Positions 1 through 64,000 of a stretch of DNA of 64,000 bases are shown in pieces. The stretch spans positions 1-64,000 of the forward strand of contig JACRBC010000129.1 in assembly GCA_016213245.1 (NCBI GenBank). The letters run 5' to 3'. Each line of letters opens with the position of its first letter. Position 1 is the first letter of the stretch. The notes beneath the pieces are model-generated. The model searched no databases, was not told the DNA's origin, and saw nothing but the letters and a program-made list of their open reading frames with translations. This DNA comes from Candidatus Solibacter usitatus (GTDB taxonomy: Bacteria; Acidobacteriota; Terriglobia; Bryobacterales; Bryobacteraceae). Made by a program: the position numbers and the translations under genes.

Positions 1-52
1 GCGCTTCATGGATTCCATTATCTGAAAAAGTGCCGATGTTAAACTGAAAGGG

Positions 53-1447
53 ATGTCCTACGATCTGATCGTGATCGGCAGCGGACCTGGGGGCTACTCC
101 GCTGCGATTCGCGCCGGCCAGTACGGCCTCAAGACCGCACTCGTCGAGAAAAGCCCGCTGCTGGGTGGGACGTGCCTGCACGTCGGTTGCGTTCCCACAA
201 AAGCGCTCCTCCACACGGCCGAGGTGTGGGAGTACTTCCTCCACCCCGAAGCCCAGGGCATCCACTGCCAGGACCCGCGCCTGGACTATCTCAAAGTCCT
301 CGACCGTAAGAACAAGATCGTCTCCAGCCACGCCAAGGGCATCGAGTTTCTGATGAAGAAACACAAGGTCGAGGTCGTGCGCGGCCGTGGACGGCTCCTG
401 GGCGGAGGCCGTGTCGAAGTCAGCGGCGAAGCCGGCGTGCGCACCCTGGAAGCAAGGAACGTCATCCTGGCCACGGGCTCTGAAGCCCGCATGCTGCCCG
501 GCCTCACTCCCGACGAAAAAACCATCGTCACCAACGTCGAAATCCTCAGCCGCACCGAGGTCCCCAGGAGCCTTCTGGTTATCGGCGCGGGCGCGGTCGG
601 CGTGGAGTTCGGCTCCATCTTCAAGCGCTTCGGCAGCCAGGTCACCATCTTCGAGATGCTCCCCCGCCTTGTCCCCGTCGAGGACGAAGAGGTCAGCAAG
701 GAACTCGAGCGCCAGTTCAAGAAGCAGGGCATGGCCATGGAGACCGGCGTCAAGGTCCTCGAAGTCCGGCAAGGCGCCGCCGGCGTCTCCCTCGACGTCC
801 AACTCGCCAGCGGCAAGACCCAACAGTTCGACGGCGAGATGCTGCTGGTGGCCGTCGGCCGCAAGCCCACCACCGAAGACTGCGGGCTGGAAAACACCCG
901 CGCCGTCCTCGACCGCGGCTTCGTCGCCGTCGACCCCTTCCAGCAGACCGCAGAGCCGGGCCTCTACGCCATCGGCGACATCGTCGCCGGCACTCCCCAG
1001 CTCGCCCATGTCGCCACCATGGAGGGCATGGTCGCCGTAGCGCGCATCGCCGGTAAACCCGCCACCCCCATCAACAAGACTCGCATTCCCGGCTGCACCT
1101 ACACCGAGCCCGGCATCGGCAGCGTCGGCCTCACCGAAAAGCAGGCCCGCGACCAGGGCCACGATGTCAAGATCGGCAAGTTCCCCTTCGCCGGCAACTC
1201 CAAGGCCTCCATCCTCGGCAACCACGGCGGCTTCGTCAAAGTGGTCGCCGACGCGAAATACGGCGAGATCCTCGGCGTCCACATCATCGGTCCCCACGCC
1301 TACGAGCTCATCGGCGAGGCCGTCGCCGCCATGGAAGCCGAAGCCACCGTCGAAACCATGATGTCCACCATCCACGCCCACCCCACACTCTACGAGGCCG
1401 TGGGCGAGGCCTTCAACAGCGTCTACGGCCTGGCCATCAACGCCTGA
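53..1447 (+). CDS. lpdA: Dihydrolipoyl dehydrogenase (E3)
   Basis: GSGPGGYSAAIRAGQ FAD motif, GGTCLHVGCVPTK redox disulfide motif, C-terminal HAHPTLYEAVGEA. Confidence 0.96.
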   Translation: MSYDLIVIGSGPGGYSAAIRAGQYGLKTALVEKSPLLGGTCLHVGCVPTKALLHTAEVWEYFLHPEAQGIHCQDPRLDYLKVLDRKNKIVSSHAKGIEFLMKKHKVEVVRGRGRLLGGGRVEVSGEAGVRTLEARNVILATGSEARMLPGLTPDEKTIVTNVEILSRTEVPRSLLVIGAGAVGVEFGSIFKRFGSQVTIFEMLPRLVPVEDEEVSKELERQFKKQGMAMETGVKVLEVRQGAAGVSLDVQLASGKTQQFDGEMLLVAVGRKPTTEDCGLENTRAVLDRGFVAVDPFQQTAEPGLYAIGDIVAGTPQLAHVATMEGMVAVARIAGKPATPINKTRIPGCTYTEPGIGSVGLTEKQARDQGHDVKIGKFPFAGNSKASILGNHGGFVKVVADAKYGEILGVHIIGPHAYELIGEAVAAMEAEATVETMMSTIHAHPTLYEAVGEAFNSVYGLAINA

Positions 1448-1452
1448 TCCAC

Positions 1453-2112
1453 ATGTTGCGAACCATCGAGGTTGCCGAACTCGGCCAGTTGCCCTATCAA
1501 CAGGCATGGGACCTGCAGAAGTCCCTCGCCGAACGCCGGAAGCAGAACCTCATCCCCGATCAGCTCCTCCTGCTGGAGCACCCCCACGTGCTCACTCTCG
1601 GCCGCAACGGCCGCCAGGAGAACATCCTCGCTCCCCGCGAGCGCCTCGCCCAACTCGGCATCGACTACTTCGAGATCAACCGCGGCGGCGACATCACCTA
1701 CCACGGCCCCGGCCAGATCGTCGGCTATCCCATTGTCGACCTGCGAGAGTGGAAAAGAGACGTCGTCGCCTACGTCCGCGGCATCGAAGAGGTGGTGATT
1801 CGCGCCCTGGCGCAGTTCGGCATCGAGGGAGCCCGGGACGCCTGCGCCACGGGCGTCTGGACCCCGCAGGGCAAGATCTGCGCCATCGGCGTGCACATCT
1901 CCCGCTGGGTCACCACCCACGGCTTCGCTCTGAACTGGACCACCGATTTGAACTACTACCAGCACATCGTGCCCTGCGGCCTCACCCGGCCCGTCACCTC
2001 GATGCGGAAGCTGGGCGTCGATGTGCCGCGCGAACAGGTCCATCAGGCGCTTGTGCGGGAGTTCGCGCATGTGTTTGACTATGAGCCGGCGCTCGAAAGC
2101 GCCTCTGCCTGA
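1453..2112 (+). CDS. lipB: Lipoyl(octanoyl) transferase
   Basis: RGGDITYHGPGQIVGYPI and KICAIGVHISRWVTTHGFALN motifs of LipB. Confidence 0.95.
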   Translation: MLRTIEVAELGQLPYQQAWDLQKSLAERRKQNLIPDQLLLLEHPHVLTLGRNGRQENILAPRERLAQLGIDYFEINRGGDITYHGPGQIVGYPIVDLREWKRDVVAYVRGIEEVVIRALAQFGIEGARDACATGVWTPQGKICAIGVHISRWVTTHGFALNWTTDLNYYQHIVPCGLTRPVTSMRKLGVDVPREQVHQALVREFAHVFDYEPALESASA

Positions 2113-2132
2113 GCAGACTGGAGAACCTCAAC

Positions 2133-3389
2133 ATGGCCGATGTCGTCATGCCCCAGATGGGCGAGAGCATTGTGGAAGGCACCCTCACCAAGTGGCTGAA
2201 GAGCGTCGGCGATCGCGTCGAGCGCGACGAGCCCCTCTTTGAGATCTCGACCGACAAGGTGGACACCGAGATCCCCTCGCCCGCCGCCGGCACCCTTGCC
2301 GAGATCCTCGTCCAGGAAGGCGCCGTCGTGGCCATCAATACCGTTGTCGCCCGCATCGGCGGCGCCGCCGCCACCCCCGCGCCTGCTCCCGCGCCCGTTG
2401 CCGAGGCTCCGGCGGCCGCGCCCGCCGTCGAAGCACCGCCGCCAGCCCCCGTCGCGGCCGCGCCCACGGCTGAAAGCGGCGAAGACGCCGGCCCGGTGAG
2501 CCCGCTGGTCCGCCGCATGGCCCGCGAGAACAACGTCGACCTCCGCCTGGTCCAAGGCAGCGGCGCCGGCGGCCGCATCACCAAGCTGGACGTGGAAGCC
2601 CACCTCGCCGCCCGCACCGCCGCGCCCGCTCCCCAGGCCGCACCGGCCCCCGCCCCCGCGCCATCCTCCTCCACCCCCCTGCCGCGCGTCGAGCCGGCCA
2701 AGGTCCGCGTCGAGCCGATGTCGATCATGCGCCAGAAGATCGCCGAGCACATGATCCACTCCAAGCGCACCTCGGCGCACGTCACCACCGTCCACCGCGT
2801 CGACATGACGCGCATCGCCAAGATCCGCGCCAAAGTGAGGGACGACTTCCAGCAGCGCTACGGCTTCTCCCTCACCTTCCTGCCCTTCATCGCCCGCGCA
2901 GCCGCCGAGGCCCTGCGCACCTTCCCCCTCTGCAACTCCTCCATCGAGGGGACCAACATCCTCTTCCACAACGAGATCAACATCGGCATCGCCGTCGCCC
3001 TCGACAACGGCCTGATCGTTCCGGTCATCCACCAGGCCGATGAAAAGAACATCGTCGGCATGCAGCGCGCCATCGTCGACCTCGCCGCCCGCGCCCGCGG
3101 CAAGCAACTCAAGCCCCACGAGGTCCAGGGCGGGACCTTCTCCATCACCAACTTCGGCAGCTTCGGCTCCCTCTTCGCCACGCCTGTCATCAACCAGCCC
3201 CAGGTGGCCATCCTCGGCGTCGGCGCCGTGGAAAAAATGCCCGTCGTCATCGACGACGCCATCGCCATCCGCTCCATGGCCCACCTCGCGCTCACTTTCG
3301 ACCACCGCCTCATCGACGGCGCGCTCGGCGACCAGTTCTGCCTGAAGGTCAAGGCCGTCCTCGAGAACTGGAACGACCAGGTCCTCTGA
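2133..3389 (+). CDS. 2-oxo acid dehydrogenase E2 component (dihydrolipoyl acyltransferase)
   Basis: Lipoyl domain with ISTDKVDTEIPSP, Ala/Pro linker, E3-binding domain (VSPLVRRMARENNVDL), catalytic FDHRLIDGA motif. Confidence 0.95.
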   Translation: MADVVMPQMGESIVEGTLTKWLKSVGDRVERDEPLFEISTDKVDTEIPSPAAGTLAEILVQEGAVVAINTVVARIGGAAATPAPAPAPVAEAPAAAPAVEAPPPAPVAAAPTAESGEDAGPVSPLVRRMARENNVDLRLVQGSGAGGRITKLDVEAHLAARTAAPAPQAAPAPAPAPSSSTPLPRVEPAKVRVEPMSIMRQKIAEHMIHSKRTSAHVTTVHRVDMTRIAKIRAKVRDDFQQRYGFSLTFLPFIARAAAEALRTFPLCNSSIEGTNILFHNEINIGIAVALDNGLIVPVIHQADEKNIVGMQRAIVDLAARARGKQLKPHEVQGGTFSITNFGSFGSLFATPVINQPQVAILGVGAVEKMPVVIDDAIAIRSMAHLALTFDHRLIDGALGDQFCLKVKAVLENWNDQVL

Positions 3390-3413
3390 CCGCCACTCAT
3401 CCTCCGATTCCCG

Positions 3414-3450
3414 CCGCCCGCCGGATTCCCCCCGGCGGGCGGTTCCTCTT
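3414..3450 (+). terminator. Rho-independent-like terminator after the E2 gene
   Basis: Perfect 11-bp inverted repeat CCGCCCGCCGG-attcccc-CCGGCGGGCGG (3414-3424/3432-3442) followed by TTCCTCTTT. Confidence 0.75.
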
Positions 3451-3526
3451 TGCCCCATCATGGGCAACAGGAGATTGGTTTACGCACATTCGTCAGGCAC
3501 TCCTCCCCGCCGCCCTGCTCGCCTGC

Positions 3527-4831
3527 TTGGCCCGCGCCCAGGACCCGCCCCCCGCGTGGCAGCCTCTGCTTGAGGAGATTGGCCGCATCGCCCCAGGCGA
3601 GCCGCCCGTCCTCGGCATCGATACCCAGATCCGCGCCGCCGCCATTCTCGCGCCCAAACACCCAGGCGAAGCCCGCCGCCTGCTCGGCGAGGCCACCTCC
3701 CGCATCCTCACCCTGCCGGACCTCCACACCCGCGGCGCCTTCGTCCTTCAGATGGCCCAGTCCGTGAGGGATCCCGATCCCGCCGAGATCGAGTCCATCT
3801 GCCTCCTGCTCCCGCGCCGCGCTCCCGATGCCGGGGAGGACCCCCTCTCGGCCTGCATGACAACCTTGTTCTCCTGCTCCAAAACCACCTGGGACGCCCG
3901 CAAGGACTTCATCCGCCGCGCCCTCTCCGCCGGAGCTTTCGGCGCTCTGACCGCCGCCCATCTCGACGACGCCCGCAAGAACCACCCCGCCGAAACCGCC
4001 GCCGAGTACGCCGCTCTCATCGAAGGCTTCCCCACGTCCGACGCGACGGCGCGGGAGGTCCAGCAACTCCTCGTCCTGGTGGAGACGATGCGCGGCAGCC
4101 AGACAGATCTCTCCGGCCGCGCGCTCGACAAGGCTCTCCGGGCCCTCCGCCGTCCCCGCTTCCCCTTCCCTCCCGAGCTGCGAAACGCCCTGCTCGCGCG
4201 CGCCGCCGCCCTGGCCGGCGCCGTCACGCCCAAGCCGGATCAGCCGCTGACCTGGGACAATCTGCCCAAGTTCGAACCGCCGCGAGAGAAAAAGCGCGAC
4301 AGCGGCGACGACGAGAAAGAGCCCCCCACCGAGGGCCTCACCACCGATGAGATCGTCGTCCTCGCCCGCCAGCAGCCTCCACTCACCCACGCCGCGATAC
4401 TCCTCGACCTGATCGACAAAGACAAGGACCTCCTCCTGCCCCGCCGCGTCACCCTCGCCTCCGAGGCCCTCGAAGCCAGTACCGGCGTGAGTTTGCGCGT
4501 CGAGCGCCTGTGGGCCCAGTCCATGCTCACCCGCCGCCTCTACCAGTTCGGCGACCTGCCCAAGGCCGCCCTCGCCGCGCAACTGCTCGCGGAGTCCTTC
4601 CAGAAGATGTACGATTGCGAATCAGCGGGGTGTCTCTCCTTCCAGGGAGACGACAACCCCGGCGACCTGATCTACAGCTTCGCCGAATACCTCCGCGAAC
4701 ACGGCATCCGGCCCGAAGACCTCGGCCTCAGCAACCGGTCTCTCACGGCGCGCATGATCCTGCTCGACCTGGAGCATGCGGTGGAGGGAAAGAAGCGTAA
4801 GTTTGGCCTCTTCGGAACAGCTCTTCCTTGA
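3527..4831 (+). CDS. Hypothetical exported protein
   Basis: Long ORF with consistent codon composition; in-frame hydrophobic stretch upstream of the TTG start resembles a signal peptide (see finding). Confidence 0.7.
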   Translation: MARAQDPPPAWQPLLEEIGRIAPGEPPVLGIDTQIRAAAILAPKHPGEARRLLGEATSRILTLPDLHTRGAFVLQMAQSVRDPDPAEIESICLLLPRRAPDAGEDPLSACMTTLFSCSKTTWDARKDFIRRALSAGAFGALTAAHLDDARKNHPAETAAEYAALIEGFPTSDATAREVQQLLVLVETMRGSQTDLSGRALDKALRALRRPRFPFPPELRNALLARAAALAGAVTPKPDQPLTWDNLPKFEPPREKKRDSGDDEKEPPTEGLTTDEIVVLARQQPPLTHAAILLDLIDKDKDLLLPRRVTLASEALEASTGVSLRVERLWAQSMLTRRLYQFGDLPKAALAAQLLAESFQKMYDCESAGCLSFQGDDNPGDLIYSFAEYLREHGIRPEDLGLSNRSLTARMILLDLEHAVEGKKRKFGLFGTALP

Positions 4832-5336
4832 ATTCTCCGTCAGAAAACTTCGCCAGTTGCTCTCGCGCATCCACGTCTGCCTCGACAAGCTCGACGACTC
4901 CCAGATCTGGCTACGCGAATCCGGCAACTCCAACGCCGCCGGCAACCTCTGCCTCCACCTCGCTGGCAATGTCCGCCAGTGGATCCTGCACGGCATCGAC
5001 GGCCAGCCCGACACCCGCACTCGCGATGCGGAGTTCGCCGCCGCAGGCGGCCACTCCCGCGCCGATCTCCTCCTGCATCTCGACTCCACAGTCGAGCAGG
5101 CCTGCCGCGTTCTCGAGCATCTCCCGCCCGAACAGCTCACCCTGGTTATCCGCCCGCAGAACTACGACGCCACGGTGCTGGAAGGCATCTTCCACGTCGT
5201 CGAGCACTTCGCCCAGCACACCGGCCAGATCCTCTACGCCACCAAGGCCCTCACCGGCGAGGACCTCGGCTTCTACCGCCACCTCTCCGGCACGGCCCAG
5301 CCCCCGAGCCCGCCCCCCGGCCAGGAAATCCCTTGA
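4776..5336 (+). CDS. DinB-like/DUF1572 family protein
   Basis: HLAGNVRQWI ... HVVEHFAQHTGQILYATK metal-binding four-helix pattern; true start may be downstream of 4776 because of overlap. Confidence 0.75.
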   Translation: MRWRERSVSLASSEQLFLEFSVRKLRQLLSRIHVCLDKLDDSQIWLRESGNSNAAGNLCLHLAGNVRQWILHGIDGQPDTRTRDAEFAAAGGHSRADLLLHLDSTVEQACRVLEHLPPEQLTLVIRPQNYDATVLEGIFHVVEHFAQHTGQILYATKALTGEDLGFYRHLSGTAQPPSPPPGQEIP

Positions 5337-5842
5337 TCTCCCTGCGCCCCGCCGTCCAGGCAGACTCTGCAGCCATCCACGACGTGCTCATCCAGGCCTT
5401 CAACGGCCCCGATGAAGCCGCCCTCGTCGACGCCCTCCGCGCCGCCGGCGACGTGCTGCTCGAGCTCGCCGCCGAGTCCGGCGATCGCGTCATCGGCCAC
5501 ATCCTCTACTCGCCACTCCCTCTCGTCTCCCCTTCCCGCACCGTCCGCGCCGCCGCCCTCGCACCGCTCGCGGTTCACCCCAACTTCCAGCGCCGCGGCG
5601 CTGGCGGCGCACTCATCCACATGAGCCTCCCCATGCTCGCCCACTCGGGCGTCGAGGCCGTGGTCGTTCTCGGCGAACCCGCCTATTACTCCCGCTTCGG
5701 CTTCTCCCCCGAAGCCGCCGCCCATCTCCGCCACCCTTTCCCTCCAGGTCCCCACTTCATGGCGCTCGAACTCTCCCCTGGCTGTCTGGATGAGTTCCAC
5801 GGCGAGGTCCGCTACGCCGCCGCTTTCGGTCTCCCCGCCTGA
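5333..5842 (+). CDS. GNAT family N-acetyltransferase
   Basis: In-frame with ORF 4979..5842; TTG start overlapping the previous stop; APLAVHPNFQRRGAGGALI acetyl-CoA motif, YYSRFGFSPE. Confidence 0.85.
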   Translation: MISLRPAVQADSAAIHDVLIQAFNGPDEAALVDALRAAGDVLLELAAESGDRVIGHILYSPLPLVSPSRTVRAAALAPLAVHPNFQRRGAGGALIHMSLPMLAHSGVEAVVVLGEPAYYSRFGFSPEAAAHLRHPFPPGPHFMALELSPGCLDEFHGEVRYAAAFGLPA

Positions 5843-5938
5843 CCGCCGCTCATCCCCCTCCCGCCGCCGTTCATCGCCTTCCGCTCGACCGTTCTTCCCG
5901 CCCGCCGCAAGCTGGAGCCAGCAAAGGAGCCGCCAGGC

Positions 5939-6529
5939 ATGACCACCCGCGAACTCGAACGTCAGTCGGTCGTCAGGGAACGCGCCCTCTCCATCCCCGA
6001 AGGCGCTCCGGTCGAGCTCAGGACCTCCGGCCGCCGCAAGGTCTCCGGCGCCCTGCTCGCCGCCGAGGACGAGGCCGTCCGCCTCCACCACAACGCGGGT
6101 GGTACGTACATCGAGTCCGTCTGGCTTTTCGACGAAATCGACTCCATCCGCCGCCTCGACCGCCCCCGCTTCCCCCGCCTCGGCTTGGCCGGCCGCCTCC
6201 TGGCCATCGTGCTATCGCTCACCCTCTGCCTGCCCGCCGCCGAGTTGGACCTCCGTGCCAAGGCCCTTCAGATTCCCACCGGCGCTCCCATCCTGCTCAA
6301 GACCACCGCCCGCCAGACGCTGCGCGGCCGTCTCAACGCCGTCTCCGACGCCGGCATCGCCATGCAGTTGGTGGAGAACAACGCCATCGCCGAACGCACC
6401 GTCCCCTTCTCCGAAATCAAGTCCCTCAAGCAGACCGGCAAACCCATGCACCCCGGCTACGTCGTCCTCCTCACCCTCGGCGTCCTGTGGCTGTTCGGCA
6501 TCATCATCGGAACCTTCGTCAATAGCTGA
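5939..6529 (+). CDS. Membrane protein with two tandem copies of a small beta-type repeat domain
   Basis: Copies IPEGAPVELRTSGRRKVSG..FDEIDSIRRL and IPTGAPILLKTTARQTLRG..FSEIKSLKQT flank a signal-like hydrophobic segment; C-terminal TM. Confidence 0.75.
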   Translation: MTTRELERQSVVRERALSIPEGAPVELRTSGRRKVSGALLAAEDEAVRLHHNAGGTYIESVWLFDEIDSIRRLDRPRFPRLGLAGRLLAIVLSLTLCLPAAELDLRAKALQIPTGAPILLKTTARQTLRGRLNAVSDAGIAMQLVENNAIAERTVPFSEIKSLKQTGKPMHPGYVVLLTLGVLWLFGIIIGTFVNS

Positions 6530-6588
6530 GAGGCACGTAGGAGTCGCCTCCCGGCCGACCGCAATCATCGAGTTAACATCAGGGAGAC

Positions 6589-8186
<1,598 letters not shown>

Positions 8187-8190
<4 letters not shown>

Positions 8191-8894
8191 TCCGCATCCT
8201 CATCGTTGACGACGAACTCCCGGCGCGCCAGCGCCTTCGCCGCCTGCTGAGCGCATTCGACACCGTCGAGATCGCCGGCGAGGCCGCCGACGGTCCCTCC
8301 GCCATCGAGCAGATCCGCGCCCTGCGCCCCGACCTCGTCCTGCTCGACATCGAGATGCCCGGCTGCCGCGGCACCGAGGTCGCCGCCTCCCTGCCCGAGC
8401 CCCGCCCCCACATCGTCTTCGTCACCGCCTATGACCAGTACGCCGTCGAGGCCTTCGAACTCCACGCCCTCGACTACCTCCTCAAGCCGGTCAGCCGCGA
8501 TCGCCTCGCCCAGGTCCTCGATCGCGCCCGCGGCCCCCATCCCGCCGCCCGCCTGCCCCAACCCGCCCGCTTCCTCGCCCGCGCCGGCGAACGCTACGTC
8601 GTCATCCCCACTTCCGACATCGTCGCCTTCCTCTCAGAAGCCGGTCTCACCAGACTCTGCGCCCGCGAACGCGAGTATTGGATGGAGCCCACCCTCAACG
8701 ACCTCGAGCAGCGCCTCGACCCGGCCCACTTCTTCCGCGTCTCCCGCGCCGCCATCGTCCGCCTCGACGACATCAAGGAGGTCGCGCCCATGCCCGGCGG
8801 CTCCGGCGAGGTCGCCCTCAAGTCCGGCCGCCGCATCGAGGTCTCCCGCCGCCGCTTCAAAGAGCTCCTCGACCGCCTCTCCGGCCCGGCCTGA
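8187..8894 (+). CDS. LytTR-family response regulator
   Basis: Receiver domain (IVDDELPAR..LLDIEMPG..LKPV) plus C-terminal LytTR DNA-binding domain; 4-nt overlap with the kinase. Confidence 0.93.
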
Positions 8895-9776
8895 TCAGCG
8901 AGCCCGCCCCTCCAACGCCCCCGCCACCAGCCACAGCCACAGACACACCGCCAGCGCCAGGTGCGCGATCTGCATCCACACCGGCGCCAGCAGCAGCACA
9001 TTCACCACTCCCGCCGCCAGTTGCACCGCCGTCAGCCACACCACCCAGTTCTTGACCCTGCCGCGGAACGACGTCAGCGCCGCCACCAGCAGGAACATCC
9101 CGCACGCCGACGCCACCACCGGATGCAGCAGCCGCAACTTCAACAACGCCGGTGCGTCCCTGGAAAACTCCTGCCGTATCCCCTCCGCCAGCGATACCGC
9201 CGGCCAGATGGTGTCCCCCAGCGCCGCCACCACCCCTGTCACAGCCGCCGCCAGCGCCACCCCCAGCGCCGCCCACGCCATCGGCGGCACGTTCCGCCAC
9301 GTCCCCTCCGCCGTCCGCGCAAACCACGCCGCCGCCGCCAAGGCCCCCAGCAGCAGCAGCGTGTTGGTCAAGTGCGCGCACAGGTACAACGCCCGCCCCG
9401 CCGAGGCGTTCTTCTCCACATACGCCAGCAGCACCAGTCCAGCCCCCAGCAGCGCCTCCACGATGATGAACCCTAGCGAGATCCAGGCGTACTTCCTTGC
9501 CAGATGGCCCTTCGAAAACAGCCGCCGGCTCCACCACACCAGCCCCAGCACGCCGATCAATGCCACCCCGCTCGTCACCCGGTGCATGAACTCAATCACC
9601 GTCGCCATCGCCGGCGAGCGCGGCAGCATCTCCCCGTTGCACAGCGGCCAGTGCTCCCCGCACCCCGCCCCGGATCCCGTCGCCCGCACGAACGCCCCCC
9701 ACAACACCACCAGCACGTTCCAACCCAGCACGCCCCAGGCGTACCGCTCGAATGACCGAATGCGCTTGTCCATCAC
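8895..9776 (-). CDS. ctaA: Heme A synthase, COX15/CtaA family
   Basis: VRATGSGAGCGEHWPLCNG and HRVTSGVALIGVLG motifs, 7-8 TM helices. Confidence 0.92.
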   Translation of the reverse strand: MMDKRIRSFERYAWGVLGWNVLVVLWGAFVRATGSGAGCGEHWPLCNGEMLPRSPAMATVIEFMHRVTSGVALIGVLGLVWWSRRLFSKGHLARKYAWISLGFIIVEALLGAGLVLLAYVEKNASAGRALYLCAHLTNTLLLLGALAAAAWFARTAEGTWRNVPPMAWAALGVALAAAVTGVVAALGDTIWPAVSLAEGIRQEFSRDAPALLKLRLLHPVVASACGMFLLVAALTSFRGRVKNWVVWLTAVQLAAGVVNVLLLAPVWMQIAHLALAVCLWLWLVAGALEGRAR

Positions 9777-9794
9777 CTTCTACAATGTCACTTT

Positions 9795-10442
9795 ATGCCC
9801 CATTCGTTGCGCCACGCCTGGACCTCCTCTGTCACCGCCCTGGATTATGAGACCCACATGGCCGCCATCGGCCAGGCTCAGGCCAACGCGCTCCACATCG
9901 CCGATTTTCTCGCCCGCATCTCCCCGCCCCCCGCCGCCCGGGTCCTCATCGCCGGCGCCGGCACCGGCCAGATGTTCACCGTCGTCCCGCCGGGCATCTT
10001 CGACGGCCTCCGCCCCGTCTTTTCCGACATCAACCCCGCCTTCCTCGCCTGCCTCCGTCAACGCGTCCCCGGCGCCCCCTGCGTCGCCGACGACCTGGAA
10101 CACTCCGCCCTCCGCGGCCCCTTCTTCGCCGCCGCCGCCGTCCTCGTCCTCGAACACATCGACTGGCGCAAAGGACTCGACACCCTCGCCCGCCTCGCGC
10201 TCGCGCACCTCTTCCTCGTCATCCAGTCCAACCCGCCCCACATCGCCACCGCCGTCTCCCCCCACCGCACCTTGCCCGGCACCATGGCCGCCTTCTCATC
10301 CTCCCACCCCAACCTCATGCACAAGCCCGAAGTCCTCGCCCACCTGGCCACCCTCGGCTACGACCTCGCCCAGGAAGACCCGCGCCCCGTCGCCGACGGC
10401 AAGGTCATGCTCGGTCTGAGCTTCCGCGGTTGCTGCCCCTGA
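9795..10442 (+). CDS. Methyltransferase-like protein (class I SAM fold suspected)
   Basis: VLIAGAGTGQMF, FSDINPAFL, VADDLEHSAL, AAVLVLEHIDW resemble SAM-MTase motifs. Confidence 0.6.
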   Translation: MPHSLRHAWTSSVTALDYETHMAAIGQAQANALHIADFLARISPPPAARVLIAGAGTGQMFTVVPPGIFDGLRPVFSDINPAFLACLRQRVPGAPCVADDLEHSALRGPFFAAAAVLVLEHIDWRKGLDTLARLALAHLFLVIQSNPPHIATAVSPHRTLPGTMAAFSSSHPNLMHKPEVLAHLATLGYDLAQEDPRPVADGKVMLGLSFRGCCP

Positions 10443-10532
10443 CGGCCCACCCCGTGCACCCCGCCGCCATCGCCACGAATGTCCCATCCAACACCGGGCC
10501 CTTCGTCGGCCAGTACCCCGGCGGCAAGATTT
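10443..10532 (-). pseudogene. 3'-end relic of a paralog of the membrane protein gene 12909..14162
   Basis: Minus-strand translation LPPGYWPTKGPVLDGTFVAMAAGCTGWA matches LPPGHWSTGGFVMEASFVAMAAGCTVWA of CDS 12909..14162 at 19 of 28 positions. Confidence 0.8.
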
Positions 10533-10599
10533 GGTGGCCGGACGCATGCGTCACAACAGAGTCTCTATCGCCCTGATCCTCGGTCCGCGCAAGGGCCTG

Positions 10600-10941
10600 T
10601 CAATACGGTCGGGCGCTGTTAGTATCCCCAATCTCTCGGTTCTTGCGTTTTCCCTGCTTCAAGAACCAGAAGAAAACGACGGCGTACATCCCGAGCATAA
10701 ATGCGTTGAAGGCGATGCAATCGGGAGTGTATAACTCGCTCTGCTCTTCTTTGAGACACACTCGAAGGGCGTTCACAATGGGCGAAACGTGAACGGTGAC
10801 TCCCGTCAGCGGAATGGACCACACCGCCCGAGGATACAGCCGTTGAACAATCAGGGTGATGAGAAGCCCAACGGTACAGAAGAACCATATGGCGTGGTTG
10901 GCGTTTCTGAATAGACTGGCGTCAACGACCCACTGAATCAT
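10600..10941 (-). CDS. Small multi-TM membrane protein
   Basis: 113-aa ORF with about three hydrophobic segments, 41 nt downstream of CDS 10983..12290; lower GC than flanks. Confidence 0.55.
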   Translation of the reverse strand: MIQWVVDASLFRNANHAIWFFCTVGLLITLIVQRLYPRAVWSIPLTGVTVHVSPIVNALRVCLKEEQSELYTPDCIAFNAFMLGMYAVVFFWFLKQGKRKNREIGDTNSARPY

Positions 10942-10982
10942 AAACTACTAGTACCTTAGACACGGTCCTCAGGGCAACGCGG

Positions 10983-12290
10983 TTAACCGCCATCGGCCGC
11001 TCCTCCCTTCGGGTTCGCGCGCCCAACTTGGCGCATCAGCACCAGCAGCCCGCCGAGATAAAAGAATGCTGCCATGGACGCCACAACTCCAAGCCCAAAT
11101 GCCCACCGGCTGAGAGGCGAATCGAGTGCACCACTCGTTGTAACGCCAACTCCGGTAATCGCGCCGACCAGCATGACCGGAACCGTGAACCAGACAACCG
11201 CCGCCATAAGATCTAGCAGCAGCGAGAGCTGTCGCACACGTCCAACGAACCTCTCGAACTTCTCTTCGTACGCAAGTACATTGCCGCCCACAAGTTCGAT
11301 CAGTCGGCGTCGCATGTGAGCGAAGTGGAGTGCCACGCAGAAGAACGAATATGCTTGGTACGCCGACGCTATGATCAACACTGAATTGAGCACGGGGAGG
11401 AAAAACAGGAGAGGCCAGAAGTACCCGACACTCATCAACCGCGAGACGACGCTGTCGGACTTGCTGGAGTTCTGAAGCAGCCACGTCAAGACCACAAGAA
11501 TACCCGTGTTGTGGTAGATCGCAATCTTTACGAAAGTTGCCTTGGCATCCCGCTGAAACTCGGACAGAGCGTTGTATTCAGCGAGGTGGATCTCAATCTC
11601 GCTCTTCTCGGCGTCGGAGAGAGACGCCTTTTTGATCGCGAAGATTCGGGGTGAGCGCAAATCTGCACTCGCTGGGGAGCGGTGCCGGCGCGACGCTCTT
11701 CGCCATACACCGAGAATGAGGTTCACTCCCGGGACCTCAGCACTGTACACTTCGTATTCAGTCCCGAAGGTTCGCCGTAACGTTCGCTCCTCCTGCGGAA
11801 TCCTCACGGCCCAACCGATCACCACCGTGGCCAGGACCAGCCACACGTACCACGTCTGCAGAAACAGCAAAACCCCGAGCGTGTCCAACACGTACGCTAC
11901 ATACAGGGGATGACGCACCAGCGAGTACATCCCATGTCGCACCAGCCTGTGTTCGGAGCGAATATCTACATTCAGGCTGTACATCTTCCCAAGATCACGT
12001 AGCGCGAGAAATCGCGCGATGATCCCAAGGAGAAACACGAACCAACCAACGTAGTACCACTCGTTGCGAGCGACACCGTGCCACAGCCAGGCAACCGTGA
12101 ACACCACCAGAGCATTCTTCGGCCCTACCACTAGCAACAATTCGTGCCAATCACCTTTGGTGCCCGACGTATCCCGATGTTTAAGAAGGAACAGTTGGTA
12201 GAGAAGCCGCGATCCATAGACGACCGCAAACAGAACAGCGTCAAAGGCGCCACTGGTTCCACCGACTTGGATCGTCAAGTTCAACCTCAC
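10983..12290 (-). CDS. Isoprenylcysteine carboxyl methyltransferase-like domain fused to a four-TM membrane domain
   Basis: HRLVRHGMYSLVRHPLYVAYVL and EERTLRRTFGTEYEVYSAEVP match the ICMT/phospholipid MTase pattern; C-terminal half EYNALSEFQRDAKATFVKIAIYHNTGILVVLTWLLQ and further TM helices. Confidence 0.75.
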   Translation of the reverse strand: MRLNLTIQVGGTSGAFDAVLFAVVYGSRLLYQLFLLKHRDTSGTKGDWHELLLVVGPKNALVVFTVAWLWHGVARNEWYYVGWFVFLLGIIARFLALRDLGKMYSLNVDIRSEHRLVRHGMYSLVRHPLYVAYVLDTLGVLLFLQTWYVWLVLATVVIGWAVRIPQEERTLRRTFGTEYEVYSAEVPGVNLILGVWRRASRRHRSPASADLRSPRIFAIKKASLSDAEKSEIEIHLAEYNALSEFQRDAKATFVKIAIYHNTGILVVLTWLLQNSSKSDSVVSRLMSVGYFWPLLFFLPVLNSVLIIASAYQAYSFFCVALHFAHMRRRLIELVGGNVLAYEEKFERFVGRVRQLSLLLDLMAAVVWFTVPVMLVGAITGVGVTTSGALDSPLSRWAFGLGVVASMAAFFYLGGLLVLMRQVGRANPKGGAADGG

Positions 12291-12454
12291 GATTGTATCG
12301 AAGCCGAAGCAACTCTGGTTCCACTGGGAGGGACCAGGAAAACCGGCAGGATTCGACCACGGGAAGGAGTGCGGGCACTGTCTGCACTTTCCCTGAAGGC
12401 GGACGGGACCGCCTGGAACCGGAGCAACCGCGGAACGAGAGGAAGTCGTCCAGC

Positions 12455-12745
12455 CTACGCGGCTTCGTGGATCGGTTCGTGATGCAGACGCATGAACTGG
12501 TCGGCCTTCACTGAGGGCATCGCGTACGCCCGGCCGTCGTCATCGCAGAACTCGACCTCGTACACCCCCGACGCCAGGTCCTCCACCACGGTGCCGACCT
12601 GGCCGCGGACCAATCCCAGCTCCGGAAAGTCCTGGAGCAGAGCAACCACCGCAAGCATCTCAGTTTCGGCCATGACGATCCTACCTTCTGTAGTGCATAC
12701 CAGCTCGTCCGCCGTGGCAAATCCTGTCACGACCAAACGATCCAT
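12455..12745 (-). CDS. DUF4926-like small protein (start may be 12672)
   Basis: VVALLQDFPELGLVRGQVGTVVEDLASGVYEVEFCDDDGRAYAMPSVKADQFMRLH pattern. Confidence 0.8.
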   Translation of the reverse strand: MDRLVVTGFATADELVCTTEGRIVMAETEMLAVVALLQDFPELGLVRGQVGTVVEDLASGVYEVEFCDDDGRAYAMPSVKADQFMRLHHEPIHEAA

Positions 12746-12818
12746 GGCGTGAATCCTGCTTCCCGAGCCGCGCTGCGCCGTTCCGGGCCACTGCTGGTAA
12801 AGAAACGAACATGGTGTT

Positions 12819-12849
12819 TCCTTTCGTTAGCACGAGACGAACGAAAGGA
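12819..12849. repeat. Perfect 10-bp inverted repeat
   Basis: TCCTTTCGTT (12819-12828) / AACGAAAGGA (12840-12849), 11-nt spacer. Confidence 0.8.
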
Positions 12850-12908
12850 TCCAACCACCTCATGAAGGCCCCGGCAAATCCCCGGCTGGGTCGCAAAGTC
12901 GTTAAACC

Positions 12909-14162
12909 TCAGGAGCGGGCATCCGTCCGCGCGTTCGATGGCATCCCGGCAACGGAACCGATTCGCTGAGCCCGCGCCCACACCGTGCATCCCGCCGCCA
13001 TCGCCACGAACGACGCCTCCATGACGAAGCCCCCTGTCGACCAGTGGCCGGGCGGCAATGCGACCTTCAACACCGAGACGCCCACCGCGCACCACGTCAT
13101 CAGCAGAAACATCGCCCGCGCCCGCGCCTGAATCGCCGTCACCCACGCCACCACGGCTGACCCGGCAACCACCGCCGCCCATCCCGCCCACACACCCACC
13201 GCCGGCTTCGCCTCGTGCAGGTCCATGAAGAACGCGCAGCAGGTCACGGTGATCGCGATCTGCCACGACAACATCTCCGACCACAGCGCCGCGGCCAGCA
13301 ACAGGCTCCCCGCCACCGTGTACCCAAACCGGATCTTCAGGCTGTACTCCAATCCGATCCCCACCAGCGCCAACGCCACTGCCGCCGCCAGCGCCAAGGG
13401 CACGTTAAACCTTCGAACGCCCCCCCGCGCGCCGCCAATCTCTGCGCGGCTCCGGTACGCCGCCCACCCATAGGCCATCCCCAGCAGCGCCCCAAACGTC
13501 AGCTCCATCATCTTCCACCAGTCAATCCACGGCCTCATCCCCGTGGGCCGCCCCCACGCCTGAATCGCCGCCCCCAACGCGAACCCCACTCCGCCGCCCA
13601 GCGCGCCCCAGCCCGCGAATCGCCACAACAGACGCGCCCCGCCGCGCCGGCCCATCCACGCGAGCAGCAAGAGCCCGCCCAGCACAAGGCCCGCCCATAG
13701 CTCCTCGCGCGGCTTGTCCACGCGATTGGAAAAGTAGATCAGCTTCGGGTGATTGATCGCGATCCACCCCGTCCAGGTCCCTGCCACCATCAGCGCCAGC
13801 CCCGCCGCCAGTTCGCGCCGCGCCGGCCGCTTCAACCCGAGCGCCAGGAACGCCCCGCCCAGCAACCCCCACGCCGCGCCCTTGATCGCAAAGCCCGTAA
13901 TCGCCCACCAGAAGGTCTCGGGCTGCAACGCCAGACCCACCGTCTGCCCGTAGGTCTCCTGCCCGCCGAATCCCACGCCCACCGCCCCGAACGCCGCCAG
14001 CAGGCCCGCTTCATCGCCGTCCCGCTCGAGCAGCAGCGCCAGGCACAGCGCCACCATCGCCCCCGGAATCATCGCCCCCAACGGGCCCCCGCCGATGAAT
14101 CCGCGCAATCCCCAGCCCAGCGACATCGTCAGCGCCGGGAATAGGAGCCAGCGGAAAGGCAT
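12909..14162 (-). CDS. Polytopic membrane protein of unknown function
   Basis: 417-aa ORF, many hydrophobic segments, consistent codon composition. Confidence 0.8.
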   Translation of the reverse strand: MPFRWLLFPALTMSLGWGLRGFIGGGPLGAMIPGAMVALCLALLLERDGDEAGLLAAFGAVGVGFGGQETYGQTVGLALQPETFWWAITGFAIKGAAWGLLGGAFLALGLKRPARRELAAGLALMVAGTWTGWIAINHPKLIYFSNRVDKPREELWAGLVLGGLLLLAWMGRRGGARLLWRFAGWGALGGGVGFALGAAIQAWGRPTGMRPWIDWWKMMELTFGALLGMAYGWAAYRSRAEIGGARGGVRRFNVPLALAAAVALALVGIGLEYSLKIRFGYTVAGSLLLAAALWSEMLSWQIAITVTCCAFFMDLHEAKPAVGVWAGWAAVVAGSAVVAWVTAIQARARAMFLLMTWCAVGVSVLKVALPPGHWSTGGFVMEASFVAMAAGCTVWARAQRIGSVAGMPSNARTDARS

Positions 14163-14935
14163 TACCCCGCTCCTCCCGCCTGCGACTCTTCTCTATACGT
14201 GAACGCGCTCTTGAGGTAATCGCGGTGCATCCGGGCGATGTTCTCTATCTTGATGCCCTTCGGGCACACCGCTTCGCATTCGCCCGCATTGGTGCAGTAG
14301 CCGAAGCCCTCTTCGGTCATCTTCATCACCATGCGCATCGCCCGCCGGTCGCGCTCGGCCTGCCCCTGCGGCAGCAGCCCCAGGTGCGAGATCTTCGCCG
14401 ACACGAACAACGACGCCGACGCGTTCGGGCAGCTCGCCACGCAGGCTCCGCACCCGATGCACGCCGCCGCGTCCATCGCCATGTCCGAGCACTTCTTCAC
14501 CACCGGCAGAGCGTTGCCGTCCGGCGCCGAGCCCGTGTTCACGGAGATGAATCCGCCGGACGCAATCACCCGATCGAACGCGCTGCGGTCCACCATCAGG
14601 TCCTTCAGCACCGGGAACGCCTTGGCCCGGAACGGCTCCAGCCACAGCTCGTCGCCGTTCTTGTAGTGCCGCATGTGCAACTGGCATACCGTCGTGCCGC
14701 GTTGCGGCCCGTGCGGCACGCCGTCGATCATGAAGCCGCAACAGCCGCAGATGCCCTCGCGGCAGTCGTGCTCGAACGTCACCGGGTCCTCGCCCTTCCG
14801 CGTCAGCTCTTCATTCAATACGTCGAGCATCTCCAGAAACGACATGTGCTCGCTCGCGTCCGCCACTTCGTACCGCGCCATCTTGCCCGCGCTCTTGGCG
14901 TTCCGCTGCCGCCAGATGTTCAGGATGATCTTCAT
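14162..14935 (-). CDS. sdhB: Succinate dehydrogenase/fumarate reductase iron-sulfur subunit
   Basis: [16 protein letters not shown] 2Fe-2S motif; [14 protein letters not shown] cluster motif. Confidence 0.94.
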
Positions 14936-14948
14936 GTCCGGATGCCTC

Positions 14949-16868
14949 TTACTTGTAGTTGCGCGTCGCCAGGTGCACGTATTCGAAGCTCAGCGGCTCC
15001 ACGTGGCGCACCGGAGCCTTGCCCTCGCCCGAGTGCTCCCACACCGCCGCGTGGCAGAAGTTCGCGTCATCGCGCAGCGCTTCGCCCTCCTCCGTCTGGT
15101 ACTCTTCGCGGAAGTGGCCGCCGCAGCTCTCTTCCCGGATCCGTGCGTCGCGGCATAACAGCTCGCCCAGTTCCAGGAAGTCCGCCACGCGCCCGGCGCG
15201 CTCCAGGCTCTGATTCAATTCAGCGCCGCTGCCCGGCACATTCACGTTCTGCCAGAACTCCTCGCGGATCTCCGGGATCCGCGCCAGCGCGTGCTCCAGG
15301 CCCTGCGCCGTGCGGCCCATCCCGCAGTCCTCCCACATCGCCTTGCCCAGCTCGCGGTGGATGTCGTCCACTGTCTTGCCGCCTTTGATCGACAGCAGCT
15401 TCCTCGTCCGTTGCTCCACCTCTTCCCTGGCGCCGCGAAATTCGCTGTGTGTTTCGTCCACCCCGCCCGGCTTCACGCCGGCCAGGTAGTTCCCCATCGT
15501 GTAAGGGATCACGAAATAGCCGTCCGCCAGCCCCTGCATCAGCGCGCTCGCGCCCAGCCGGTTCGCTCCGTGGTCGGAGAAGTTCGCCTCGCCCAACACG
15601 AACAGCCCCGGGATGGTCGACTGGAGGTTATAGTCCACCCACAGCCCGCCCATCGTGTAATGCACCGCCGGGTAGATCCGCATCGGCGTCGAATAGGGAT
15701 CCTCGCCCGTGATCCGCTCGTAGATCTCGAACAGGTTGCCGTACCGCTCTTCAATCGTGTTGCGCCCCAGCCGCCCGATCGACTCGCTGAAATCCAGGTA
15801 CACTCCGCGGCCGCCCGGTCCCACGCCGTAGCCCTCGTCGCAGGCGATCTTCGCCGCCCGCGACGCGATGTCCCGCGGGCACAGGTTGCCAAACGCCGGG
15901 TAGCGCCGCTCCAGGTAGTAGTCGCGCTCCGTCTCCTCTATCGTGTTCGGATCCCGCGTGTCGTTCTTCGTCTTCGGCACCCAGATCCGCCCGTCGTTGC
16001 GCAGCGACTCCGACATCAGCGTCAGCTTCGACTGGTAGTCCCCGCTCTGCGGGATGCACGTCGGGTGAATCTGCGTGAAGCACGGGTTGGCGAAGCCGGC
16101 GCCCTTCTTGTACGCCCGCCAGATCGCCGTCGCGTTCGAGCCCTTGGCGTTGGTCGACAGATAGAACACGTTGCCGTAGCCGCCCGTCGCCAGGCACACC
16201 GCGTCCGCCACGTGGCAGGCGATCGCGCCGGTCACCATGTCGCGCGTGATGATCCCGCGCGCGCGGCCGTCAATCACCACCAGGTCCAGCATCTCGTGGC
16301 GGTAAAACATCGCCACCCGGCCCGCGTCCACCTGCCGCTCCAGCGCCTGGTAGCAGCCCAACAGTAACTGCTGGCCCGTCTGCCCTCTGGCGTAAAACGT
16401 CCTCGACACCTGCGCCCCGCCGAAGCTGCGGTTGGCCAGCACGCCGCCGTACTCCCGCGCGAACGGCACCCCCTGCGCCACCGATTGATCGATGATGTCC
16501 ACGCTCACCTCGGCCAGCCGGTAGACGTTCGCCTCGCGCGCCCGGAAGTCGCCGCCCTTCACCGTGTCGTAGAACAGCCGGTACACGCTGTCGCCGTCGT
16601 TCTGGTAGTTCTTCGCCGCGTTGATCCCGCCCTGCGCCGCAATCGAGTGCGCCCGCCGCGGCGAATCCTGGAAGCAGAAGCAACTCACGTTGTAGCCCAG
16701 CTCGCCCAGGCTCGCCGCCGCCGCGCCGCCGGCCAGCCCCGAACCCACCACAATTACGGTGTACTTCCGCTTGTTGGCCGGGTTCACCAGCTTCATCTCG
16801 AACTTGGCCTTCTGCCACTTCTGCTCCACCGGCCCGGAAGGGATCCTCGCATCCAGATTCAGTGCCAT
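14949..16868 (-). CDS. sdhA: Succinate dehydrogenase/fumarate reductase flavoprotein subunit
   Basis: [59 protein letters not shown]. Confidence 0.95.
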
Positions 16869-16886
16869 CTCTTTGCTCCCTTCTCC

Positions 16887-17582
16887 TTATTTCACCGAGG
16901 CGCCCACGACGCCCGTCAATACGGCCAGCGGAATTGAGCAGTTGCCCAGCCCCACCACCCACGCATACCCCTTCGCCAGCAGTTTCAGCTTCGGCGTGTA
17001 CTGCGGGTGGTTCACGCCCAGTGACTGGAACATGCTCCACACGCCGTGATAGAGGTGAATCGCCAGCAGAATGTTGGCGATGATGTAGAACACGCTCGCG
17101 CCGGGATTGCGGAAGCCCACTACCACATTCCGGTAGACGTCCCCCGCCTTGAAGTCCGGATGCGTTCCCCCGGTGGTGAAATGCAGGATGTGATAGATCA
17201 GAAACGCCCCGATGATCGGCCCGCTCCAGATCATCGTCCGCGCCGCGTACGTCGTGGCGATGGTCGCCTTCTTCACGTACGGCTGCGGCCGCGCGTCGTT
17301 CTTCAACCGCCAGAGCTGAAACGCCGTCATCACATGCAGTCCGGCGCACAGCAGCAGCACCCCGCGGATCGCCCACAGCCCCCCGCCCAGCCCCTGCAAC
17401 AACTCGGCGTAGTGGTTCAGCTTCTCCGGACCCTGATACACCTGCATGTTCCCGGCCATGTGGCCCAGAACAAATCCGCATAAAACAAAGCCCGTCGCGG
17501 CCATGATCGCTTTCTTGCCGACGACGGACTCATAAAAAGCGGCGGTGCGATTGGCACCGCCATTGATGGCGATTGAACTCAT
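16887..17582 (-). CDS. sdhC: Succinate dehydrogenase cytochrome b558-type subunit
   Basis: Located directly upstream of sdhA; GFVLCGFVLGHMAGNMQVYQG and HLYHGVWSMFQSLGVNHP; start at MSSIAINGG. Confidence 0.9.
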   Translation of the reverse strand: MSSIAINGGANRTAAFYESVVGKKAIMAATGFVLCGFVLGHMAGNMQVYQGPEKLNHYAELLQGLGGGLWAIRGVLLLCAGLHVMTAFQLWRLKNDARPQPYVKKATIATTYAARTMIWSGPIIGAFLIYHILHFTTGGTHPDFKAGDVYRNVVVGFRNPGASVFYIIANILLAIHLYHGVWSMFQSLGVNHPQYTPKLKLLAKGYAWVVGLGNCSIPLAVLTGVVGASVK

Positions 17583-17619
17583 CGAAGCACTCCGTCTTCC
17601 CCTCGCTTCTGCGCGGGCA

Positions 17620-17700
17620 TGGTGGGTGGGCTGCCGCCCGGAACCCACCATTGTATGAATGGCGGGTGGGCTGCCGCCCGCAATCCACCATTCTATTCAA
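17620..17700. repeat. REP-like element: two 40-bp units each with dyad symmetry
   Basis: Units 17621-17660 and 17661-17700 agree at 33/40 positions; first contains TGGTGGGT..ACCCACCA enclosing GGGC-tgcc-GCCC. Confidence 0.75.
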
Positions 17701-17731
17701 GTTTCGGAGTGCCCGGTGTCTTTGCCCGCTA

Positions 17732-18151
17732 CTACCGCACCAGCGCCACCACCACGCGCTCAGGCCACTGCCGCTTCGCCACCAGCATCTGGTTCTTCGT
17801 CGCCGGTATTCCCGCGCCCGCATGCATCCCCGCCATGTGCACCTCTGCCAGCCGGTACGTCGCACCGTACTTCTCAAACACCAGCCGCGGGTTGTGCGGC
17901 TGGTTAGGGTTGCCCACCGGCACCGTCATCACCACTCTCTTCTCGCCCTTCTCGTTCGTCAGGTAAAGCATGCCCGCTCCGAGTGAGCGCTCAATCACGT
18001 ACTGCCCCGCCGGCATTGCGATCTCCGCCGCGTCGAACGCAAATGGAATCTCCACGCGCACCATCGTCGCCGCGGCAGCCGGCACGGCCAGCGCCACGCA
18101 CACCATCACCGCAAGCACACTGATCGTTGTCAACAGCCGTCCGTCCTTCAT
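17732..18151 (-). CDS. Hypothetical secreted protein
   Basis: MKDGRLLTTISVLAVMVCVALAVPAAAATMVRVEIPFAFDAAEIAMPAGQYVIE; signal peptide plus short beta-rich domain. Confidence 0.7.
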   Translation of the reverse strand: MKDGRLLTTISVLAVMVCVALAVPAAAATMVRVEIPFAFDAAEIAMPAGQYVIERSLGAGMLYLTNEKGEKRVVMTVPVGNPNQPHNPRLVFEKYGATYRLAEVHMAGMHAGAGIPATKNQMLVAKRQWPERVVVALVR

Positions 18152-18285
18152 GGTTTTTCTCCCAGTTCGTCTGTCTCTTGCTTCTCTTGGGCCCGGCCGC
18201 CTTCCCGGTGGCTTGGCCCTCACAGAAACAAACGAACGAAACCGGCTTTAGTTCGCCGCTCGCCGCGAAGTTTACAGCAGTGACA

Positions 18286-19386
18286 TTACCCCATCACCCG
18301 CGCGAAGGCCCCCTTGAAGAGCTCCATCTCCTCGCGCGTCCCGATGCTCACCCGCACGTGCTGCGGCCACGACGGCCAACTCCGCCCGATGTACACCTTC
18401 TCCTTGGCCATCGCCGCCATCACCTCTCGCCCCGGCCGCCCCACGTCTACCATGAACTTGTTGCTCACCGACGGCACAAACCTGTAACCCTCTCCCGTCA
18501 TCCACGAGAAGACGTCTTCCCGCACCTCTTTTAGGTACCGCCGGCGCTCGGCCACCACGCCCTTCGCCTTCAGGCTGGCGATCGCCCCCGCCAGCCCCGT
18601 GCATGGCAGAAACATCGTCGCATAGGGCGCGATCTTGGCAAGCAGATCCGGCCTCCCCATCGCCACCCCGGACCTCAGCCCCGCCATCCCGTAGATCTTC
18701 GAAAAGGTCTTCAGCACAACCACGTCCTTGCCCGCCGCCACCATGTCCACGCACGACTGCGCCCCGCTGAAGTGAATGTAGGCCTCGTCCACCAGCACCA
18801 CGCTCCCCGCCGGCTTGTTCGCCACCAGGTACTCGATCTCTTCGCGCGGAGTGAGAGTCCCCGTCGGATTGTTCGGATTGCACACATAAAATACGCCCGC
18901 CGCCTCGCCCGCCCGCTTCAACATCTCCCGCACGTCGTGCGCGTACTCCTTCGTCAGTGGCACGCGGTGGATCGCCGCCCCCCGGAACTCCGCCGGTCCG
19001 TCGCCCGATTCGTACGCCGGATCCGCCGTCACGTAACTCCGTCCCGGCCCGCAAAACGCCAGCACCACGCGGTGCAGCGGGTCGCTCGACCCGGCGAACA
19101 CCTGCACGTGGTCCAGCCCCACGCCCTCCTGCTCGCTCATCAGCCGGCGCAGTTCCATCGGCTCAAAGAACGAATAGCGCCCCCCGCGCTTCAGCGCCCC
19201 CGCCATCGCCTCCAGCGCCTCCGCGCACGGACCCAGCGGGTTTTCGTTGGCGTTGATCATCACCGCGTCCGGCGGCGGCGGCCCTCCGGGCATGCTTCTC
19301 TGCGCCAGCGCGGCTTCAGTGACAACGCCTACCGACGCGGCCCAGCGGGCGAACTCGCGTCTTGAAAAAGCCCTGCTCTGTCCCAT
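18286..19386 (-). CDS. Histidinol-phosphate aminotransferase-like PLP enzyme with Tat-like signal
   Basis: NANENPLGPCAEALEAM, YVCNPNNPTGTLTPREEIEYL, LKTFSKIYGMAGLRSG (PLP Lys); N-terminus SRREFARWAASVGVVTEAALA. Confidence 0.9.
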   Translation of the reverse strand: MGQSRAFSRREFARWAASVGVVTEAALAQRSMPGGPPPPDAVMINANENPLGPCAEALEAMAGALKRGGRYSFFEPMELRRLMSEQEGVGLDHVQVFAGSSDPLHRVVLAFCGPGRSYVTADPAYESGDGPAEFRGAAIHRVPLTKEYAHDVREMLKRAGEAAGVFYVCNPNNPTGTLTPREEIEYLVANKPAGSVVLVDEAYIHFSGAQSCVDMVAAGKDVVVLKTFSKIYGMAGLRSGVAMGRPDLLAKIAPYATMFLPCTGLAGAIASLKAKGVVAERRRYLKEVREDVFSWMTGEGYRFVPSVSNKFMVDVGRPGREVMAAMAKEKVYIGRSWPSWPQHVRVSIGTREEMELFKGAFARVMG

Positions 19387-20159
19387 TTCTCTACCGTCCC
19401 TCTGACCAGCGATGTCATCCGTTCTACCACGGCTGCGAGGTACTCGTCCGCCTTCCCCTGGTCGAACCGGTTCGATCCCTGCCCCGCCTGGTACAGAATC
19501 ACCGGCGCCGGAAACGGGAATGCGAACCATGTCCCCTGCGCCGGCCTCACCATCTCCAACTCCTTCGTGAACCGCTCCGGATGCACCAGCTTCCGGTCGA
19601 TCGCCTGAATGAACGCCGTCTCGTTCCAGCCCGCGTGCCCGCCGTCCTCCCCAAACACCTTCAATGTCACATCCGAACAGATCGCCCACCAGTTGGTCAC
19701 CAGCATCCGCGCCCGCTGCTCCCGCCCCACTTTCTCCGCGACCTCGTTCAAGATCGCCGTCTGCGGTCCCCCATGCCCGTTGATCACGATGATGTTCCGG
19801 AAACCAGTCCGCGCCAGGCCCGTCAGGATGTCCGCCATCACCGCCCGGTACGCCGTCTCCGACACCTGGAACGTCCCCGCGTATCCGTCCAGACTCCCCG
19901 TCACACCATAGGGCATCAGCGGCGCCACCAGCGCGTTCAGCCTCGGCGCCATCGCCCGCGCCAGCGCCAGCGGCGCGGTATTGTCCGCGCCGTTGTTGAT
20001 CACCCCGTGCGCCTCCACCGTCCCCACCGGCAGCAGCACCGTCTGGATCTTCCCCGGGACCAGTTCCCGGAACTCCATCCAGTTCAGGTCGTTCAGCTCG
20101 CGCGTCGACTGAGCCAACGCCGCGCTCGCCAGCATCGTCAGCACGAGCAAACCGCGCAC
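19329..20159 (-). CDS. Creatininase-family protein, exported
   Basis: LLPVGTVEAHG, IIVINGHGGPQTAIL, EDGGHAGWNETA metal-binding motifs; N-terminal signal peptide. Confidence 0.88.
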   Translation of the reverse strand: MRGLLVLTMLASAALAQSTRELNDLNWMEFRELVPGKIQTVLLPVGTVEAHGVINNGADNTAPLALARAMAPRLNALVAPLMPYGVTGSLDGYAGTFQVSETAYRAVMADILTGLARTGFRNIIVINGHGGPQTAILNEVAEKVGREQRARMLVTNWWAICSDVTLKVFGEDGGHAGWNETAFIQAIDRKLVHPERFTKELEMVRPAQGTWFAFPFPAPVILYQAGQGSNRFDQGKADEYLAAVVERMTSLVRGTVEKWDRAGLFQDASSPAGPRR

Positions 20160-20171
20160 TGTGAGCCCCCT

Positions 20172-21002
20172 TTACTCCTCCACGGAGAACGACGGCGCTC
20201 GCCGCCCGCCCTCCGCGCATCGCTCCATCAGTTGTTTCGCGATGCCGTAAAACGGCGCCGCTTGCGCATCCTCTTCTCCCAGCAACGCCACCGGACGCCC
20301 CGTGTCTCCGCCCACGCGGACCTGCGCGTCCATCGGCAACTCGCCCAGGAACGGGATCCCCATCGCCTCCGCCGTCCGCTTCCCTCCACCTTGCCCGAAC
20401 ACGTCCACCTTCTGGTTGGTCCCCGGCACCACCAGGTAGCTCATGTTCTCGATCAGCCCCAGCATCTCCACCTTCACCTGCTGGAACATCAGCACCGCTT
20501 TCCGCCCGTCCTCCAGCGCCACCTCCGACGGCGTCGACACCACCACCGAACCCGTGATCGGCGCCGATTGGATCAAACTCAGCGCCACGTCCCCCGTCCC
20601 CGGCGGCAGATCCACCAGCAGGAAGTCCAGTTCGCCCCAATCCACCTGCCGCAGAAACTGCTGCATCACGCTGTGCAGCATCGGCCCCCGCCAGATCAGC
20701 GGCTTGTCCCCGGGGTTCAGAAACCCCATCGACATCAGCTTCACCCCATGCTGTTCCAGCGGCTGGATCCGTCCCTCCACCGCGTACGGCGTGTCCCGGA
20801 TCCCCATCATCATCGGCACGTTCGGCCCGTATACGTCCGCGTCCAGCAAGCCCGTCTTCTGTCCCAGCTTCGCCAGCGCAATCGCCAGGTTCACCGCGAC
20901 CGTGGTCTTTCCTACGCCGCCCTTGCCCGACCCGATCGTGATCAGGTTCTTCACGCCCTCAATCGGCATCTTCGGCGGTTCCATCTGTGGAGGCATTCCC
21001 AT
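20172..21002 (-). CDS. Mrp/NBP35 (ApbC) family iron-sulfur carrier ATPase
   Basis: ITIGSGKGGVGKTTVAVNLA, LLDADVYGPNVPMMMG, DFLLVDLPPGTGDVALS; start MGMPPQMEPPKM at 21002. Confidence 0.94.
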   Translation of the reverse strand: MGMPPQMEPPKMPIEGVKNLITIGSGKGGVGKTTVAVNLAIALAKLGQKTGLLDADVYGPNVPMMMGIRDTPYAVEGRIQPLEQHGVKLMSMGFLNPGDKPLIWRGPMLHSVMQQFLRQVDWGELDFLLVDLPPGTGDVALSLIQSAPITGSVVVSTPSEVALEDGRKAVLMFQQVKVEMLGLIENMSYLVVPGTNQKVDVFGQGGGKRTAEAMGIPFLGELPMDAQVRVGGDTGRPVALLGEEDAQAAPFYGIAKQLMERCAEGGRRAPSFSVEE

Positions 21003-21025
21003 AAGCCTCCAGTGTACCGTTGACG

Positions 21026-22957
21026 CTACTTCTCGACGTACTCCCACAACTCCGCCGCATGCAGAAGCACCCGCCCCTTGTCCCGCTCCAGCAGCAGCCG
21101 CCCCTTCACCAGCTTCTCGGCCTCCTCCCCCACCCTCCGCAAGTACCCCTCCTTGTCCCCGTACCGCCGCCCGATCTCCTCCTTCCCGAACGCGAAGAAC
21201 GACCCCAGCGACGGCGGCATCTCCCCCGGCGACCCCGCCTCCGCGCTCCTCAGATTCCACCCCGTGAATGTCCCCAGCGGCGCCGCCACCTCCGGCATCC
21301 GGATCCCTCCCAGTTCGTTCCCGTCCCCGTCCACCTGCGGCACCAGCACCGGATAGCCCCACTTCACCTCCGGCGGCTCCTTCGCCACCACTCCCTTGCC
21401 CACGAATTCCTCCCCATAGTCCAACCCGTACGCCTGTTTCGGATGCGCCGGCAACCGGGCAGCCATCGACTTCGGCCACTTCACCTTCTCCGGCAGCGCC
21501 AGATCTCCCTCCGCCAGCAGCGGATAGCGCGACGCCGGAGGCGCCTTTCCCTCTTTCACCCAATCATGCAGCGCCACCAGCAGCGCCCTTTGCATCGGCC
21601 GCGTGTCGTTCGGATTCACCGGATACTGCGCCCCCTTCGTCTTCCCCGGCATGTTCCCCGGTCCGTGCTGCGAACCCGAATAGACGTACAGCCGCGTCTC
21701 CGGATGGAGCGGCACATCCATCGCCCCATCCAGACTGATGTGCACCAGCGCCGCGCAGCGGTTCCAATACTCCCACGAGCCGTTCGTGTAGAAGATCTTC
21801 GGCATCACCGCCGCCGTCATCCCGCTCAGCAGTCCCTCGTGCCCCTGCGTCGCCGGATCCACCTGCGGCACGTCGCTGAACGGAAACAGGTCCGTCGGGT
21901 ACAGCGTATTCATGTGCGCATACCCATCCCGCGACGGTTGCGCGAAGCGGTGATTGAAGCTCCCCCGGCCCGCCCCCGCCACGTCCGCCCACACCCCGTC
22001 GAACACCTTCTTCCCCTGTTCGTCTTCGTTGAACCCGTAGTACAGGAACGTCCGCAGGAACCGCCCGCTCTGCGAGATCCCAAAACCCAGCGCCCGCTTG
22101 ATGAATCGCGGCTGGTCCCCCAGCAGCGTCACCCCGTTCCGTGTGTACTTGAAGAACGACACCACGTCCCGCACCGCCGCCAGCCCCAGTCCCGCCACCC
22201 TCGGGTTCGCCGCCTGGTACACCAGCTCATAGATCAGCCCCGGTTCCAGCCCGCCCTTCACCTCTATCGCCGTCCGCTCCGCGTTGAAACTCCACTGCGC
22301 CCCGGCAATCGTCCTCCGCCGCCCCCGCACTGTCCCCCGCACCGTCAGCTTCGCCGGACCCTCCGCCGCCGCGTACGTCGCGTGCCCCCGGTCAGACAGC
22401 GCCATTACGTTGGCCGCCTTGTCCGGAATGTACTCCGCTCGCACCACCCCCTTGATCCCCTCCAGCACCGGACCCTCCAGCCGCAGCAGCTTCTCTTTCT
22501 CCGGCACGTCCCATTGCCACCCGCACCACACCAGCGTGTACCCCTGCTCCATCAGCCACAGGTCCCCAAACTCATCCTCCGTCACCGGATCCAGCGCCCC
22601 TTTGGCGTACTGGAACCGCGACAGCATCCCCTTTCCGCCGCGGTTGGACACCTCAAACAGCAGCGTCCCGTTCCCTTTCCCCGGATCCCGCGGCTTCAAT
22701 ACATACAGGTCCGCGGTGAACTCCACCAGCCCCTGCGCGTTCTTCGGCGCAAGCTCAATGTCCCGGATCTCCCCGTTCTGCTTCAACTTCGGATCCACCG
22801 CGAAATGAACCTTCGCCACGATCCGCTCGTACGCCCCCGCCGGCCCCAGCGCGCGGCCTCCCAGCACGTCCGTCCGCTCCACCAGCCGCACCGCCGTCAC
22901 CGCGCCGCACATCGGCAGCGCCCAAATCATCAGTGTTCCAGCCAGTCTCAGTCTCAT
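21026..22957 (-). CDS. Exported alpha/beta hydrolase-domain protein
   Basis: Signal peptide; FGISQSGRFLRTFLYYGFNEDE nucleophile-elbow region; 643 aa. Confidence 0.8.
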   Translation of the reverse strand: MRLRLAGTLMIWALPMCGAVTAVRLVERTDVLGGRALGPAGAYERIVAKVHFAVDPKLKQNGEIRDIELAPKNAQGLVEFTADLYVLKPRDPGKGNGTLLFEVSNRGGKGMLSRFQYAKGALDPVTEDEFGDLWLMEQGYTLVWCGWQWDVPEKEKLLRLEGPVLEGIKGVVRAEYIPDKAANVMALSDRGHATYAAAEGPAKLTVRGTVRGRRRTIAGAQWSFNAERTAIEVKGGLEPGLIYELVYQAANPRVAGLGLAAVRDVVSFFKYTRNGVTLLGDQPRFIKRALGFGISQSGRFLRTFLYYGFNEDEQGKKVFDGVWADVAGAGRGSFNHRFAQPSRDGYAHMNTLYPTDLFPFSDVPQVDPATQGHEGLLSGMTAAVMPKIFYTNGSWEYWNRCAALVHISLDGAMDVPLHPETRLYVYSGSQHGPGNMPGKTKGAQYPVNPNDTRPMQRALLVALHDWVKEGKAPPASRYPLLAEGDLALPEKVKWPKSMAARLPAHPKQAYGLDYGEEFVGKGVVAKEPPEVKWGYPVLVPQVDGDGNELGGIRMPEVAAPLGTFTGWNLRSAEAGSPGEMPPSLGSFFAFGKEEIGRRYGDKEGYLRRVGEEAEKLVKGRLLLERDKGRVLLHAAELWEYVEK

Positions 22958-23023
22958 GTTCCCTCTGAGTCACAATCTTATAACGCTGGACTCCCCCTCC
23001 CGCCTTGTTGTGAACTGTTCTTG

Positions 23024-24622
<1,599 letters not shown>

Positions 24623-24645
24623 CCCGCCCGCCCCCCCGAACTTGG

Positions 24646-24660
24646 GGACCGGCCCGGTCC
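24646..24660. promoter_or_regulatory. Palindrome upstream of gap
   Basis: GGACCGG-C-CCGGTCC, 57 nt before the GAPDH start. Confidence 0.55.
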
Positions 24661-24716
24661 TTCTGGTATGCTAGTAGGGAAGACTTCATCCCTATAAAAA
24701 GAGAGGAAACTCCTGA

Positions 24717-25724
<1,008 letters not shown>

Positions 25725-25726
25725 AG

Positions 25727-26185
25727 TCAGGGCCGGATCTCAACCGGCAGTTCCAGCTTGACCGTCTTTGGCGGCAGGCAGATCCTGTTGTCGCAGGCCT
25801 GGTAACGCGCATGGACAGCCAGCGTTGCCGGGCCTGCTTTTGCGTTCCTGGACACCTCCACCGGCACGCCGAACCCGGCGCTGCCCTCGTAGGACTCGAT
25901 GTCGAGCTGGAAGGTCTCTTCAAAGCGGCTCAACGGCGGCGGCGCGTCGATCTCGCCCGCCCGCCCGAACGGCTGCCCCTCGGGCACCGTGATGGAGGTC
26001 GGAATCGGTCCCCCCTCCTGCTTCTTCAGCGAGTAGAGGTGCCAGCCCTCGGCGATCTCGGCCGCCAGCGTCACCGTGAACTTCCCGCCCGGCTGGACTT
26101 GCGTCTTCGCCGCCGGCGCGGTGATGGACCACTGGACCGGAGGCGTCTGCCAGAGTAGCGCGAGGAGCAGCGTCAGGACCGGCAC
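25727..26185 (-). CDS. Stand-alone DsbD N-terminal-like periplasmic domain
   Basis: Signal peptide; AEGWHLYSLKKQEGGPIPTSI and ARYQACDNRICLPPKTVKLELPVEI match the DsbD N-terminal pattern. Confidence 0.8.
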   Translation of the reverse strand: MPVLTLLLALLWQTPPVQWSITAPAAKTQVQPGGKFTVTLAAEIAEGWHLYSLKKQEGGPIPTSITVPEGQPFGRAGEIDAPPPLSRFEETFQLDIESYEGSAGFGVPVEVSRNAKAGPATLAVHARYQACDNRICLPPKTVKLELPVEIRP

Positions 26186-26188
26186 CGG

Positions 26189-27778
26189 TTACCTCCGCGG
26201 CGCGTCCGCCCAGGCCGCTTGCAGAATCGCCTTCGACTTTGCGTCCTGCACCAAGGCCACCACGGCCAGATCCGCCGCGTCGATCGACGACAGGTGCTCC
26301 ATGAATCGGAACTTGCCGTCCTTGTTGTGGCGCTCGTCGTGCTTCTCGAAGTCCACCAGGTGCTGATTCAGCGCCGCGGCGACCGCGGCCAGGTTGAACG
26401 TCTGCGTCTCGGACTTTTCCTTGGCCTCGCCCAGCGGGAAGCTGGACAGCGACCGCACCACCATCGGGTGGAAGCGGATGCCGTTCTCGCCGGAGTAGCG
26501 CAGCTCCTTCTCCACCAGCGCGATGTGCAATACCAGGTCCGGTGAAGGCTTGGTCACGTTGGACACGCCGGCGCGCGCCACCACCTCGCGCCCGTCGTTG
26601 GCCGCGCTGAGCGTGAGCGAGGCGCCCGGCGCCGTCTCCAGGCCCTTCTCGATCATCGGCCGGATGCGGCTCTCCACCTCGCCGGCGTACTCGCGCGGCC
26701 CGCCGCCGCCGGGCGGCGCAATGCCGTCGATGGCGTAGGTCGGTACGCCCCGCCCCGCCTGGAACTTCCAGCGGGCTACCGTGTCGGCGTTGCTCATCGG
26801 GTCCGGCCGGGGGATGTGCTCGTGGTACATCACCACGGCCAGCTCGGCTCGGCCGTAACGCTCCAGCGCGGCCTCAAAGGCGAGGTCCGCGGCCACGCAC
26901 GGCCCGCAGCCGGCGCCTGTGTAGACCTCGGCCAGCACCAGCCTGCCGCTGCGCGCCGCCGTCTTCTGATACGGCGTGGCGTGCAGCGGGTTGGGAAAGA
27001 TCGCCTTGTAGCGCTCGTCCAGGAACTCCGGCTCGCCCTGCACCGAACCGTGGACCTTCTTCCAGGCCTCGGAGAAGCGGGCGCGCGACTCCGGACTGGG
27101 CCGCGCCAGCATTCCCTGAGCGTAGTAGTTCAACGCCTCCTTCGGCTTGCCGGCCTTCGATTGGATGTCGCCCAGGGACATTGCGGCCGTGCTGAGCGTC
27201 GGGTTGTCCCGCAGGGCTGCTGTGAAGACCTTCTTCGCCTGGCCATTGTTGCCTCTGGCCAGCAGGACCCGCCCCAGCGTCTCTTGCATCTGCGCACGCT
27301 GCGAGGCGAAGCGGCTCCGGACTTGTGCTTCGGTCGGCGCCGGTCGCTTGAGTTCTTCGGCGTCTTTCCTCGCCCGTGCGGCGGAGTCCTCCTCGGCGAG
27401 ACGCTTCAAAGCGGTCTTGGCCGACCGCTCGGCCTCCTTCAGCAGTTGATTGGCGTCAAGCAGCTCGACAGCGAGAAATCGATGCAATTCTGCGGCCGAA
27501 CTGGAGGACAAGCCCTTCGCCATGGCCCGCGTGCGCGTCACCGCATCGGCCGGCTTCAACTTCACCGCGGCGGCAATGATTTCGCGGCGCGCCGGCTCCA
27601 CCCTGTTGCTGGAGGGAAAATCCTCGATGAACTGGTCCAGCGCGGCCAGCTTCTTGTCCGCCTCTTTGAGAGCCACGGCCGCCATGAAGGCCTTCGAATC
27701 GGCAGGCTGGGCCGGCTTGGCGGCCTCCTGCGCGAGCACCGGCAGGGCCACGAGGCAAGCGATCAGAAGTCGCACCAT
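26189..27778 (-). CDS. Exported TPR protein with C-terminal thioredoxin-like CGPC domain
   Basis: Signal MVRLLIACLVALPVLA; TPR-like helices; LAEVYTGAGCGPCVAADLAFE. Confidence 0.8.
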   Translation of the reverse strand: MVRLLIACLVALPVLAQEAAKPAQPADSKAFMAAVALKEADKKLAALDQFIEDFPSSNRVEPARREIIAAAVKLKPADAVTRTRAMAKGLSSSSAAELHRFLAVELLDANQLLKEAERSAKTALKRLAEEDSAARARKDAEELKRPAPTEAQVRSRFASQRAQMQETLGRVLLARGNNGQAKKVFTAALRDNPTLSTAAMSLGDIQSKAGKPKEALNYYAQGMLARPSPESRARFSEAWKKVHGSVQGEPEFLDERYKAIFPNPLHATPYQKTAARSGRLVLAEVYTGAGCGPCVAADLAFEAALERYGRAELAVVMYHEHIPRPDPMSNADTVARWKFQAGRGVPTYAIDGIAPPGGGGPREYAGEVESRIRPMIEKGLETAPGASLTLSAANDGREVVARAGVSNVTKPSPDLVLHIALVEKELRYSGENGIRFHPMVVRSLSSFPLGEAKEKSETQTFNLAAVAAALNQHLVDFEKHDERHNKDGKFRFMEHLSSIDAADLAVVALVQDAKSKAILQAAWADAPRR

Positions 27779-27807
27779 GCGCACATTGTATGCGATTGAA
27801 CCGCGGC

Positions 27808-28284
27808 TCACCGCCGCGGATACTGCGTCACCACTTCGCGGCCGAGAAGATGGTCGAGGTGGTGCCGCATGTGGAGGATATAGTCGTCGATGAGGAACCC
27901 CAGCGTCACCGGCGCGCCGGCGCCGACCGTGCAGGAGGTGCCGGACTTCTCCTCGGGGATGCGGGCCACCAGGTGCGCCAGCAGCAGGTTGTAGCGGTAC
28001 CAGAACTCGACCAACTCCGCCCACGGCAGGGCGGCGTAGCCATGAAGCCGCACCCAGTCGTCCTGGGCGTAGCCTGGACCGCGGTAGTCGGCTTCGAGCG
28101 CCGCGCGCACGAAACGCTGGTGGTTGTTGGCGGCCGAGTCGATCAGGTGTCCGAGTTCTTCCTTGGGCGACCACCCTTCCGGCTGTGGCTGCTGAGCAGC
28201 AGACATTGCATCGCTCAGGGAGAGCAGAGCGGCGTGTTCCTGCTCGACCGCTTGACGTAGCTGATTGGCCAGGCTCCCGATCAT
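27808..28284 (-). CDS. DinB-superfamily protein
   Basis: WSPKEELGHLIDSAANNHQRFV and DDYILHMRHHLDHLLG metal-binding histidines. Confidence 0.85.
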   Translation of the reverse strand: MIGSLANQLRQAVEQEHAALLSLSDAMSAAQQPQPEGWSPKEELGHLIDSAANNHQRFVRAALEADYRGPGYAQDDWVRLHGYAALPWAELVEFWYRYNLLLAHLVARIPEEKSGTSCTVGAGAPVTLGFLIDDYILHMRHHLDHLLGREVVTQYPRR

Positions 28285-28315
28285 GACCGATTGTCCCACG
28301 CCGGTGGAACGGTGG

Positions 28316-29500
28316 TCAGCGCGCCTGGCGCGTGACCAGCAATCGAAGCACTCCGGCAAAGCCGTTCCTGGTCTGCTCAGGCGGTGCGGCTGGATGCACG
28401 GCGGCTTCCATGACGCCCATCAGCCCCTGTCCGAAGCGGACCAACTCCTTGCCAAACGCATTGTCGGCGGGCACTGGAGAAATGCCCGACTGAAGCGTAG
28501 CGCGCACCCGGTTGTAGTCGTTGCTCAAAGTGCTGGAGACGGGGAGGCCCACCGCGGCCTCGATCTGTTCGGCCGAGGTATCCCGGCGCTGCCATCGATT
28601 GACAACCAATCGGACGTGCGCTTCCGGCACGCCCCATCTCTTCAGGTCCTCGAAGCGGCGGGCAGCCAGCCTCAATGCGACGGGCTCCTGTGTGGTCACC
28701 AGGAAGACGAGGTTGGCTCGCCGCACTACCTCTTCGGTCGCGCCGTTGATCAACTCCGGCAGGTCGGCCAGGATGGCGTCGTAGCGCTTCTCGACAAAAC
28801 GGATGAGCGCGAAGTAGTGGCTCCACTCGGCGGGTGGATTGAGGACATTGCCGGTGGAGAGCAGGAAGTCGACCTCGTGATGGCGGGTGACCGCGTTGGT
28901 CCACTTGAAATTGTCGAGCTCGTAGGCGCCCTTCAGCGCTCCCTGCGTGCTGCCCCTGGGATCGAGATCGAGCATCAATGCCTGGGCGCCGGAGCGCAGG
29001 TCGGTGTCCATGCAGAGGACGTTCTTGCCCAGGTGATTCGCCAGTGCCGAAGCCAGACCGAGCGTGATGGTGCTGGCGCCACAGCCCGCCTTGGCCGGCA
29101 GGAACGCGAACAGGTTGGGCAGATTCTCGCTGTAGTTGGCGCGGATGGTCTCGGCCAGCATGGCCACGAAGATGTCAGGCTCGGTGGGGTAAGGAAGGAA
29201 GTGCTGGATCCCGTACACGCGCAGGGCCTTGTGCTGTACCGGAGTGCCGCCGAAGGCGATCACCGGGGTGTCCGTGTAGCGTGTCTGGATCACCTGAAGG
29301 CAGCGCACGGCCAGTTCCGGGTTGTCCATGTCGAGCAGCAGCACATCGGGCGCGGCGAGTGAGGTGAGCCGGGTGAGCTCCTGCTCGGTTGGGTATTGGT
29401 CGGTGGCACGCTGGAGGATCAGCATGCCCGAGTCCACCGCCAAAGCGTGCGTGTATTGGCGCCGCACCGAACTGGCGTTGATGGCAACTCCCGTGAACAT
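28316..29500 (-). CDS. CpaE/TadZ-like MinD/ParA-type ATPase
   Basis: Receiver-like N-terminus; FLPAKAGCGASTITLGLASALA deviant Walker A, VLCMDTDLRSGAQALMLDL, ILADLPE. Confidence 0.82.
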   Translation of the reverse strand: MFTGVAINASSVRRQYTHALAVDSGMLILQRATDQYPTEQELTRLTSLAAPDVLLLDMDNPELAVRCLQVIQTRYTDTPVIAFGGTPVQHKALRVYGIQHFLPYPTEPDIFVAMLAETIRANYSENLPNLFAFLPAKAGCGASTITLGLASALANHLGKNVLCMDTDLRSGAQALMLDLDPRGSTQGALKGAYELDNFKWTNAVTRHHEVDFLLSTGNVLNPPAEWSHYFALIRFVEKRYDAILADLPELINGATEEVVRRANLVFLVTTQEPVALRLAARRFEDLKRWGVPEAHVRLVVNRWQRRDTSAEQIEAAVGLPVSSTLSNDYNRVRATLQSGISPVPADNAFGKELVRFGQGLMGVMEAAVHPAAPPEQTRNGFAGVLRLLVTRQAR

Positions 29501-29543
29501 GCGTTTCTGGCTCTAAGTAAGTATCGGCGGGAGGTATAAGAAC

Positions 29544-29563
29544 CTTTACCTAAATGGGTAAAG
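29544..29563. promoter_or_regulatory. Dyad CTTTACC-taaatg-GGTAAAG in divergent intergenic region
   Basis: Perfect 7-bp inverted repeat between divergent CDSs 28316..29500 and 29613..31352. Confidence 0.6.
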
Positions 29564-29612
29564 AACGCCGTCACACCGGTGGCCTGGCCGGGCCGCCTAT
29601 CATGGAAAACAG

Positions 29613-31352
29613 ATGATGACCATACGGCTCGCGTTCCTTCTCTTTGCTCTGGCGGCCGCCTCGGCGGGCCAGGGCATGGCCTCGCGCGGGGTCAAGCCGC
29701 AGCCCAAGGCCCGCTTCTCGGGTCGTCCGTGGCCGTCCACGCTGACCAACATTGCCCGTGAGGCGGGCCTGACGGCGCCCACCATCTTCGGCAACGAGAC
29801 CAACGTGCAGTTCATCAGTGAGACCTCTTCGGGAGGCATCGCCTTCCTGGACTACGACAAGGACGGCTGGCTGGACATCTTCATCACCTCGGGAACACGG
29901 TTTGAAAACCCTCCGCCGGAGGCGACAAATCGCCTGTACCGCAACCGGCATGACGGGACGTTCGAAGACGTCACCATGAAGGCTGGCCTGAGAAGAACGG
30001 GTTGGGCGCAGGGCGTCACCGTGGCCGACTACAACAACGACGGGTACCCGGACCTGCTGGTCACCTACTGGGGCGACAACGCGCTCTATCGCAACAATGG
30101 CGACGGGACGTTTACCGACGTGGCCAGGCAGGCGGGGCTGCTGCATTCGCCGGCGCCGGCACGGCCGATTTGGCATGCGGGCGCGGCGTTTCTCGACTAC
30201 GACCGCGACGGGCACCTCGACCTGTTCATCAGCGTCTACATCGACTACGACCAGGCCAACACACCGCGCCCGGGGGAGAATCCGAACTGCAACTGGAAGG
30301 GTGTCGCCGTGCCGTGCGGACCGCGCGGCCTCAAGCCCGCCCGGCATTACCTCTACCACAACCGCGGGGACGGCACGTTCGATGACGTGAGCGCGAAAAG
30401 CGGCATCGCCCGCTTTCAATCCTCGTTCGGGATGACAGTGCTGGCGGCTGACTTCGACCAGGACGGCTGGCCGGACATCTACGTCGCCTGCGATTCGACG
30501 CCGAGCCTGTTCTTCCACAACAACTTCGATGGGACGTTCACCGAAGAGGGCATCGAGCGCGGCATCGCGCTCAACGACGACGGCATGGAGCAGGCCGGCA
30601 TGGGGCTGGCCTTGGGCGACTACAACGGCGACGGCCTGATCGACATCTTCAAAACGCACTTCGCTGACGACACGCAGATGCTCTATCAAGGCGAGGACAA
30701 GGGACAGTTCCGGGACGTCTCGCTCAAGGCCGGGCTAGGGGTAGAGACACGCCTGATCGCCTGGGGCGTGGGGATGCCGGACCTGGACAACGACGGCTGG
30801 CCGGACGTGTTGCTGGCTACCGGCAGCGTCTATCCGGACGTGGACAGGGACCTGCCGGCCTATCCGTACCGCACGCCGCTGCTGCTGTTCCGCAACCTGG
30901 GCAACGGGAAGTACGAGCAGTTGACCGGCCTGGCCGGGCCGGCGCTCGCGGAGCGGCACTCCTCGCGCGGTTCGGCCTTCGGAGACTTCGACAACGACGG
31001 GGACATCGACGTGGTGGTTTGGAATCGCAACGAGCCGCCGTCGCTGCTGCGCAACGACCTGAAATCGTCCAACCACTGGCTGCAGGTGCGGCTGGAAGGA
31101 GTCAACTCGAACCGCGCCGCCATCGGGGCCCTGGTGACGCTTGAATTCGCCGGCCGGAAGCAGGTGCAGGCCGTCTTGAGCCAGAGCAGCTTCTACTCTG
31201 CCAGTGACCAGCGGCTGCACTTCGGATTGGGCGAGGCCTCGACGGCGGAGATCGCGGTGAGGTGGCCGTCGGGGCGCAAAGAACGCTTCGCCGCGCCACA
31301 AGTCGACCGTGTGATGTCCTTGAAGGAAGGGACCGGCAAGGCGGTAAACTAG
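29613..31352 (+). CDS. Exported CRTAC1-like FG-GAP/VCBS repeat protein with ASPIC/UnbV C-terminus
   Basis: Repeated DYDKDGWLDIF / DYNNDGYPDLLV / DFDQDGWPDIYV units and C-terminal SDQRLHFGLGEASTAEIAVRWPSGRKE. Confidence 0.93.
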   Translation: MMTIRLAFLLFALAAASAGQGMASRGVKPQPKARFSGRPWPSTLTNIAREAGLTAPTIFGNETNVQFISETSSGGIAFLDYDKDGWLDIFITSGTRFENPPPEATNRLYRNRHDGTFEDVTMKAGLRRTGWAQGVTVADYNNDGYPDLLVTYWGDNALYRNNGDGTFTDVARQAGLLHSPAPARPIWHAGAAFLDYDRDGHLDLFISVYIDYDQANTPRPGENPNCNWKGVAVPCGPRGLKPARHYLYHNRGDGTFDDVSAKSGIARFQSSFGMTVLAADFDQDGWPDIYVACDSTPSLFFHNNFDGTFTEEGIERGIALNDDGMEQAGMGLALGDYNGDGLIDIFKTHFADDTQMLYQGEDKGQFRDVSLKAGLGVETRLIAWGVGMPDLDNDGWPDVLLATGSVYPDVDRDLPAYPYRTPLLLFRNLGNGKYEQLTGLAGPALAERHSSRGSAFGDFDNDGDIDVVVWNRNEPPSLLRNDLKSSNHWLQVRLEGVNSNRAAIGALVTLEFAGRKQVQAVLSQSSFYSASDQRLHFGLGEASTAEIAVRWPSGRKERFAAPQVDRVMSLKEGTGKAVN

Positions 31353-31357
31353 CCCTC

Positions 31358-33205
31358 ATGCCCCGGCGCATCCGAAACGGCGCGGTCTACGCTGCCCTCG
31401 CTGCGGGGGCGGCGGTAGTGGCGGTGGCGGCGTCCTACACGGCGCTGGCCACGCAGTTCGACAACAACATCTACGACTTCATCTTCCGGCTGCGTCCGGC
31501 GCAGCGGGGCGACTCCGGCGCCGCGCTGGTGGTGTTTGATGAGCGCGCGTTCAAGGATCATGGCGGCATTTCGGGCATGCGGCGGGCGCTCAGTCTGGCG
31601 CTGGAACAGATGGCGGCCCGGCCGCCGCTGGTGACGGCGGTCGACCTGACCCTGGCCGACGTCAGCCGGGAAGAGGACGACGCGGCATTGGCGGCCGCCT
31701 TCGCCAAAACCCGCAACCTGGCGCTGGGCTGCGAGATGATGCCGGACAGCTCTGGCTGGCAGGACCCGATCGAGCGTTTCGCCAGCCACGCCGCCGCGCT
31801 TGGGCACGTGCACGCCATGGCCGGGGCCTACGCCTACGACGAGATCAACCGCAGCGTTGCTCTGGAGCGTGTGGCGGGGAGGCAGGCGGCGCGCGTACGG
31901 CGCTGGGCGCTCTCCCTGGAGGCGTTCCGGCTGGCCAAGGGCGCCAGGGAGATCGAAAGTTCGCCGGCCGACTTGATGGTGGCCGGCACCATGATCGACT
32001 CGCGCTGGGATAACGGGCGCCCGATGCGCGTGCGGTACCGGGACGCCGCGCAGCTCCCGCGGCTTTCCATCGCCGACGTCATTGAGGGGAAGGGGTTGGA
32101 GCGGCTGAAGGACAAGGTCGTGTTCGTGGGTGTGACCGCGCAGTCGGCAGTGCGGGACCGGCTGTTCACGCCGCTGTCGCGAGGGCAATCCATGCCGGGG
32201 GTGGAGATCCACCTGCAAGCGTTTGACACGATGGCGTCGCAGGAATTCCTCGACGATACGCCGCTGCTGTGGCCGGTGATGCTGGCGCTGGCGGCGGCCG
32301 GCGCCTCGGCGCTGCTCTTCACATTCACGCGGGACTGGGTGGCCTACGGCTGCGCCGCGCTGCTGCTGGCCGCCGTGCACGGCTCGCCGTACTGGCTGTT
32401 TGGGGCGGGGCTCGTGCTGCCGCCGTTCGGGCCGGTGGCGGCGGTGTGGCTGTCGGTGTTGAGCTGCGCCTCGTTCCGCTTTTTCTTCGTGCGGAGGAGC
32501 TTGGATGAGAGCCAGGCGGCCACCGCGCGCTACCAGCAGGCGTTTCACTTCGTCGCGCACGAGATGCGCACGCCGCTGACGGCCATTCAGGGCTCCAGCG
32601 AGCTGATGACGCGCTATAACCTGCCCGAGCCCAAGCGCCAGGAGCTGGGGCAGATGATCAACGCCGAATCCAAGCGGCTGGCCAGGATGATCACCACGTT
32701 CCTGGACGTGGAGAAGCTGGAAGCGGGGCAAATGGAGTTGCGTCGCTCCGATTTCGCCGTGCAGGATCTGGTGGACGCCTGCGCCATGCGCGCCATGCCG
32801 CTGGCCGAGCGCAAGCAGATCCGGCTCACGTCGGAGACGGCCGAAGGCCTCACCCTTACCGCCGACAGGGAGCTGATGGAATACGCGCTGTACAACCTGA
32901 TGACAAACGCCGTCAAGTACTCCGCGCCGGAAACCGATGTCGTCATCGGCGGCGCCGCGGCAGACGAGTGGGTGTCGGTTTCGGTGAGGGACCACGGCAT
33001 GGGAATGGAGCCGGGCGAGGTGAAAAACCTGTTCCGGAAGTTCTACCGCACCAGGCGGGCGGAGCAGTCCGGAGAGACCGGAACGGGCATCGGGCTTTCC
33101 ATCGTGGCTCAGATCGTGGCGCTGCACGGAGGACGGGTGGACGTGGAAAGCGCGCCGGGAGAAGGTTCGACGTTCACTTTGCTCTTGCCTCGCACGATAC
33201 ACTGA
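31358..33205 (+). CDS. CHASE2-domain sensor histidine kinase
   Basis: Extracellular CHASE2-like region with C-terminal TM helices; FVAHEMRTPLTAIQGSSELM H-box; GTGIGLSIVAQIVALHGG. Confidence 0.92.
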   Translation: MPRRIRNGAVYAALAAGAAVVAVAASYTALATQFDNNIYDFIFRLRPAQRGDSGAALVVFDERAFKDHGGISGMRRALSLALEQMAARPPLVTAVDLTLADVSREEDDAALAAAFAKTRNLALGCEMMPDSSGWQDPIERFASHAAALGHVHAMAGAYAYDEINRSVALERVAGRQAARVRRWALSLEAFRLAKGAREIESSPADLMVAGTMIDSRWDNGRPMRVRYRDAAQLPRLSIADVIEGKGLERLKDKVVFVGVTAQSAVRDRLFTPLSRGQSMPGVEIHLQAFDTMASQEFLDDTPLLWPVMLALAAAGASALLFTFTRDWVAYGCAALLLAAVHGSPYWLFGAGLVLPPFGPVAAVWLSVLSCASFRFFFVRRSLDESQAATARYQQAFHFVAHEMRTPLTAIQGSSELMTRYNLPEPKRQELGQMINAESKRLARMITTFLDVEKLEAGQMELRRSDFAVQDLVDACAMRAMPLAERKQIRLTSETAEGLTLTADRELMEYALYNLMTNAVKYSAPETDVVIGGAAADEWVSVSVRDHGMGMEPGEVKNLFRKFYRTRRAEQSGETGTGIGLSIVAQIVALHGGRVDVESAPGEGSTFTLLLPRTIH

Positions 33206-33213
33206 AGTCTGGT

Positions 33214-34530
33214 ATGGATCCGCTGCTGCTGGTGGAGGACGATCCTTCCGTCCGGACCACCATCTCTACATTTCTCGAGGTGGAAGGCTATACCGTGGAG
33301 GCGGTCTCCTCGACGCGGGAGGCGATTTCGCGCCTGGGCGCGGGCAGCTACCCGATCGTCATCTCCGATATCTACATCGACGAGCGGACGGGCATCGACA
33401 TCCTGAACGCCGCCCGCGCCGCGCGCCAGGACTGCTCGGTGATCCTGATGTCTGCCCGCGGCAGCATGGAGACGGTGATGGCCGCGACTCGTGGGGGAGC
33501 CTTCGATTACCTGGCCAAGCCGTTTGAGCTCGACGACCTGCTGGCCATCGTCAGGCGCGCGCAAGGCGTCGCGGCCGAGGAAGACGACGAGGAAGTGGAG
33601 CCGGAAGAGCCTTTGCCGACCGAGATGATCGGCAGTTCGGCCAAGATGATCGAGATCTACAAGACCGTGTCGCGCGTGGCGCCGACCGACGCCCTGGTGC
33701 TGATCGAGGGCGAGACGGGAACCGGCAAGGAACTGATCGCGCAGATGATTCACGCCAACTCCCGCCGCGCCGCGCAACCTTTCCTGCCGGTCGATTGCGC
33801 GTCGCTGGCGCCGTCGCTGGTGGAAAGCGAGTTGTTCGGAACGATGAAGGGCGCCTACACGGGCGCTGACCGGGACCGCACGGGCGTCTTCGAGGCGGCC
33901 AACGGCGGGACGGTGTTCCTCGACGAGATCGGCGAGATCGACCTCAACTTCCAGCTCAAGTTGCTGCGCTTCCTGCAGGAAAAGGAGGTCCGCCCGCTGG
34001 GATCGTCGAAGGCCCGCAAGGTGGACGTGCGCATCCTGGCGGCGACCAACAAGAACCTGCGCAGGATGGTGGACGAGGCGAAGTTCCGCGAGGACCTCTG
34101 GTACCGGCTGGACGTGGTGCGCATCGCGGTTCCGGCGCTCAGGGAGCGGCACGGCGACCTGCCGCTGCTGGCCGGGGCGTTTCTCAAGTGCTACAACGAG
34201 CGGTACGCGCTCGACACCAAGCTCACCGAAAGCGGCTTGAAATCGTTGTGCGACTACACCTGGCCCGGCAACGTCCGGCAGTTGCAGCACATGATGGAGC
34301 GGCTGGTGATTCTGGCGCCCGGTGGGCGCATCACCGAGGACGCCGTGGAGGACGCCATCCGCGTGTCGAGCCCGAAGGAACAGGCCGGCGAGTCGCTGGC
34401 CGACACCGAGGCCGAGCAGATCCGGAAGGTGCTCGCCGCTACCGGCGGGACCAAAAGCCGGGCCGCGCGCGTCCTTGGAATTGAGCGCAAGACGCTCTAC
34501 CGGAAGCTGGAGCGCATGGGCTTGGCCTAG
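33214..34530 (+). CDS. NtrC-family sigma-54-dependent response regulator
   Basis: Receiver LLLVEDDPSVRTT; GETGTGKELIAQMIH Walker A; AFT-loop variant GTMKGAYTGADRDRTG (canonical GAFTGA reads GAYTGA); C-terminal Fis-type HTH. Confidence 0.94.
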   Translation: MDPLLLVEDDPSVRTTISTFLEVEGYTVEAVSSTREAISRLGAGSYPIVISDIYIDERTGIDILNAARAARQDCSVILMSARGSMETVMAATRGGAFDYLAKPFELDDLLAIVRRAQGVAAEEDDEEVEPEEPLPTEMIGSSAKMIEIYKTVSRVAPTDALVLIEGETGTGKELIAQMIHANSRRAAQPFLPVDCASLAPSLVESELFGTMKGAYTGADRDRTGVFEAANGGTVFLDEIGEIDLNFQLKLLRFLQEKEVRPLGSSKARKVDVRILAATNKNLRRMVDEAKFREDLWYRLDVVRIAVPALRERHGDLPLLAGAFLKCYNERYALDTKLTESGLKSLCDYTWPGNVRQLQHMMERLVILAPGGRITEDAVEDAIRVSSPKEQAGESLADTEAEQIRKVLAATGGTKSRAARVLGIERKTLYRKLERMGLA

Positions 34531-34704
34531 CGCCGCGGAAAGGCTCGCGGGGCCATTCTCCCTCGGGAGCCACCCGGGCAAATCTAAGTCATTGATTGAC
34601 TTGCAAATAAATGTTTGCGCGGATGGGATGATTCGGGCTTAGAATGGGGCTGCCCGGCAACGTATCGGACAGGATCCCAAATCTTGAACCGGGAGGTCCC
34701 ATTC

Positions 34705-34851
34705 ATGTTCGAATCTCTCGACGAGCAGATGAAGCACGACGACGACGAAACTTCAACACCCAAGGAGCGCTTGCTGAAATGGGTGCTGGTCGGTATTGTA
34801 TCGGTACTGCTGTTCGGCGGGCTCTACATGGGCGTGCGCCTGCTGGAATAG
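34705..34851 (+). CDS. 48-aa single-TM small protein
   Basis: MFESLDEQMKHDDDETSTPKERLLKWVLVGIVSVLLFGGLYMGVRLLE; GGGAGG upstream. Confidence 0.65.
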   Translation: MFESLDEQMKHDDDETSTPKERLLKWVLVGIVSVLLFGGLYMGVRLLE

Positions 34852-34922
34852 CACCGGAGGTATAACTCACACAAACCAGACGGGAATCCGCCTGGAATCG
34901 AGGGGCGGGAAGGCCGCCCCGG

Positions 34923-35414
34923 TTAGAACATGCCTTCAAGCGCCAGATTGGCGGGCCCGAGTCTGTCCATCACGGACTTTACGGTAGTTGTGTACTCACG
35001 CCGCGGGTTATAGAGGAAGAGCATCTGATCCAGGTTCTTGTTGCGGTAAATCCTGGAGGTGCCGAGCCGCGAGGCGACCTGATAGATGCCTTCTCTGGTG
35101 GAGCGGAATCTCTGCCTGCAGTTGTCCCACCCGAACATGTTGTTGTTGTAGGCTTCCTTCCCCCCGCCTGATTCGATGAACGAGAGGCTGGGCAGGAGCC
35201 GCCAGTCGAGGTCGTGCTGATCGGCGGCCAGGATGAAGTCCTCGGCGTAGATGTGGGCGGGGCATTCGCGGTCCAGGAAGAACTGTTTCACTCGCAGCAT
35301 CCGCGGATCGGTCTTGACAACCGCGTCGGCGGGACGCGGGTCGGGGTCAGCCGCCGACTGTGCGGCGAGCAGGCCCGCGACCAGGACCAGACCTCTGGAA
35401 ATCACTTTCGTCAT
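34923..35414 (-). CDS. Exported lysozyme/glucosaminidase-like protein
   Basis: Signal peptide; FIESGGGKEAYNNNMFGWDNC and STREGIYQVASRLGTSRIYRNKN. Confidence 0.7.
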   Translation of the reverse strand: MTKVISRGLVLVAGLLAAQSAADPDPRPADAVVKTDPRMLRVKQFFLDRECPAHIYAEDFILAADQHDLDWRLLPSLSFIESGGGKEAYNNNMFGWDNCRQRFRSTREGIYQVASRLGTSRIYRNKNLDQMLFLYNPRREYTTTVKSVMDRLGPANLALEGMF

Positions 35415-35823
35415 CAATAGACAAACTCCCCTTTTTCGTTTCTCTGCCGGTACTTCAGCTACTTCCAACGCTTTTCGCCTGATTGAGGCGACGACTCAGG
35501 TGGTCGAGGATTGGCGGGCAGGGTCCGTCAGCTTTGGAGGGACGCCGCGCGCGCTAGCGTACCGGGCGACGGCGACGGCCGCCCGCATGTGCGGATTATA
35601 GCGTCCTGCGCATAAACTTATTATACCATAAGCTGGACGAAGGTCTAGCTTTCTAACTTATTGATTTCATAGTATTTTGTGCGGAGTTTTGACGGCGAAC
35701 CCCCGGCCCCGGGCCGAAAAACGGGCTCGCCGGCCGGGCGGGATTCAGGGGCGCGCGGATGGCGCGATGTGATACCGTGTTAGTCCTGGAAGCAAGTTTC
35801 AGAAGTCCCCGCGAGGAGGTCCA

Positions 35824-36105
35824 ATGGAAGCCCTCGGCATGATCGAGACGAAGGGTCTGATCGGCGCGATTGAAGCGGCCGATGCGATGGTGAAGACCGC
35901 CAACGTGACGCTCACCGGTAAAGAGTATGTCGGCGCGGCGTATGTGGTAGTGACGGTTCGCGGCGATGTGGGCGCCGTTAAGGCGGCCACCGATGCGGGC
36001 GCGGCCGCGGCGCGGCGCGTGGGCGAACTGATTGCGGTACACGTGATCCCCAACCCTCACGAGGAGACCGAGAAAGTACTGCCGGCGCCGAAGAAGAACG
36101 GCTAA
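35824..36105 (+). CDS. Bacterial microcompartment hexameric shell protein (BMC-H)
   Basis: [26 protein letters not shown] and [40 protein letters not shown] upstream. Confidence 0.96.
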
Positions 36106-36134
36106 AGGGCGGGAGCGCACCCGGCTTGGCGGCG

Positions 36135-36160
36135 GCGCCGGCGCCCTGTGGCGCCGGCGC
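36135..36160 (+). promoter_or_regulatory. Intergenic hairpin between BMC-H gene and aldehyde dehydrogenase
   Basis: Perfect GCGCCGGCGCC-ctgt-GGCGCCGGCGC, 11-bp stem, 4-nt loop. Confidence 0.8.
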
Positions 36161-36205
36161 ATCGCTTCGGCATTGGCGCGTACTTCCGCGTATTGGGGGT
36201 GAGGC

Positions 36206-38029
36206 ATGCTGCACGATCAGGACCTTGTCTCGGTTCAGGAAGTCCGGACAAAGGTGGACCAGGCGTATGCCGCCTGGCAGGCGTACAGGAATTTCACGCA
36301 GGAACAGATTGACGCCATAGTGGAGGCCGTGGCCGCGAAGGGGAGAGCGCACGCCCGGCGCCTGGCCGAGATGGCCGTGGAAGAGACGGGCATGGGCAAC
36401 GCGGCGGACAAGTACATGAAGAACATGCTGACGTCGGACCTGCTCACGCGCTCGATTCGCGGGGTCAAGACGATCGGCGTGCTGCGCGAGATTCCGGAGC
36501 AGCGGGTGACCGAGATCGGCGTGGGACAGGGCGTGGTGGCGGCGATCTGCCCGACGACGAACCCGACATCGACGGTTTACTTTAAAACCATCATTTCGCT
36601 CAAAGCCGGCAACGCGGTGGTGCTCAGTCCTCATCCTCGGGCCAAGGGCTGCACCTGCGCGGCGGCGGCGCTGATGGCGGAGGCGGCGGCCGAGGCCGGA
36701 GCTCCGGCCGGCATCGTGCAGTGCCTGGGCAGCTCCACGCTGGAAGGCACGCAGGCCCTGATGAAGCACCCGAAGGTGGGAGTGATCCTGGCCACGGGCG
36801 GGGCGGGCATGGTGCGGGCGGCGTATTCGTCGGGCAAGCCGGCGTACGGCGTGGGGCCGGGGAACGTACCGATCCTGCTGGACGCCTCGGCCGACATCGC
36901 CGAGGCGGTGGGCCGGATCGTGGATGGCAAGTCGTTCGACTTCGGCACGGTGTGTTCGAGCGAACAGACGGTGGTGGCCGAGCGGCACCTGCGGGAGCAG
37001 ATTCTGGCGCAGTTCAAGGCGCAGAAGTCGTACATGCTGAGCGACGAACAGCGCAAGGCGGTGGAGCGAACGCTGTTTTCGGGCGGCACGACGGTGCGGT
37101 CCGAGTGCGTTGGCAAGTCGCCCCAGAAGATCGCCGAACTGGCGGGTTTCAGCGTGCCGGAGGATATCCGCATACTGCTGGCCGAGATCGGCGGGGTGGG
37201 CAAGGAGCACCCGCTTTCGGCGGAGAAGCTCTCGCCGGTACTGGCGATCCTCTTTGCGGACGGTTTTGAGGCATGCATGGACGTCTGCGAGTCGATTCTG
37301 CGATTCGGCGGGCTGGGCCACACCAGCGTGATCCACGCCAAGGACGAAGGGAAGGTGCGGCGCTTCGGGTTGCGGATGCCGTCGTTCCGGGTGCTGGTGA
37401 ACACGGCCTCGCCGGCCGGTTCGGTGGGTATCACGACCGGCTTGCAGCCGTCGATGACGCTCGGTTGCGGGGCGATGGCGGGCAACGTTACATCGGACAA
37501 CGTGGGTCCGCTGCACCTGGTCAACATCAAGCGGGTGGCCTGGGCCATCCGTTCGCCGGAAGAGGCTATGCCATCGACTCCGGCGCCGGCATCTGGCGCT
37601 GCTATCGACAAGGCGCAACTGGTGGCCGCTGTGGAGCGGTACCTGGCGCAGAAGGGGATGACGGTGGGCGGCGGCAGCACGGCTCCGCCGCCGGCGTCAG
37701 CACCGGAGCCTCCCACGCGCGAGACGATTGCGGGCGTGGTAGACCGCTTCCTGGCGGTGAAGAAACCGGCGGAGGCGGCCACCCCGGGCCCTTCGTGCGG
37801 CTGCAGCGTGAAGACGGCTGAGCCGCAGCCGGAAACGGCCAGGCCGGAAGCGCGCAAGGCGGAGATCCCTGCTCCGGCGGTCGAGATCGCCGACTTTGTC
37901 TGCGAGGCCGACGTGCGGGCGGCGATCAATCAGAACAGAAAGATCTTCATCGGGCCCAAGACGATTGTGACGCCGTCGGCGCTGGAACTGTCCGGGCGGG
38001 ACGAGATCCTGGTCCGGGCGGAGCGCTAG
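36206..38029 (+). CDS. BMC-associated acylating aldehyde dehydrogenase with about 155-aa C-terminal extension
   Basis: PTTNPTSTVYFKTIISLKAGNAVVLSPHPRA, GPGNVPILLDASADI, FDFGTVCSSEQTVVAE (catalytic Cys), GLGHTSVIHA; EutE/PduP-type. Confidence 0.93.
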   Translation: MLHDQDLVSVQEVRTKVDQAYAAWQAYRNFTQEQIDAIVEAVAAKGRAHARRLAEMAVEETGMGNAADKYMKNMLTSDLLTRSIRGVKTIGVLREIPEQRVTEIGVGQGVVAAICPTTNPTSTVYFKTIISLKAGNAVVLSPHPRAKGCTCAAAALMAEAAAEAGAPAGIVQCLGSSTLEGTQALMKHPKVGVILATGGAGMVRAAYSSGKPAYGVGPGNVPILLDASADIAEAVGRIVDGKSFDFGTVCSSEQTVVAERHLREQILAQFKAQKSYMLSDEQRKAVERTLFSGGTTVRSECVGKSPQKIAELAGFSVPEDIRILLAEIGGVGKEHPLSAEKLSPVLAILFADGFEACMDVCESILRFGGLGHTSVIHAKDEGKVRRFGLRMPSFRVLVNTASPAGSVGITTGLQPSMTLGCGAMAGNVTSDNVGPLHLVNIKRVAWAIRSPEEAMPSTPAPASGAAIDKAQLVAAVERYLAQKGMTVGGGSTAPPPASAPEPPTRETIAGVVDRFLAVKKPAEAATPGPSCGCSVKTAEPQPETARPEARKAEIPAPAVEIADFVCEADVRAAINQNRKIFIGPKTIVTPSALELSGRDEILVRAER

Positions 38030-38048
38030 GCCGGCCGAGAGACGCAGC

Positions 38049-38537
38049 ATGAGACCCAACCTCGATTCCCTCGCCGAAGAGATCCAGCAGCACCTTGAGG
38101 CGGAGCACTTCATCATCTTCCACTCGATGAGCCGGGTGATGGAAGACGGGCCGCTCGTGCATTGGGACACGACGCGGCAGGCGGATTACCGCCGGTTCCT
38201 GGAGTGCGCGCTGCAACTGGGTGTGCGGCTGATCCACTTCCACTCGCGCGAGTTCCGGGCGCAGCATCGCGAGGAGGCGCTCGGCCTGCTGGAGGAAGCC
38301 GAGGTGGCGCGCGACGACAAGCGGGCGCTGGAGCGGCGGATCAAGGAACTGGCCATCTACGAGGGCTTTACCTGCGCAATCGAGCTGAGCTTCGACTTCG
38401 AGGGGCGGGTCTACGTCTTCGAGGTCCAGACCGAGTGGTACGACGAATGGCATGACATCCTCGATGAACTCGAGGATGCGGCCCCGGATGAACCGGAAGA
38501 CGGCGCGGGTTACGGCGGCTTCTACTCCAACAACTGA
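38049..38537 (+). CDS. Hypothetical protein
   Basis: 162-aa ORF tightly packed between AldDH and recJ; acidic C-terminus. Confidence 0.7.
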   Translation: MRPNLDSLAEEIQQHLEAEHFIIFHSMSRVMEDGPLVHWDTTRQADYRRFLECALQLGVRLIHFHSREFRAQHREEALGLLEEAEVARDDKRALERRIKELAIYEGFTCAIELSFDFEGRVYVFEVQTEWYDEWHDILDELEDAAPDEPEDGAGYGGFYSNN

Positions 38538-38542
38538 GGGCG

Positions 38543-40312
38543 ATGGCACCTCTCGCGCGCTGGACCATCCCGGAGATCAACGAGCAGGAGGCGGAGTCGC
38601 TGGCTTCGCTGTGCGGCCTCCAACTGCCCGCCGCCCGGGTGTTGCTGGCCCGCGGCTACCACAGCGCGCAGGACGTCGAGCACTTCCTGCGCCCGAAGCT
38701 GAACAACCTGCTCGACCCGTTTGCGATGAAGGGCATGCGCCAGGCGGTTGAGCGCATCCGCATGGCGGTGGACAAGCGCGAGAAGATCCTGCTCTACGGG
38801 GATTACGACGTGGACGGCGTCTCCAGCGTCGTGATTCTCCGCAAGATGTTGGCGCTGATGGGCTGCGAGGCGGACTTCCACGTGCCCGACCGTCTGAAGG
38901 ACGGCTACGGCATGCAGACCTCCGTGGTGGAGCAGGCGGCCCGCGACGGCGTGGATCTGATCATCAGCGTGGACACGGGCATCCGTGCGCTGGAGGCCGT
39001 CAAGGCGGCGCGACGGTTGGGCGTGGACGTGGTGATCACCGACCATCACATGCCGGAGGACGAGTTGCCGCCGGCGGCGGCGATCCTCAACCCGAACCAG
39101 CCGGGCTGCGGCTATCCGAACAAGAACCTGTGCGGCGCCGGGGTGACGTTCAAGCTGATCCAGGCGCTGATGGACCGGGCCGAGTGGCCGCCGGATCGCA
39201 TCGTGAGGTACTCCGATTCGTTCCTGGTGATGGTGGCCATCGCCACCGTGGCCGACGTCGTTCCTCTCACCGGCGAGAATCGGGTGATCGTCAAGCGCGG
39301 GCTGGATGGGCTGGCCAGGACGCGGAATCCGGGCTTGCGCGCGTTGCTGGAAGTCTCCGGCGTGGAGCCGGGCGCGGCGCTCTCGGCCACCGACGTCGGC
39401 TTCCGTGTCTCGCCTCGTATCAACGCCGCCGGCCGTATGGACAATGCCCGGGACGTGGTGGAGATGTTCCTGACCGGCGACGAGCAGAGGGCGCGCGCCA
39501 TCGCCGAACGGCTGGACCTGCTGAATTGCGAGCGGCAGAAAACGGGCGAGGCCATTGTGAAGGCGATCGCGGAGTCGATGATGGACGAGTGCGGCGCGGA
39601 CGGGCCCGGACCGGAGCGCGCCGGGCTGGTGTTCTACTCGCCCGGCTGGCACCGCGGGGTGGTGGGGATCGTCGCCAACCGCGTGGTGGAACTCTTCCAC
39701 CGCCCCGCCATTGTACTGGGGCGGGACGAAAACACCGGCATGGCACAGGGCTCCGGGCGGTCCATCGCCGGCTTCCACCTCCTGGAGGCGCTGGAGGCGA
39801 TCGGAGATGTGTTCACGCGCTTCGGCGGCCATAGGCAGGCGGTGGGCGTGACGCTGCAAGAGGGGCGCGTGGATGAACTGCGGCGGCGATTCAACGACTA
39901 CGCGCTGAACGTGCTGAGCGAGGAGGATCTCGCCCCGGAGCGCGCCATCGACGCCGAATGCCGCATCGAGGAGTTGAGCGACGGCTCGGTGGACGAGGTG
40001 CTGCAACTGGCGCCCTTCGGTCTGGGTAACCGTGCGCCCCTGTTCCTGCTGCGAAACGTGGAGGTCCGCCAGCCGGCCGACCTCTTCGGCCGGGAGAAAG
40101 AGCACGTGCGGGTCAGGCTGCACCAGGGGGAGCGCGCGCTGGTGGCAAAAGGTTGGCGCTTCGCCGGCCGGCTGGAAGAACTGCGCCCGGGAGCGCGCAT
40201 CGACGTGGCCCTGACCTTGGAAGCCGACGCCTTCAGCGCCAAGCGCGGTTACGCGCCCTGGGGCGCCACGCTGCGTGATATCAGGCCGGCGGACTCCACG
40301 GCGGCGGTATGA
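38543..40312 (+). CDS. recJ: Single-stranded-DNA-specific exonuclease RecJ
   Basis: GDYDVDGVSSVVIL, TDHHMPEDELPPAAAILNPNQPGCGYPNKNLCGAGVTFKL, SGRSIAGFHLLEAL. Confidence 0.96.
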   Translation: MAPLARWTIPEINEQEAESLASLCGLQLPAARVLLARGYHSAQDVEHFLRPKLNNLLDPFAMKGMRQAVERIRMAVDKREKILLYGDYDVDGVSSVVILRKMLALMGCEADFHVPDRLKDGYGMQTSVVEQAARDGVDLIISVDTGIRALEAVKAARRLGVDVVITDHHMPEDELPPAAAILNPNQPGCGYPNKNLCGAGVTFKLIQALMDRAEWPPDRIVRYSDSFLVMVAIATVADVVPLTGENRVIVKRGLDGLARTRNPGLRALLEVSGVEPGAALSATDVGFRVSPRINAAGRMDNARDVVEMFLTGDEQRARAIAERLDLLNCERQKTGEAIVKAIAESMMDECGADGPGPERAGLVFYSPGWHRGVVGIVANRVVELFHRPAIVLGRDENTGMAQGSGRSIAGFHLLEALEAIGDVFTRFGGHRQAVGVTLQEGRVDELRRRFNDYALNVLSEEDLAPERAIDAECRIEELSDGSVDEVLQLAPFGLGNRAPLFLLRNVEVRQPADLFGREKEHVRVRLHQGERALVAKGWRFAGRLEELRPGARIDVALTLEADAFSAKRGYAPWGATLRDIRPADSTAAV

Positions 40313-40322
40313 TGGGGCAGTC

Positions 40323-40985
40323 ATGGACCTACGCCGGTTCTGGTCGCTGATCGGCGGCCCGCGGGGCCTCTTCATGCTGGCGGCGCTGGCCGCGGCAGGG
40401 ACGCTCATCCCGTGGAAGTTCGGTTTCCTCTTTCCCGACCCGGCGATCCTGACGGCCTATACGGCCATCGCGGTTCTGTTTGCGTCGAACTTTACCGTGG
40501 ACGGCGTCGTGGGGCAGAAGGAAGATGCGGTGGTGCGGACCACCGTGAGGTGGGGGACGGCCTGGGGATTCGCCGGTTGGGCAGTGATCCTCGGCGCCGC
40601 CTTTGCCGCGCTCGCTCAGTGGAAAGGCCGGCTGGTTCTGCCGCCGGGTCTGACCCTGCTGGCGCTGGGCGCCTTTACGGCGGCAGCGGCCTGGCTGGCC
40701 GCCTGCCTGGCGGCTGTGGCCGCGCTAAGCGTCTCCAGCGCCAAGACGGGCCGCGATCTGATGCGCCTGGGCTTCTTCTTCATTGTGATGGTGCTCATCT
40801 TCGCCACGCGCTTTGGGCCGGCCTCCTGGCAGGAGACGCTGTCACGGCCGTTGCGGCAAGGCCGCTTCCCCTTTACCCTCGCCCTGGCCGTTCCGTTTCT
40901 GCTGGCCGCCGGGTGGTTCTTCCTGCGCCGGACCCGTGCCATGCTGGCCGACCGGCGCCGGGGCTTGTCGATTCTCGACGGCTAA
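40323..40985 (+). CDS. Hypothetical multi-TM membrane protein
   Basis: 220-aa ORF with several hydrophobic segments. Confidence 0.7.
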   Translation: MDLRRFWSLIGGPRGLFMLAALAAAGTLIPWKFGFLFPDPAILTAYTAIAVLFASNFTVDGVVGQKEDAVVRTTVRWGTAWGFAGWAVILGAAFAALAQWKGRLVLPPGLTLLALGAFTAAAAWLAACLAAVAALSVSSAKTGRDLMRLGFFFIVMVLIFATRFGPASWQETLSRPLRQGRFPFTLALAVPFLLAAGWFFLRRTRAMLADRRRGLSILDG

Positions 40986-41023
40986 GGTGTCAAGTCTAGG
41001 GCCCGCCCGGCCGATAGCCGAGT

Positions 41024-42364
41024 GTGAGCACTGACGCCGTAATACCTCTGCCCAGCGACGCCGAGAGCCCCCAGGAAGAGTTCAAGTTCGTCCCGCCGGT
41101 CCCGGAGACGATAGAGGAACTGGGAGTTCCACTCTCCATGGTGGAGCAGATGATCCTCAAGATCCTGTACTTCCGCGGGGATTGCTCCGGCCGGCTGCTG
41201 GCCAGCACTCTGGGGCTGAACTACAGCGTCATCGCCCCCATGGTGGAAACCATGAAGCGCCAGCACCTGCTGATGGCCAAGAGCAGCCTCGGCATGGGCG
41301 ACGTCAGTTCGACCTTCGCCATGACCGAGAACGCCCGCGAGCTGGTGCGCGAGCACATCGAGTCCAACTCCTATACCGGCCGCATTCCCGTCCCGCTGGA
41401 GCAGTACACGGTGGGCGTGAAACTCCAGCGGCACAAGAGCGATTGGCTCACGCGGGAAATGCTCGCGAAGGCATTCAGCCACATGGTGATGAACGAGACC
41501 ATCCTGAGCCAGTTGGGGCCGGCGGTGAACGCCGGCAAGTCGTTCCTGATCTACGGCCAGCCGGGTAACGGCAAGACCTTTCTGGCCGAGGGGCTGTTCC
41601 ACATCGCCAGCGAACCGATCTTCGTGCCGTTCGCCATCGAGTACCAGGGCCAGATCATCCAGATCTACGATCCGATCTACCATCACCGCATCGACGAAGA
41701 CGAGCCCGAGATGTCCGCGTTCCACCGCGAGCGCGACTTCGACGGGCGCTGGTTCCGGTGCAAGCGGCCGTTCATCATGTCCGGCGGCGAATTGTCGCTC
41801 GAAATGCTCGACCTGAGTTTCAACCCGGCGTCGAAGGTCTACGACGCGCCGTTTCATCTCAAGGCCAACAACGGCATCTACCTGATCGACGACTTCGGAC
41901 GGCAGAAAGTGAGCCCGACCGAGGTGCTGAACCGCTGGATCGTGCCGATGGAACGCCACATCGACTTTCTGACGTTCCGCACGGGAGGCAAGGCTCAGGT
42001 GCCGTTTGAGTGCTTCCTGGTGTTCTCCACCAACCTGCGGCCGCAGCAGCTCGGCGACGAGGCCTTCCTCAGGCGCATCCAGTACAAGATGTTCGTGCGC
42101 TCGCCGGAACTGGCGGAGTTCACGCTGATCTTCAGGCGCTTCTGCGAGAGCCAGAACATCGAGTGCGACGAGGCGGCGCTGGAGGCCTACCTCGACAAGC
42201 GCTACCTGCGGGCGGGCAAGCCGTTCCGGCGCTGCCAGCCGCGCGACGTCATCACGCACGCCATCGATCTGATCCGCTTCGAGCGGCTCCCGTACCAGTT
42301 GACGGCGGAGGTGCTCGACCGGGCCTTTGAGATGGCCTTCGTCAGCGAGGAGTACGAGGAGTAG
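41024..42364 (+). CDS. AAA-type ATPase with N-terminal winged-helix-like region
   Basis: FLIYGQPGNGKTFLAEGL Walker A, GIYLIDDFGRQ Walker B, LVFSTN sensor 1; GTG start. Confidence 0.85.
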   Translation: MSTDAVIPLPSDAESPQEEFKFVPPVPETIEELGVPLSMVEQMILKILYFRGDCSGRLLASTLGLNYSVIAPMVETMKRQHLLMAKSSLGMGDVSSTFAMTENARELVREHIESNSYTGRIPVPLEQYTVGVKLQRHKSDWLTREMLAKAFSHMVMNETILSQLGPAVNAGKSFLIYGQPGNGKTFLAEGLFHIASEPIFVPFAIEYQGQIIQIYDPIYHHRIDEDEPEMSAFHRERDFDGRWFRCKRPFIMSGGELSLEMLDLSFNPASKVYDAPFHLKANNGIYLIDDFGRQKVSPTEVLNRWIVPMERHIDFLTFRTGGKAQVPFECFLVFSTNLRPQQLGDEAFLRRIQYKMFVRSPELAEFTLIFRRFCESQNIECDEAALEAYLDKRYLRAGKPFRRCQPRDVITHAIDLIRFERLPYQLTAEVLDRAFEMAFVSEEYEE

Positions 42365-43559
42365 GCAGCTTCAGCATGAAGACATAGACGGCGACGCCGG
42401 CCGCCAGAACGCAGGACGAGGTCACGAAAGCCGCCAGGAACGTGCCCGTCCGCTCAACGAGGAACCCGGTCACCAGCGGGGCGGCCACACCGCCCATGTT
42501 GCCCACCGCGTTCTGCAACCCGGTCCAGCGGCCGGCTGCCTCGCTGCCCGCCAGGTGCTGGGTCAGCGCCCAGGTGTTGGAGCAATAGAGGCCGATGCCG
42601 GCAAAGGCAAGCACCAGGAAGGTCATGGCGACCCACTCGGACCTGGCGGTGGCGAAGGGCAGCGTCAGAGCGGAGAGAGCCATGCCGCCGATAAGGAAAT
42701 TGCGCCGCAGCGGCGCGACCGCCGCGCCGCTGCGGATGAGCCGGTCCGAGAGCCAGCCGGCGCCGATGGTCACCACCGCCGTGACGCACAGGGGCAAGGC
42801 GTTGAAGACGGCCATCATCCCCATGGAGAAGTGGCGTTCGCGGATGAGGAACGACGGCAGCCAGGTGAGCAGCAGGTACCAGTTGTAGTTGTGGCAGAAC
42901 AGGCCGAGGAAGGTGGCCCAGGCCCGGCGGGTGAGTACGATCTGTTTCCAGCCCGGGCCGGCCGGATGTGCGCCGCCGCCGGGCGGGCGGCGCGGCGCGT
43001 AGTGCAGCCAGGGCCACAGCCAGAGCAGACTGGCGGCGCCGGTGAGGATGAAGAACCAGCGCCAGCCCCACTGGGCGATCATCCAGCCGCCGAGCAGAAC
43101 GCCGATGGCCGGGCCGAACTTGGTAGCCGAGTCGATGACGGAGTTGGCCAGCCCGCGCTCCTCTTCCTGAAAGCCCGTGGCCAGGATCTTGGAGTAGGAA
43201 GGGAAGGCCACCGATTCGCCCGCACCGAGCAGGAGGCGGAATCCCAGCAGCAGGGTGAAACCGTGCGCCACACCCATGCCGAGAGTGGCGGCCGACCAGA
43301 GGAGGAATCCCCAGGCGTAGACGCGGGTTACGTCCCAGCGGTCCACCATCCAACCGCCGGCCACCTGGAGCAGCGCGTAGGTCCAGAAGAAGGCCGAGAG
43401 CAGGAAGCCCATCTGGCTGTCGCGCAGCTTGAGCTCGGTGGTGATCTGAGGGGCGGCGATGCCGAGGTTGCCGCGGTCCATGTAATTGATGAGGACCGAG
43501 ACGGCCAGCAGCAGCAGCAGGGGCCAGTGGCCGGGATGGGGCTTTGTGGATGCAGGCAC
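42342..43559 (-). CDS. MFS transporter (anion:cation symporter/hexuronate-like)
   Basis: 12-TM pattern; INYMDRGNLGIAAPQI, GAGESVAFPSYSKILATGFQEEERGLANSVIDSATKFGPAIG. Confidence 0.9.
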   Translation of the reverse strand: MPASTKPHPGHWPLLLLLAVSVLINYMDRGNLGIAAPQITTELKLRDSQMGFLLSAFFWTYALLQVAGGWMVDRWDVTRVYAWGFLLWSAATLGMGVAHGFTLLLGFRLLLGAGESVAFPSYSKILATGFQEEERGLANSVIDSATKFGPAIGVLLGGWMIAQWGWRWFFILTGAASLLWLWPWLHYAPRRPPGGGAHPAGPGWKQIVLTRRAWATFLGLFCHNYNWYLLLTWLPSFLIRERHFSMGMMAVFNALPLCVTAVVTIGAGWLSDRLIRSGAAVAPLRRNFLIGGMALSALTLPFATARSEWVAMTFLVLAFAGIGLYCSNTWALTQHLAGSEAAGRWTGLQNAVGNMGGVAAPLVTGFLVERTGTFLAAFVTSSCVLAAGVAVYVFMLKLPTPRTPR

Positions 43560-43577
43560 GCGTGAGGGGGCAGTATA

Positions 43578-44732
43578 TCAGTTGGCGGGCGGCACGGAGA
43601 CCGAGGCGGGATTGCCGAGCAGGGCGCGGACGCCCTCGTCGCCGTGGCGGCGGTAGAGGGTGTCGACGGCCAGCCAGGACCAGGCGTAGAAGAGGCGGGC
43701 GCTGCCGGTGGTTCGGTCCAATGGGGGCGGCTGGGGGATGAGGCGGGCGCGGGGGATGTCGTCGCGAGGCGGCGGTTCGCCGCTCCAGCGCTGCGCCATT
43801 CCCTCGTGGAACCAGGCGGGGAAGCGGCCGTTGCGAGCCAGGCAGGCGTGTACGATCTCGTGGGCGAGGGTAATGCGCGAGGCGGGACCGAAGCGCTTAC
43901 CTTCCAGCACCACGCGAACGCGGCCGTCGAACTGGCCGCCGCTCCAATCGGCGGCGCCGGTGGAGGCGCGATAGGCGGATTCTCCCTGCACGATGATGGT
44001 CATCGGCTCGCTGATGCCGCAGCGCAGGGCGGCGTCGATGCGGGCGTACTCCATGGCGGCCGCATCGAGGACGGCGGCGGCCTCGGGCTGGGTGAGCTCG
44101 GCGCCGTCGTAGCGCAGCGAGAAGCGCCCGCCGCCGGCCCGCTGGCCGCTCTTGTCGCCGGCGAGTTCGCGGCGCGCCTGCTCGAGCAGCCTGTTGACCG
44201 ATGGGTCGGGCCGGGCGGCAAGCGACTCGCGCCAATAGTCTGCGGCGAGCTGTGCGCGGTCGCTGCGGTAAGCGGCCAGGCCGGCCAGCGCCAGCAGCGA
44301 GGGGTCCCGGCGGGCGGCCGGCAGCAGGGAGGACTCGATCATGTCGAGCGCGCGGCGGGGCTGATTCGTTTCCATCAGCTCGAGCACGCTCCGGACGCTG
44401 GGCTGGGCGCCGATTTCGGCGCGCAGGCGGGTGAGCTCGGCGCGGAGCATCTGGGGCAGGTCGCGCTCGGAGGCGTTGCGCCGGGTTGCCTCGAAGCTCT
44501 CCAGGCCGGTGATCCCGGCGGCGGGGAGGTAGCCGGTTTTGCCGCCGGAGGAGACCTTGTAGCAGGTGCCGATGTCGCCGGAGATGGCAAAGAGGATGCG
44601 CACGGGTGCGCCACCATCCAGCCGGGCGACGACAGCGGCTTCGGCCGAGCAGGCATCGCGCAGGGGCGCGCCGCCCTCGCGCACGGCGGGGGGCGCCAGC
44701 CAGAGGAGCAGCGCCAGAGCGGGAATCGCCAT
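43578..44732 (-). CDS. Exported peptidase-MA-like gluzincin
   Basis: Signal peptide; SRITLAHEIVHACLARNGRFPAWFHEGMAQRWSG (HExxH plus downstream Glu). Confidence 0.75.
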   Translation of the reverse strand: MAIPALALLLWLAPPAVREGGAPLRDACSAEAAVVARLDGGAPVRILFAISGDIGTCYKVSSGGKTGYLPAAGITGLESFEATRRNASERDLPQMLRAELTRLRAEIGAQPSVRSVLELMETNQPRRALDMIESSLLPAARRDPSLLALAGLAAYRSDRAQLAADYWRESLAARPDPSVNRLLEQARRELAGDKSGQRAGGGRFSLRYDGAELTQPEAAAVLDAAAMEYARIDAALRCGISEPMTIIVQGESAYRASTGAADWSGGQFDGRVRVVLEGKRFGPASRITLAHEIVHACLARNGRFPAWFHEGMAQRWSGEPPPRDDIPRARLIPQPPPLDRTTGSARLFYAWSWLAVDTLYRRHGDEGVRALLGNPASVSVPPAN

Positions 44733-44804
44733 CTATCGGTGGATCGGCGGGCTCAGGAAGAAGCTGTAGGGGCGTGCTATCGTGGATTTCCAGGTAGCAT
44801 TTTC

Positions 44805-45290
44805 ATGAGTGTTCTCGCCAACAAACATTGGCCGCCGTACGCGGCGGGCGCCGGCATCGGCGTACTGAGCTGGTTCGCCTTCTGGAGCGCCGACCATCCG
44901 CTGGGGGTCTCCAGCGTGATGGTGCGGCTTGTGGCGATGGTGGAAAACGCGGTGGCCGCGGACCACGTCTCGGCCACGCCGTACCTGGTCAAATTGCGAC
45001 CGTTTTTCGACTGGGAGTTTGCGCTGGTGGTCGGGCTGATGCTGGGGGCGTGGGCGAGCGCGCGGCTGGGCCGTAGCGGCGGCGGCGAGCCGGTGACGGG
45101 AGGCCGCGCGTGGGAAGCTCTCATTGGCGGATTCCTGCTGCTGTTCGGCGCGCGGCTGGCGGGCGGCTGCACGAGCGGGCACGGCATCTCGGGGTCGCTG
45201 CAACTTGCCGTTTCAGGTTGGGTCTTCTTCATTTGCATCTTCATCTCCGGGATGGCGACGGCGTTCCTGGTGAAGCGGGGGGAGCGATAG
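44805..45290 (+). CDS. YeeE/YedE-family membrane protein, half 1
   Basis: FEWALVVGLMLGAW-like segment, GGFLLLFGARLAGGCTSGHGISG signature. Confidence 0.88.
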   Translation: MSVLANKHWPPYAAGAGIGVLSWFAFWSADHPLGVSSVMVRLVAMVENAVAADHVSATPYLVKLRPFFDWEFALVVGLMLGAWASARLGRSGGGEPVTGGRAWEALIGGFLLLFGARLAGGCTSGHGISGSLQLAVSGWVFFICIFISGMATAFLVKRGER

Positions 45291-45292
45291 CC

Positions 45293-45838
45293 ATGTTTGA
45301 TACGGTGCCTCGCATACTTCTGGGCCTGCTGACCGGGTTCCTGTTCGGGTTCCTGCTGCAGAAGGGCCGCGTCTCGGACCGGCGGGTGATCGTGGGGCAG
45401 TTTCTGCTGCGCGACTTCACGGTGATGAAGGTGATGTTGACGGCCATTGTGGTGGGCGGCGCGGGCGTGTACGCCATGCACGCCGCGGGGCTGACGAAAC
45501 TGTTCGTGAAGCCGGCGCAGATGGCGGCGGTGCCGGTGGGGGGGCTGATTTTCGGGGTGGGGATGGTGCTGCTGGGATACTGTCCGGGCACGGCGGCGGC
45601 GGCGGCCGGGGAGGGCAAGCGCGACGCCTGGCTGGGTCTGGCGGGGATGGTGGTGGCGGCGGCGGTGTTTGCGGAGATGGCGGCTGGGTTTTCGAAGTCG
45701 ATCATGACATGGGCTAATCTGGGTCCGGTGACTTTGCCGGACGTGACGGGCGTACCCGCATGGGTGTGGCTGAGCGGATTGGCCGTGGCGGCGCTGTTCC
45801 TGTTCCGATGGCTGGAGAGGAAAGAGGCAAAACAATGA
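45293..45838 (+). CDS. YeeE/YedE (DUF6691-like) membrane protein, half 2
   Basis: GFLFGFLLQKGRVSDRRVIVGQFLLRDFTVMKVML, GLIFGVGMVLLGYCPGTAAAAAGEGK. Confidence 0.88.
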   Translation: MFDTVPRILLGLLTGFLFGFLLQKGRVSDRRVIVGQFLLRDFTVMKVMLTAIVVGGAGVYAMHAAGLTKLFVKPAQMAAVPVGGLIFGVGMVLLGYCPGTAAAAAGEGKRDAWLGLAGMVVAAAVFAEMAAGFSKSIMTWANLGPVTLPDVTGVPAWVWLSGLAVAALFLFRWLERKEAKQ

Positions 45839-46392
45839 AACTGACGGCAAAATTGACGGGGCTGATGATGTTTGCCGCCCTGGCGCTTTGCGCGCAGGCC
45901 CCGGCCCCCACGGTTGCGAAGATCATGGACAACCAACTCGCCACCATCGAGCGTGAGCTTGTTCCTCTGGTGGAGGCCATCCCGGCGGACAAGATGGGCT
46001 TTGCGCCCACGCAGGGCGAATTCAAGGGCGCCCGGACGTTCGCGCAGCAGGCGACGCACACGGCGGCGGTGGTGTACGCGGTGGCGGCCTCGGCGCTGGG
46101 CGAGAAGAATCCGATCGACATGGGCAAAAACGAGAACGGCCCGGCGACGATCAAGACCAAGGCGGAGGTCCTCGATTTTGTCAAAGCGGCGTTTGCTTAC
46201 GGCCACAAGGCGACGGCGGCGCTGACGGAGAAGAACATGACGGAGATGATGCAGTCGCCGTTTGGCTCGGGCAAGATCCCGCGCCTGTCGGCGGTGTCCA
46301 TCGCCGTGTGGCACAGCTTCGACCACTACGGGCAGATGGCGGTGTATGCGCGGATGAACGGCATTGTGCCGCCGGCGAGCCGGGGGCAATAG
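45835..46392 (+). CDS. Exported DinB-family protein
   Basis: Signal MKLTAKLTGLMMFAALALCAQ; FAQQATHTAAVVYAVAA, VWHSFDHYGQMAVYARMNGIVPP; 4-nt overlap with previous gene. Confidence 0.85.
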   Translation: MKLTAKLTGLMMFAALALCAQAPAPTVAKIMDNQLATIERELVPLVEAIPADKMGFAPTQGEFKGARTFAQQATHTAAVVYAVAASALGEKNPIDMGKNENGPATIKTKAEVLDFVKAAFAYGHKATAALTEKNMTEMMQSPFGSGKIPRLSAVSIAVWHSFDHYGQMAVYARMNGIVPPASRGQ

Positions 46393-46395
46393 GAC

Positions 46396-47406
46396 GTGGG
46401 GCGCAAACAGCGGTGGGGTGTGCTGGGTGTGGCGGGGATCGCCGTAAACAAGGTGATCCCGGCGATGCAGAAGTGCGAGCACGCCGAGATCACGGCCATC
46501 GCCTCGCGCGACGCGGCGAAGGCGGCCGGGGCGGCCGCGGCGCTGGGCATCGGAAAGCACTATGGCTCGTATGAAGCCCTGCTTGCCGATGGAGAGATCG
46601 ACGTCATCTACAACCCGCTGCCGAACCATCTGCACGTGCCGTGGTCGAAGCGGGCGCTGGAAGCGGGCAAGCATGTGCTTTGCGAAAAGCCGCTGGCGCT
46701 GTCGACGGCCGAGGTGCGCTGCCTGATGGAGGTGCGCGACCGCACCGGACTTCAGGCGGGCGAGGCGTTCATGGTGGCGACGCACCCGCAGTGGCTGCGG
46801 GCGAGAGAGATCGTGCGTTCCGGGCAGATCGGCGAACTGCGGGCTGTCAGCGTGGTGTTCAGCTATTTTAATCGCGACCCGGAAAACGTGCGCAACGTGC
46901 CAGAGTACGGCGGCGGCGGGCTGATGGACATCGGCTGCTACGCGATCTTCGGCTCGCGCTTTCTGTTCGGCGCCGAACCGCTGCGGGCGGCGGGCGTGCT
47001 GGAGCTGGACCCTGACTTCGGCACGGACCGGCTGGCCTCGGCGGCGCTTGAGTTTCCGAACGGCCAGGCGAACTTCGTGTGCTCGATGCAGATGGTTCCG
47101 TCGCAACGCGTGGTGGCTTTGGGCACGCTGGGGCGAATCGAAATCGAGATTCCGTTCAACGCGCCGCCGGACGCGCCGTGCCGGCTGTGGGTGGACGACG
47201 GCTCGGATCTTGCGGGCCGGAGCCGGGTGGAGGAGACGTTCGCGGTGTGCGACCAGTACACGGTGCAGGGGGACGCCTTCAGCCGCGCGGTGATGGGCGA
47301 GGGGGAGGTCCCGGTTCCGCTGGAGGATTCGCTGCGGACCATGGCCGCCATTGAGGCGATCGTGCGCTCCTCGGCCAGCGGGCGGTGGGAAGCGGTCGCT
47401 GCCTGA
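46396..47406 (+). CDS. Gfo/Idh/MocA-family oxidoreductase
   Basis: GVLGVAGIAVNKVIPAM, VIYNPLPNHLHVPWSKRALEAGKHVLCEKPLAL; GTG start. Confidence 0.93.
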   Translation: MGRKQRWGVLGVAGIAVNKVIPAMQKCEHAEITAIASRDAAKAAGAAAALGIGKHYGSYEALLADGEIDVIYNPLPNHLHVPWSKRALEAGKHVLCEKPLALSTAEVRCLMEVRDRTGLQAGEAFMVATHPQWLRAREIVRSGQIGELRAVSVVFSYFNRDPENVRNVPEYGGGGLMDIGCYAIFGSRFLFGAEPLRAAGVLELDPDFGTDRLASAALEFPNGQANFVCSMQMVPSQRVVALGTLGRIEIEIPFNAPPDAPCRLWVDDGSDLAGRSRVEETFAVCDQYTVQGDAFSRAVMGEGEVPVPLEDSLRTMAAIEAIVRSSASGRWEAVAA

Positions 47407-47481
47407 ACCGGAATGTGACAAGCCGGTTACAAAAGCCGAACGACAGCTATATACTGGGTGCGCTTCAAGGGAGGTTTCCGA

Positions 47482-50400
47482 ATGAAACGCAGCCTGTTCC
47501 TCGCCCTCATCTTTGTCGCGGTCCTGGCCATGGCCCTGGCCGCACAGACGATTACCGGTTCCATCACGGGTGTGATCACCGACTCCACGGGGGCAGTGAT
47601 CCCCGGCGCGACGGTACAGGTCATCAATACCGACACGAACGTCCGGACGTCCAGCGTGACCGACGCCGGCGGCAACTATTCGGCGGCGCTTCTGCCGCGC
47701 GGCAATTACCGGCTGCAGGTTTCGGCCAAGGGCTTCAAGGGCCTGGTGCGCGAGGGCATCGTCTTGCAGGTGCAGCAGACGGCGCGCATCGATCTGCAAC
47801 TGGCCGTGGGCGAGGTGACGGAGTCCGTCATGGTCACGGCCGACGCGATGAAACTGGAGACGGAGAACGCCACGCTGGCCAAGGTAGTGGACAATCGCGC
47901 CATCATCAACCTGCCTTTGAACACGCGCAACGTGTACAATCTGGTCTTCCTCACGCCGGGCGTCACGGGCACGGTCGGCAACAGCTACGGCGACATGCGC
48001 TACTCGGTGAACGGCGCGCGCGCCCGCACGATGGACACGATGATCGACGGGGTTTCCGCCGCGCATCCGACAGTGAACGGGTTCAACGGCATCTCGGTCT
48101 TCCCGTCGGTGGACGCGATTGAGGAGTTCAAGCTGCTCAGCGCCGACTATCCGGCCGAGTTCGGCCGCTCGCTGGGGAGCGTCTTGAACGTCGTCTTCAA
48201 GTCCGGCTCCAACCAGTGGCATGGCAGCGCGTTTGAGTTCCTGCGCAACTCGAAGCTGGACGCCAACGATTTTTTCAGCAACCGGCGGGGCACGCCGCTG
48301 CTGAGCTTCAAGCGATCGCAGTATGGGGGCGTGGTGAATGGGCCGGTGGTCCGGGACAAGACGTTTTTCATGATTTCGTATGAGGCGTTGCGGGCGCGGA
48401 CCGCGAGTTCCACCATCGCGTCGGTTCCGACGCAACTGGAGCGCAGCGGCGATTTTTCGCAGACGCGGGCGGCGAACGGCCAGGTGATCACCATCTACGA
48501 CCCGCTGACCACACGGGCCAACCCGTCGGGCTCGGGCTTCATCCGAAGCCCCTTCTCTGGGAACGTGATCCCGGCCGGCCGCTTCGACCCCGTCGCGGTC
48601 AGCACGGCGAAGTACTATCCGCAGGCCAACACGACGCCCACGGGGCTGACCAACAACCAGAACAACTGGGCGAACAGCGCATCGAAGCCGCTGAACACGA
48701 TCCAGTCGGACTACCGCGCCGACCAGATTATCTCGTCGAACCAGCGATTCTTCGTGCGCTACTCCACGCGGCTGAACGACGATATCGCCAGTACGTTCTT
48801 CCCGGCCGAAGTGGCGGTGGCCGAAGGGCGCATCAACGAAGAGAATCACGTACACGGCGGCGTGGTGGACTACACCAACACGCTGTCGCCGACCATGATT
48901 TTCAGCGCCCGCGCGGGGGTGGCCCGGACACTGTACGTCTACAGCAACCAGAGCCTGGGCTTTGCGCCCTCCAGCCTGGGTCTGCCGAAGTACATCGACG
49001 CCGGCGTCGACGTCTTCCTCTTTCCAGGATTCAGCGTCACCGACTACCGCGGGCTGGGCGGCGGGGACCACCGCAACAACGGCTTCATGACGTACACGGC
49101 GGTGGCGAACCTGACCAAACTCCGGGGCAACCACAACTTCAAGGGGGGCGTCGACCTCCGGCTGATGCGCGTGAACGTGTTTGAGGCGCGCAGCGCGAGC
49201 GATTACGGCTTCAGCCGCGGCATGACGCAGGGGCCCAATCCGAGCCAATCCAGCACGGCGGCGGGCAACGGCTTCGCCTCGATGCTGTTGGGAACGGGCA
49301 GCAGCGGCCAGCTTCAGGCGAACTACAAGAACGTGGCCACGCAGAGCCTGTACGTTGCGGGCTACTTCCAGGACGAGTGGCGCGTGACGCCGAAGTTGAG
49401 CCTGAGCCTGGGGGTGCGCTGGGACGTCGATGTGCCGCGCACGGAGCGCTACAACCGCACCAACTACTTCGACACCAAGGTGGCCACTCCGGCCTCGCAG
49501 GCCGTGCCGGGCATCACGGGCGGGCTGATCTTCGTGGGGCTCAACGGCGTGCCCCGCCAGCAGTTCAAGGCGGACAAGAACAACATCGCGCCGCGTTTCG
49601 GGCTGAGCTACCAGGTGGCGCCCAAGACGGTACTGCGCCTGGGATACGCGCACATCTACGGCCCCTCGCAACAGGCGGCGGCCGGCACAATCGGCACGAT
49701 GGGTTTCCGGGTGGACAACACCTGGGTCGCTTCCATCGACGGCATCACGCCGAACAACTATCTGCGCGATCCCTATCCGCAGGGCATTGCGCCGGTGGTG
49801 GGCGCCAGGAACGGCGTGATGACGCAATTTGGCAGCAGCATTGAGGCCACCACGCAGGACATTGTCTCTCCGTGGACGCGGCAGGTGAACTTCAACGTGC
49901 AGCGCGAGTTGCCCGCCGGTACGCTGCTGGAGGTGGCCTATGTCGGCACGCGGGGATTCTACCTGCACCGCAACGACGAGGGCGGCCTGAGCCTGAATCA
50001 ACTGGATCCCAAGTACATGGCGCTGGGCTCGGCGCTGAACCAACAGGTGGACAATCCCTTCTTCGGGAAGTTCTCCGGGGGCGTTCTGAGCGGGGCCAAG
50101 ACGAGCCGGGCGCAGTTGCTGCGCCCGTATCCGCAGTTCACCAACATCATTCCCATCTATTCGGTGGGGGCGTCGTCGTTCTACCACTCGCTGCAGGTGA
50201 GCGCGAACAAGCGCTACTCGTACGGCTTGCAGATGCAGCTTGCCTACACGTGGGGCAAGAGCCTGGACGACGGATTGAGCCACCAGGACAGCTACAACAT
50301 CCGTGCCGACCGGGCGCTGTCGGACATCGACGTGGCGCAGCGCGTCGTCATCGCGGGCGTCTATGATCTGCCGTTCGGCCGCAGCCGGCATTTCGGCGCC

Positions 50401-50883
50401 GGCTGGAACAAGGGGCTGGACCTGGCCCTGGGCGGCTGGCAGGTGAACGGGATCACGACATTGTCCAGCGGCACGCCGCTTGGATTGTCGGCCAGCAACA
50501 ACGCCGGCATCTTCAACATGGCGATCCGGGCGAACAACAACGGGCAGAGCGGGGCACTGAGCGGTCCGGTGCAGGACCGGCTGAGCGCCTTTTTCGACAA
50601 GGCTGTTTTCAGCCAGCCGGCGGCGTTCACTTTCGGCAACATGGGACCGCGGGTGTCCGACATCCGCAACGACGGCATCTTCAATTGGGATCTGTCGGTG
50701 TTCAAGAACTTCCGGGTGGTGGAGAAGGTAAACGTGCAGTTCCGGTCGGAGTTTTTGAACGCGTTCAACACGCCGCGCTTCAGCGGGCCGAACACGAGCG
50801 TGACGTCGTCGAGTTTCGGCGTGATCAGCTCGCAGGCCAACGCGCCGCGCCAGATTCAGTTCGGCCTCAAGGTGCTGTTCTAG
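47482..50883 (+). CDS. TonB-dependent receptor with carboxypeptidase-regulatory-like N-terminal domain
   Basis: TITGSITGVITDSTGAVIPGATVQVINTDTN; VDAIEEFKLLSADYPAEFGRSLGSVLNVVFKSGSNQWHGSAFEFLRN; long beta-barrel C-terminus. Confidence 0.93.
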   Translation: MKRSLFLALIFVAVLAMALAAQTITGSITGVITDSTGAVIPGATVQVINTDTNVRTSSVTDAGGNYSAALLPRGNYRLQVSAKGFKGLVREGIVLQVQQTARIDLQLAVGEVTESVMVTADAMKLETENATLAKVVDNRAIINLPLNTRNVYNLVFLTPGVTGTVGNSYGDMRYSVNGARARTMDTMIDGVSAAHPTVNGFNGISVFPSVDAIEEFKLLSADYPAEFGRSLGSVLNVVFKSGSNQWHGSAFEFLRNSKLDANDFFSNRRGTPLLSFKRSQYGGVVNGPVVRDKTFFMISYEALRARTASSTIASVPTQLERSGDFSQTRAANGQVITIYDPLTTRANPSGSGFIRSPFSGNVIPAGRFDPVAVSTAKYYPQANTTPTGLTNNQNNWANSASKPLNTIQSDYRADQIISSNQRFFVRYSTRLNDDIASTFFPAEVAVAEGRINEENHVHGGVVDYTNTLSPTMIFSARAGVARTLYVYSNQSLGFAPSSLGLPKYIDAGVDVFLFPGFSVTDYRGLGGGDHRNNGFMTYTAVANLTKLRGNHNFKGGVDLRLMRVNVFEARSASDYGFSRGMTQGPNPSQSSTAAGNGFASMLLGTGSSGQLQANYKNVATQSLYVAGYFQDEWRVTPKLSLSLGVRWDVDVPRTERYNRTNYFDTKVATPASQAVPGITGGLIFVGLNGVPRQQFKADKNNIAPRFGLSYQVAPKTVLRLGYAHIYGPSQQAAAGTIGTMGFRVDNTWVASIDGITPNNYLRDPYPQGIAPVVGARNGVMTQFGSSIEATTQDIVSPWTRQVNFNVQRELPAGTLLEVAYVGTRGFYLHRNDEGGLSLNQLDPKYMALGSALNQQVDNPFFGKFSGGVLSGAKTSRAQLLRPYPQFTNIIPIYSVGASSFYHSLQVSANKRYSYGLQMQLAYTWGKSLDDGLSHQDSYNIRADRALSDIDVAQRVVIAGVYDLPFGRSRHFGAGWNKGLDLALGGWQVNGITTLSSGTPLGLSASNNAGIFNMAIRANNNGQSGALSGPVQDRLSAFFDKAVFSQPAAFTFGNMGPRVSDIRNDGIFNWDLSVFKNFRVVEKVNVQFRSEFLNAFNTPRFSGPNTSVTSSSFGVISSQANAPRQIQFGLKVLF

Positions 50884-51462
50884 AGCCGGGCGAGGGAGAT
50901 GTGCGCCCCCCCGTTCGCCGCACCGAGGGAGCCTGGTGACGAGGGAAACGAAGGAGGGAGTCACGTCACATCTCCTGTGTTTTCAGCGCCGGCAGATTTC
51001 GTTCCGAATTCGTTTTCAAGTGAATTATCGATGTTAACTCTAGTATAATCAGCGAGTTGGAGACATCTGCCGGAGATAGGGTACCCCATTGCTGGCGGCT
51101 GGCTGGGTGAATGGGGGAAGATAAGGCGCAAATGGGCTGACTCAGGGGTTGAGGCGCGAGGGTGGCGCCGGGGCGACCGTGGACGGTGTTTGCGGATTGG
51201 GCGTACATCTGAGTCTCCGGCGAGAGCATACACACTGGTTCTGAGTTTCTGACGCTCGGGCTGGCGGCAAAATGGCTAAGTGGTTTAGGGTGAGGGGGAT
51301 GGGGGGCGAAAATAAATATGCGTTGGCTGGGAACGCGCCTTTTGGGGGGGTATGGCCGCAGATGGACGCTGAAAGCTGGATCTGTTTTGTTGTTAGTGGG
51401 GGAGCACGCCGGGCCGGTGAGCTGTGGCCGGGCCGAGGTGCGAAGGTGGGAGAGTAAGAGTC

Positions 51463-52857
51463 ATGCGCACTTGGCTCGCTCTGCTGCTCACCTCCTTTTC
51501 GGCCGGCCTGGCGGCACAGGATACGCGGGTGGTCCGTCCGAAGGAGATTGACGGCGTTCTGGTGAATCCGGGGATCGGATTCACGACGCTGAACCGCTTC
51601 AACGGCGATCCGTTGAACGAAGGCACGAAGTGGACGGAGGGCTACCCGATTCAGAACTACGCGTTCAGCGGCTCACTGGAGGTGCGGGGGCAACCGATGA
51701 CCTCGATTGCCTATTTGCGGATCTACTGGCGATTCGTGGAGCCGGAGATGGGCAAATACAATTGGGCGATGCTGGACCAGGTACTGCGGACGGCGCGGGA
51801 GCGCAAGCAGACGCTGATGCTGCGCGTCGCGCCGTACGGCACCGAGGCGGACAACGACGTGCCGGAGTGGTACCGGCAACTGGCGGGTGACGAGAGAGCC
51901 AAGGGCCTGCCGGAGAAGTGGCGCACCGACCCGGAGAATCCGCTGTACGTGAAACACTTCACGGCGCTGGTGCGCGAGCTGGGCAAACGATACGACGGCC
52001 ATCCGGACCTGGAGCTGGTGGACGTGTCGATTGTCGGGGCGTGGGGCGAGGGCGAGCACACGGAGCGGTTGGCGGAGCCTACGATGCGGGCGCTAGTGGA
52101 CAGCTACATCGAGGGCTTCCGCAAGACGCCGCTGAACATGCAGCCGACCGACCGGCGGACCAACACGTACGCGCTGTCGAAGGCCGGGGCCGGCTGGCGC
52201 GCCGATTGTCTGGGGGACATGCGCTGCGTGAGCGGCGCCGGATGGTGCCACATGTTCGACGCCTACCCGCGGGACATCGTGAACTTCGGGCTGGCCGAGG
52301 CGTGGAAGAAGGGACCGGTGGCGCTGGAGGCGTGCTGGGTGATGCAGCACTGGAAGAACCAGGGCTGGGACGTGGACTACATCATCGAGCAGTCGTTGAA
52401 GTGGCACATCTCGTCGTTCAACAACAAGTCGTCGGCGGTGCCGGAGGAGTGGCGCCCGCAGGTGGAGCGCTGGTTGAAGCGGATGGGCTACCGCTATGTG
52501 TTGCGGAGATTCAGCTACCCAGCGGTAGTGCGTTCGGGGGAGAAGCTGGCGTTCACGAGCTGGTGGGAGAACAAGGGGGTGGCGCCGTGCTACCGGCGGT
52601 ATCCGCTGGCGCTACGGCTGAAGGGCGCCGGGGGCAGCGTGGTGGTGACGACGGGCGCGGACATCCGCACGTGGCTGCCCGGCGACATCGTGTTCGACGA
52701 CGCGGTAACGCTGCCGGCGGGCATAAGGGCGGGCGAGTACGAGCTGGCGATCGCGCTAGTGGATGAGGGGACGCGCGCACCCAATGTGAAGCTGGCGATC
52801 GCGGGGATGGATGGGGAGGGGTGGTACCCGCTGGGGCGGATCGCGGTGGGGCGGTGA
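51463..52857 (+). CDS. Exported DUF4832-like/beta-galactosidase-like protein
   Basis: Signal peptide; NPGIGFTTLNRF, VDVSIVGAWGEGEHTE, C-terminal beta-sandwich. Confidence 0.75.
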   Translation: MRTWLALLLTSFSAGLAAQDTRVVRPKEIDGVLVNPGIGFTTLNRFNGDPLNEGTKWTEGYPIQNYAFSGSLEVRGQPMTSIAYLRIYWRFVEPEMGKYNWAMLDQVLRTARERKQTLMLRVAPYGTEADNDVPEWYRQLAGDERAKGLPEKWRTDPENPLYVKHFTALVRELGKRYDGHPDLELVDVSIVGAWGEGEHTERLAEPTMRALVDSYIEGFRKTPLNMQPTDRRTNTYALSKAGAGWRADCLGDMRCVSGAGWCHMFDAYPRDIVNFGLAEAWKKGPVALEACWVMQHWKNQGWDVDYIIEQSLKWHISSFNNKSSAVPEEWRPQVERWLKRMGYRYVLRRFSYPAVVRSGEKLAFTSWWENKGVAPCYRRYPLALRLKGAGGSVVVTTGADIRTWLPGDIVFDDAVTLPAGIRAGEYELAIALVDEGTRAPNVKLAIAGMDGEGWYPLGRIAVGR

Positions 52858-52959
52858 AGCTGGGTCTTGGACCCGGAGGCTGATGGCAACGACGCGAGCA
52901 AGACGCCGGTTGACAGGCCAGGAGGACTGTCCCACTGGTGCGCAGTATAATCGTCGTCG

Positions 52960-53580
52960 ATGATGCGACGATTGACGCGGCTGACGGGAGTGGTGTTGTG
53001 GGCGGGTCTGGTGTTTGGGCAGAAATTTGTGAGCCTGATGCCGGAGCGGGATGTGTCCGAGCACTGGACGGTGGAGGGCAAGGCGCCGAAGGAGGCGTGG
53101 GCGGTGCGGGAGGGGATGATCGCCTGCACGGGCCAGCCGTATGGAATCCTGAGGAGCAAGAAGGTGTACCGGAACTACGTACTGCGGGCGGAGTGGCGGT
53201 TCCAGGAGGGATGGACGGCGCCGCCGGCGGGGAACGAGTGGCCGAACGCGGGGTTCTTCATCCATGCCGGGCCGATGGTGGACGGGTGGCCGGTGTCGTT
53301 CGAAGTGCAGGGCTACTTTGGGGAGGCGGGGAGCCTCTTCGGGGTGCGAGGAGGGAAGATCACGGGTGCGAAGCGGGGTCCGTTTGTGAAGCAGAGGCCG
53401 AGGTTCGGGTCCTGGGACCGGTATGAGATCACGTCGCGCGACGGAAAGGTGACGGTGGTGCTGAACGGCGTGCTGGTGAATGAAGGCACGGGGGCGGAGC
53501 CGAGAGAGGGGAACATCTGCCTGCAATCGGAGGGCTGGCCGGTGTATTACCGCAAGATCGCGATTCAGGTGCTGCCGTGA
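52960..53580 (+). CDS. DUF1080 (3-keto-disaccharide hydrolase-like) family exported protein
   Basis: WTVEGKAPKEAWAVREGMIACTGQPYGILRSKKVYRNYVLRAEWRF..NAGFFIHAG; W-Y-KIAIQVLP ending. Confidence 0.88.
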   Translation: MMRRLTRLTGVVLWAGLVFGQKFVSLMPERDVSEHWTVEGKAPKEAWAVREGMIACTGQPYGILRSKKVYRNYVLRAEWRFQEGWTAPPAGNEWPNAGFFIHAGPMVDGWPVSFEVQGYFGEAGSLFGVRGGKITGAKRGPFVKQRPRFGSWDRYEITSRDGKVTVVLNGVLVNEGTGAEPREGNICLQSEGWPVYYRKIAIQVLP

Positions 53581-54584
53581 TGCGGCGGCGCGAGTTGTTG
53601 CTGGCGGCGGGGGCGGGCCTGTGTGCTAACCCGCTCGCTACCGCTCGCGGCTCTACTCGCCACGGCGCGCGGATGAACGAACTGGACGGCGCGCGGATGA
53701 ACGAACTGGACGGCGCGCGGATGAACGAACTGGACGGCGCCCAGGTCACGCGGTTTCAGGTGGCCTGTATGACGCTGCCGTACGCGGCGTTCCCGATGGA
53801 GCGGGCGCTCACGGGCATCCAGCGGGCGGGATACCGGTATGTGGCGTGGGGCGTGAACCATCGCGACGCATCGGGCACGGTGCGGCGGATGCTGGAAGAA
53901 AAGGCGCCGGCCTCGGAGGCGGCGAAGCTCGCCGCGCACTGCCGCGGCCTGGGGCTGGAGCCGGTGATGATGTTCTCGACGGTGCATCTGGAGGCAGCCG
54001 GGGCGCTGGACCTGCACTTGAGGCGCATCGACCAGGCGGCCGCGGCGGGCATCCCGTTCCTGCTCACGTTCGGGAAGACGGAGCCGGGGCAATACGAACG
54101 CGTGATCGGCAATCTGAAAGGGATGGCGGGCAGAGCGCGCGCGGCCGGGGTGACGGTGGTAATCAAGCAACACGGAGGAAACACGGCGACGGGGGCGGCG
54201 TGCGCGCGGATTGTGGCCGAGGTGGGAGAGGAGTCGGTCCGGATCTGCTACGATGCCGGCAACGTGCTGGACTACGACAACAGCGACCCGGTGGCCGACA
54301 TCCGCACGTGCTGGCGGGAGGTGCGGGCGTTCGCGATCAAGGACCACCGGAACACGCCGAAGGACGAGGATTGCGGGCCGGGGTTTGGGGAGATCGATCA
54401 CTACAAGCTGCTGACGCCGGTGATGAGGACCGGGCTGACGATGCCGCTGGCGTGCGAGAACATCTTTGAGCCGCTGGTGAGCCGTCCCACGGCGGCGGAA
54501 GAAGTGGATGCGCTGGCCAAGCGGGCGAGAGAGTATCTGGAGACTGTCCTACGCGGATTGATTCAACACGAAAGGGAACAATGA
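53577..54584 (+). CDS. Sugar phosphate isomerase/epimerase (xylose-isomerase-like TIM barrel), exported
   Basis: RAGYRYVAWGVN, VVIKQHGGNTATGAACARIVAEV, ICYDAGNVLDY; N-terminal repeat insertion. Confidence 0.85.
   Translation: MMRRRELLLAAGAGLCANPLATARGSTRHGARMNELDGARMNELDGARMNELDGAQVTRFQVACMTLPYAAFPMERALTGIQRAGYRYVAWGVNHRDASGTVRRMLEEKAPASEAAKLAAHCRGLGLEPVMMFSTVHLEAAGALDLHLRRIDQAAAAGIPFLLTFGKTEPGQYERVIGNLKGMAGRARAAGVTVVIKQHGGNTATGAACARIVAEVGEESVRICYDAGNVLDYDNSDPVADIRTCWREVRAFAIKDHRNTPKDEDCGPGFGEIDHYKLLTPVMRTGLTMPLACENIFEPLVSRPTAAEEVDALAKRAREYLETVLRGLIQHEREQ
53628..53655 (+). repeat. 28-bp dispersed repeat, copy 1 (inside CDS)
   Basis: aacccgctcgctaccgctcgcggctcta, identical to 61387-61414. 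Confidence 0.9.
53663..53734 (+). repeat. 24-bp x 3 perfect tandem repeat inside CDS
   Basis: CGGCGCGCGGATGAACGAACTGGA three times (protein GARMNELD x3). Confidence 0.95.
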
Positions 54585-55690
54585 AACTGCAACGGAGAGA
54601 TTTTCTACTTGGATCGGCGGCCGCCGGCGGCCTGGCCTCGGGGCAGGCAGCGGATCGGATCGCGACGGCGGTGATCGGCACGGGCAATCGCGGATCCTAT
54701 CTGCTGTCCGGTGTACTGGAGCAGCCGGAGGCGAAGGTGGCGGCGGTGTGCGACATCAAGCCGGACCGGCTGGACAAGGCGGCGAGCGCGGCGGCGAAGG
54801 ACAGCCCGGCGACGTACAGCGATTGGCGGAGGGTAATCGAACGGAAGGACATTGGGGCTGTGTTCATCGCGACGCCGCCGCACCTTCATGCGGAGATGGC
54901 GCTGGCGGCGCTGGCGGCGGGCAAGCACGTCTATTGCGAGAAGCCGGTGGGGGTGACGGCGGCGCAGGTGGGCGCACTGGTGAAGGCGGCCAAGGCGGCC
55001 AAGGCGGTGTTCGTCTCGGGGCAGCAGTTGCGCTCGTCCAAACAACTGGGAGAGGCGGTGCGGCGGATCCGGGAGGGCGCGATCGGGGACGTAATGTGGG
55101 TGAAGGCGCAGCGCCATGCGACGGCGGATCTGCCGCACGACGGCACGTCGGGAGACTGGTATTTCGACGTGTCGAAATCGGGAGGCTATTTGATCGAACA
55201 GTCGGTGCACAACCTGGACGCGTGCAACTGGGTGATCGGGTCGCGTCCGGTGAGGGCCTGCGGTTTCGGCGGAACTCAGTTGTACAAGAACGACCCGCCG
55301 GGCCGGACGATTTTCGACTGCGCCAGCCTGACCTACGAGTATCAAAACGGTGTGAAGCTGTCGTTCACGCAAAACGTGTTCCATCCGCGGACCCTGCCGT
55401 CGGGCGGGCAGTACATCTACGTGTACGGCACGAAGGGGGCGGTGGATCTGATGTCGACGGCGACGCTGCACCCGCTGGGCAAGGAGGGGCAACCGTCAGT
55501 GCTGGCGGAGAAAAGAGAGGAGCCGCGGCACGCGCACATCATGGCATTCTACGACTCGATCACAAAGGGGACGGCTGTGCCGGCCGGCATCGAGGTGGGC
55601 GCCACGGCGGCTCTGACGGCGATCCTGGGCCATGAGGCGATGGTGCGGCAGAGGGTGGTGAACTGGAGCGAGTTGGGGGTGGAGCTGTAG
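54581..55690 (+). CDS. Gfo/Idh/MocA-family oxidoreductase with Tat signal
   Basis: QRRDFLLGSAAAGGLASG; TAVIGTGNRGSYLL; VFIATPPHLHAEMALAALAAGKHVYCEKPVG. Confidence 0.93.
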   Translation: MKLQRRDFLLGSAAAGGLASGQAADRIATAVIGTGNRGSYLLSGVLEQPEAKVAAVCDIKPDRLDKAASAAAKDSPATYSDWRRVIERKDIGAVFIATPPHLHAEMALAALAAGKHVYCEKPVGVTAAQVGALVKAAKAAKAVFVSGQQLRSSKQLGEAVRRIREGAIGDVMWVKAQRHATADLPHDGTSGDWYFDVSKSGGYLIEQSVHNLDACNWVIGSRPVRACGFGGTQLYKNDPPGRTIFDCASLTYEYQNGVKLSFTQNVFHPRTLPSGGQYIYVYGTKGAVDLMSTATLHPLGKEGQPSVLAEKREEPRHAHIMAFYDSITKGTAVPAGIEVGATAALTAILGHEAMVRQRVVNWSELGVEL

Positions 55691-55980
55691 GCGGGGGTGT
55701 ATTAGCCGCTGATGAACTCAGATGAACGCTGATTTGCAGAGAACGGTCATTGCCTGCGAAGCCTTGCGCCGCAGGGGGCGCGCCTAGCCACTGGCGCGGG
55801 CATTGGCGCCCCAGTAACTGCCCGGCGCGGATTGCGGCCCCGTGCTTTGGGGACGCAAGCGCTCCGGACATGGAGCGACTGAGAGCTGGAGTTGGTCTGA
55901 GGCCGGTCACCCGATCGAGGCGGGACTTGCGAGGTGCGCGGGCTGGAAAGTGCCCGGCAAGAGGGCGGCGGCCCCGGCGA

Positions 55981-56784
55981 TCAGCGGTTGTCCAGGCGGC
56001 GGCGGGCGGCGCGGGACATTGCCTTGAGGATGTCGAAGGCGAGCTGGTGGGCGCCTTTGTCGAACTGATCGGTGGGGGAGAGGCCGGCGCCGTTGGTGAC
56101 GTGGGCGACGACGCCGCAGGGGACGAGGCGGGCGGCGCCGAAGGCGAAGAGGGAGGCGGCCTGCATTTCGACGGCGAGGACGCCGTCCTGGGCGTGACGT
56201 TGGAGCTGCGAGGCGGTTTCGCGGTAGGGGGCGTCGGTGGTCCAGACGGTTCCGGTGACGACGGGCAAGGGGAGGGTGGAGAGTTCGTCGCGCAAGAGGG
56301 CGGCGAGGCGCGGGTCGCCATCGACGGTTTCGGCGGCGGGCAGGTAATGGTAGGAGGTCCCTTCATCGCGGAGGGCGCTCACCGGGAGCACGAGGCTGGG
56401 TATGGGCAACGCGGGCGACACGCGTCCGGCGGAGGTCAGCCCGAGGATGACGCGGGCTCCGGAGGCGGCGAGCTGTTCAGCGATCAAGACGGCGTAGGGG
56501 CCGCCGATGGTGCGGGCGATGACGCCGATGCGGTGGCCGTCGACATCGACGGAGTACATCGAGGTGTGGAAGCAGGCCCAGGGTGTGAAGGGGGAGGCAT
56601 GGCCGGTTTTGACCAGCCAGTCGGTCAGGTCGCCGTCGAACTCCAGGAGGCAGACCTCGGGCACGGGGTGGGGCGGGAGGTTGCGTTCAGTGCGAACGGC
56701 GTGGAGCAGGGCCTGGGGGGTGAAGGCGCTGGGCGAATCCAAGGCATGCGTCAAGAGCGGCAGGGTGAGGGGTTCGGGTGGCAT
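55981..56784 (-). CDS. Nucleoside phosphorylase-like protein (purine/uridine phosphorylase superfamily)
   Basis: GVIARTIGGPYAVLIAEQLAASGARVILGLTSAG; VLAVEMQAASLFAFGAA (EM-E substrate motif). Confidence 0.82.
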   Translation of the reverse strand: MPPEPLTLPLLTHALDSPSAFTPQALLHAVRTERNLPPHPVPEVCLLEFDGDLTDWLVKTGHASPFTPWACFHTSMYSVDVDGHRIGVIARTIGGPYAVLIAEQLAASGARVILGLTSAGRVSPALPIPSLVLPVSALRDEGTSYHYLPAAETVDGDPRLAALLRDELSTLPLPVVTGTVWTTDAPYRETASQLQRHAQDGVLAVEMQAASLFAFGAARLVPCGVVAHVTNGAGLSPTDQFDKGAHQLAFDILKAMSRAARRRLDNR

Positions 56785-56848
56785 TTACGCTTGTCCCAAG
56801 TAATGATTGCAGAATCAACAACTTGTATTATGACATGGGGCAGGGCGC

Positions 56849-56889
56849 TTGACGTTGCTATAGTACTTCAGTAGATTATAAAATACTGA
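56849..56889 (+). promoter_or_regulatory. Promoter/operator of the ArsR-rhodanese gene
   Basis: TTGACG-17 nt-TAGATT; TCAGTA-gattataaaa-TACTGA dyad (56868-56873/56884-56889) overlaps the -10. Confidence 0.55.
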
Positions 56890-56896
56890 GCGACGT

Positions 56897-57574
56897 GTGG
56901 CAAACCGAAACCTGCGATTCAAGACGGCCATCTACGAGCAGTTCGCGCGGATTGGCAAGGCTGTGTCGAACCCGAGCCGGCTGGAACTGCTGGACCTATT
57001 GTGCCAGGGGCCAAGGACAGTGGAAGCGGTGGCGAAGGAGGCGAATCTCGGACTGGCCAACACCTCGCAGCACCTGAAAGTACTGCGGGCGGCCCGCCTG
57101 GTGGAAGCGGAGAAGGCGGGCCTTTACGTGACGTATCGCCTGGCCGATGAGCAGGTGTGTGCGTTTCTCCGGTCCCTTCGGACGTTGGCAGAGAGGCGGC
57201 TGGCGGAGATCCGGGAGATCACGGGCAGTTTCCTGGAGAGCCGGGCGGGCTTGCAGCCGGTGGATCGGGAGCAGCTCCTGGCCAAGGTGAGGGACGGCGC
57301 GGTGACGGTGCTGGATGTGCGGCCGCGGGAGGAGTACCGGGCCGGTCATTTGGAGGGCGCATTATCCGTCCCGCTGAGGGAACTGGAGCGCCGGCTGTCG
57401 GAGCTGCCGCCTGGCCGGGAGATTGCGGCCTACTGCCGGGGCCCGTACTGCGTGCTGGCAGTGGAGGCGGTGGAGATGCTGAGGGCGCGAGGTTTTGCCG
57501 CCTACCGGCTGGAGGAGGGGGTGCAGGACTGGCACGCGAGGGGTTTTCCGGTTGTGGCAGGGGATGAGCGGTGA
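56897..57574 (+). CDS. ArsR-family HTH fused to rhodanese domain
   Basis: VSNPSRLELLDLLCQGPRTVEAVAKEANLGLANTSQHLKVLRAARLVEAEKAG; rhodanese VTVLDVRPREEYRAGHLEGALSVPLRELERRLSELPPGREIAAYCRGPYCVLAVEAVEML. Confidence 0.95.
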   Translation: MANRNLRFKTAIYEQFARIGKAVSNPSRLELLDLLCQGPRTVEAVAKEANLGLANTSQHLKVLRAARLVEAEKAGLYVTYRLADEQVCAFLRSLRTLAERRLAEIREITGSFLESRAGLQPVDREQLLAKVRDGAVTVLDVRPREEYRAGHLEGALSVPLRELERRLSELPPGREIAAYCRGPYCVLAVEAVEMLRARGFAAYRLEEGVQDWHARGFPVVAGDER

Positions 57575-57591
57575 GTTCGAGAGGAGGCAAG

Positions 57592-58830
57592 ATGCAAGCG
57601 AAGACGATCGTGGTACTGGGTGGCGGTGTGGGGGGGATGGTGGCGGCCAACGAACTGCGGCGGCGACTGCCGCCGGAGCACAGGGTGGTGCTGGTGGAGA
57701 GGAATGCGCAACACGCTTTCGCGCCATCGTTCCTGTGGGTGATGACGGGCGACCGGCAGCCGGAGCAGATCCGGCGTCCGCTGGCCGGGCTGTTGCGGCG
57801 GGGGGTGGAAGTGGTGCAGGGAGAGGTTACCGGCATCGACACCGCGCAGCGCAGGGTGCGGACGAGCGGGGCGGAGATTGGGTACGACCAACTGGTTGTG
57901 ACGCTGGGGGCGGAGCTGGCGCCGGATGCGATCCCGGGGCTGGCCGGAGCGCACACCTTCTACACGTACGAAGGCGCGGCGCGGTTGAGGGACGAGCTGA
58001 GGGCTTTCACGGGCGGGCGGATTGCGGTGGTGGTTGCAGCGATGCCGTACAAGTGCCCGGGGGCGCCGCACGAGGGGGCGATGCTGATCGCGGACTGCTT
58101 CCGCCGGAGGGGTTTGTCGAACCAAGTGGAGGTACACCTGTTCACGCCCGAGGCGCAACCGATGCCGGTGGCGGGGCCGCAACTTGGGGAAGCGGTGCGA
58201 GGGATGCTGAAGTCCAAGGGGATCGAGTTTCACGGGCTGCACAAGCTGAGTTCGGTGGACGCGGAGGCGAGGAGGCTGCGGTTCGACGGCGGGAATGAGT
58301 TCGACTACGACCTGCTGGTGGCGATTCCGCCGCACCGGGCGCCGAGAGTTGTGGTGGAGGCCGGACTAACGAACCAGGCGGGCTGGGTTCCGGTGGACCC
58401 GCACACGCTGGCCACCAAGGAGGCCGGCGTGTACGCGATCGGCGACATCGCGGCGATTCCGATACCGGGGCGATGGAAGCCGGACGTGCCGCTGATGCTG
58501 CCGAAGGCGGGGGTATTCGCGCACGCGCAGGCGGAGGTGGTGGCCGGGCGGATCGCGGACGAGATGACGGGCCGTGCGGCGGAGGCGAAGTTCTGCGGGG
58601 ACGGGTACTGCATGCTGGAGGCGGGCGAGGACGTGGCGGGGTTCGCGTATGGCAACTTCTTCGCCGAGCCGTCGCCGGAGGTGCGATTGAAGCAGATCGG
58701 CAAGGCGTGGCACCTGGGGAAGGTGCTATTCGAACAGTGGTGGCTGGCGCCGGTGGGGCTGAGGCGGCGGGTGATCGGCTGGGTGGTGAGGGCCGGGGGA
58801 AAGCTGTACGGCATACCGGTGAAGCTGTAG
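57592..58830 (+). CDS. SQR-like FAD-dependent oxidoreductase
   Basis: KTIVVLGGGVGGMVAANELRRRLP; VVAAMPYKCPGAPHEGAMLIADC; GVYAIGDIAAIPIP. Confidence 0.88.
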   Translation: MQAKTIVVLGGGVGGMVAANELRRRLPPEHRVVLVERNAQHAFAPSFLWVMTGDRQPEQIRRPLAGLLRRGVEVVQGEVTGIDTAQRRVRTSGAEIGYDQLVVTLGAELAPDAIPGLAGAHTFYTYEGAARLRDELRAFTGGRIAVVVAAMPYKCPGAPHEGAMLIADCFRRRGLSNQVEVHLFTPEAQPMPVAGPQLGEAVRGMLKSKGIEFHGLHKLSSVDAEARRLRFDGGNEFDYDLLVAIPPHRAPRVVVEAGLTNQAGWVPVDPHTLATKEAGVYAIGDIAAIPIPGRWKPDVPLMLPKAGVFAHAQAEVVAGRIADEMTGRAAEAKFCGDGYCMLEAGEDVAGFAYGNFFAEPSPEVRLKQIGKAWHLGKVLFEQWWLAPVGLRRRVIGWVVRAGGKLYGIPVKL

Positions 58831-58855
58831 CGTTTGTTTGGTTGAAGGAGCGGCG

Positions 58856-59206
58856 ATGAAGTATCTGATCATTCTGAATGACCCTCCCTATGGAACCGAG
58901 AGGAGCTACAACGGACTGCGTCTGGCGAACGCACTGGCCAAAGACGGTGAGACGAGCGTGTCGGTGTTCCTGATGGGTGACGCGGCTTCATGCGCGGCGG
59001 CGGGCCAGACGACGCCGAACGGGTACTACAACATCGAACGAATGCTGAAGGCGCTGTCGTCGAAGGGCGGCAGGATCGCGGTGTGCGGCTCATGCATGGA
59101 CGCTCGCGGCCTGACGCCCGAAGGGCTAGCGGATGGGGCGCACCGAAGTTCGTTGGAGGAACTGACGGGCTGGACGCTGGAGGCGGACAAAGTGGTTGTG
59201 TTCTAA
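58856..59206 (+). CDS. DsrE-family protein
   Basis: IILNDPPYGTERSYNGLRLANALAK, VFLMGDAASCAAAGQ, GGRIAVCGSCMDARGL. Confidence 0.88.
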   Translation: MKYLIILNDPPYGTERSYNGLRLANALAKDGETSVSVFLMGDAASCAAAGQTTPNGYYNIERMLKALSSKGGRIAVCGSCMDARGLTPEGLADGAHRSSLEELTGWTLEADKVVVF

Positions 59207-59231
59207 CGGCGGCGAGGCGGAGCAAGAGCGC

Positions 59232-59636
59232 TCAGATGACGAGCAGGACGCCATCCAAGGCGAGGTGGCGATCGGTGGACCAGCAGCAGGCGATGCGGCG
59301 TTGGCGCATGATGGCAAGGCCGTGGGCATCGGCCAAGGTGAGGTCCTGATCGGAGAACTTCTTCACGATGCTCGCGGTCCTGGCCAATTCCGAAGGACCG
59401 AAGGCGAGAATACCCAGGTCCGGCAGGGCATCGACAAAGGCGAGGAACTGGATCGCCCGGCGCTGATCGTAACGGCGCAGAAACCACCCATGGCCCTCGG
59501 CGATGACCAGCGAGGAAGTGACGAGCGGCGGCGGCGATGAGAAGAGCCGGCGGAACAGGGTGTGGTGACTATCGGAGCGATCCAGAAACGCGATGAGGGC
59601 CGAAGTGTCGACGTAGCACTCAGTCTTTTTGGCCAT
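59232..59636 (-). CDS. PIN-domain VapC-like toxin
   Basis: CYVDTSALIAFLDRSD; DQDLTLADAHGLAIMRQRRI acidic residues of PIN fold. Confidence 0.87.
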   Translation of the reverse strand: MAKKTECYVDTSALIAFLDRSDSHHTLFRRLFSSPPPLVTSSLVIAEGHGWFLRRYDQRRAIQFLAFVDALPDLGILAFGPSELARTASIVKKFSDQDLTLADAHGLAIMRQRRIACCWSTDRHLALDGVLLVI

Positions 59637-59844
59637 AGACGATCTCGTCGACGGTCTGGCTGGAACGAGGGTTGCCCGTTTCCACGAAACCTGCGAACTT
59701 CATCCAGGCGCCCTGTCCGCGGGGGGGGAGGGCCTCCCGGACGGCCCGCCGGACGAACTCCGCCACGGAGATGCCGAGCGACTTGGCTTCCATCTTTGCC
59801 ACGGCATACTCCTGCGCATCGAGGCTGACCTGCGTGCGGATCAT
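59620..59844 (-). CDS. Ribbon-helix-helix VapB-like antitoxin
   Basis: MIRTQVSLDAQEYAVAKMEAKSLGISVAEFVRRAVREAL; overlaps toxin start. Confidence 0.87.
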   Translation of the reverse strand: MIRTQVSLDAQEYAVAKMEAKSLGISVAEFVRRAVREALPPRGQGAWMKFAGFVETGNPRSSQTVDEIVYGQKD

Positions 59845-59874
59845 GTTATCACCATCCATAAAAGATGATAACAT
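59843..59874. promoter_or_regulatory. Putative autoregulatory operator of the VapBC-like pair
   Basis: Perfect ATGTTATCA (59843-59851) / TGATAACAT (59866-59874) dyad at antitoxin start and between divergent genes. Confidence 0.65.
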
Positions 59875-59897
59875 CACAAATCGCGGAGGTGCGAAGC

Positions 59898-60965
59898 ATG
59901 AAGCTGTTGATTGGGTTGGTGATGGCGGCGACGCTGCCGGCGCAGGAGGCCGGGGTCGCGATCCGCTGGAGGGACGCGAGGGAGCTGCTGGTGGAGGGGC
60001 AGGGGTGGCGGGAGACGAAGCAGGCGTTCGACCGGCTGCCGGCGCGGGCGGAGGGGCTGGTGCGCAAGGAGGTGTGGGACCTGGCGCACGATTCGGCGGG
60101 GGTGGCGGTGCGGTTTGTGACGGACGCGCCGACGATCCGGGCGCGGTGGACCTTGAAGAGCGAGAAGCTAGCGATGCCGCACATGCCGGCGACGGGGGTG
60201 AGCGGGCTGGACCTGTACGTGAGGCTGCCGGGCGGGTGGCGGTGGGTGGCCAACGGGAGGCCGGAGAAGCAGGCGAATGAGCAAACGCTGCTGGCGAATT
60301 GGCCTGGGGGGCGGCGGGAGTACATGCTGTACCTGCCGCTGTACAACGGGGTGATGTCGGTGGAGGTGGGAGTGCCGGAGGGTGCGAACCTGGAGGCGGC
60401 CGCGGTGGGGGCGAAGCCGGTTGTGGTGTATGGGAGCTCGATTGCGCAGGGCGGGTGCGCGTCGCGGCCGGGGATGGCGTATCCGGCGATTCTTGGCAGG
60501 AGGCTGGACCGGCCGGTGATCAACCTGGGCTTTTCGGGGAACGGGAAGTCGGAGCCGGAGCTGGCGGAGCTGCTGAATGAGATCGAGGCGAGCGTGTATG
60601 TGTACGACAGCCTGCCGAACTTGAGCTCGGTGGAGGCGTGGGAGCGGGTGGAGCCGTTTGTGCGGAAGTTGAGGTATGCGCATCCGGAGACGCCGGTGGT
60701 GCTGGTGGAGAATGCGGTTTACGCCAACGCGCAGTTCGTGGAGCAGCGGCGGACGATAGCGGCGGAGAAGAACGTCGTGCTGCGGGGTGTGTACGAGAAG
60801 CTGAGAAAAGAGGGGGACCGGCGGGTCTTCTATGTGCGCGGGGGAGAGTTGTACGGGGATGACGGGGAGGCGACGGTGGACGGGGTGCATCCGACCGACG
60901 TGGGTTTCATGCGGATGGCGGAGGCGATCGGGCCGGTGGTGAGGCGGGCGCTGCGGGCGAGGTAG
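59898..60965 (+). CDS. Exported SGNH/GDSL-type hydrolase
   Basis: VVVYGSSIAQGGCASRPGMAYPAIL, INLGFSGNGKSEPELAEL, DGVHPTDVGF catalytic Asp/His block. Confidence 0.88.
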   Translation: MKLLIGLVMAATLPAQEAGVAIRWRDARELLVEGQGWRETKQAFDRLPARAEGLVRKEVWDLAHDSAGVAVRFVTDAPTIRARWTLKSEKLAMPHMPATGVSGLDLYVRLPGGWRWVANGRPEKQANEQTLLANWPGGRREYMLYLPLYNGVMSVEVGVPEGANLEAAAVGAKPVVVYGSSIAQGGCASRPGMAYPAILGRRLDRPVINLGFSGNGKSEPELAELLNEIEASVYVYDSLPNLSSVEAWERVEPFVRKLRYAHPETPVVLVENAVYANAQFVEQRRTIAAEKNVVLRGVYEKLRKEGDRRVFYVRGGELYGDDGEATVDGVHPTDVGFMRMAEAIGPVVRRALRAR

Positions 60966-60987
60966 GGCGGGGAACCAATCCGAGGGG

Positions 60988-61434
60988 GTGGTGTCGAAGA
61001 GGTTGATGGAACTCGAAGATACGGCGGCGGGATTTGCTGAGCGCGCGATGGTGCGGGCGGAAGGGGAGGCGCAGGCGGAGTTGAACGGGGGGCTGACGAG
61101 TGTGGCGACGATCGCGGCGACGGCGGGGTGGGTGGGGATGATTGGAACGGTGGTTGGGATTGAGAATGCGTTCATCGGGTGCGGCAGTGAGCGATCAGCG
61201 TGCATGGCGGCAGTAGTGGAGCGGATATCGCACGCGATTGTGCCGGCGGCGTTCGGGTTGCTGACGGCCATCGTGGCGTCGTGGTTCCACGGCCTGCTGC
61301 GTGCCGAAGCGGCGGAGCTGGGCGGAGAGATGGCGCGCGCCCGAGCGGGGCTGGTGAACGAGTTGGGGCGCTGGGGCGCGCGGGCGAACCCGCTCGCTAC
61401 CGCTCGCGGCTCTAGTATTCGCGGTCGGTCTTGA
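60988..61434 (+). CDS. MotA/TolQ/ExbB-like protein, apparently short/degenerate
   Basis: GGLTSVATIAATAGWVGMIGTVVGIENAF and SHAIVPAAFGLLTAIVASWFHGLL; tail encoded by the 28-bp repeat. Confidence 0.65.
   Translation: MVSKRLMELEDTAAGFAERAMVRAEGEAQAELNGGLTSVATIAATAGWVGMIGTVVGIENAFIGCGSERSACMAAVVERISHAIVPAAFGLLTAIVASWFHGLLRAEAAELGGEMARARAGLVNELGRWGARANPLATARGSSIRGRS
61387..61414 (+). repeat. 28-bp dispersed repeat, copy 2
   Basis: aacccgctcgctaccgctcgcggctcta, identical to 53628-53655; supplies the TAG stop of the minus-strand CDS 61412..62806. Confidence 0.9.
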
Positions 61435-62806
61435 TGCCGGGTTCGGGGACGGGGTACTTGCCGTCGGGGCCGAGGGTGAGGGGCGCGGGGCCGTCCATGG
61501 TGAGTTTGTCGACGTTGGGGGCGAACTCGTGGGGGCAGTTGAGCATCTGGTCGAAGGTCACGATTTGGCCGGTGTGGGCGGCCATGCGGCCCATGGAGGC
61601 GACCAGGCTGGCTTCGGCGCCGCGGCGGACTTCGTTATAGGGCTTGTCCTGGCGGATGGCGTCGGTGAGGTCGTCCCACTCCCACTGGTAGGGGCTCTTT
61701 TCGGGCTGGGGGAAGGCCCAGACGAGGTTGGGGTCCTCGGGGAGGGGGAGGTCCTTGCGGGAGGTGACGGTGGGCATCTTCTGGCCCTTGTAGATGCGGG
61801 TCATGCCGGGGGCATGAGAGAGGGTGGAGATGACGGCGGAGCCTTTGGAGCCGTGGGCGTAGCTGGCGAATTCATCGCGGCAGCCCTTCATGTTGCGGCC
61901 GTCGAAGAAGAGTTTGGAGCCGTCGGGGAAGGTGTACTGGACGGAGTAGGTATCGAAGTTCTGGTCGAGAGAATTGCCGCGGTAGTGGCGCCCGCCGACG
62001 GCGTGGGCCTCGACGGGCCAAGCGCCTTTCATCCAACTGCACTCGTCGATCTGGTGGATGTAGTAGTCGGAGAAGACGCCACCGCTGGCCCAGAGGAAGG
62101 CGTGGAAGCTCCTGATCTGGTAGGTGAGCTCGCTGACGTCCGCGGGGCGGGGACCGGCGGTGCCGCCGCCCTGGCCCATGCGGTAGGCGCGCATGGCGAC
62201 GATTTCACCGATCTGGCCGTCGCGGATGCGCTGGAGGAGTTCCTGACGGGCGCGGCAGTGGCGTACCATGAGGCCGACGCCGGCCTTGAGGTTTTTCTGG
62301 GAGCAGAGGTCGGCAAGCTGGAACATGCGCTTCGTGGTGGGTCCGTCGACGGTGACGGGTTTTTCCATGAAGGTATGGAGGCCCTTTTCGATGGCGTAGC
62401 TGAACTGGACCCAGCGGAAGGCGGGCGGGGTGCCGAGGATGACGATGTCGCCGGGCTTGGTGGCGTCCATGGCCTGGCGGAAGGCGTCGAAGCCGAGGAA
62501 GCGGCGTTCGGGGGGGACGTCGACCTGGGAGGCGAACTGGGACTTGAGCTTGTCGTAGCTGGAGTTGAGCTTGGCGGGAACCACGTCGGCCATGGCGACC
62601 AGCTTGATGGGGCCGTTGGTGACGGAGAGAGCGTTGATGGCCGCGCCGGTGCCACGGCCGCCGCACCCAACGAGGGCGACCTGGAGGGTGTTGTTCTCGG
62701 CGGCGTGGACGGGGGGAAGAGCAACTCCCGCAAGGGCAGAGACGCTGCCGGTGGTCTTGAGGAACGAGCGGCGCGAGGTGGCGGCGGGGGTAGTGGAGTC
62801 GGTCAT
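61412..62806 (-). CDS. Gfo/Idh/MocA-family oxidoreductase with Tat-like signal
   Basis: SRRSFLKTTGSVSALAG; VALVGCGGRGTGAAINAL; GLHTFMEKPVTVDGP. Confidence 0.93.
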   Translation of the reverse strand: MTDSTTPAATSRRSFLKTTGSVSALAGVALPPVHAAENNTLQVALVGCGGRGTGAAINALSVTNGPIKLVAMADVVPAKLNSSYDKLKSQFASQVDVPPERRFLGFDAFRQAMDATKPGDIVILGTPPAFRWVQFSYAIEKGLHTFMEKPVTVDGPTTKRMFQLADLCSQKNLKAGVGLMVRHCRARQELLQRIRDGQIGEIVAMRAYRMGQGGGTAGPRPADVSELTYQIRSFHAFLWASGGVFSDYYIHQIDECSWMKGAWPVEAHAVGGRHYRGNSLDQNFDTYSVQYTFPDGSKLFFDGRNMKGCRDEFASYAHGSKGSAVISTLSHAPGMTRIYKGQKMPTVTSRKDLPLPEDPNLVWAFPQPEKSPYQWEWDDLTDAIRQDKPYNEVRRGAEASLVASMGRMAAHTGQIVTFDQMLNCPHEFAPNVDKLTMDGPAPLTLGPDGKYPVPEPGIKTDREY

Positions 62807-62898
62807 GACGATGGTCCCTTTCTGTCAGGACAGCTTATCGCATGTGGAGGGAGGACGCTGGGCTGGGCGGCGGTTGGATGAAAGAGGCGGGGGGGCGC

Positions 62899-63780
62899 TC
62901 AACCGGCGGCAGCGTTGGAACGCACCTGTGCGGGGTTCTTGCAGCCGGGGATGACGGCAGAGACGGCAGGGTTTTCGAGGCACCAGGAGAGGGCCCACTG
63001 GGCCATCGGCACGCCGGGCGGGACCTCCGACTCGCGCAGCCGTTCGACTTGCTCGAGATCGAGTTGCAGTTTTGCGGGATCGACGGTGGAGCGATAGTCG
63101 CCGGCCGGGAAGGCGGCGCCGCGCGCGTAGGCGCCGCTCAGAAGGCCGCTGGCCAAGGGCACGCGCGCAAGGATACCCAGACGATCACGTTGGGCGTGGG
63201 GGAAGTAGAGTTGTTCGGGACGGCGATCGAGCCGGTTGTAGATCACCTGGAGCACTTCGGCGCCGACAGCGCGCGCATCGCGGGCCTGGGTCTCGCTTCC
63301 CTTCCCCAGGATGGAGATGCCGAGGTGGCGGATCTTGCCGGCGCGCTTGTACTCTTCCAGTGCCCGCCAGAGGGCTTCATTGCGAAAGGACCCGTCGGGG
63401 CCGGAGTGGAACTGGTAGATGTCGATGGCCTCTACGCGCAGCGCGCGGAGCGAGGCTTCCAACTGGAGGCGCATGCCGTCAATGGAGAAGTCGTCGGTGC
63501 GGCTCATGAACGAGTGGAAGCGGTGGCCGAACTTGGTGGCGACGATCCAGCGGGAGCGGTCGCGCCGGGCGAGGTAGTCGCCGATGAGGCGCTCGGAGAG
63601 GTGATCGCCGTAGCACTCGGCGGTGTCGATCAGGTTGATGCCCTGTTTGGCCGCCTCATCCAGGATGGCGTCGACTTCCGGCTGCGAGAAGTCGTGGCCC
63701 CACTCACCGCCGAATTGCCATGTGCCGAGTCCGATGACAGAGACATCGAGACCGGTTGATCCGAGCTTCCGATAGCGCAC
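62899..63780 (-). CDS. Aldo/keto reductase
   Basis: MRYRKLGSTGLDVSVIGLGTWQFGG; NLIDTAECYGDHLSERLIG; FHSGPDGS; WALSWCLENPAVSAVIPGCKNPAQV. Confidence 0.95.
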   Translation of the reverse strand: MRYRKLGSTGLDVSVIGLGTWQFGGEWGHDFSQPEVDAILDEAAKQGINLIDTAECYGDHLSERLIGDYLARRDRSRWIVATKFGHRFHSFMSRTDDFSIDGMRLQLEASLRALRVEAIDIYQFHSGPDGSFRNEALWRALEEYKRAGKIRHLGISILGKGSETQARDARAVGAEVLQVIYNRLDRRPEQLYFPHAQRDRLGILARVPLASGLLSGAYARGAAFPAGDYRSTVDPAKLQLDLEQVERLRESEVPPGVPMAQWALSWCLENPAVSAVIPGCKNPAQVRSNAAAG

Positions 63781-63823
63781 AACGCGATTGTAGCCCGGCG
63801 AGCGGTCCCAATCGATTCGGCGG

Positions 63824-64000
63824 CTAGCGGCGGCGGTAGGCGACGATGGCCGCGCCGGGGGAGGCGTTGATGGTGACGGGGATGCCGCGCTCCATCAACT
63901 CCGCACCGCTCATGACGCTCTCGCCTTTGCCGTCGAGGTCGGTGACGGCGTAAGTGGCGTTCGCGTCGAGGCCGCGGAGCTTGAAGCGCGCGGTCTCGAA
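63824..64000 (-). CDS. C-terminal fragment of a glycoside hydrolase-like protein (truncated by window end)
   Basis: Open minus-strand frame FETARFKLRGLDANATYAVTDLDGKGESVMSGAELMERGIPVTINASPGAAIVAYRRR*, resembling alpha-galactosidase C-terminal beta domains. Confidence 0.55.
   Translation of the reverse strand, partial: FETARFKLRGLDANATYAVTDLDGKGESVMSGAELMERGIPVTINASPGAAIVAYRRR

Follow-up and report, generated by a model that had tools for sequence, protein, structure and literature searches.

A conserved tail on an aldehyde dehydrogenase of ACI-type microcompartments as a probable link between enzyme core and shell, with a putative selenocysteine form in one Bryobacteraceae clade

Introduction

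The acylating aldehyde dehydrogenase (AldDH) encoded next to a microcompartment shell gene in an acidobacterial genome continues past its catalytic domain into a tail that is real and conserved, and in which two helices resembling encapsulation peptides (EPs), a cysteine segment and a small folded module follow one another. The tail probably works as a combined core-linker and shell-anchor arm of an ACI-type bacterial microcompartment (BMC), with a thiol or selenol site in it and with an in-frame UGA of one related clade read through as a likely selenocysteine (Sec).

The gene, its neighbours and its compartment

The window, meaning the whole stretch of 64,000 nucleotides that was analysed (contig C99), belongs to an acidobacterial MAG (G000) of 3.83 Mb that is 79% complete and belongs to the Bryobacterales, its closest named relatives among those found being Bryobacterales, Bryobacteraceae and Paludibaculum MAGs. 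Here the AldDH gene (36206..38029, + strand; 607 aa) lies directly downstream of a gene for a 93-aa BMC-H shell protein (35824..36105, +; PF00936, E 6.6e-27), and the third gene of this satellite locus (38049..38537, +) encodes a conserved 162-aa protein with no Pfam or NCBIfam match. The order BMC-H, AldDH, 162-aa gene recurs: BMC-H is directly 5' of AldDH in all 45 ortholog loci with room for it, the 162-aa gene adjoins AldDH in 45 of 48 ortholog loci, and in 11 of 13 genomes it is present as a single copy at that place. Two loci labelled Acidimicrobiia (L054) and Arcobacter (L059) hold clearly Bryobacterales-type AldDH genes and are probably mis-binned MAG contigs. Elsewhere in the window the GC skew flips near 27 kb (26000-28000) from strongly negative to positive, as it does near a replication origin.

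The best match of the AldDH domain is TIGR02518 (residues 4-458, 541.6 bits), and since this is below the equivalog cut-off of 620.1 the enzyme is assigned to the TIGR02518-type family with no claim to the equivalog. Membership of this acylating family together with a C-terminal extension characterises the type I BMC AldDhs, and the window AldDH has both. Its top Foldseek matches are 5j7i and 3k9d. The residue C250 (codon 36953..36955, +; FDFGTVCSSEQ) is invariant in 44 aligned sequences and is presumably the catalytic Cys, as in the AldDH family.

The main BMC locus of the genome (L117) is on another contig, C142, and comprises a class II aldolase (L117:10971-11777; PF00596, E 1.3e-44) ending in an EP-like helix, RIEVTREELISLVEQALRARGLA, with one BMC-H and three BMC-P, the three PF03319 matches and the one PF00936 match falling within 1.2 kb. 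The ACI-type BMC, as set out in the ACI description of Sutter et al. 2021 (PMC8217296), has an aldolase bearing a C-terminal EP, three BMC-P genes and an AldDh encoded at a satellite locus, and all of these are present here, the AldDH being on C99 with one BMC-H and the main locus on C142. The same description places ACI mainly in acidobacterial subdivisions 4 and 6 (PMC8217296). The hydroxyacid dehydrogenase that also belongs to ACI loci was not recognised among the ORFs of L117, the one locus read for it. The Bryobacterales lineage belongs to subdivision 3. The window locus fits the known ACI type, with the subdivision and the hydroxyacid dehydrogenase not fully matching. Genes for BMC-T are on C7 and C21, and on C7 (L119) a two-domain BMC-T gene adjoins one for an RnfC/SLBB/4Fe-4S protein resembling PduS, so that electron transfer through the shell is possible.

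Organisation and conservation of the tail

A preliminary description of this DNA had the protein run on for about 155 residues beyond the normal AldDH end, through two helices, the sequence GPSCGCSVK and a terminal module, and the 607-aa ORF reads just so. TIGR02518 ends at residue 458; helix 1 occupies residues 467-484 (IDKAQLVAAVERYLAQKG; 37604..37657, +), helix 2 residues 504-520 (TRETIAGVVDRFLAVKK; 37715..37765, +), the CxC segment GPSCGCSVK residues 528-536 (C531 and C533; 37787..37813, +), between helix 2 and the module, and the 45-aa module, a presumed shell anchor, residues 563-607 (DFVCEADVR...RAER; 37892..38026, +). The last 157 aa have no Pfam or NCBIfam family match. AlphaFold gives the full AldDH a mean pLDDT of 84, with the linkers disordered (pLDDT below 50), the CxC segment within a disordered linker and the module at about 90; helices are predicted at 469-482 and, with low confidence, at 508-518.

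The tail is no frame artefact, a doubt raised along with the preliminary description, because it is found in 49 of 61 relatives (reaching to class level), in 137 of 237 family genomes and at about 45 further MAG loci. Misassembly is likewise ruled out by the conservation in the 137 family genomes. The order helix, helix, Cys, module recurs among orthologs, and of these parts the module is the best conserved and the Cys the one whose place and presence vary. Motifs of the CxC and CxxxC kind recur with no fixed place or spacing, in L178 the CxC sits between the helices and not 3' of helix 2, and in L180 and L191 the tail linker is without any Cys, which makes the thiol site dispensable. One species (L157/L189) has three tail helices.

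The likeness of the two helices to EPs was part of the preliminary description, and their amphipathicity is clear for the conserved cores averaged over orthologs and not for the single helices of the window taken whole. Averaged over orthologs (consensus IDRAAVVAAVERYLAQRG for helix 1, from 79 distinct orthologs, and ASVAAEVVDRFLARR for helix 2, from 74), the 11-residue cores have a moment of 0.46-0.49, with p about 0.01 for helix 1 and 0.02-0.05 for helix 2; the window helices taken whole are no better than shuffles. By the same measure the terminal helices of a WOR-3 AldDH and of the ACI aldolase are no better than shuffles either, and so the test has little power. EPs are amphipathic alpha-helices of 15-20 aa that sit at a terminus of the cargo protein on a flexible linker, and the predicted helices here are on a disordered linker, internal to the tail, and amphipathic only as ortholog-averaged cores. 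As candidate EPs they fit in position, and fit the single homologous helix of the WOR-3 AldDH, their amphipathicity being moderate. A C-terminal EP is ascribed to type I BMC AldDhs (PMC8217296).

The C-terminal module and its likeness to EutQ

Predicted alone, the module folds as beta-alpha-beta-alpha-beta with a pLDDT of 90.6. A profile built from 93 ortholog modules and run against 20,179 ORFs matches the N-terminus of E. coli EutQ (E=0.017), and hhalign aligns the module with EutQ residues 5-40 (P 2.3e-5, probability 76%), which bears out the resemblance to the EutQ N-terminus given in the preliminary description, the match being weak at 24% identity over 34 columns. Residues 9-41 of EutQ (H1/H2) associate with the Eut shell, and residues 62-99 (H3/H4) with the EPs of cargo (Yang et al. 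2025, PMC12487888). Since the matched segment is the shell-binding H1/H2, there is direct experimental precedent for the earlier suggestion of a tail that could scaffold both shell and core. By homology, then, the module would be a shell anchor. A PDB sequence search with the module returned unrelated weak matches only, Foldseek returned nothing below E 1.6, as expected for 45 residues, and the C-terminal cupin domain of EutQ (PF06249) has no match in the window AldDH.

The module is also carried by other BMC-type enzymes. In a WOR-3 locus its profile matches PduL at the C-terminus (E 8.6e-8 and 1.4e-6), and the neighbouring AldDH there has one C-terminal helix. Part of it (GTIFTPSARDLA) forms the N-terminus of an RpiB-type sugar-phosphate isomerase in the window's own genome (L203, on C150) and in relatives (L204, L205), and two class II aldolases of relatives (L206 and L207, in G006 and G255) start with the module and end in an EP-like helix. 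Occurring thus at the C-terminus of PduL and the N-termini of RpiB and aldolase, it counts as a portable module of BMCs. The WOR-3 fusions of module to PduL are at L085:2421 and L097:9454; PduL was not found in the window genome, 79% complete.

An in-frame UGA in one clade

The window AldDH is a Cys form, its GPSCGCSVK lying in the interval, between helix 2 and the module, that holds a UGA in one clade of the family. Exactly one in-frame UGA occurs in the tail in 25 family genomes of 12 genera, at one conserved place between helix 2 and the module (GG[YF]x-UGA-CUG, and GG[YF][SGT]-UGA-L-[TAS] in most rows), and these rows form a single clade (support 100/99). TAA or TAG is never at that place, such codons being confined to the extreme end of one module (L143) and to one weak match outside the UGA set (G203). 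The module 3' of the UGA has a pN/pS of 0.26 versus 0.33 in Cys-form genes, so that purifying selection on it is no weaker than on theirs. A pseudogene lesion is ruled out by the single clade, the lack of drift to TAA or TAG at the place and the selection downstream. In one species (L173, genome G216) of a genus of the UGA clade, g81, the UGA motif has been lost and the shortened linker has no Cys.

Initiation after the UGA is not conserved, because L156, L162 and L165 have no in-frame start codon within 87 nt of it and the only such start of L160, as of L169, falls at or inside the module. All 25 distinct sequences have CTG as the codon following the UGA, a figure inflated by relatedness, and CTG makes up 58% of the Leu codons of the same genes.

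Selenocysteine machinery, as at least one of SelA, SelB and tRNA-Sec, is present in 24 of the 25 UGA genomes. SelB passes a threshold of E 1e-60 in 23; G178 has no SelB match among those listed and has SelA and tRNA-Sec, and in G110 (91% complete, locus L159) none of the three was found. The sister genome G109 has SelB and tRNA-Sec, G110 being an incomplete MAG or a case of recent loss. SelB is present in 188 of 237 family genomes, and the window genome has SelA, SelB and tRNA-Sec; co-occurrence of this common trait with the UGA is consequently weak evidence. A bSECIS after the UGA was sought in the 25 UGA rows, where folding energy has no significant excess (mean z +0.27) and bSECIS-like hairpins of at least 5 bp occur in 14 of 25 against 11.3 +/- 2.3 expected, which is not significant. 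The model does not cover every known bSECIS element (PMC13188914). The clade has what is looked for in a selenoprotein by way of the in-frame UGA, the coding sequence kept up beyond it and the homologs with Cys, and the genomic markers go with these in the proportion just given. The UGA is probably read as selenocysteine, and if it is translated through then selenocysteine is likely the residue inserted.

A tethering arm and its alternatives

In the mechanism that we favour, the EP-like helices, two or sometimes three of them along a flexible Pro/Ala linker, would bind other cargo and so gather the enzyme core, and the folded C-terminal module would bind the inner face of the shell, as EutQ H1/H2 does in the Eut compartment. 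Were the module to bind the shell in that manner, the core enzyme would itself do the core-to-shell tethering that elsewhere is done by a separate EutQ. Between helices and module would stand the thiol site, a CxC in the window, and in the one Bryobacteraceae clade a UGA read through there, most probably as Sec, may place next to the shell anchor a site that is redox-active or binds metal; through its thiol or selenol the tether's state could then be sensed or fixed. A bolder form of this proposal, which we put forward tentatively, is that the UGA form of the Bryobacteraceae makes up a new family of selenoproteins and the first in a BMC, that its tail Sec pairs with a tail Cys as a redox switch or crosslink controlling the tie of core to shell, and that the EutQ-type anchor is a general, portable module of BMC enzymes.

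It is unlikely that the whole tail is simply a long C-terminal encapsulation signal, its parts redundant targeting sequence and its EutQ-like piece without any special shell-binding role. The C-terminal EP of type I BMC AldDhs (PMC8217296) would make such a signal unsurprising, as would the low complexity of a linker with AF2 pLDDT below 50, and the homologous WOR-3 AldDH makes do with a single helix, its chain lacking the module. However the module is the best-conserved part of the tail, folds alone and recurs on PduL, RpiB and aldolase, none of which a generic signal need do. Also to be weighed is metal: the CxC or Sec site may bind a metal or an iron-sulphur cluster, or act in catalysis by taking the acyl group from the active-site Cys, rather than serve assembly or redox sensing. 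The recurrence of CxC and CxxxC motifs, the electron-carrier-like RnfC/SLBB-type protein encoded with a BMC-T gene in the genome and the strong nucleophilicity of Sec all speak for it, but the motif varies in place and spacing, is absent from some orthologs and is put by AF2 in a disordered linker, and we regard this reading as improbable.

As to the UGA, it could be a genuine or leaky stop at which most of the protein ends, the module being made sparsely by readthrough or from an internal start and the ratio of anchored to free enzyme being set in this way. The base after the UGA is always C, which is a weak termination context, and CUG follows in every one of the 25 sequences (against 58% of the Leu codons in these genes); the lack of a significant SECIS signal and a G110 devoid of detectable Sec machinery also speak for this reading. 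Yet ordinary stops would drift to TAA or TAG, which never occur at that place, some rows have no in-frame start before the module, Cys-form orthologs are single continuous proteins and nearly all UGA genomes have Sec machinery, so a stop seems distinctly unlikely.

Relation to known systems

AldDh cargo, EPs, ACI compartments and the EutQ shell anchor are already known. In the literature searched, no EutQ-type anchor fused to tandem EP-like helices on one enzyme was found, nor the spread of the anchor over PduL, RpiB and aldolase, nor a UGA in a BMC cargo tail, although the new-selenoprotein papers of Haft and colleagues, outside that search, could list the family. Nothing found there joined selenocysteine with acidobacterial BMCs, and the one paper found on selenocysteine, BMC and aldehyde dehydrogenase together concerns an acetogen genome; the main texts of the selenoprotein reviews PMC13188914 and PMC9312934 have no mention of an aldehyde dehydrogenase or a microcompartment protein.

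With the ACI BMC, as its description in PMC8217296 gives it, the present system shares an acidobacterial host, an aldolase with a C-terminal EP-like helix, a BMC-P triplet and a BMC-H in one locus, and a satellite AldDh; it differs in belonging to the Bryobacterales where ACI is mainly of subdivisions 4 and 6, and in having no hydroxyacid dehydrogenase seen beside the main locus. We found no mention of an elaborate AldDh tail or a UGA in that ACI description. Type I BMC AldDHs of the TIGR02518 kind, such as the WOR-3 AldDH (L085/L097), are of the same catalytic family (about 46% identity) and have a KKFLKERG-like C-terminal helix, but in WOR-3 the helix is single and the module is on the neighbouring PduL and not on the AldDH.

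The UGA clade resembles bacterial selenoproteins with Cys homologs in its one in-frame UGA, the conserved sequence after it, the Cys orthologs and the genomic Sec machinery, and differs from them in having no clear bSECIS and in placing the UGA in a disordered assembly tail, outside any known redox fold. Should the UGA encode selenocysteine, BMC biology would gain selenium chemistry, and gain it in a disordered docking tail, a place for which none is reported in the literature searched. In practice, standard gene callers would cut the AldDHs of this clade at the UGA.

Another close parallel is EutQ (PMC12487888), whose residues 5-40 (H1/H2) align with the module, whose flexible linker likewise parts shell-binding from cargo-binding, and for which a role in joining core and shell is likewise predicted. 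In contrast to EutQ, the module here extends an enzyme at its C-terminus, and a cupin domain is missing; where EutQ has the EP-binding H3/H4 the tail has EP-like helices, with a CxC or UGA site in between. The EutQ N-terminus has been described as purely helical, while for the module beta strands are predicted too. An anchor fused to a core enzyme suggests how BMCs without EutQ could tie core to shell, and a candidate anchor of 45 aa, well folded and portable, may be usable for loading cargo into synthetic shells.
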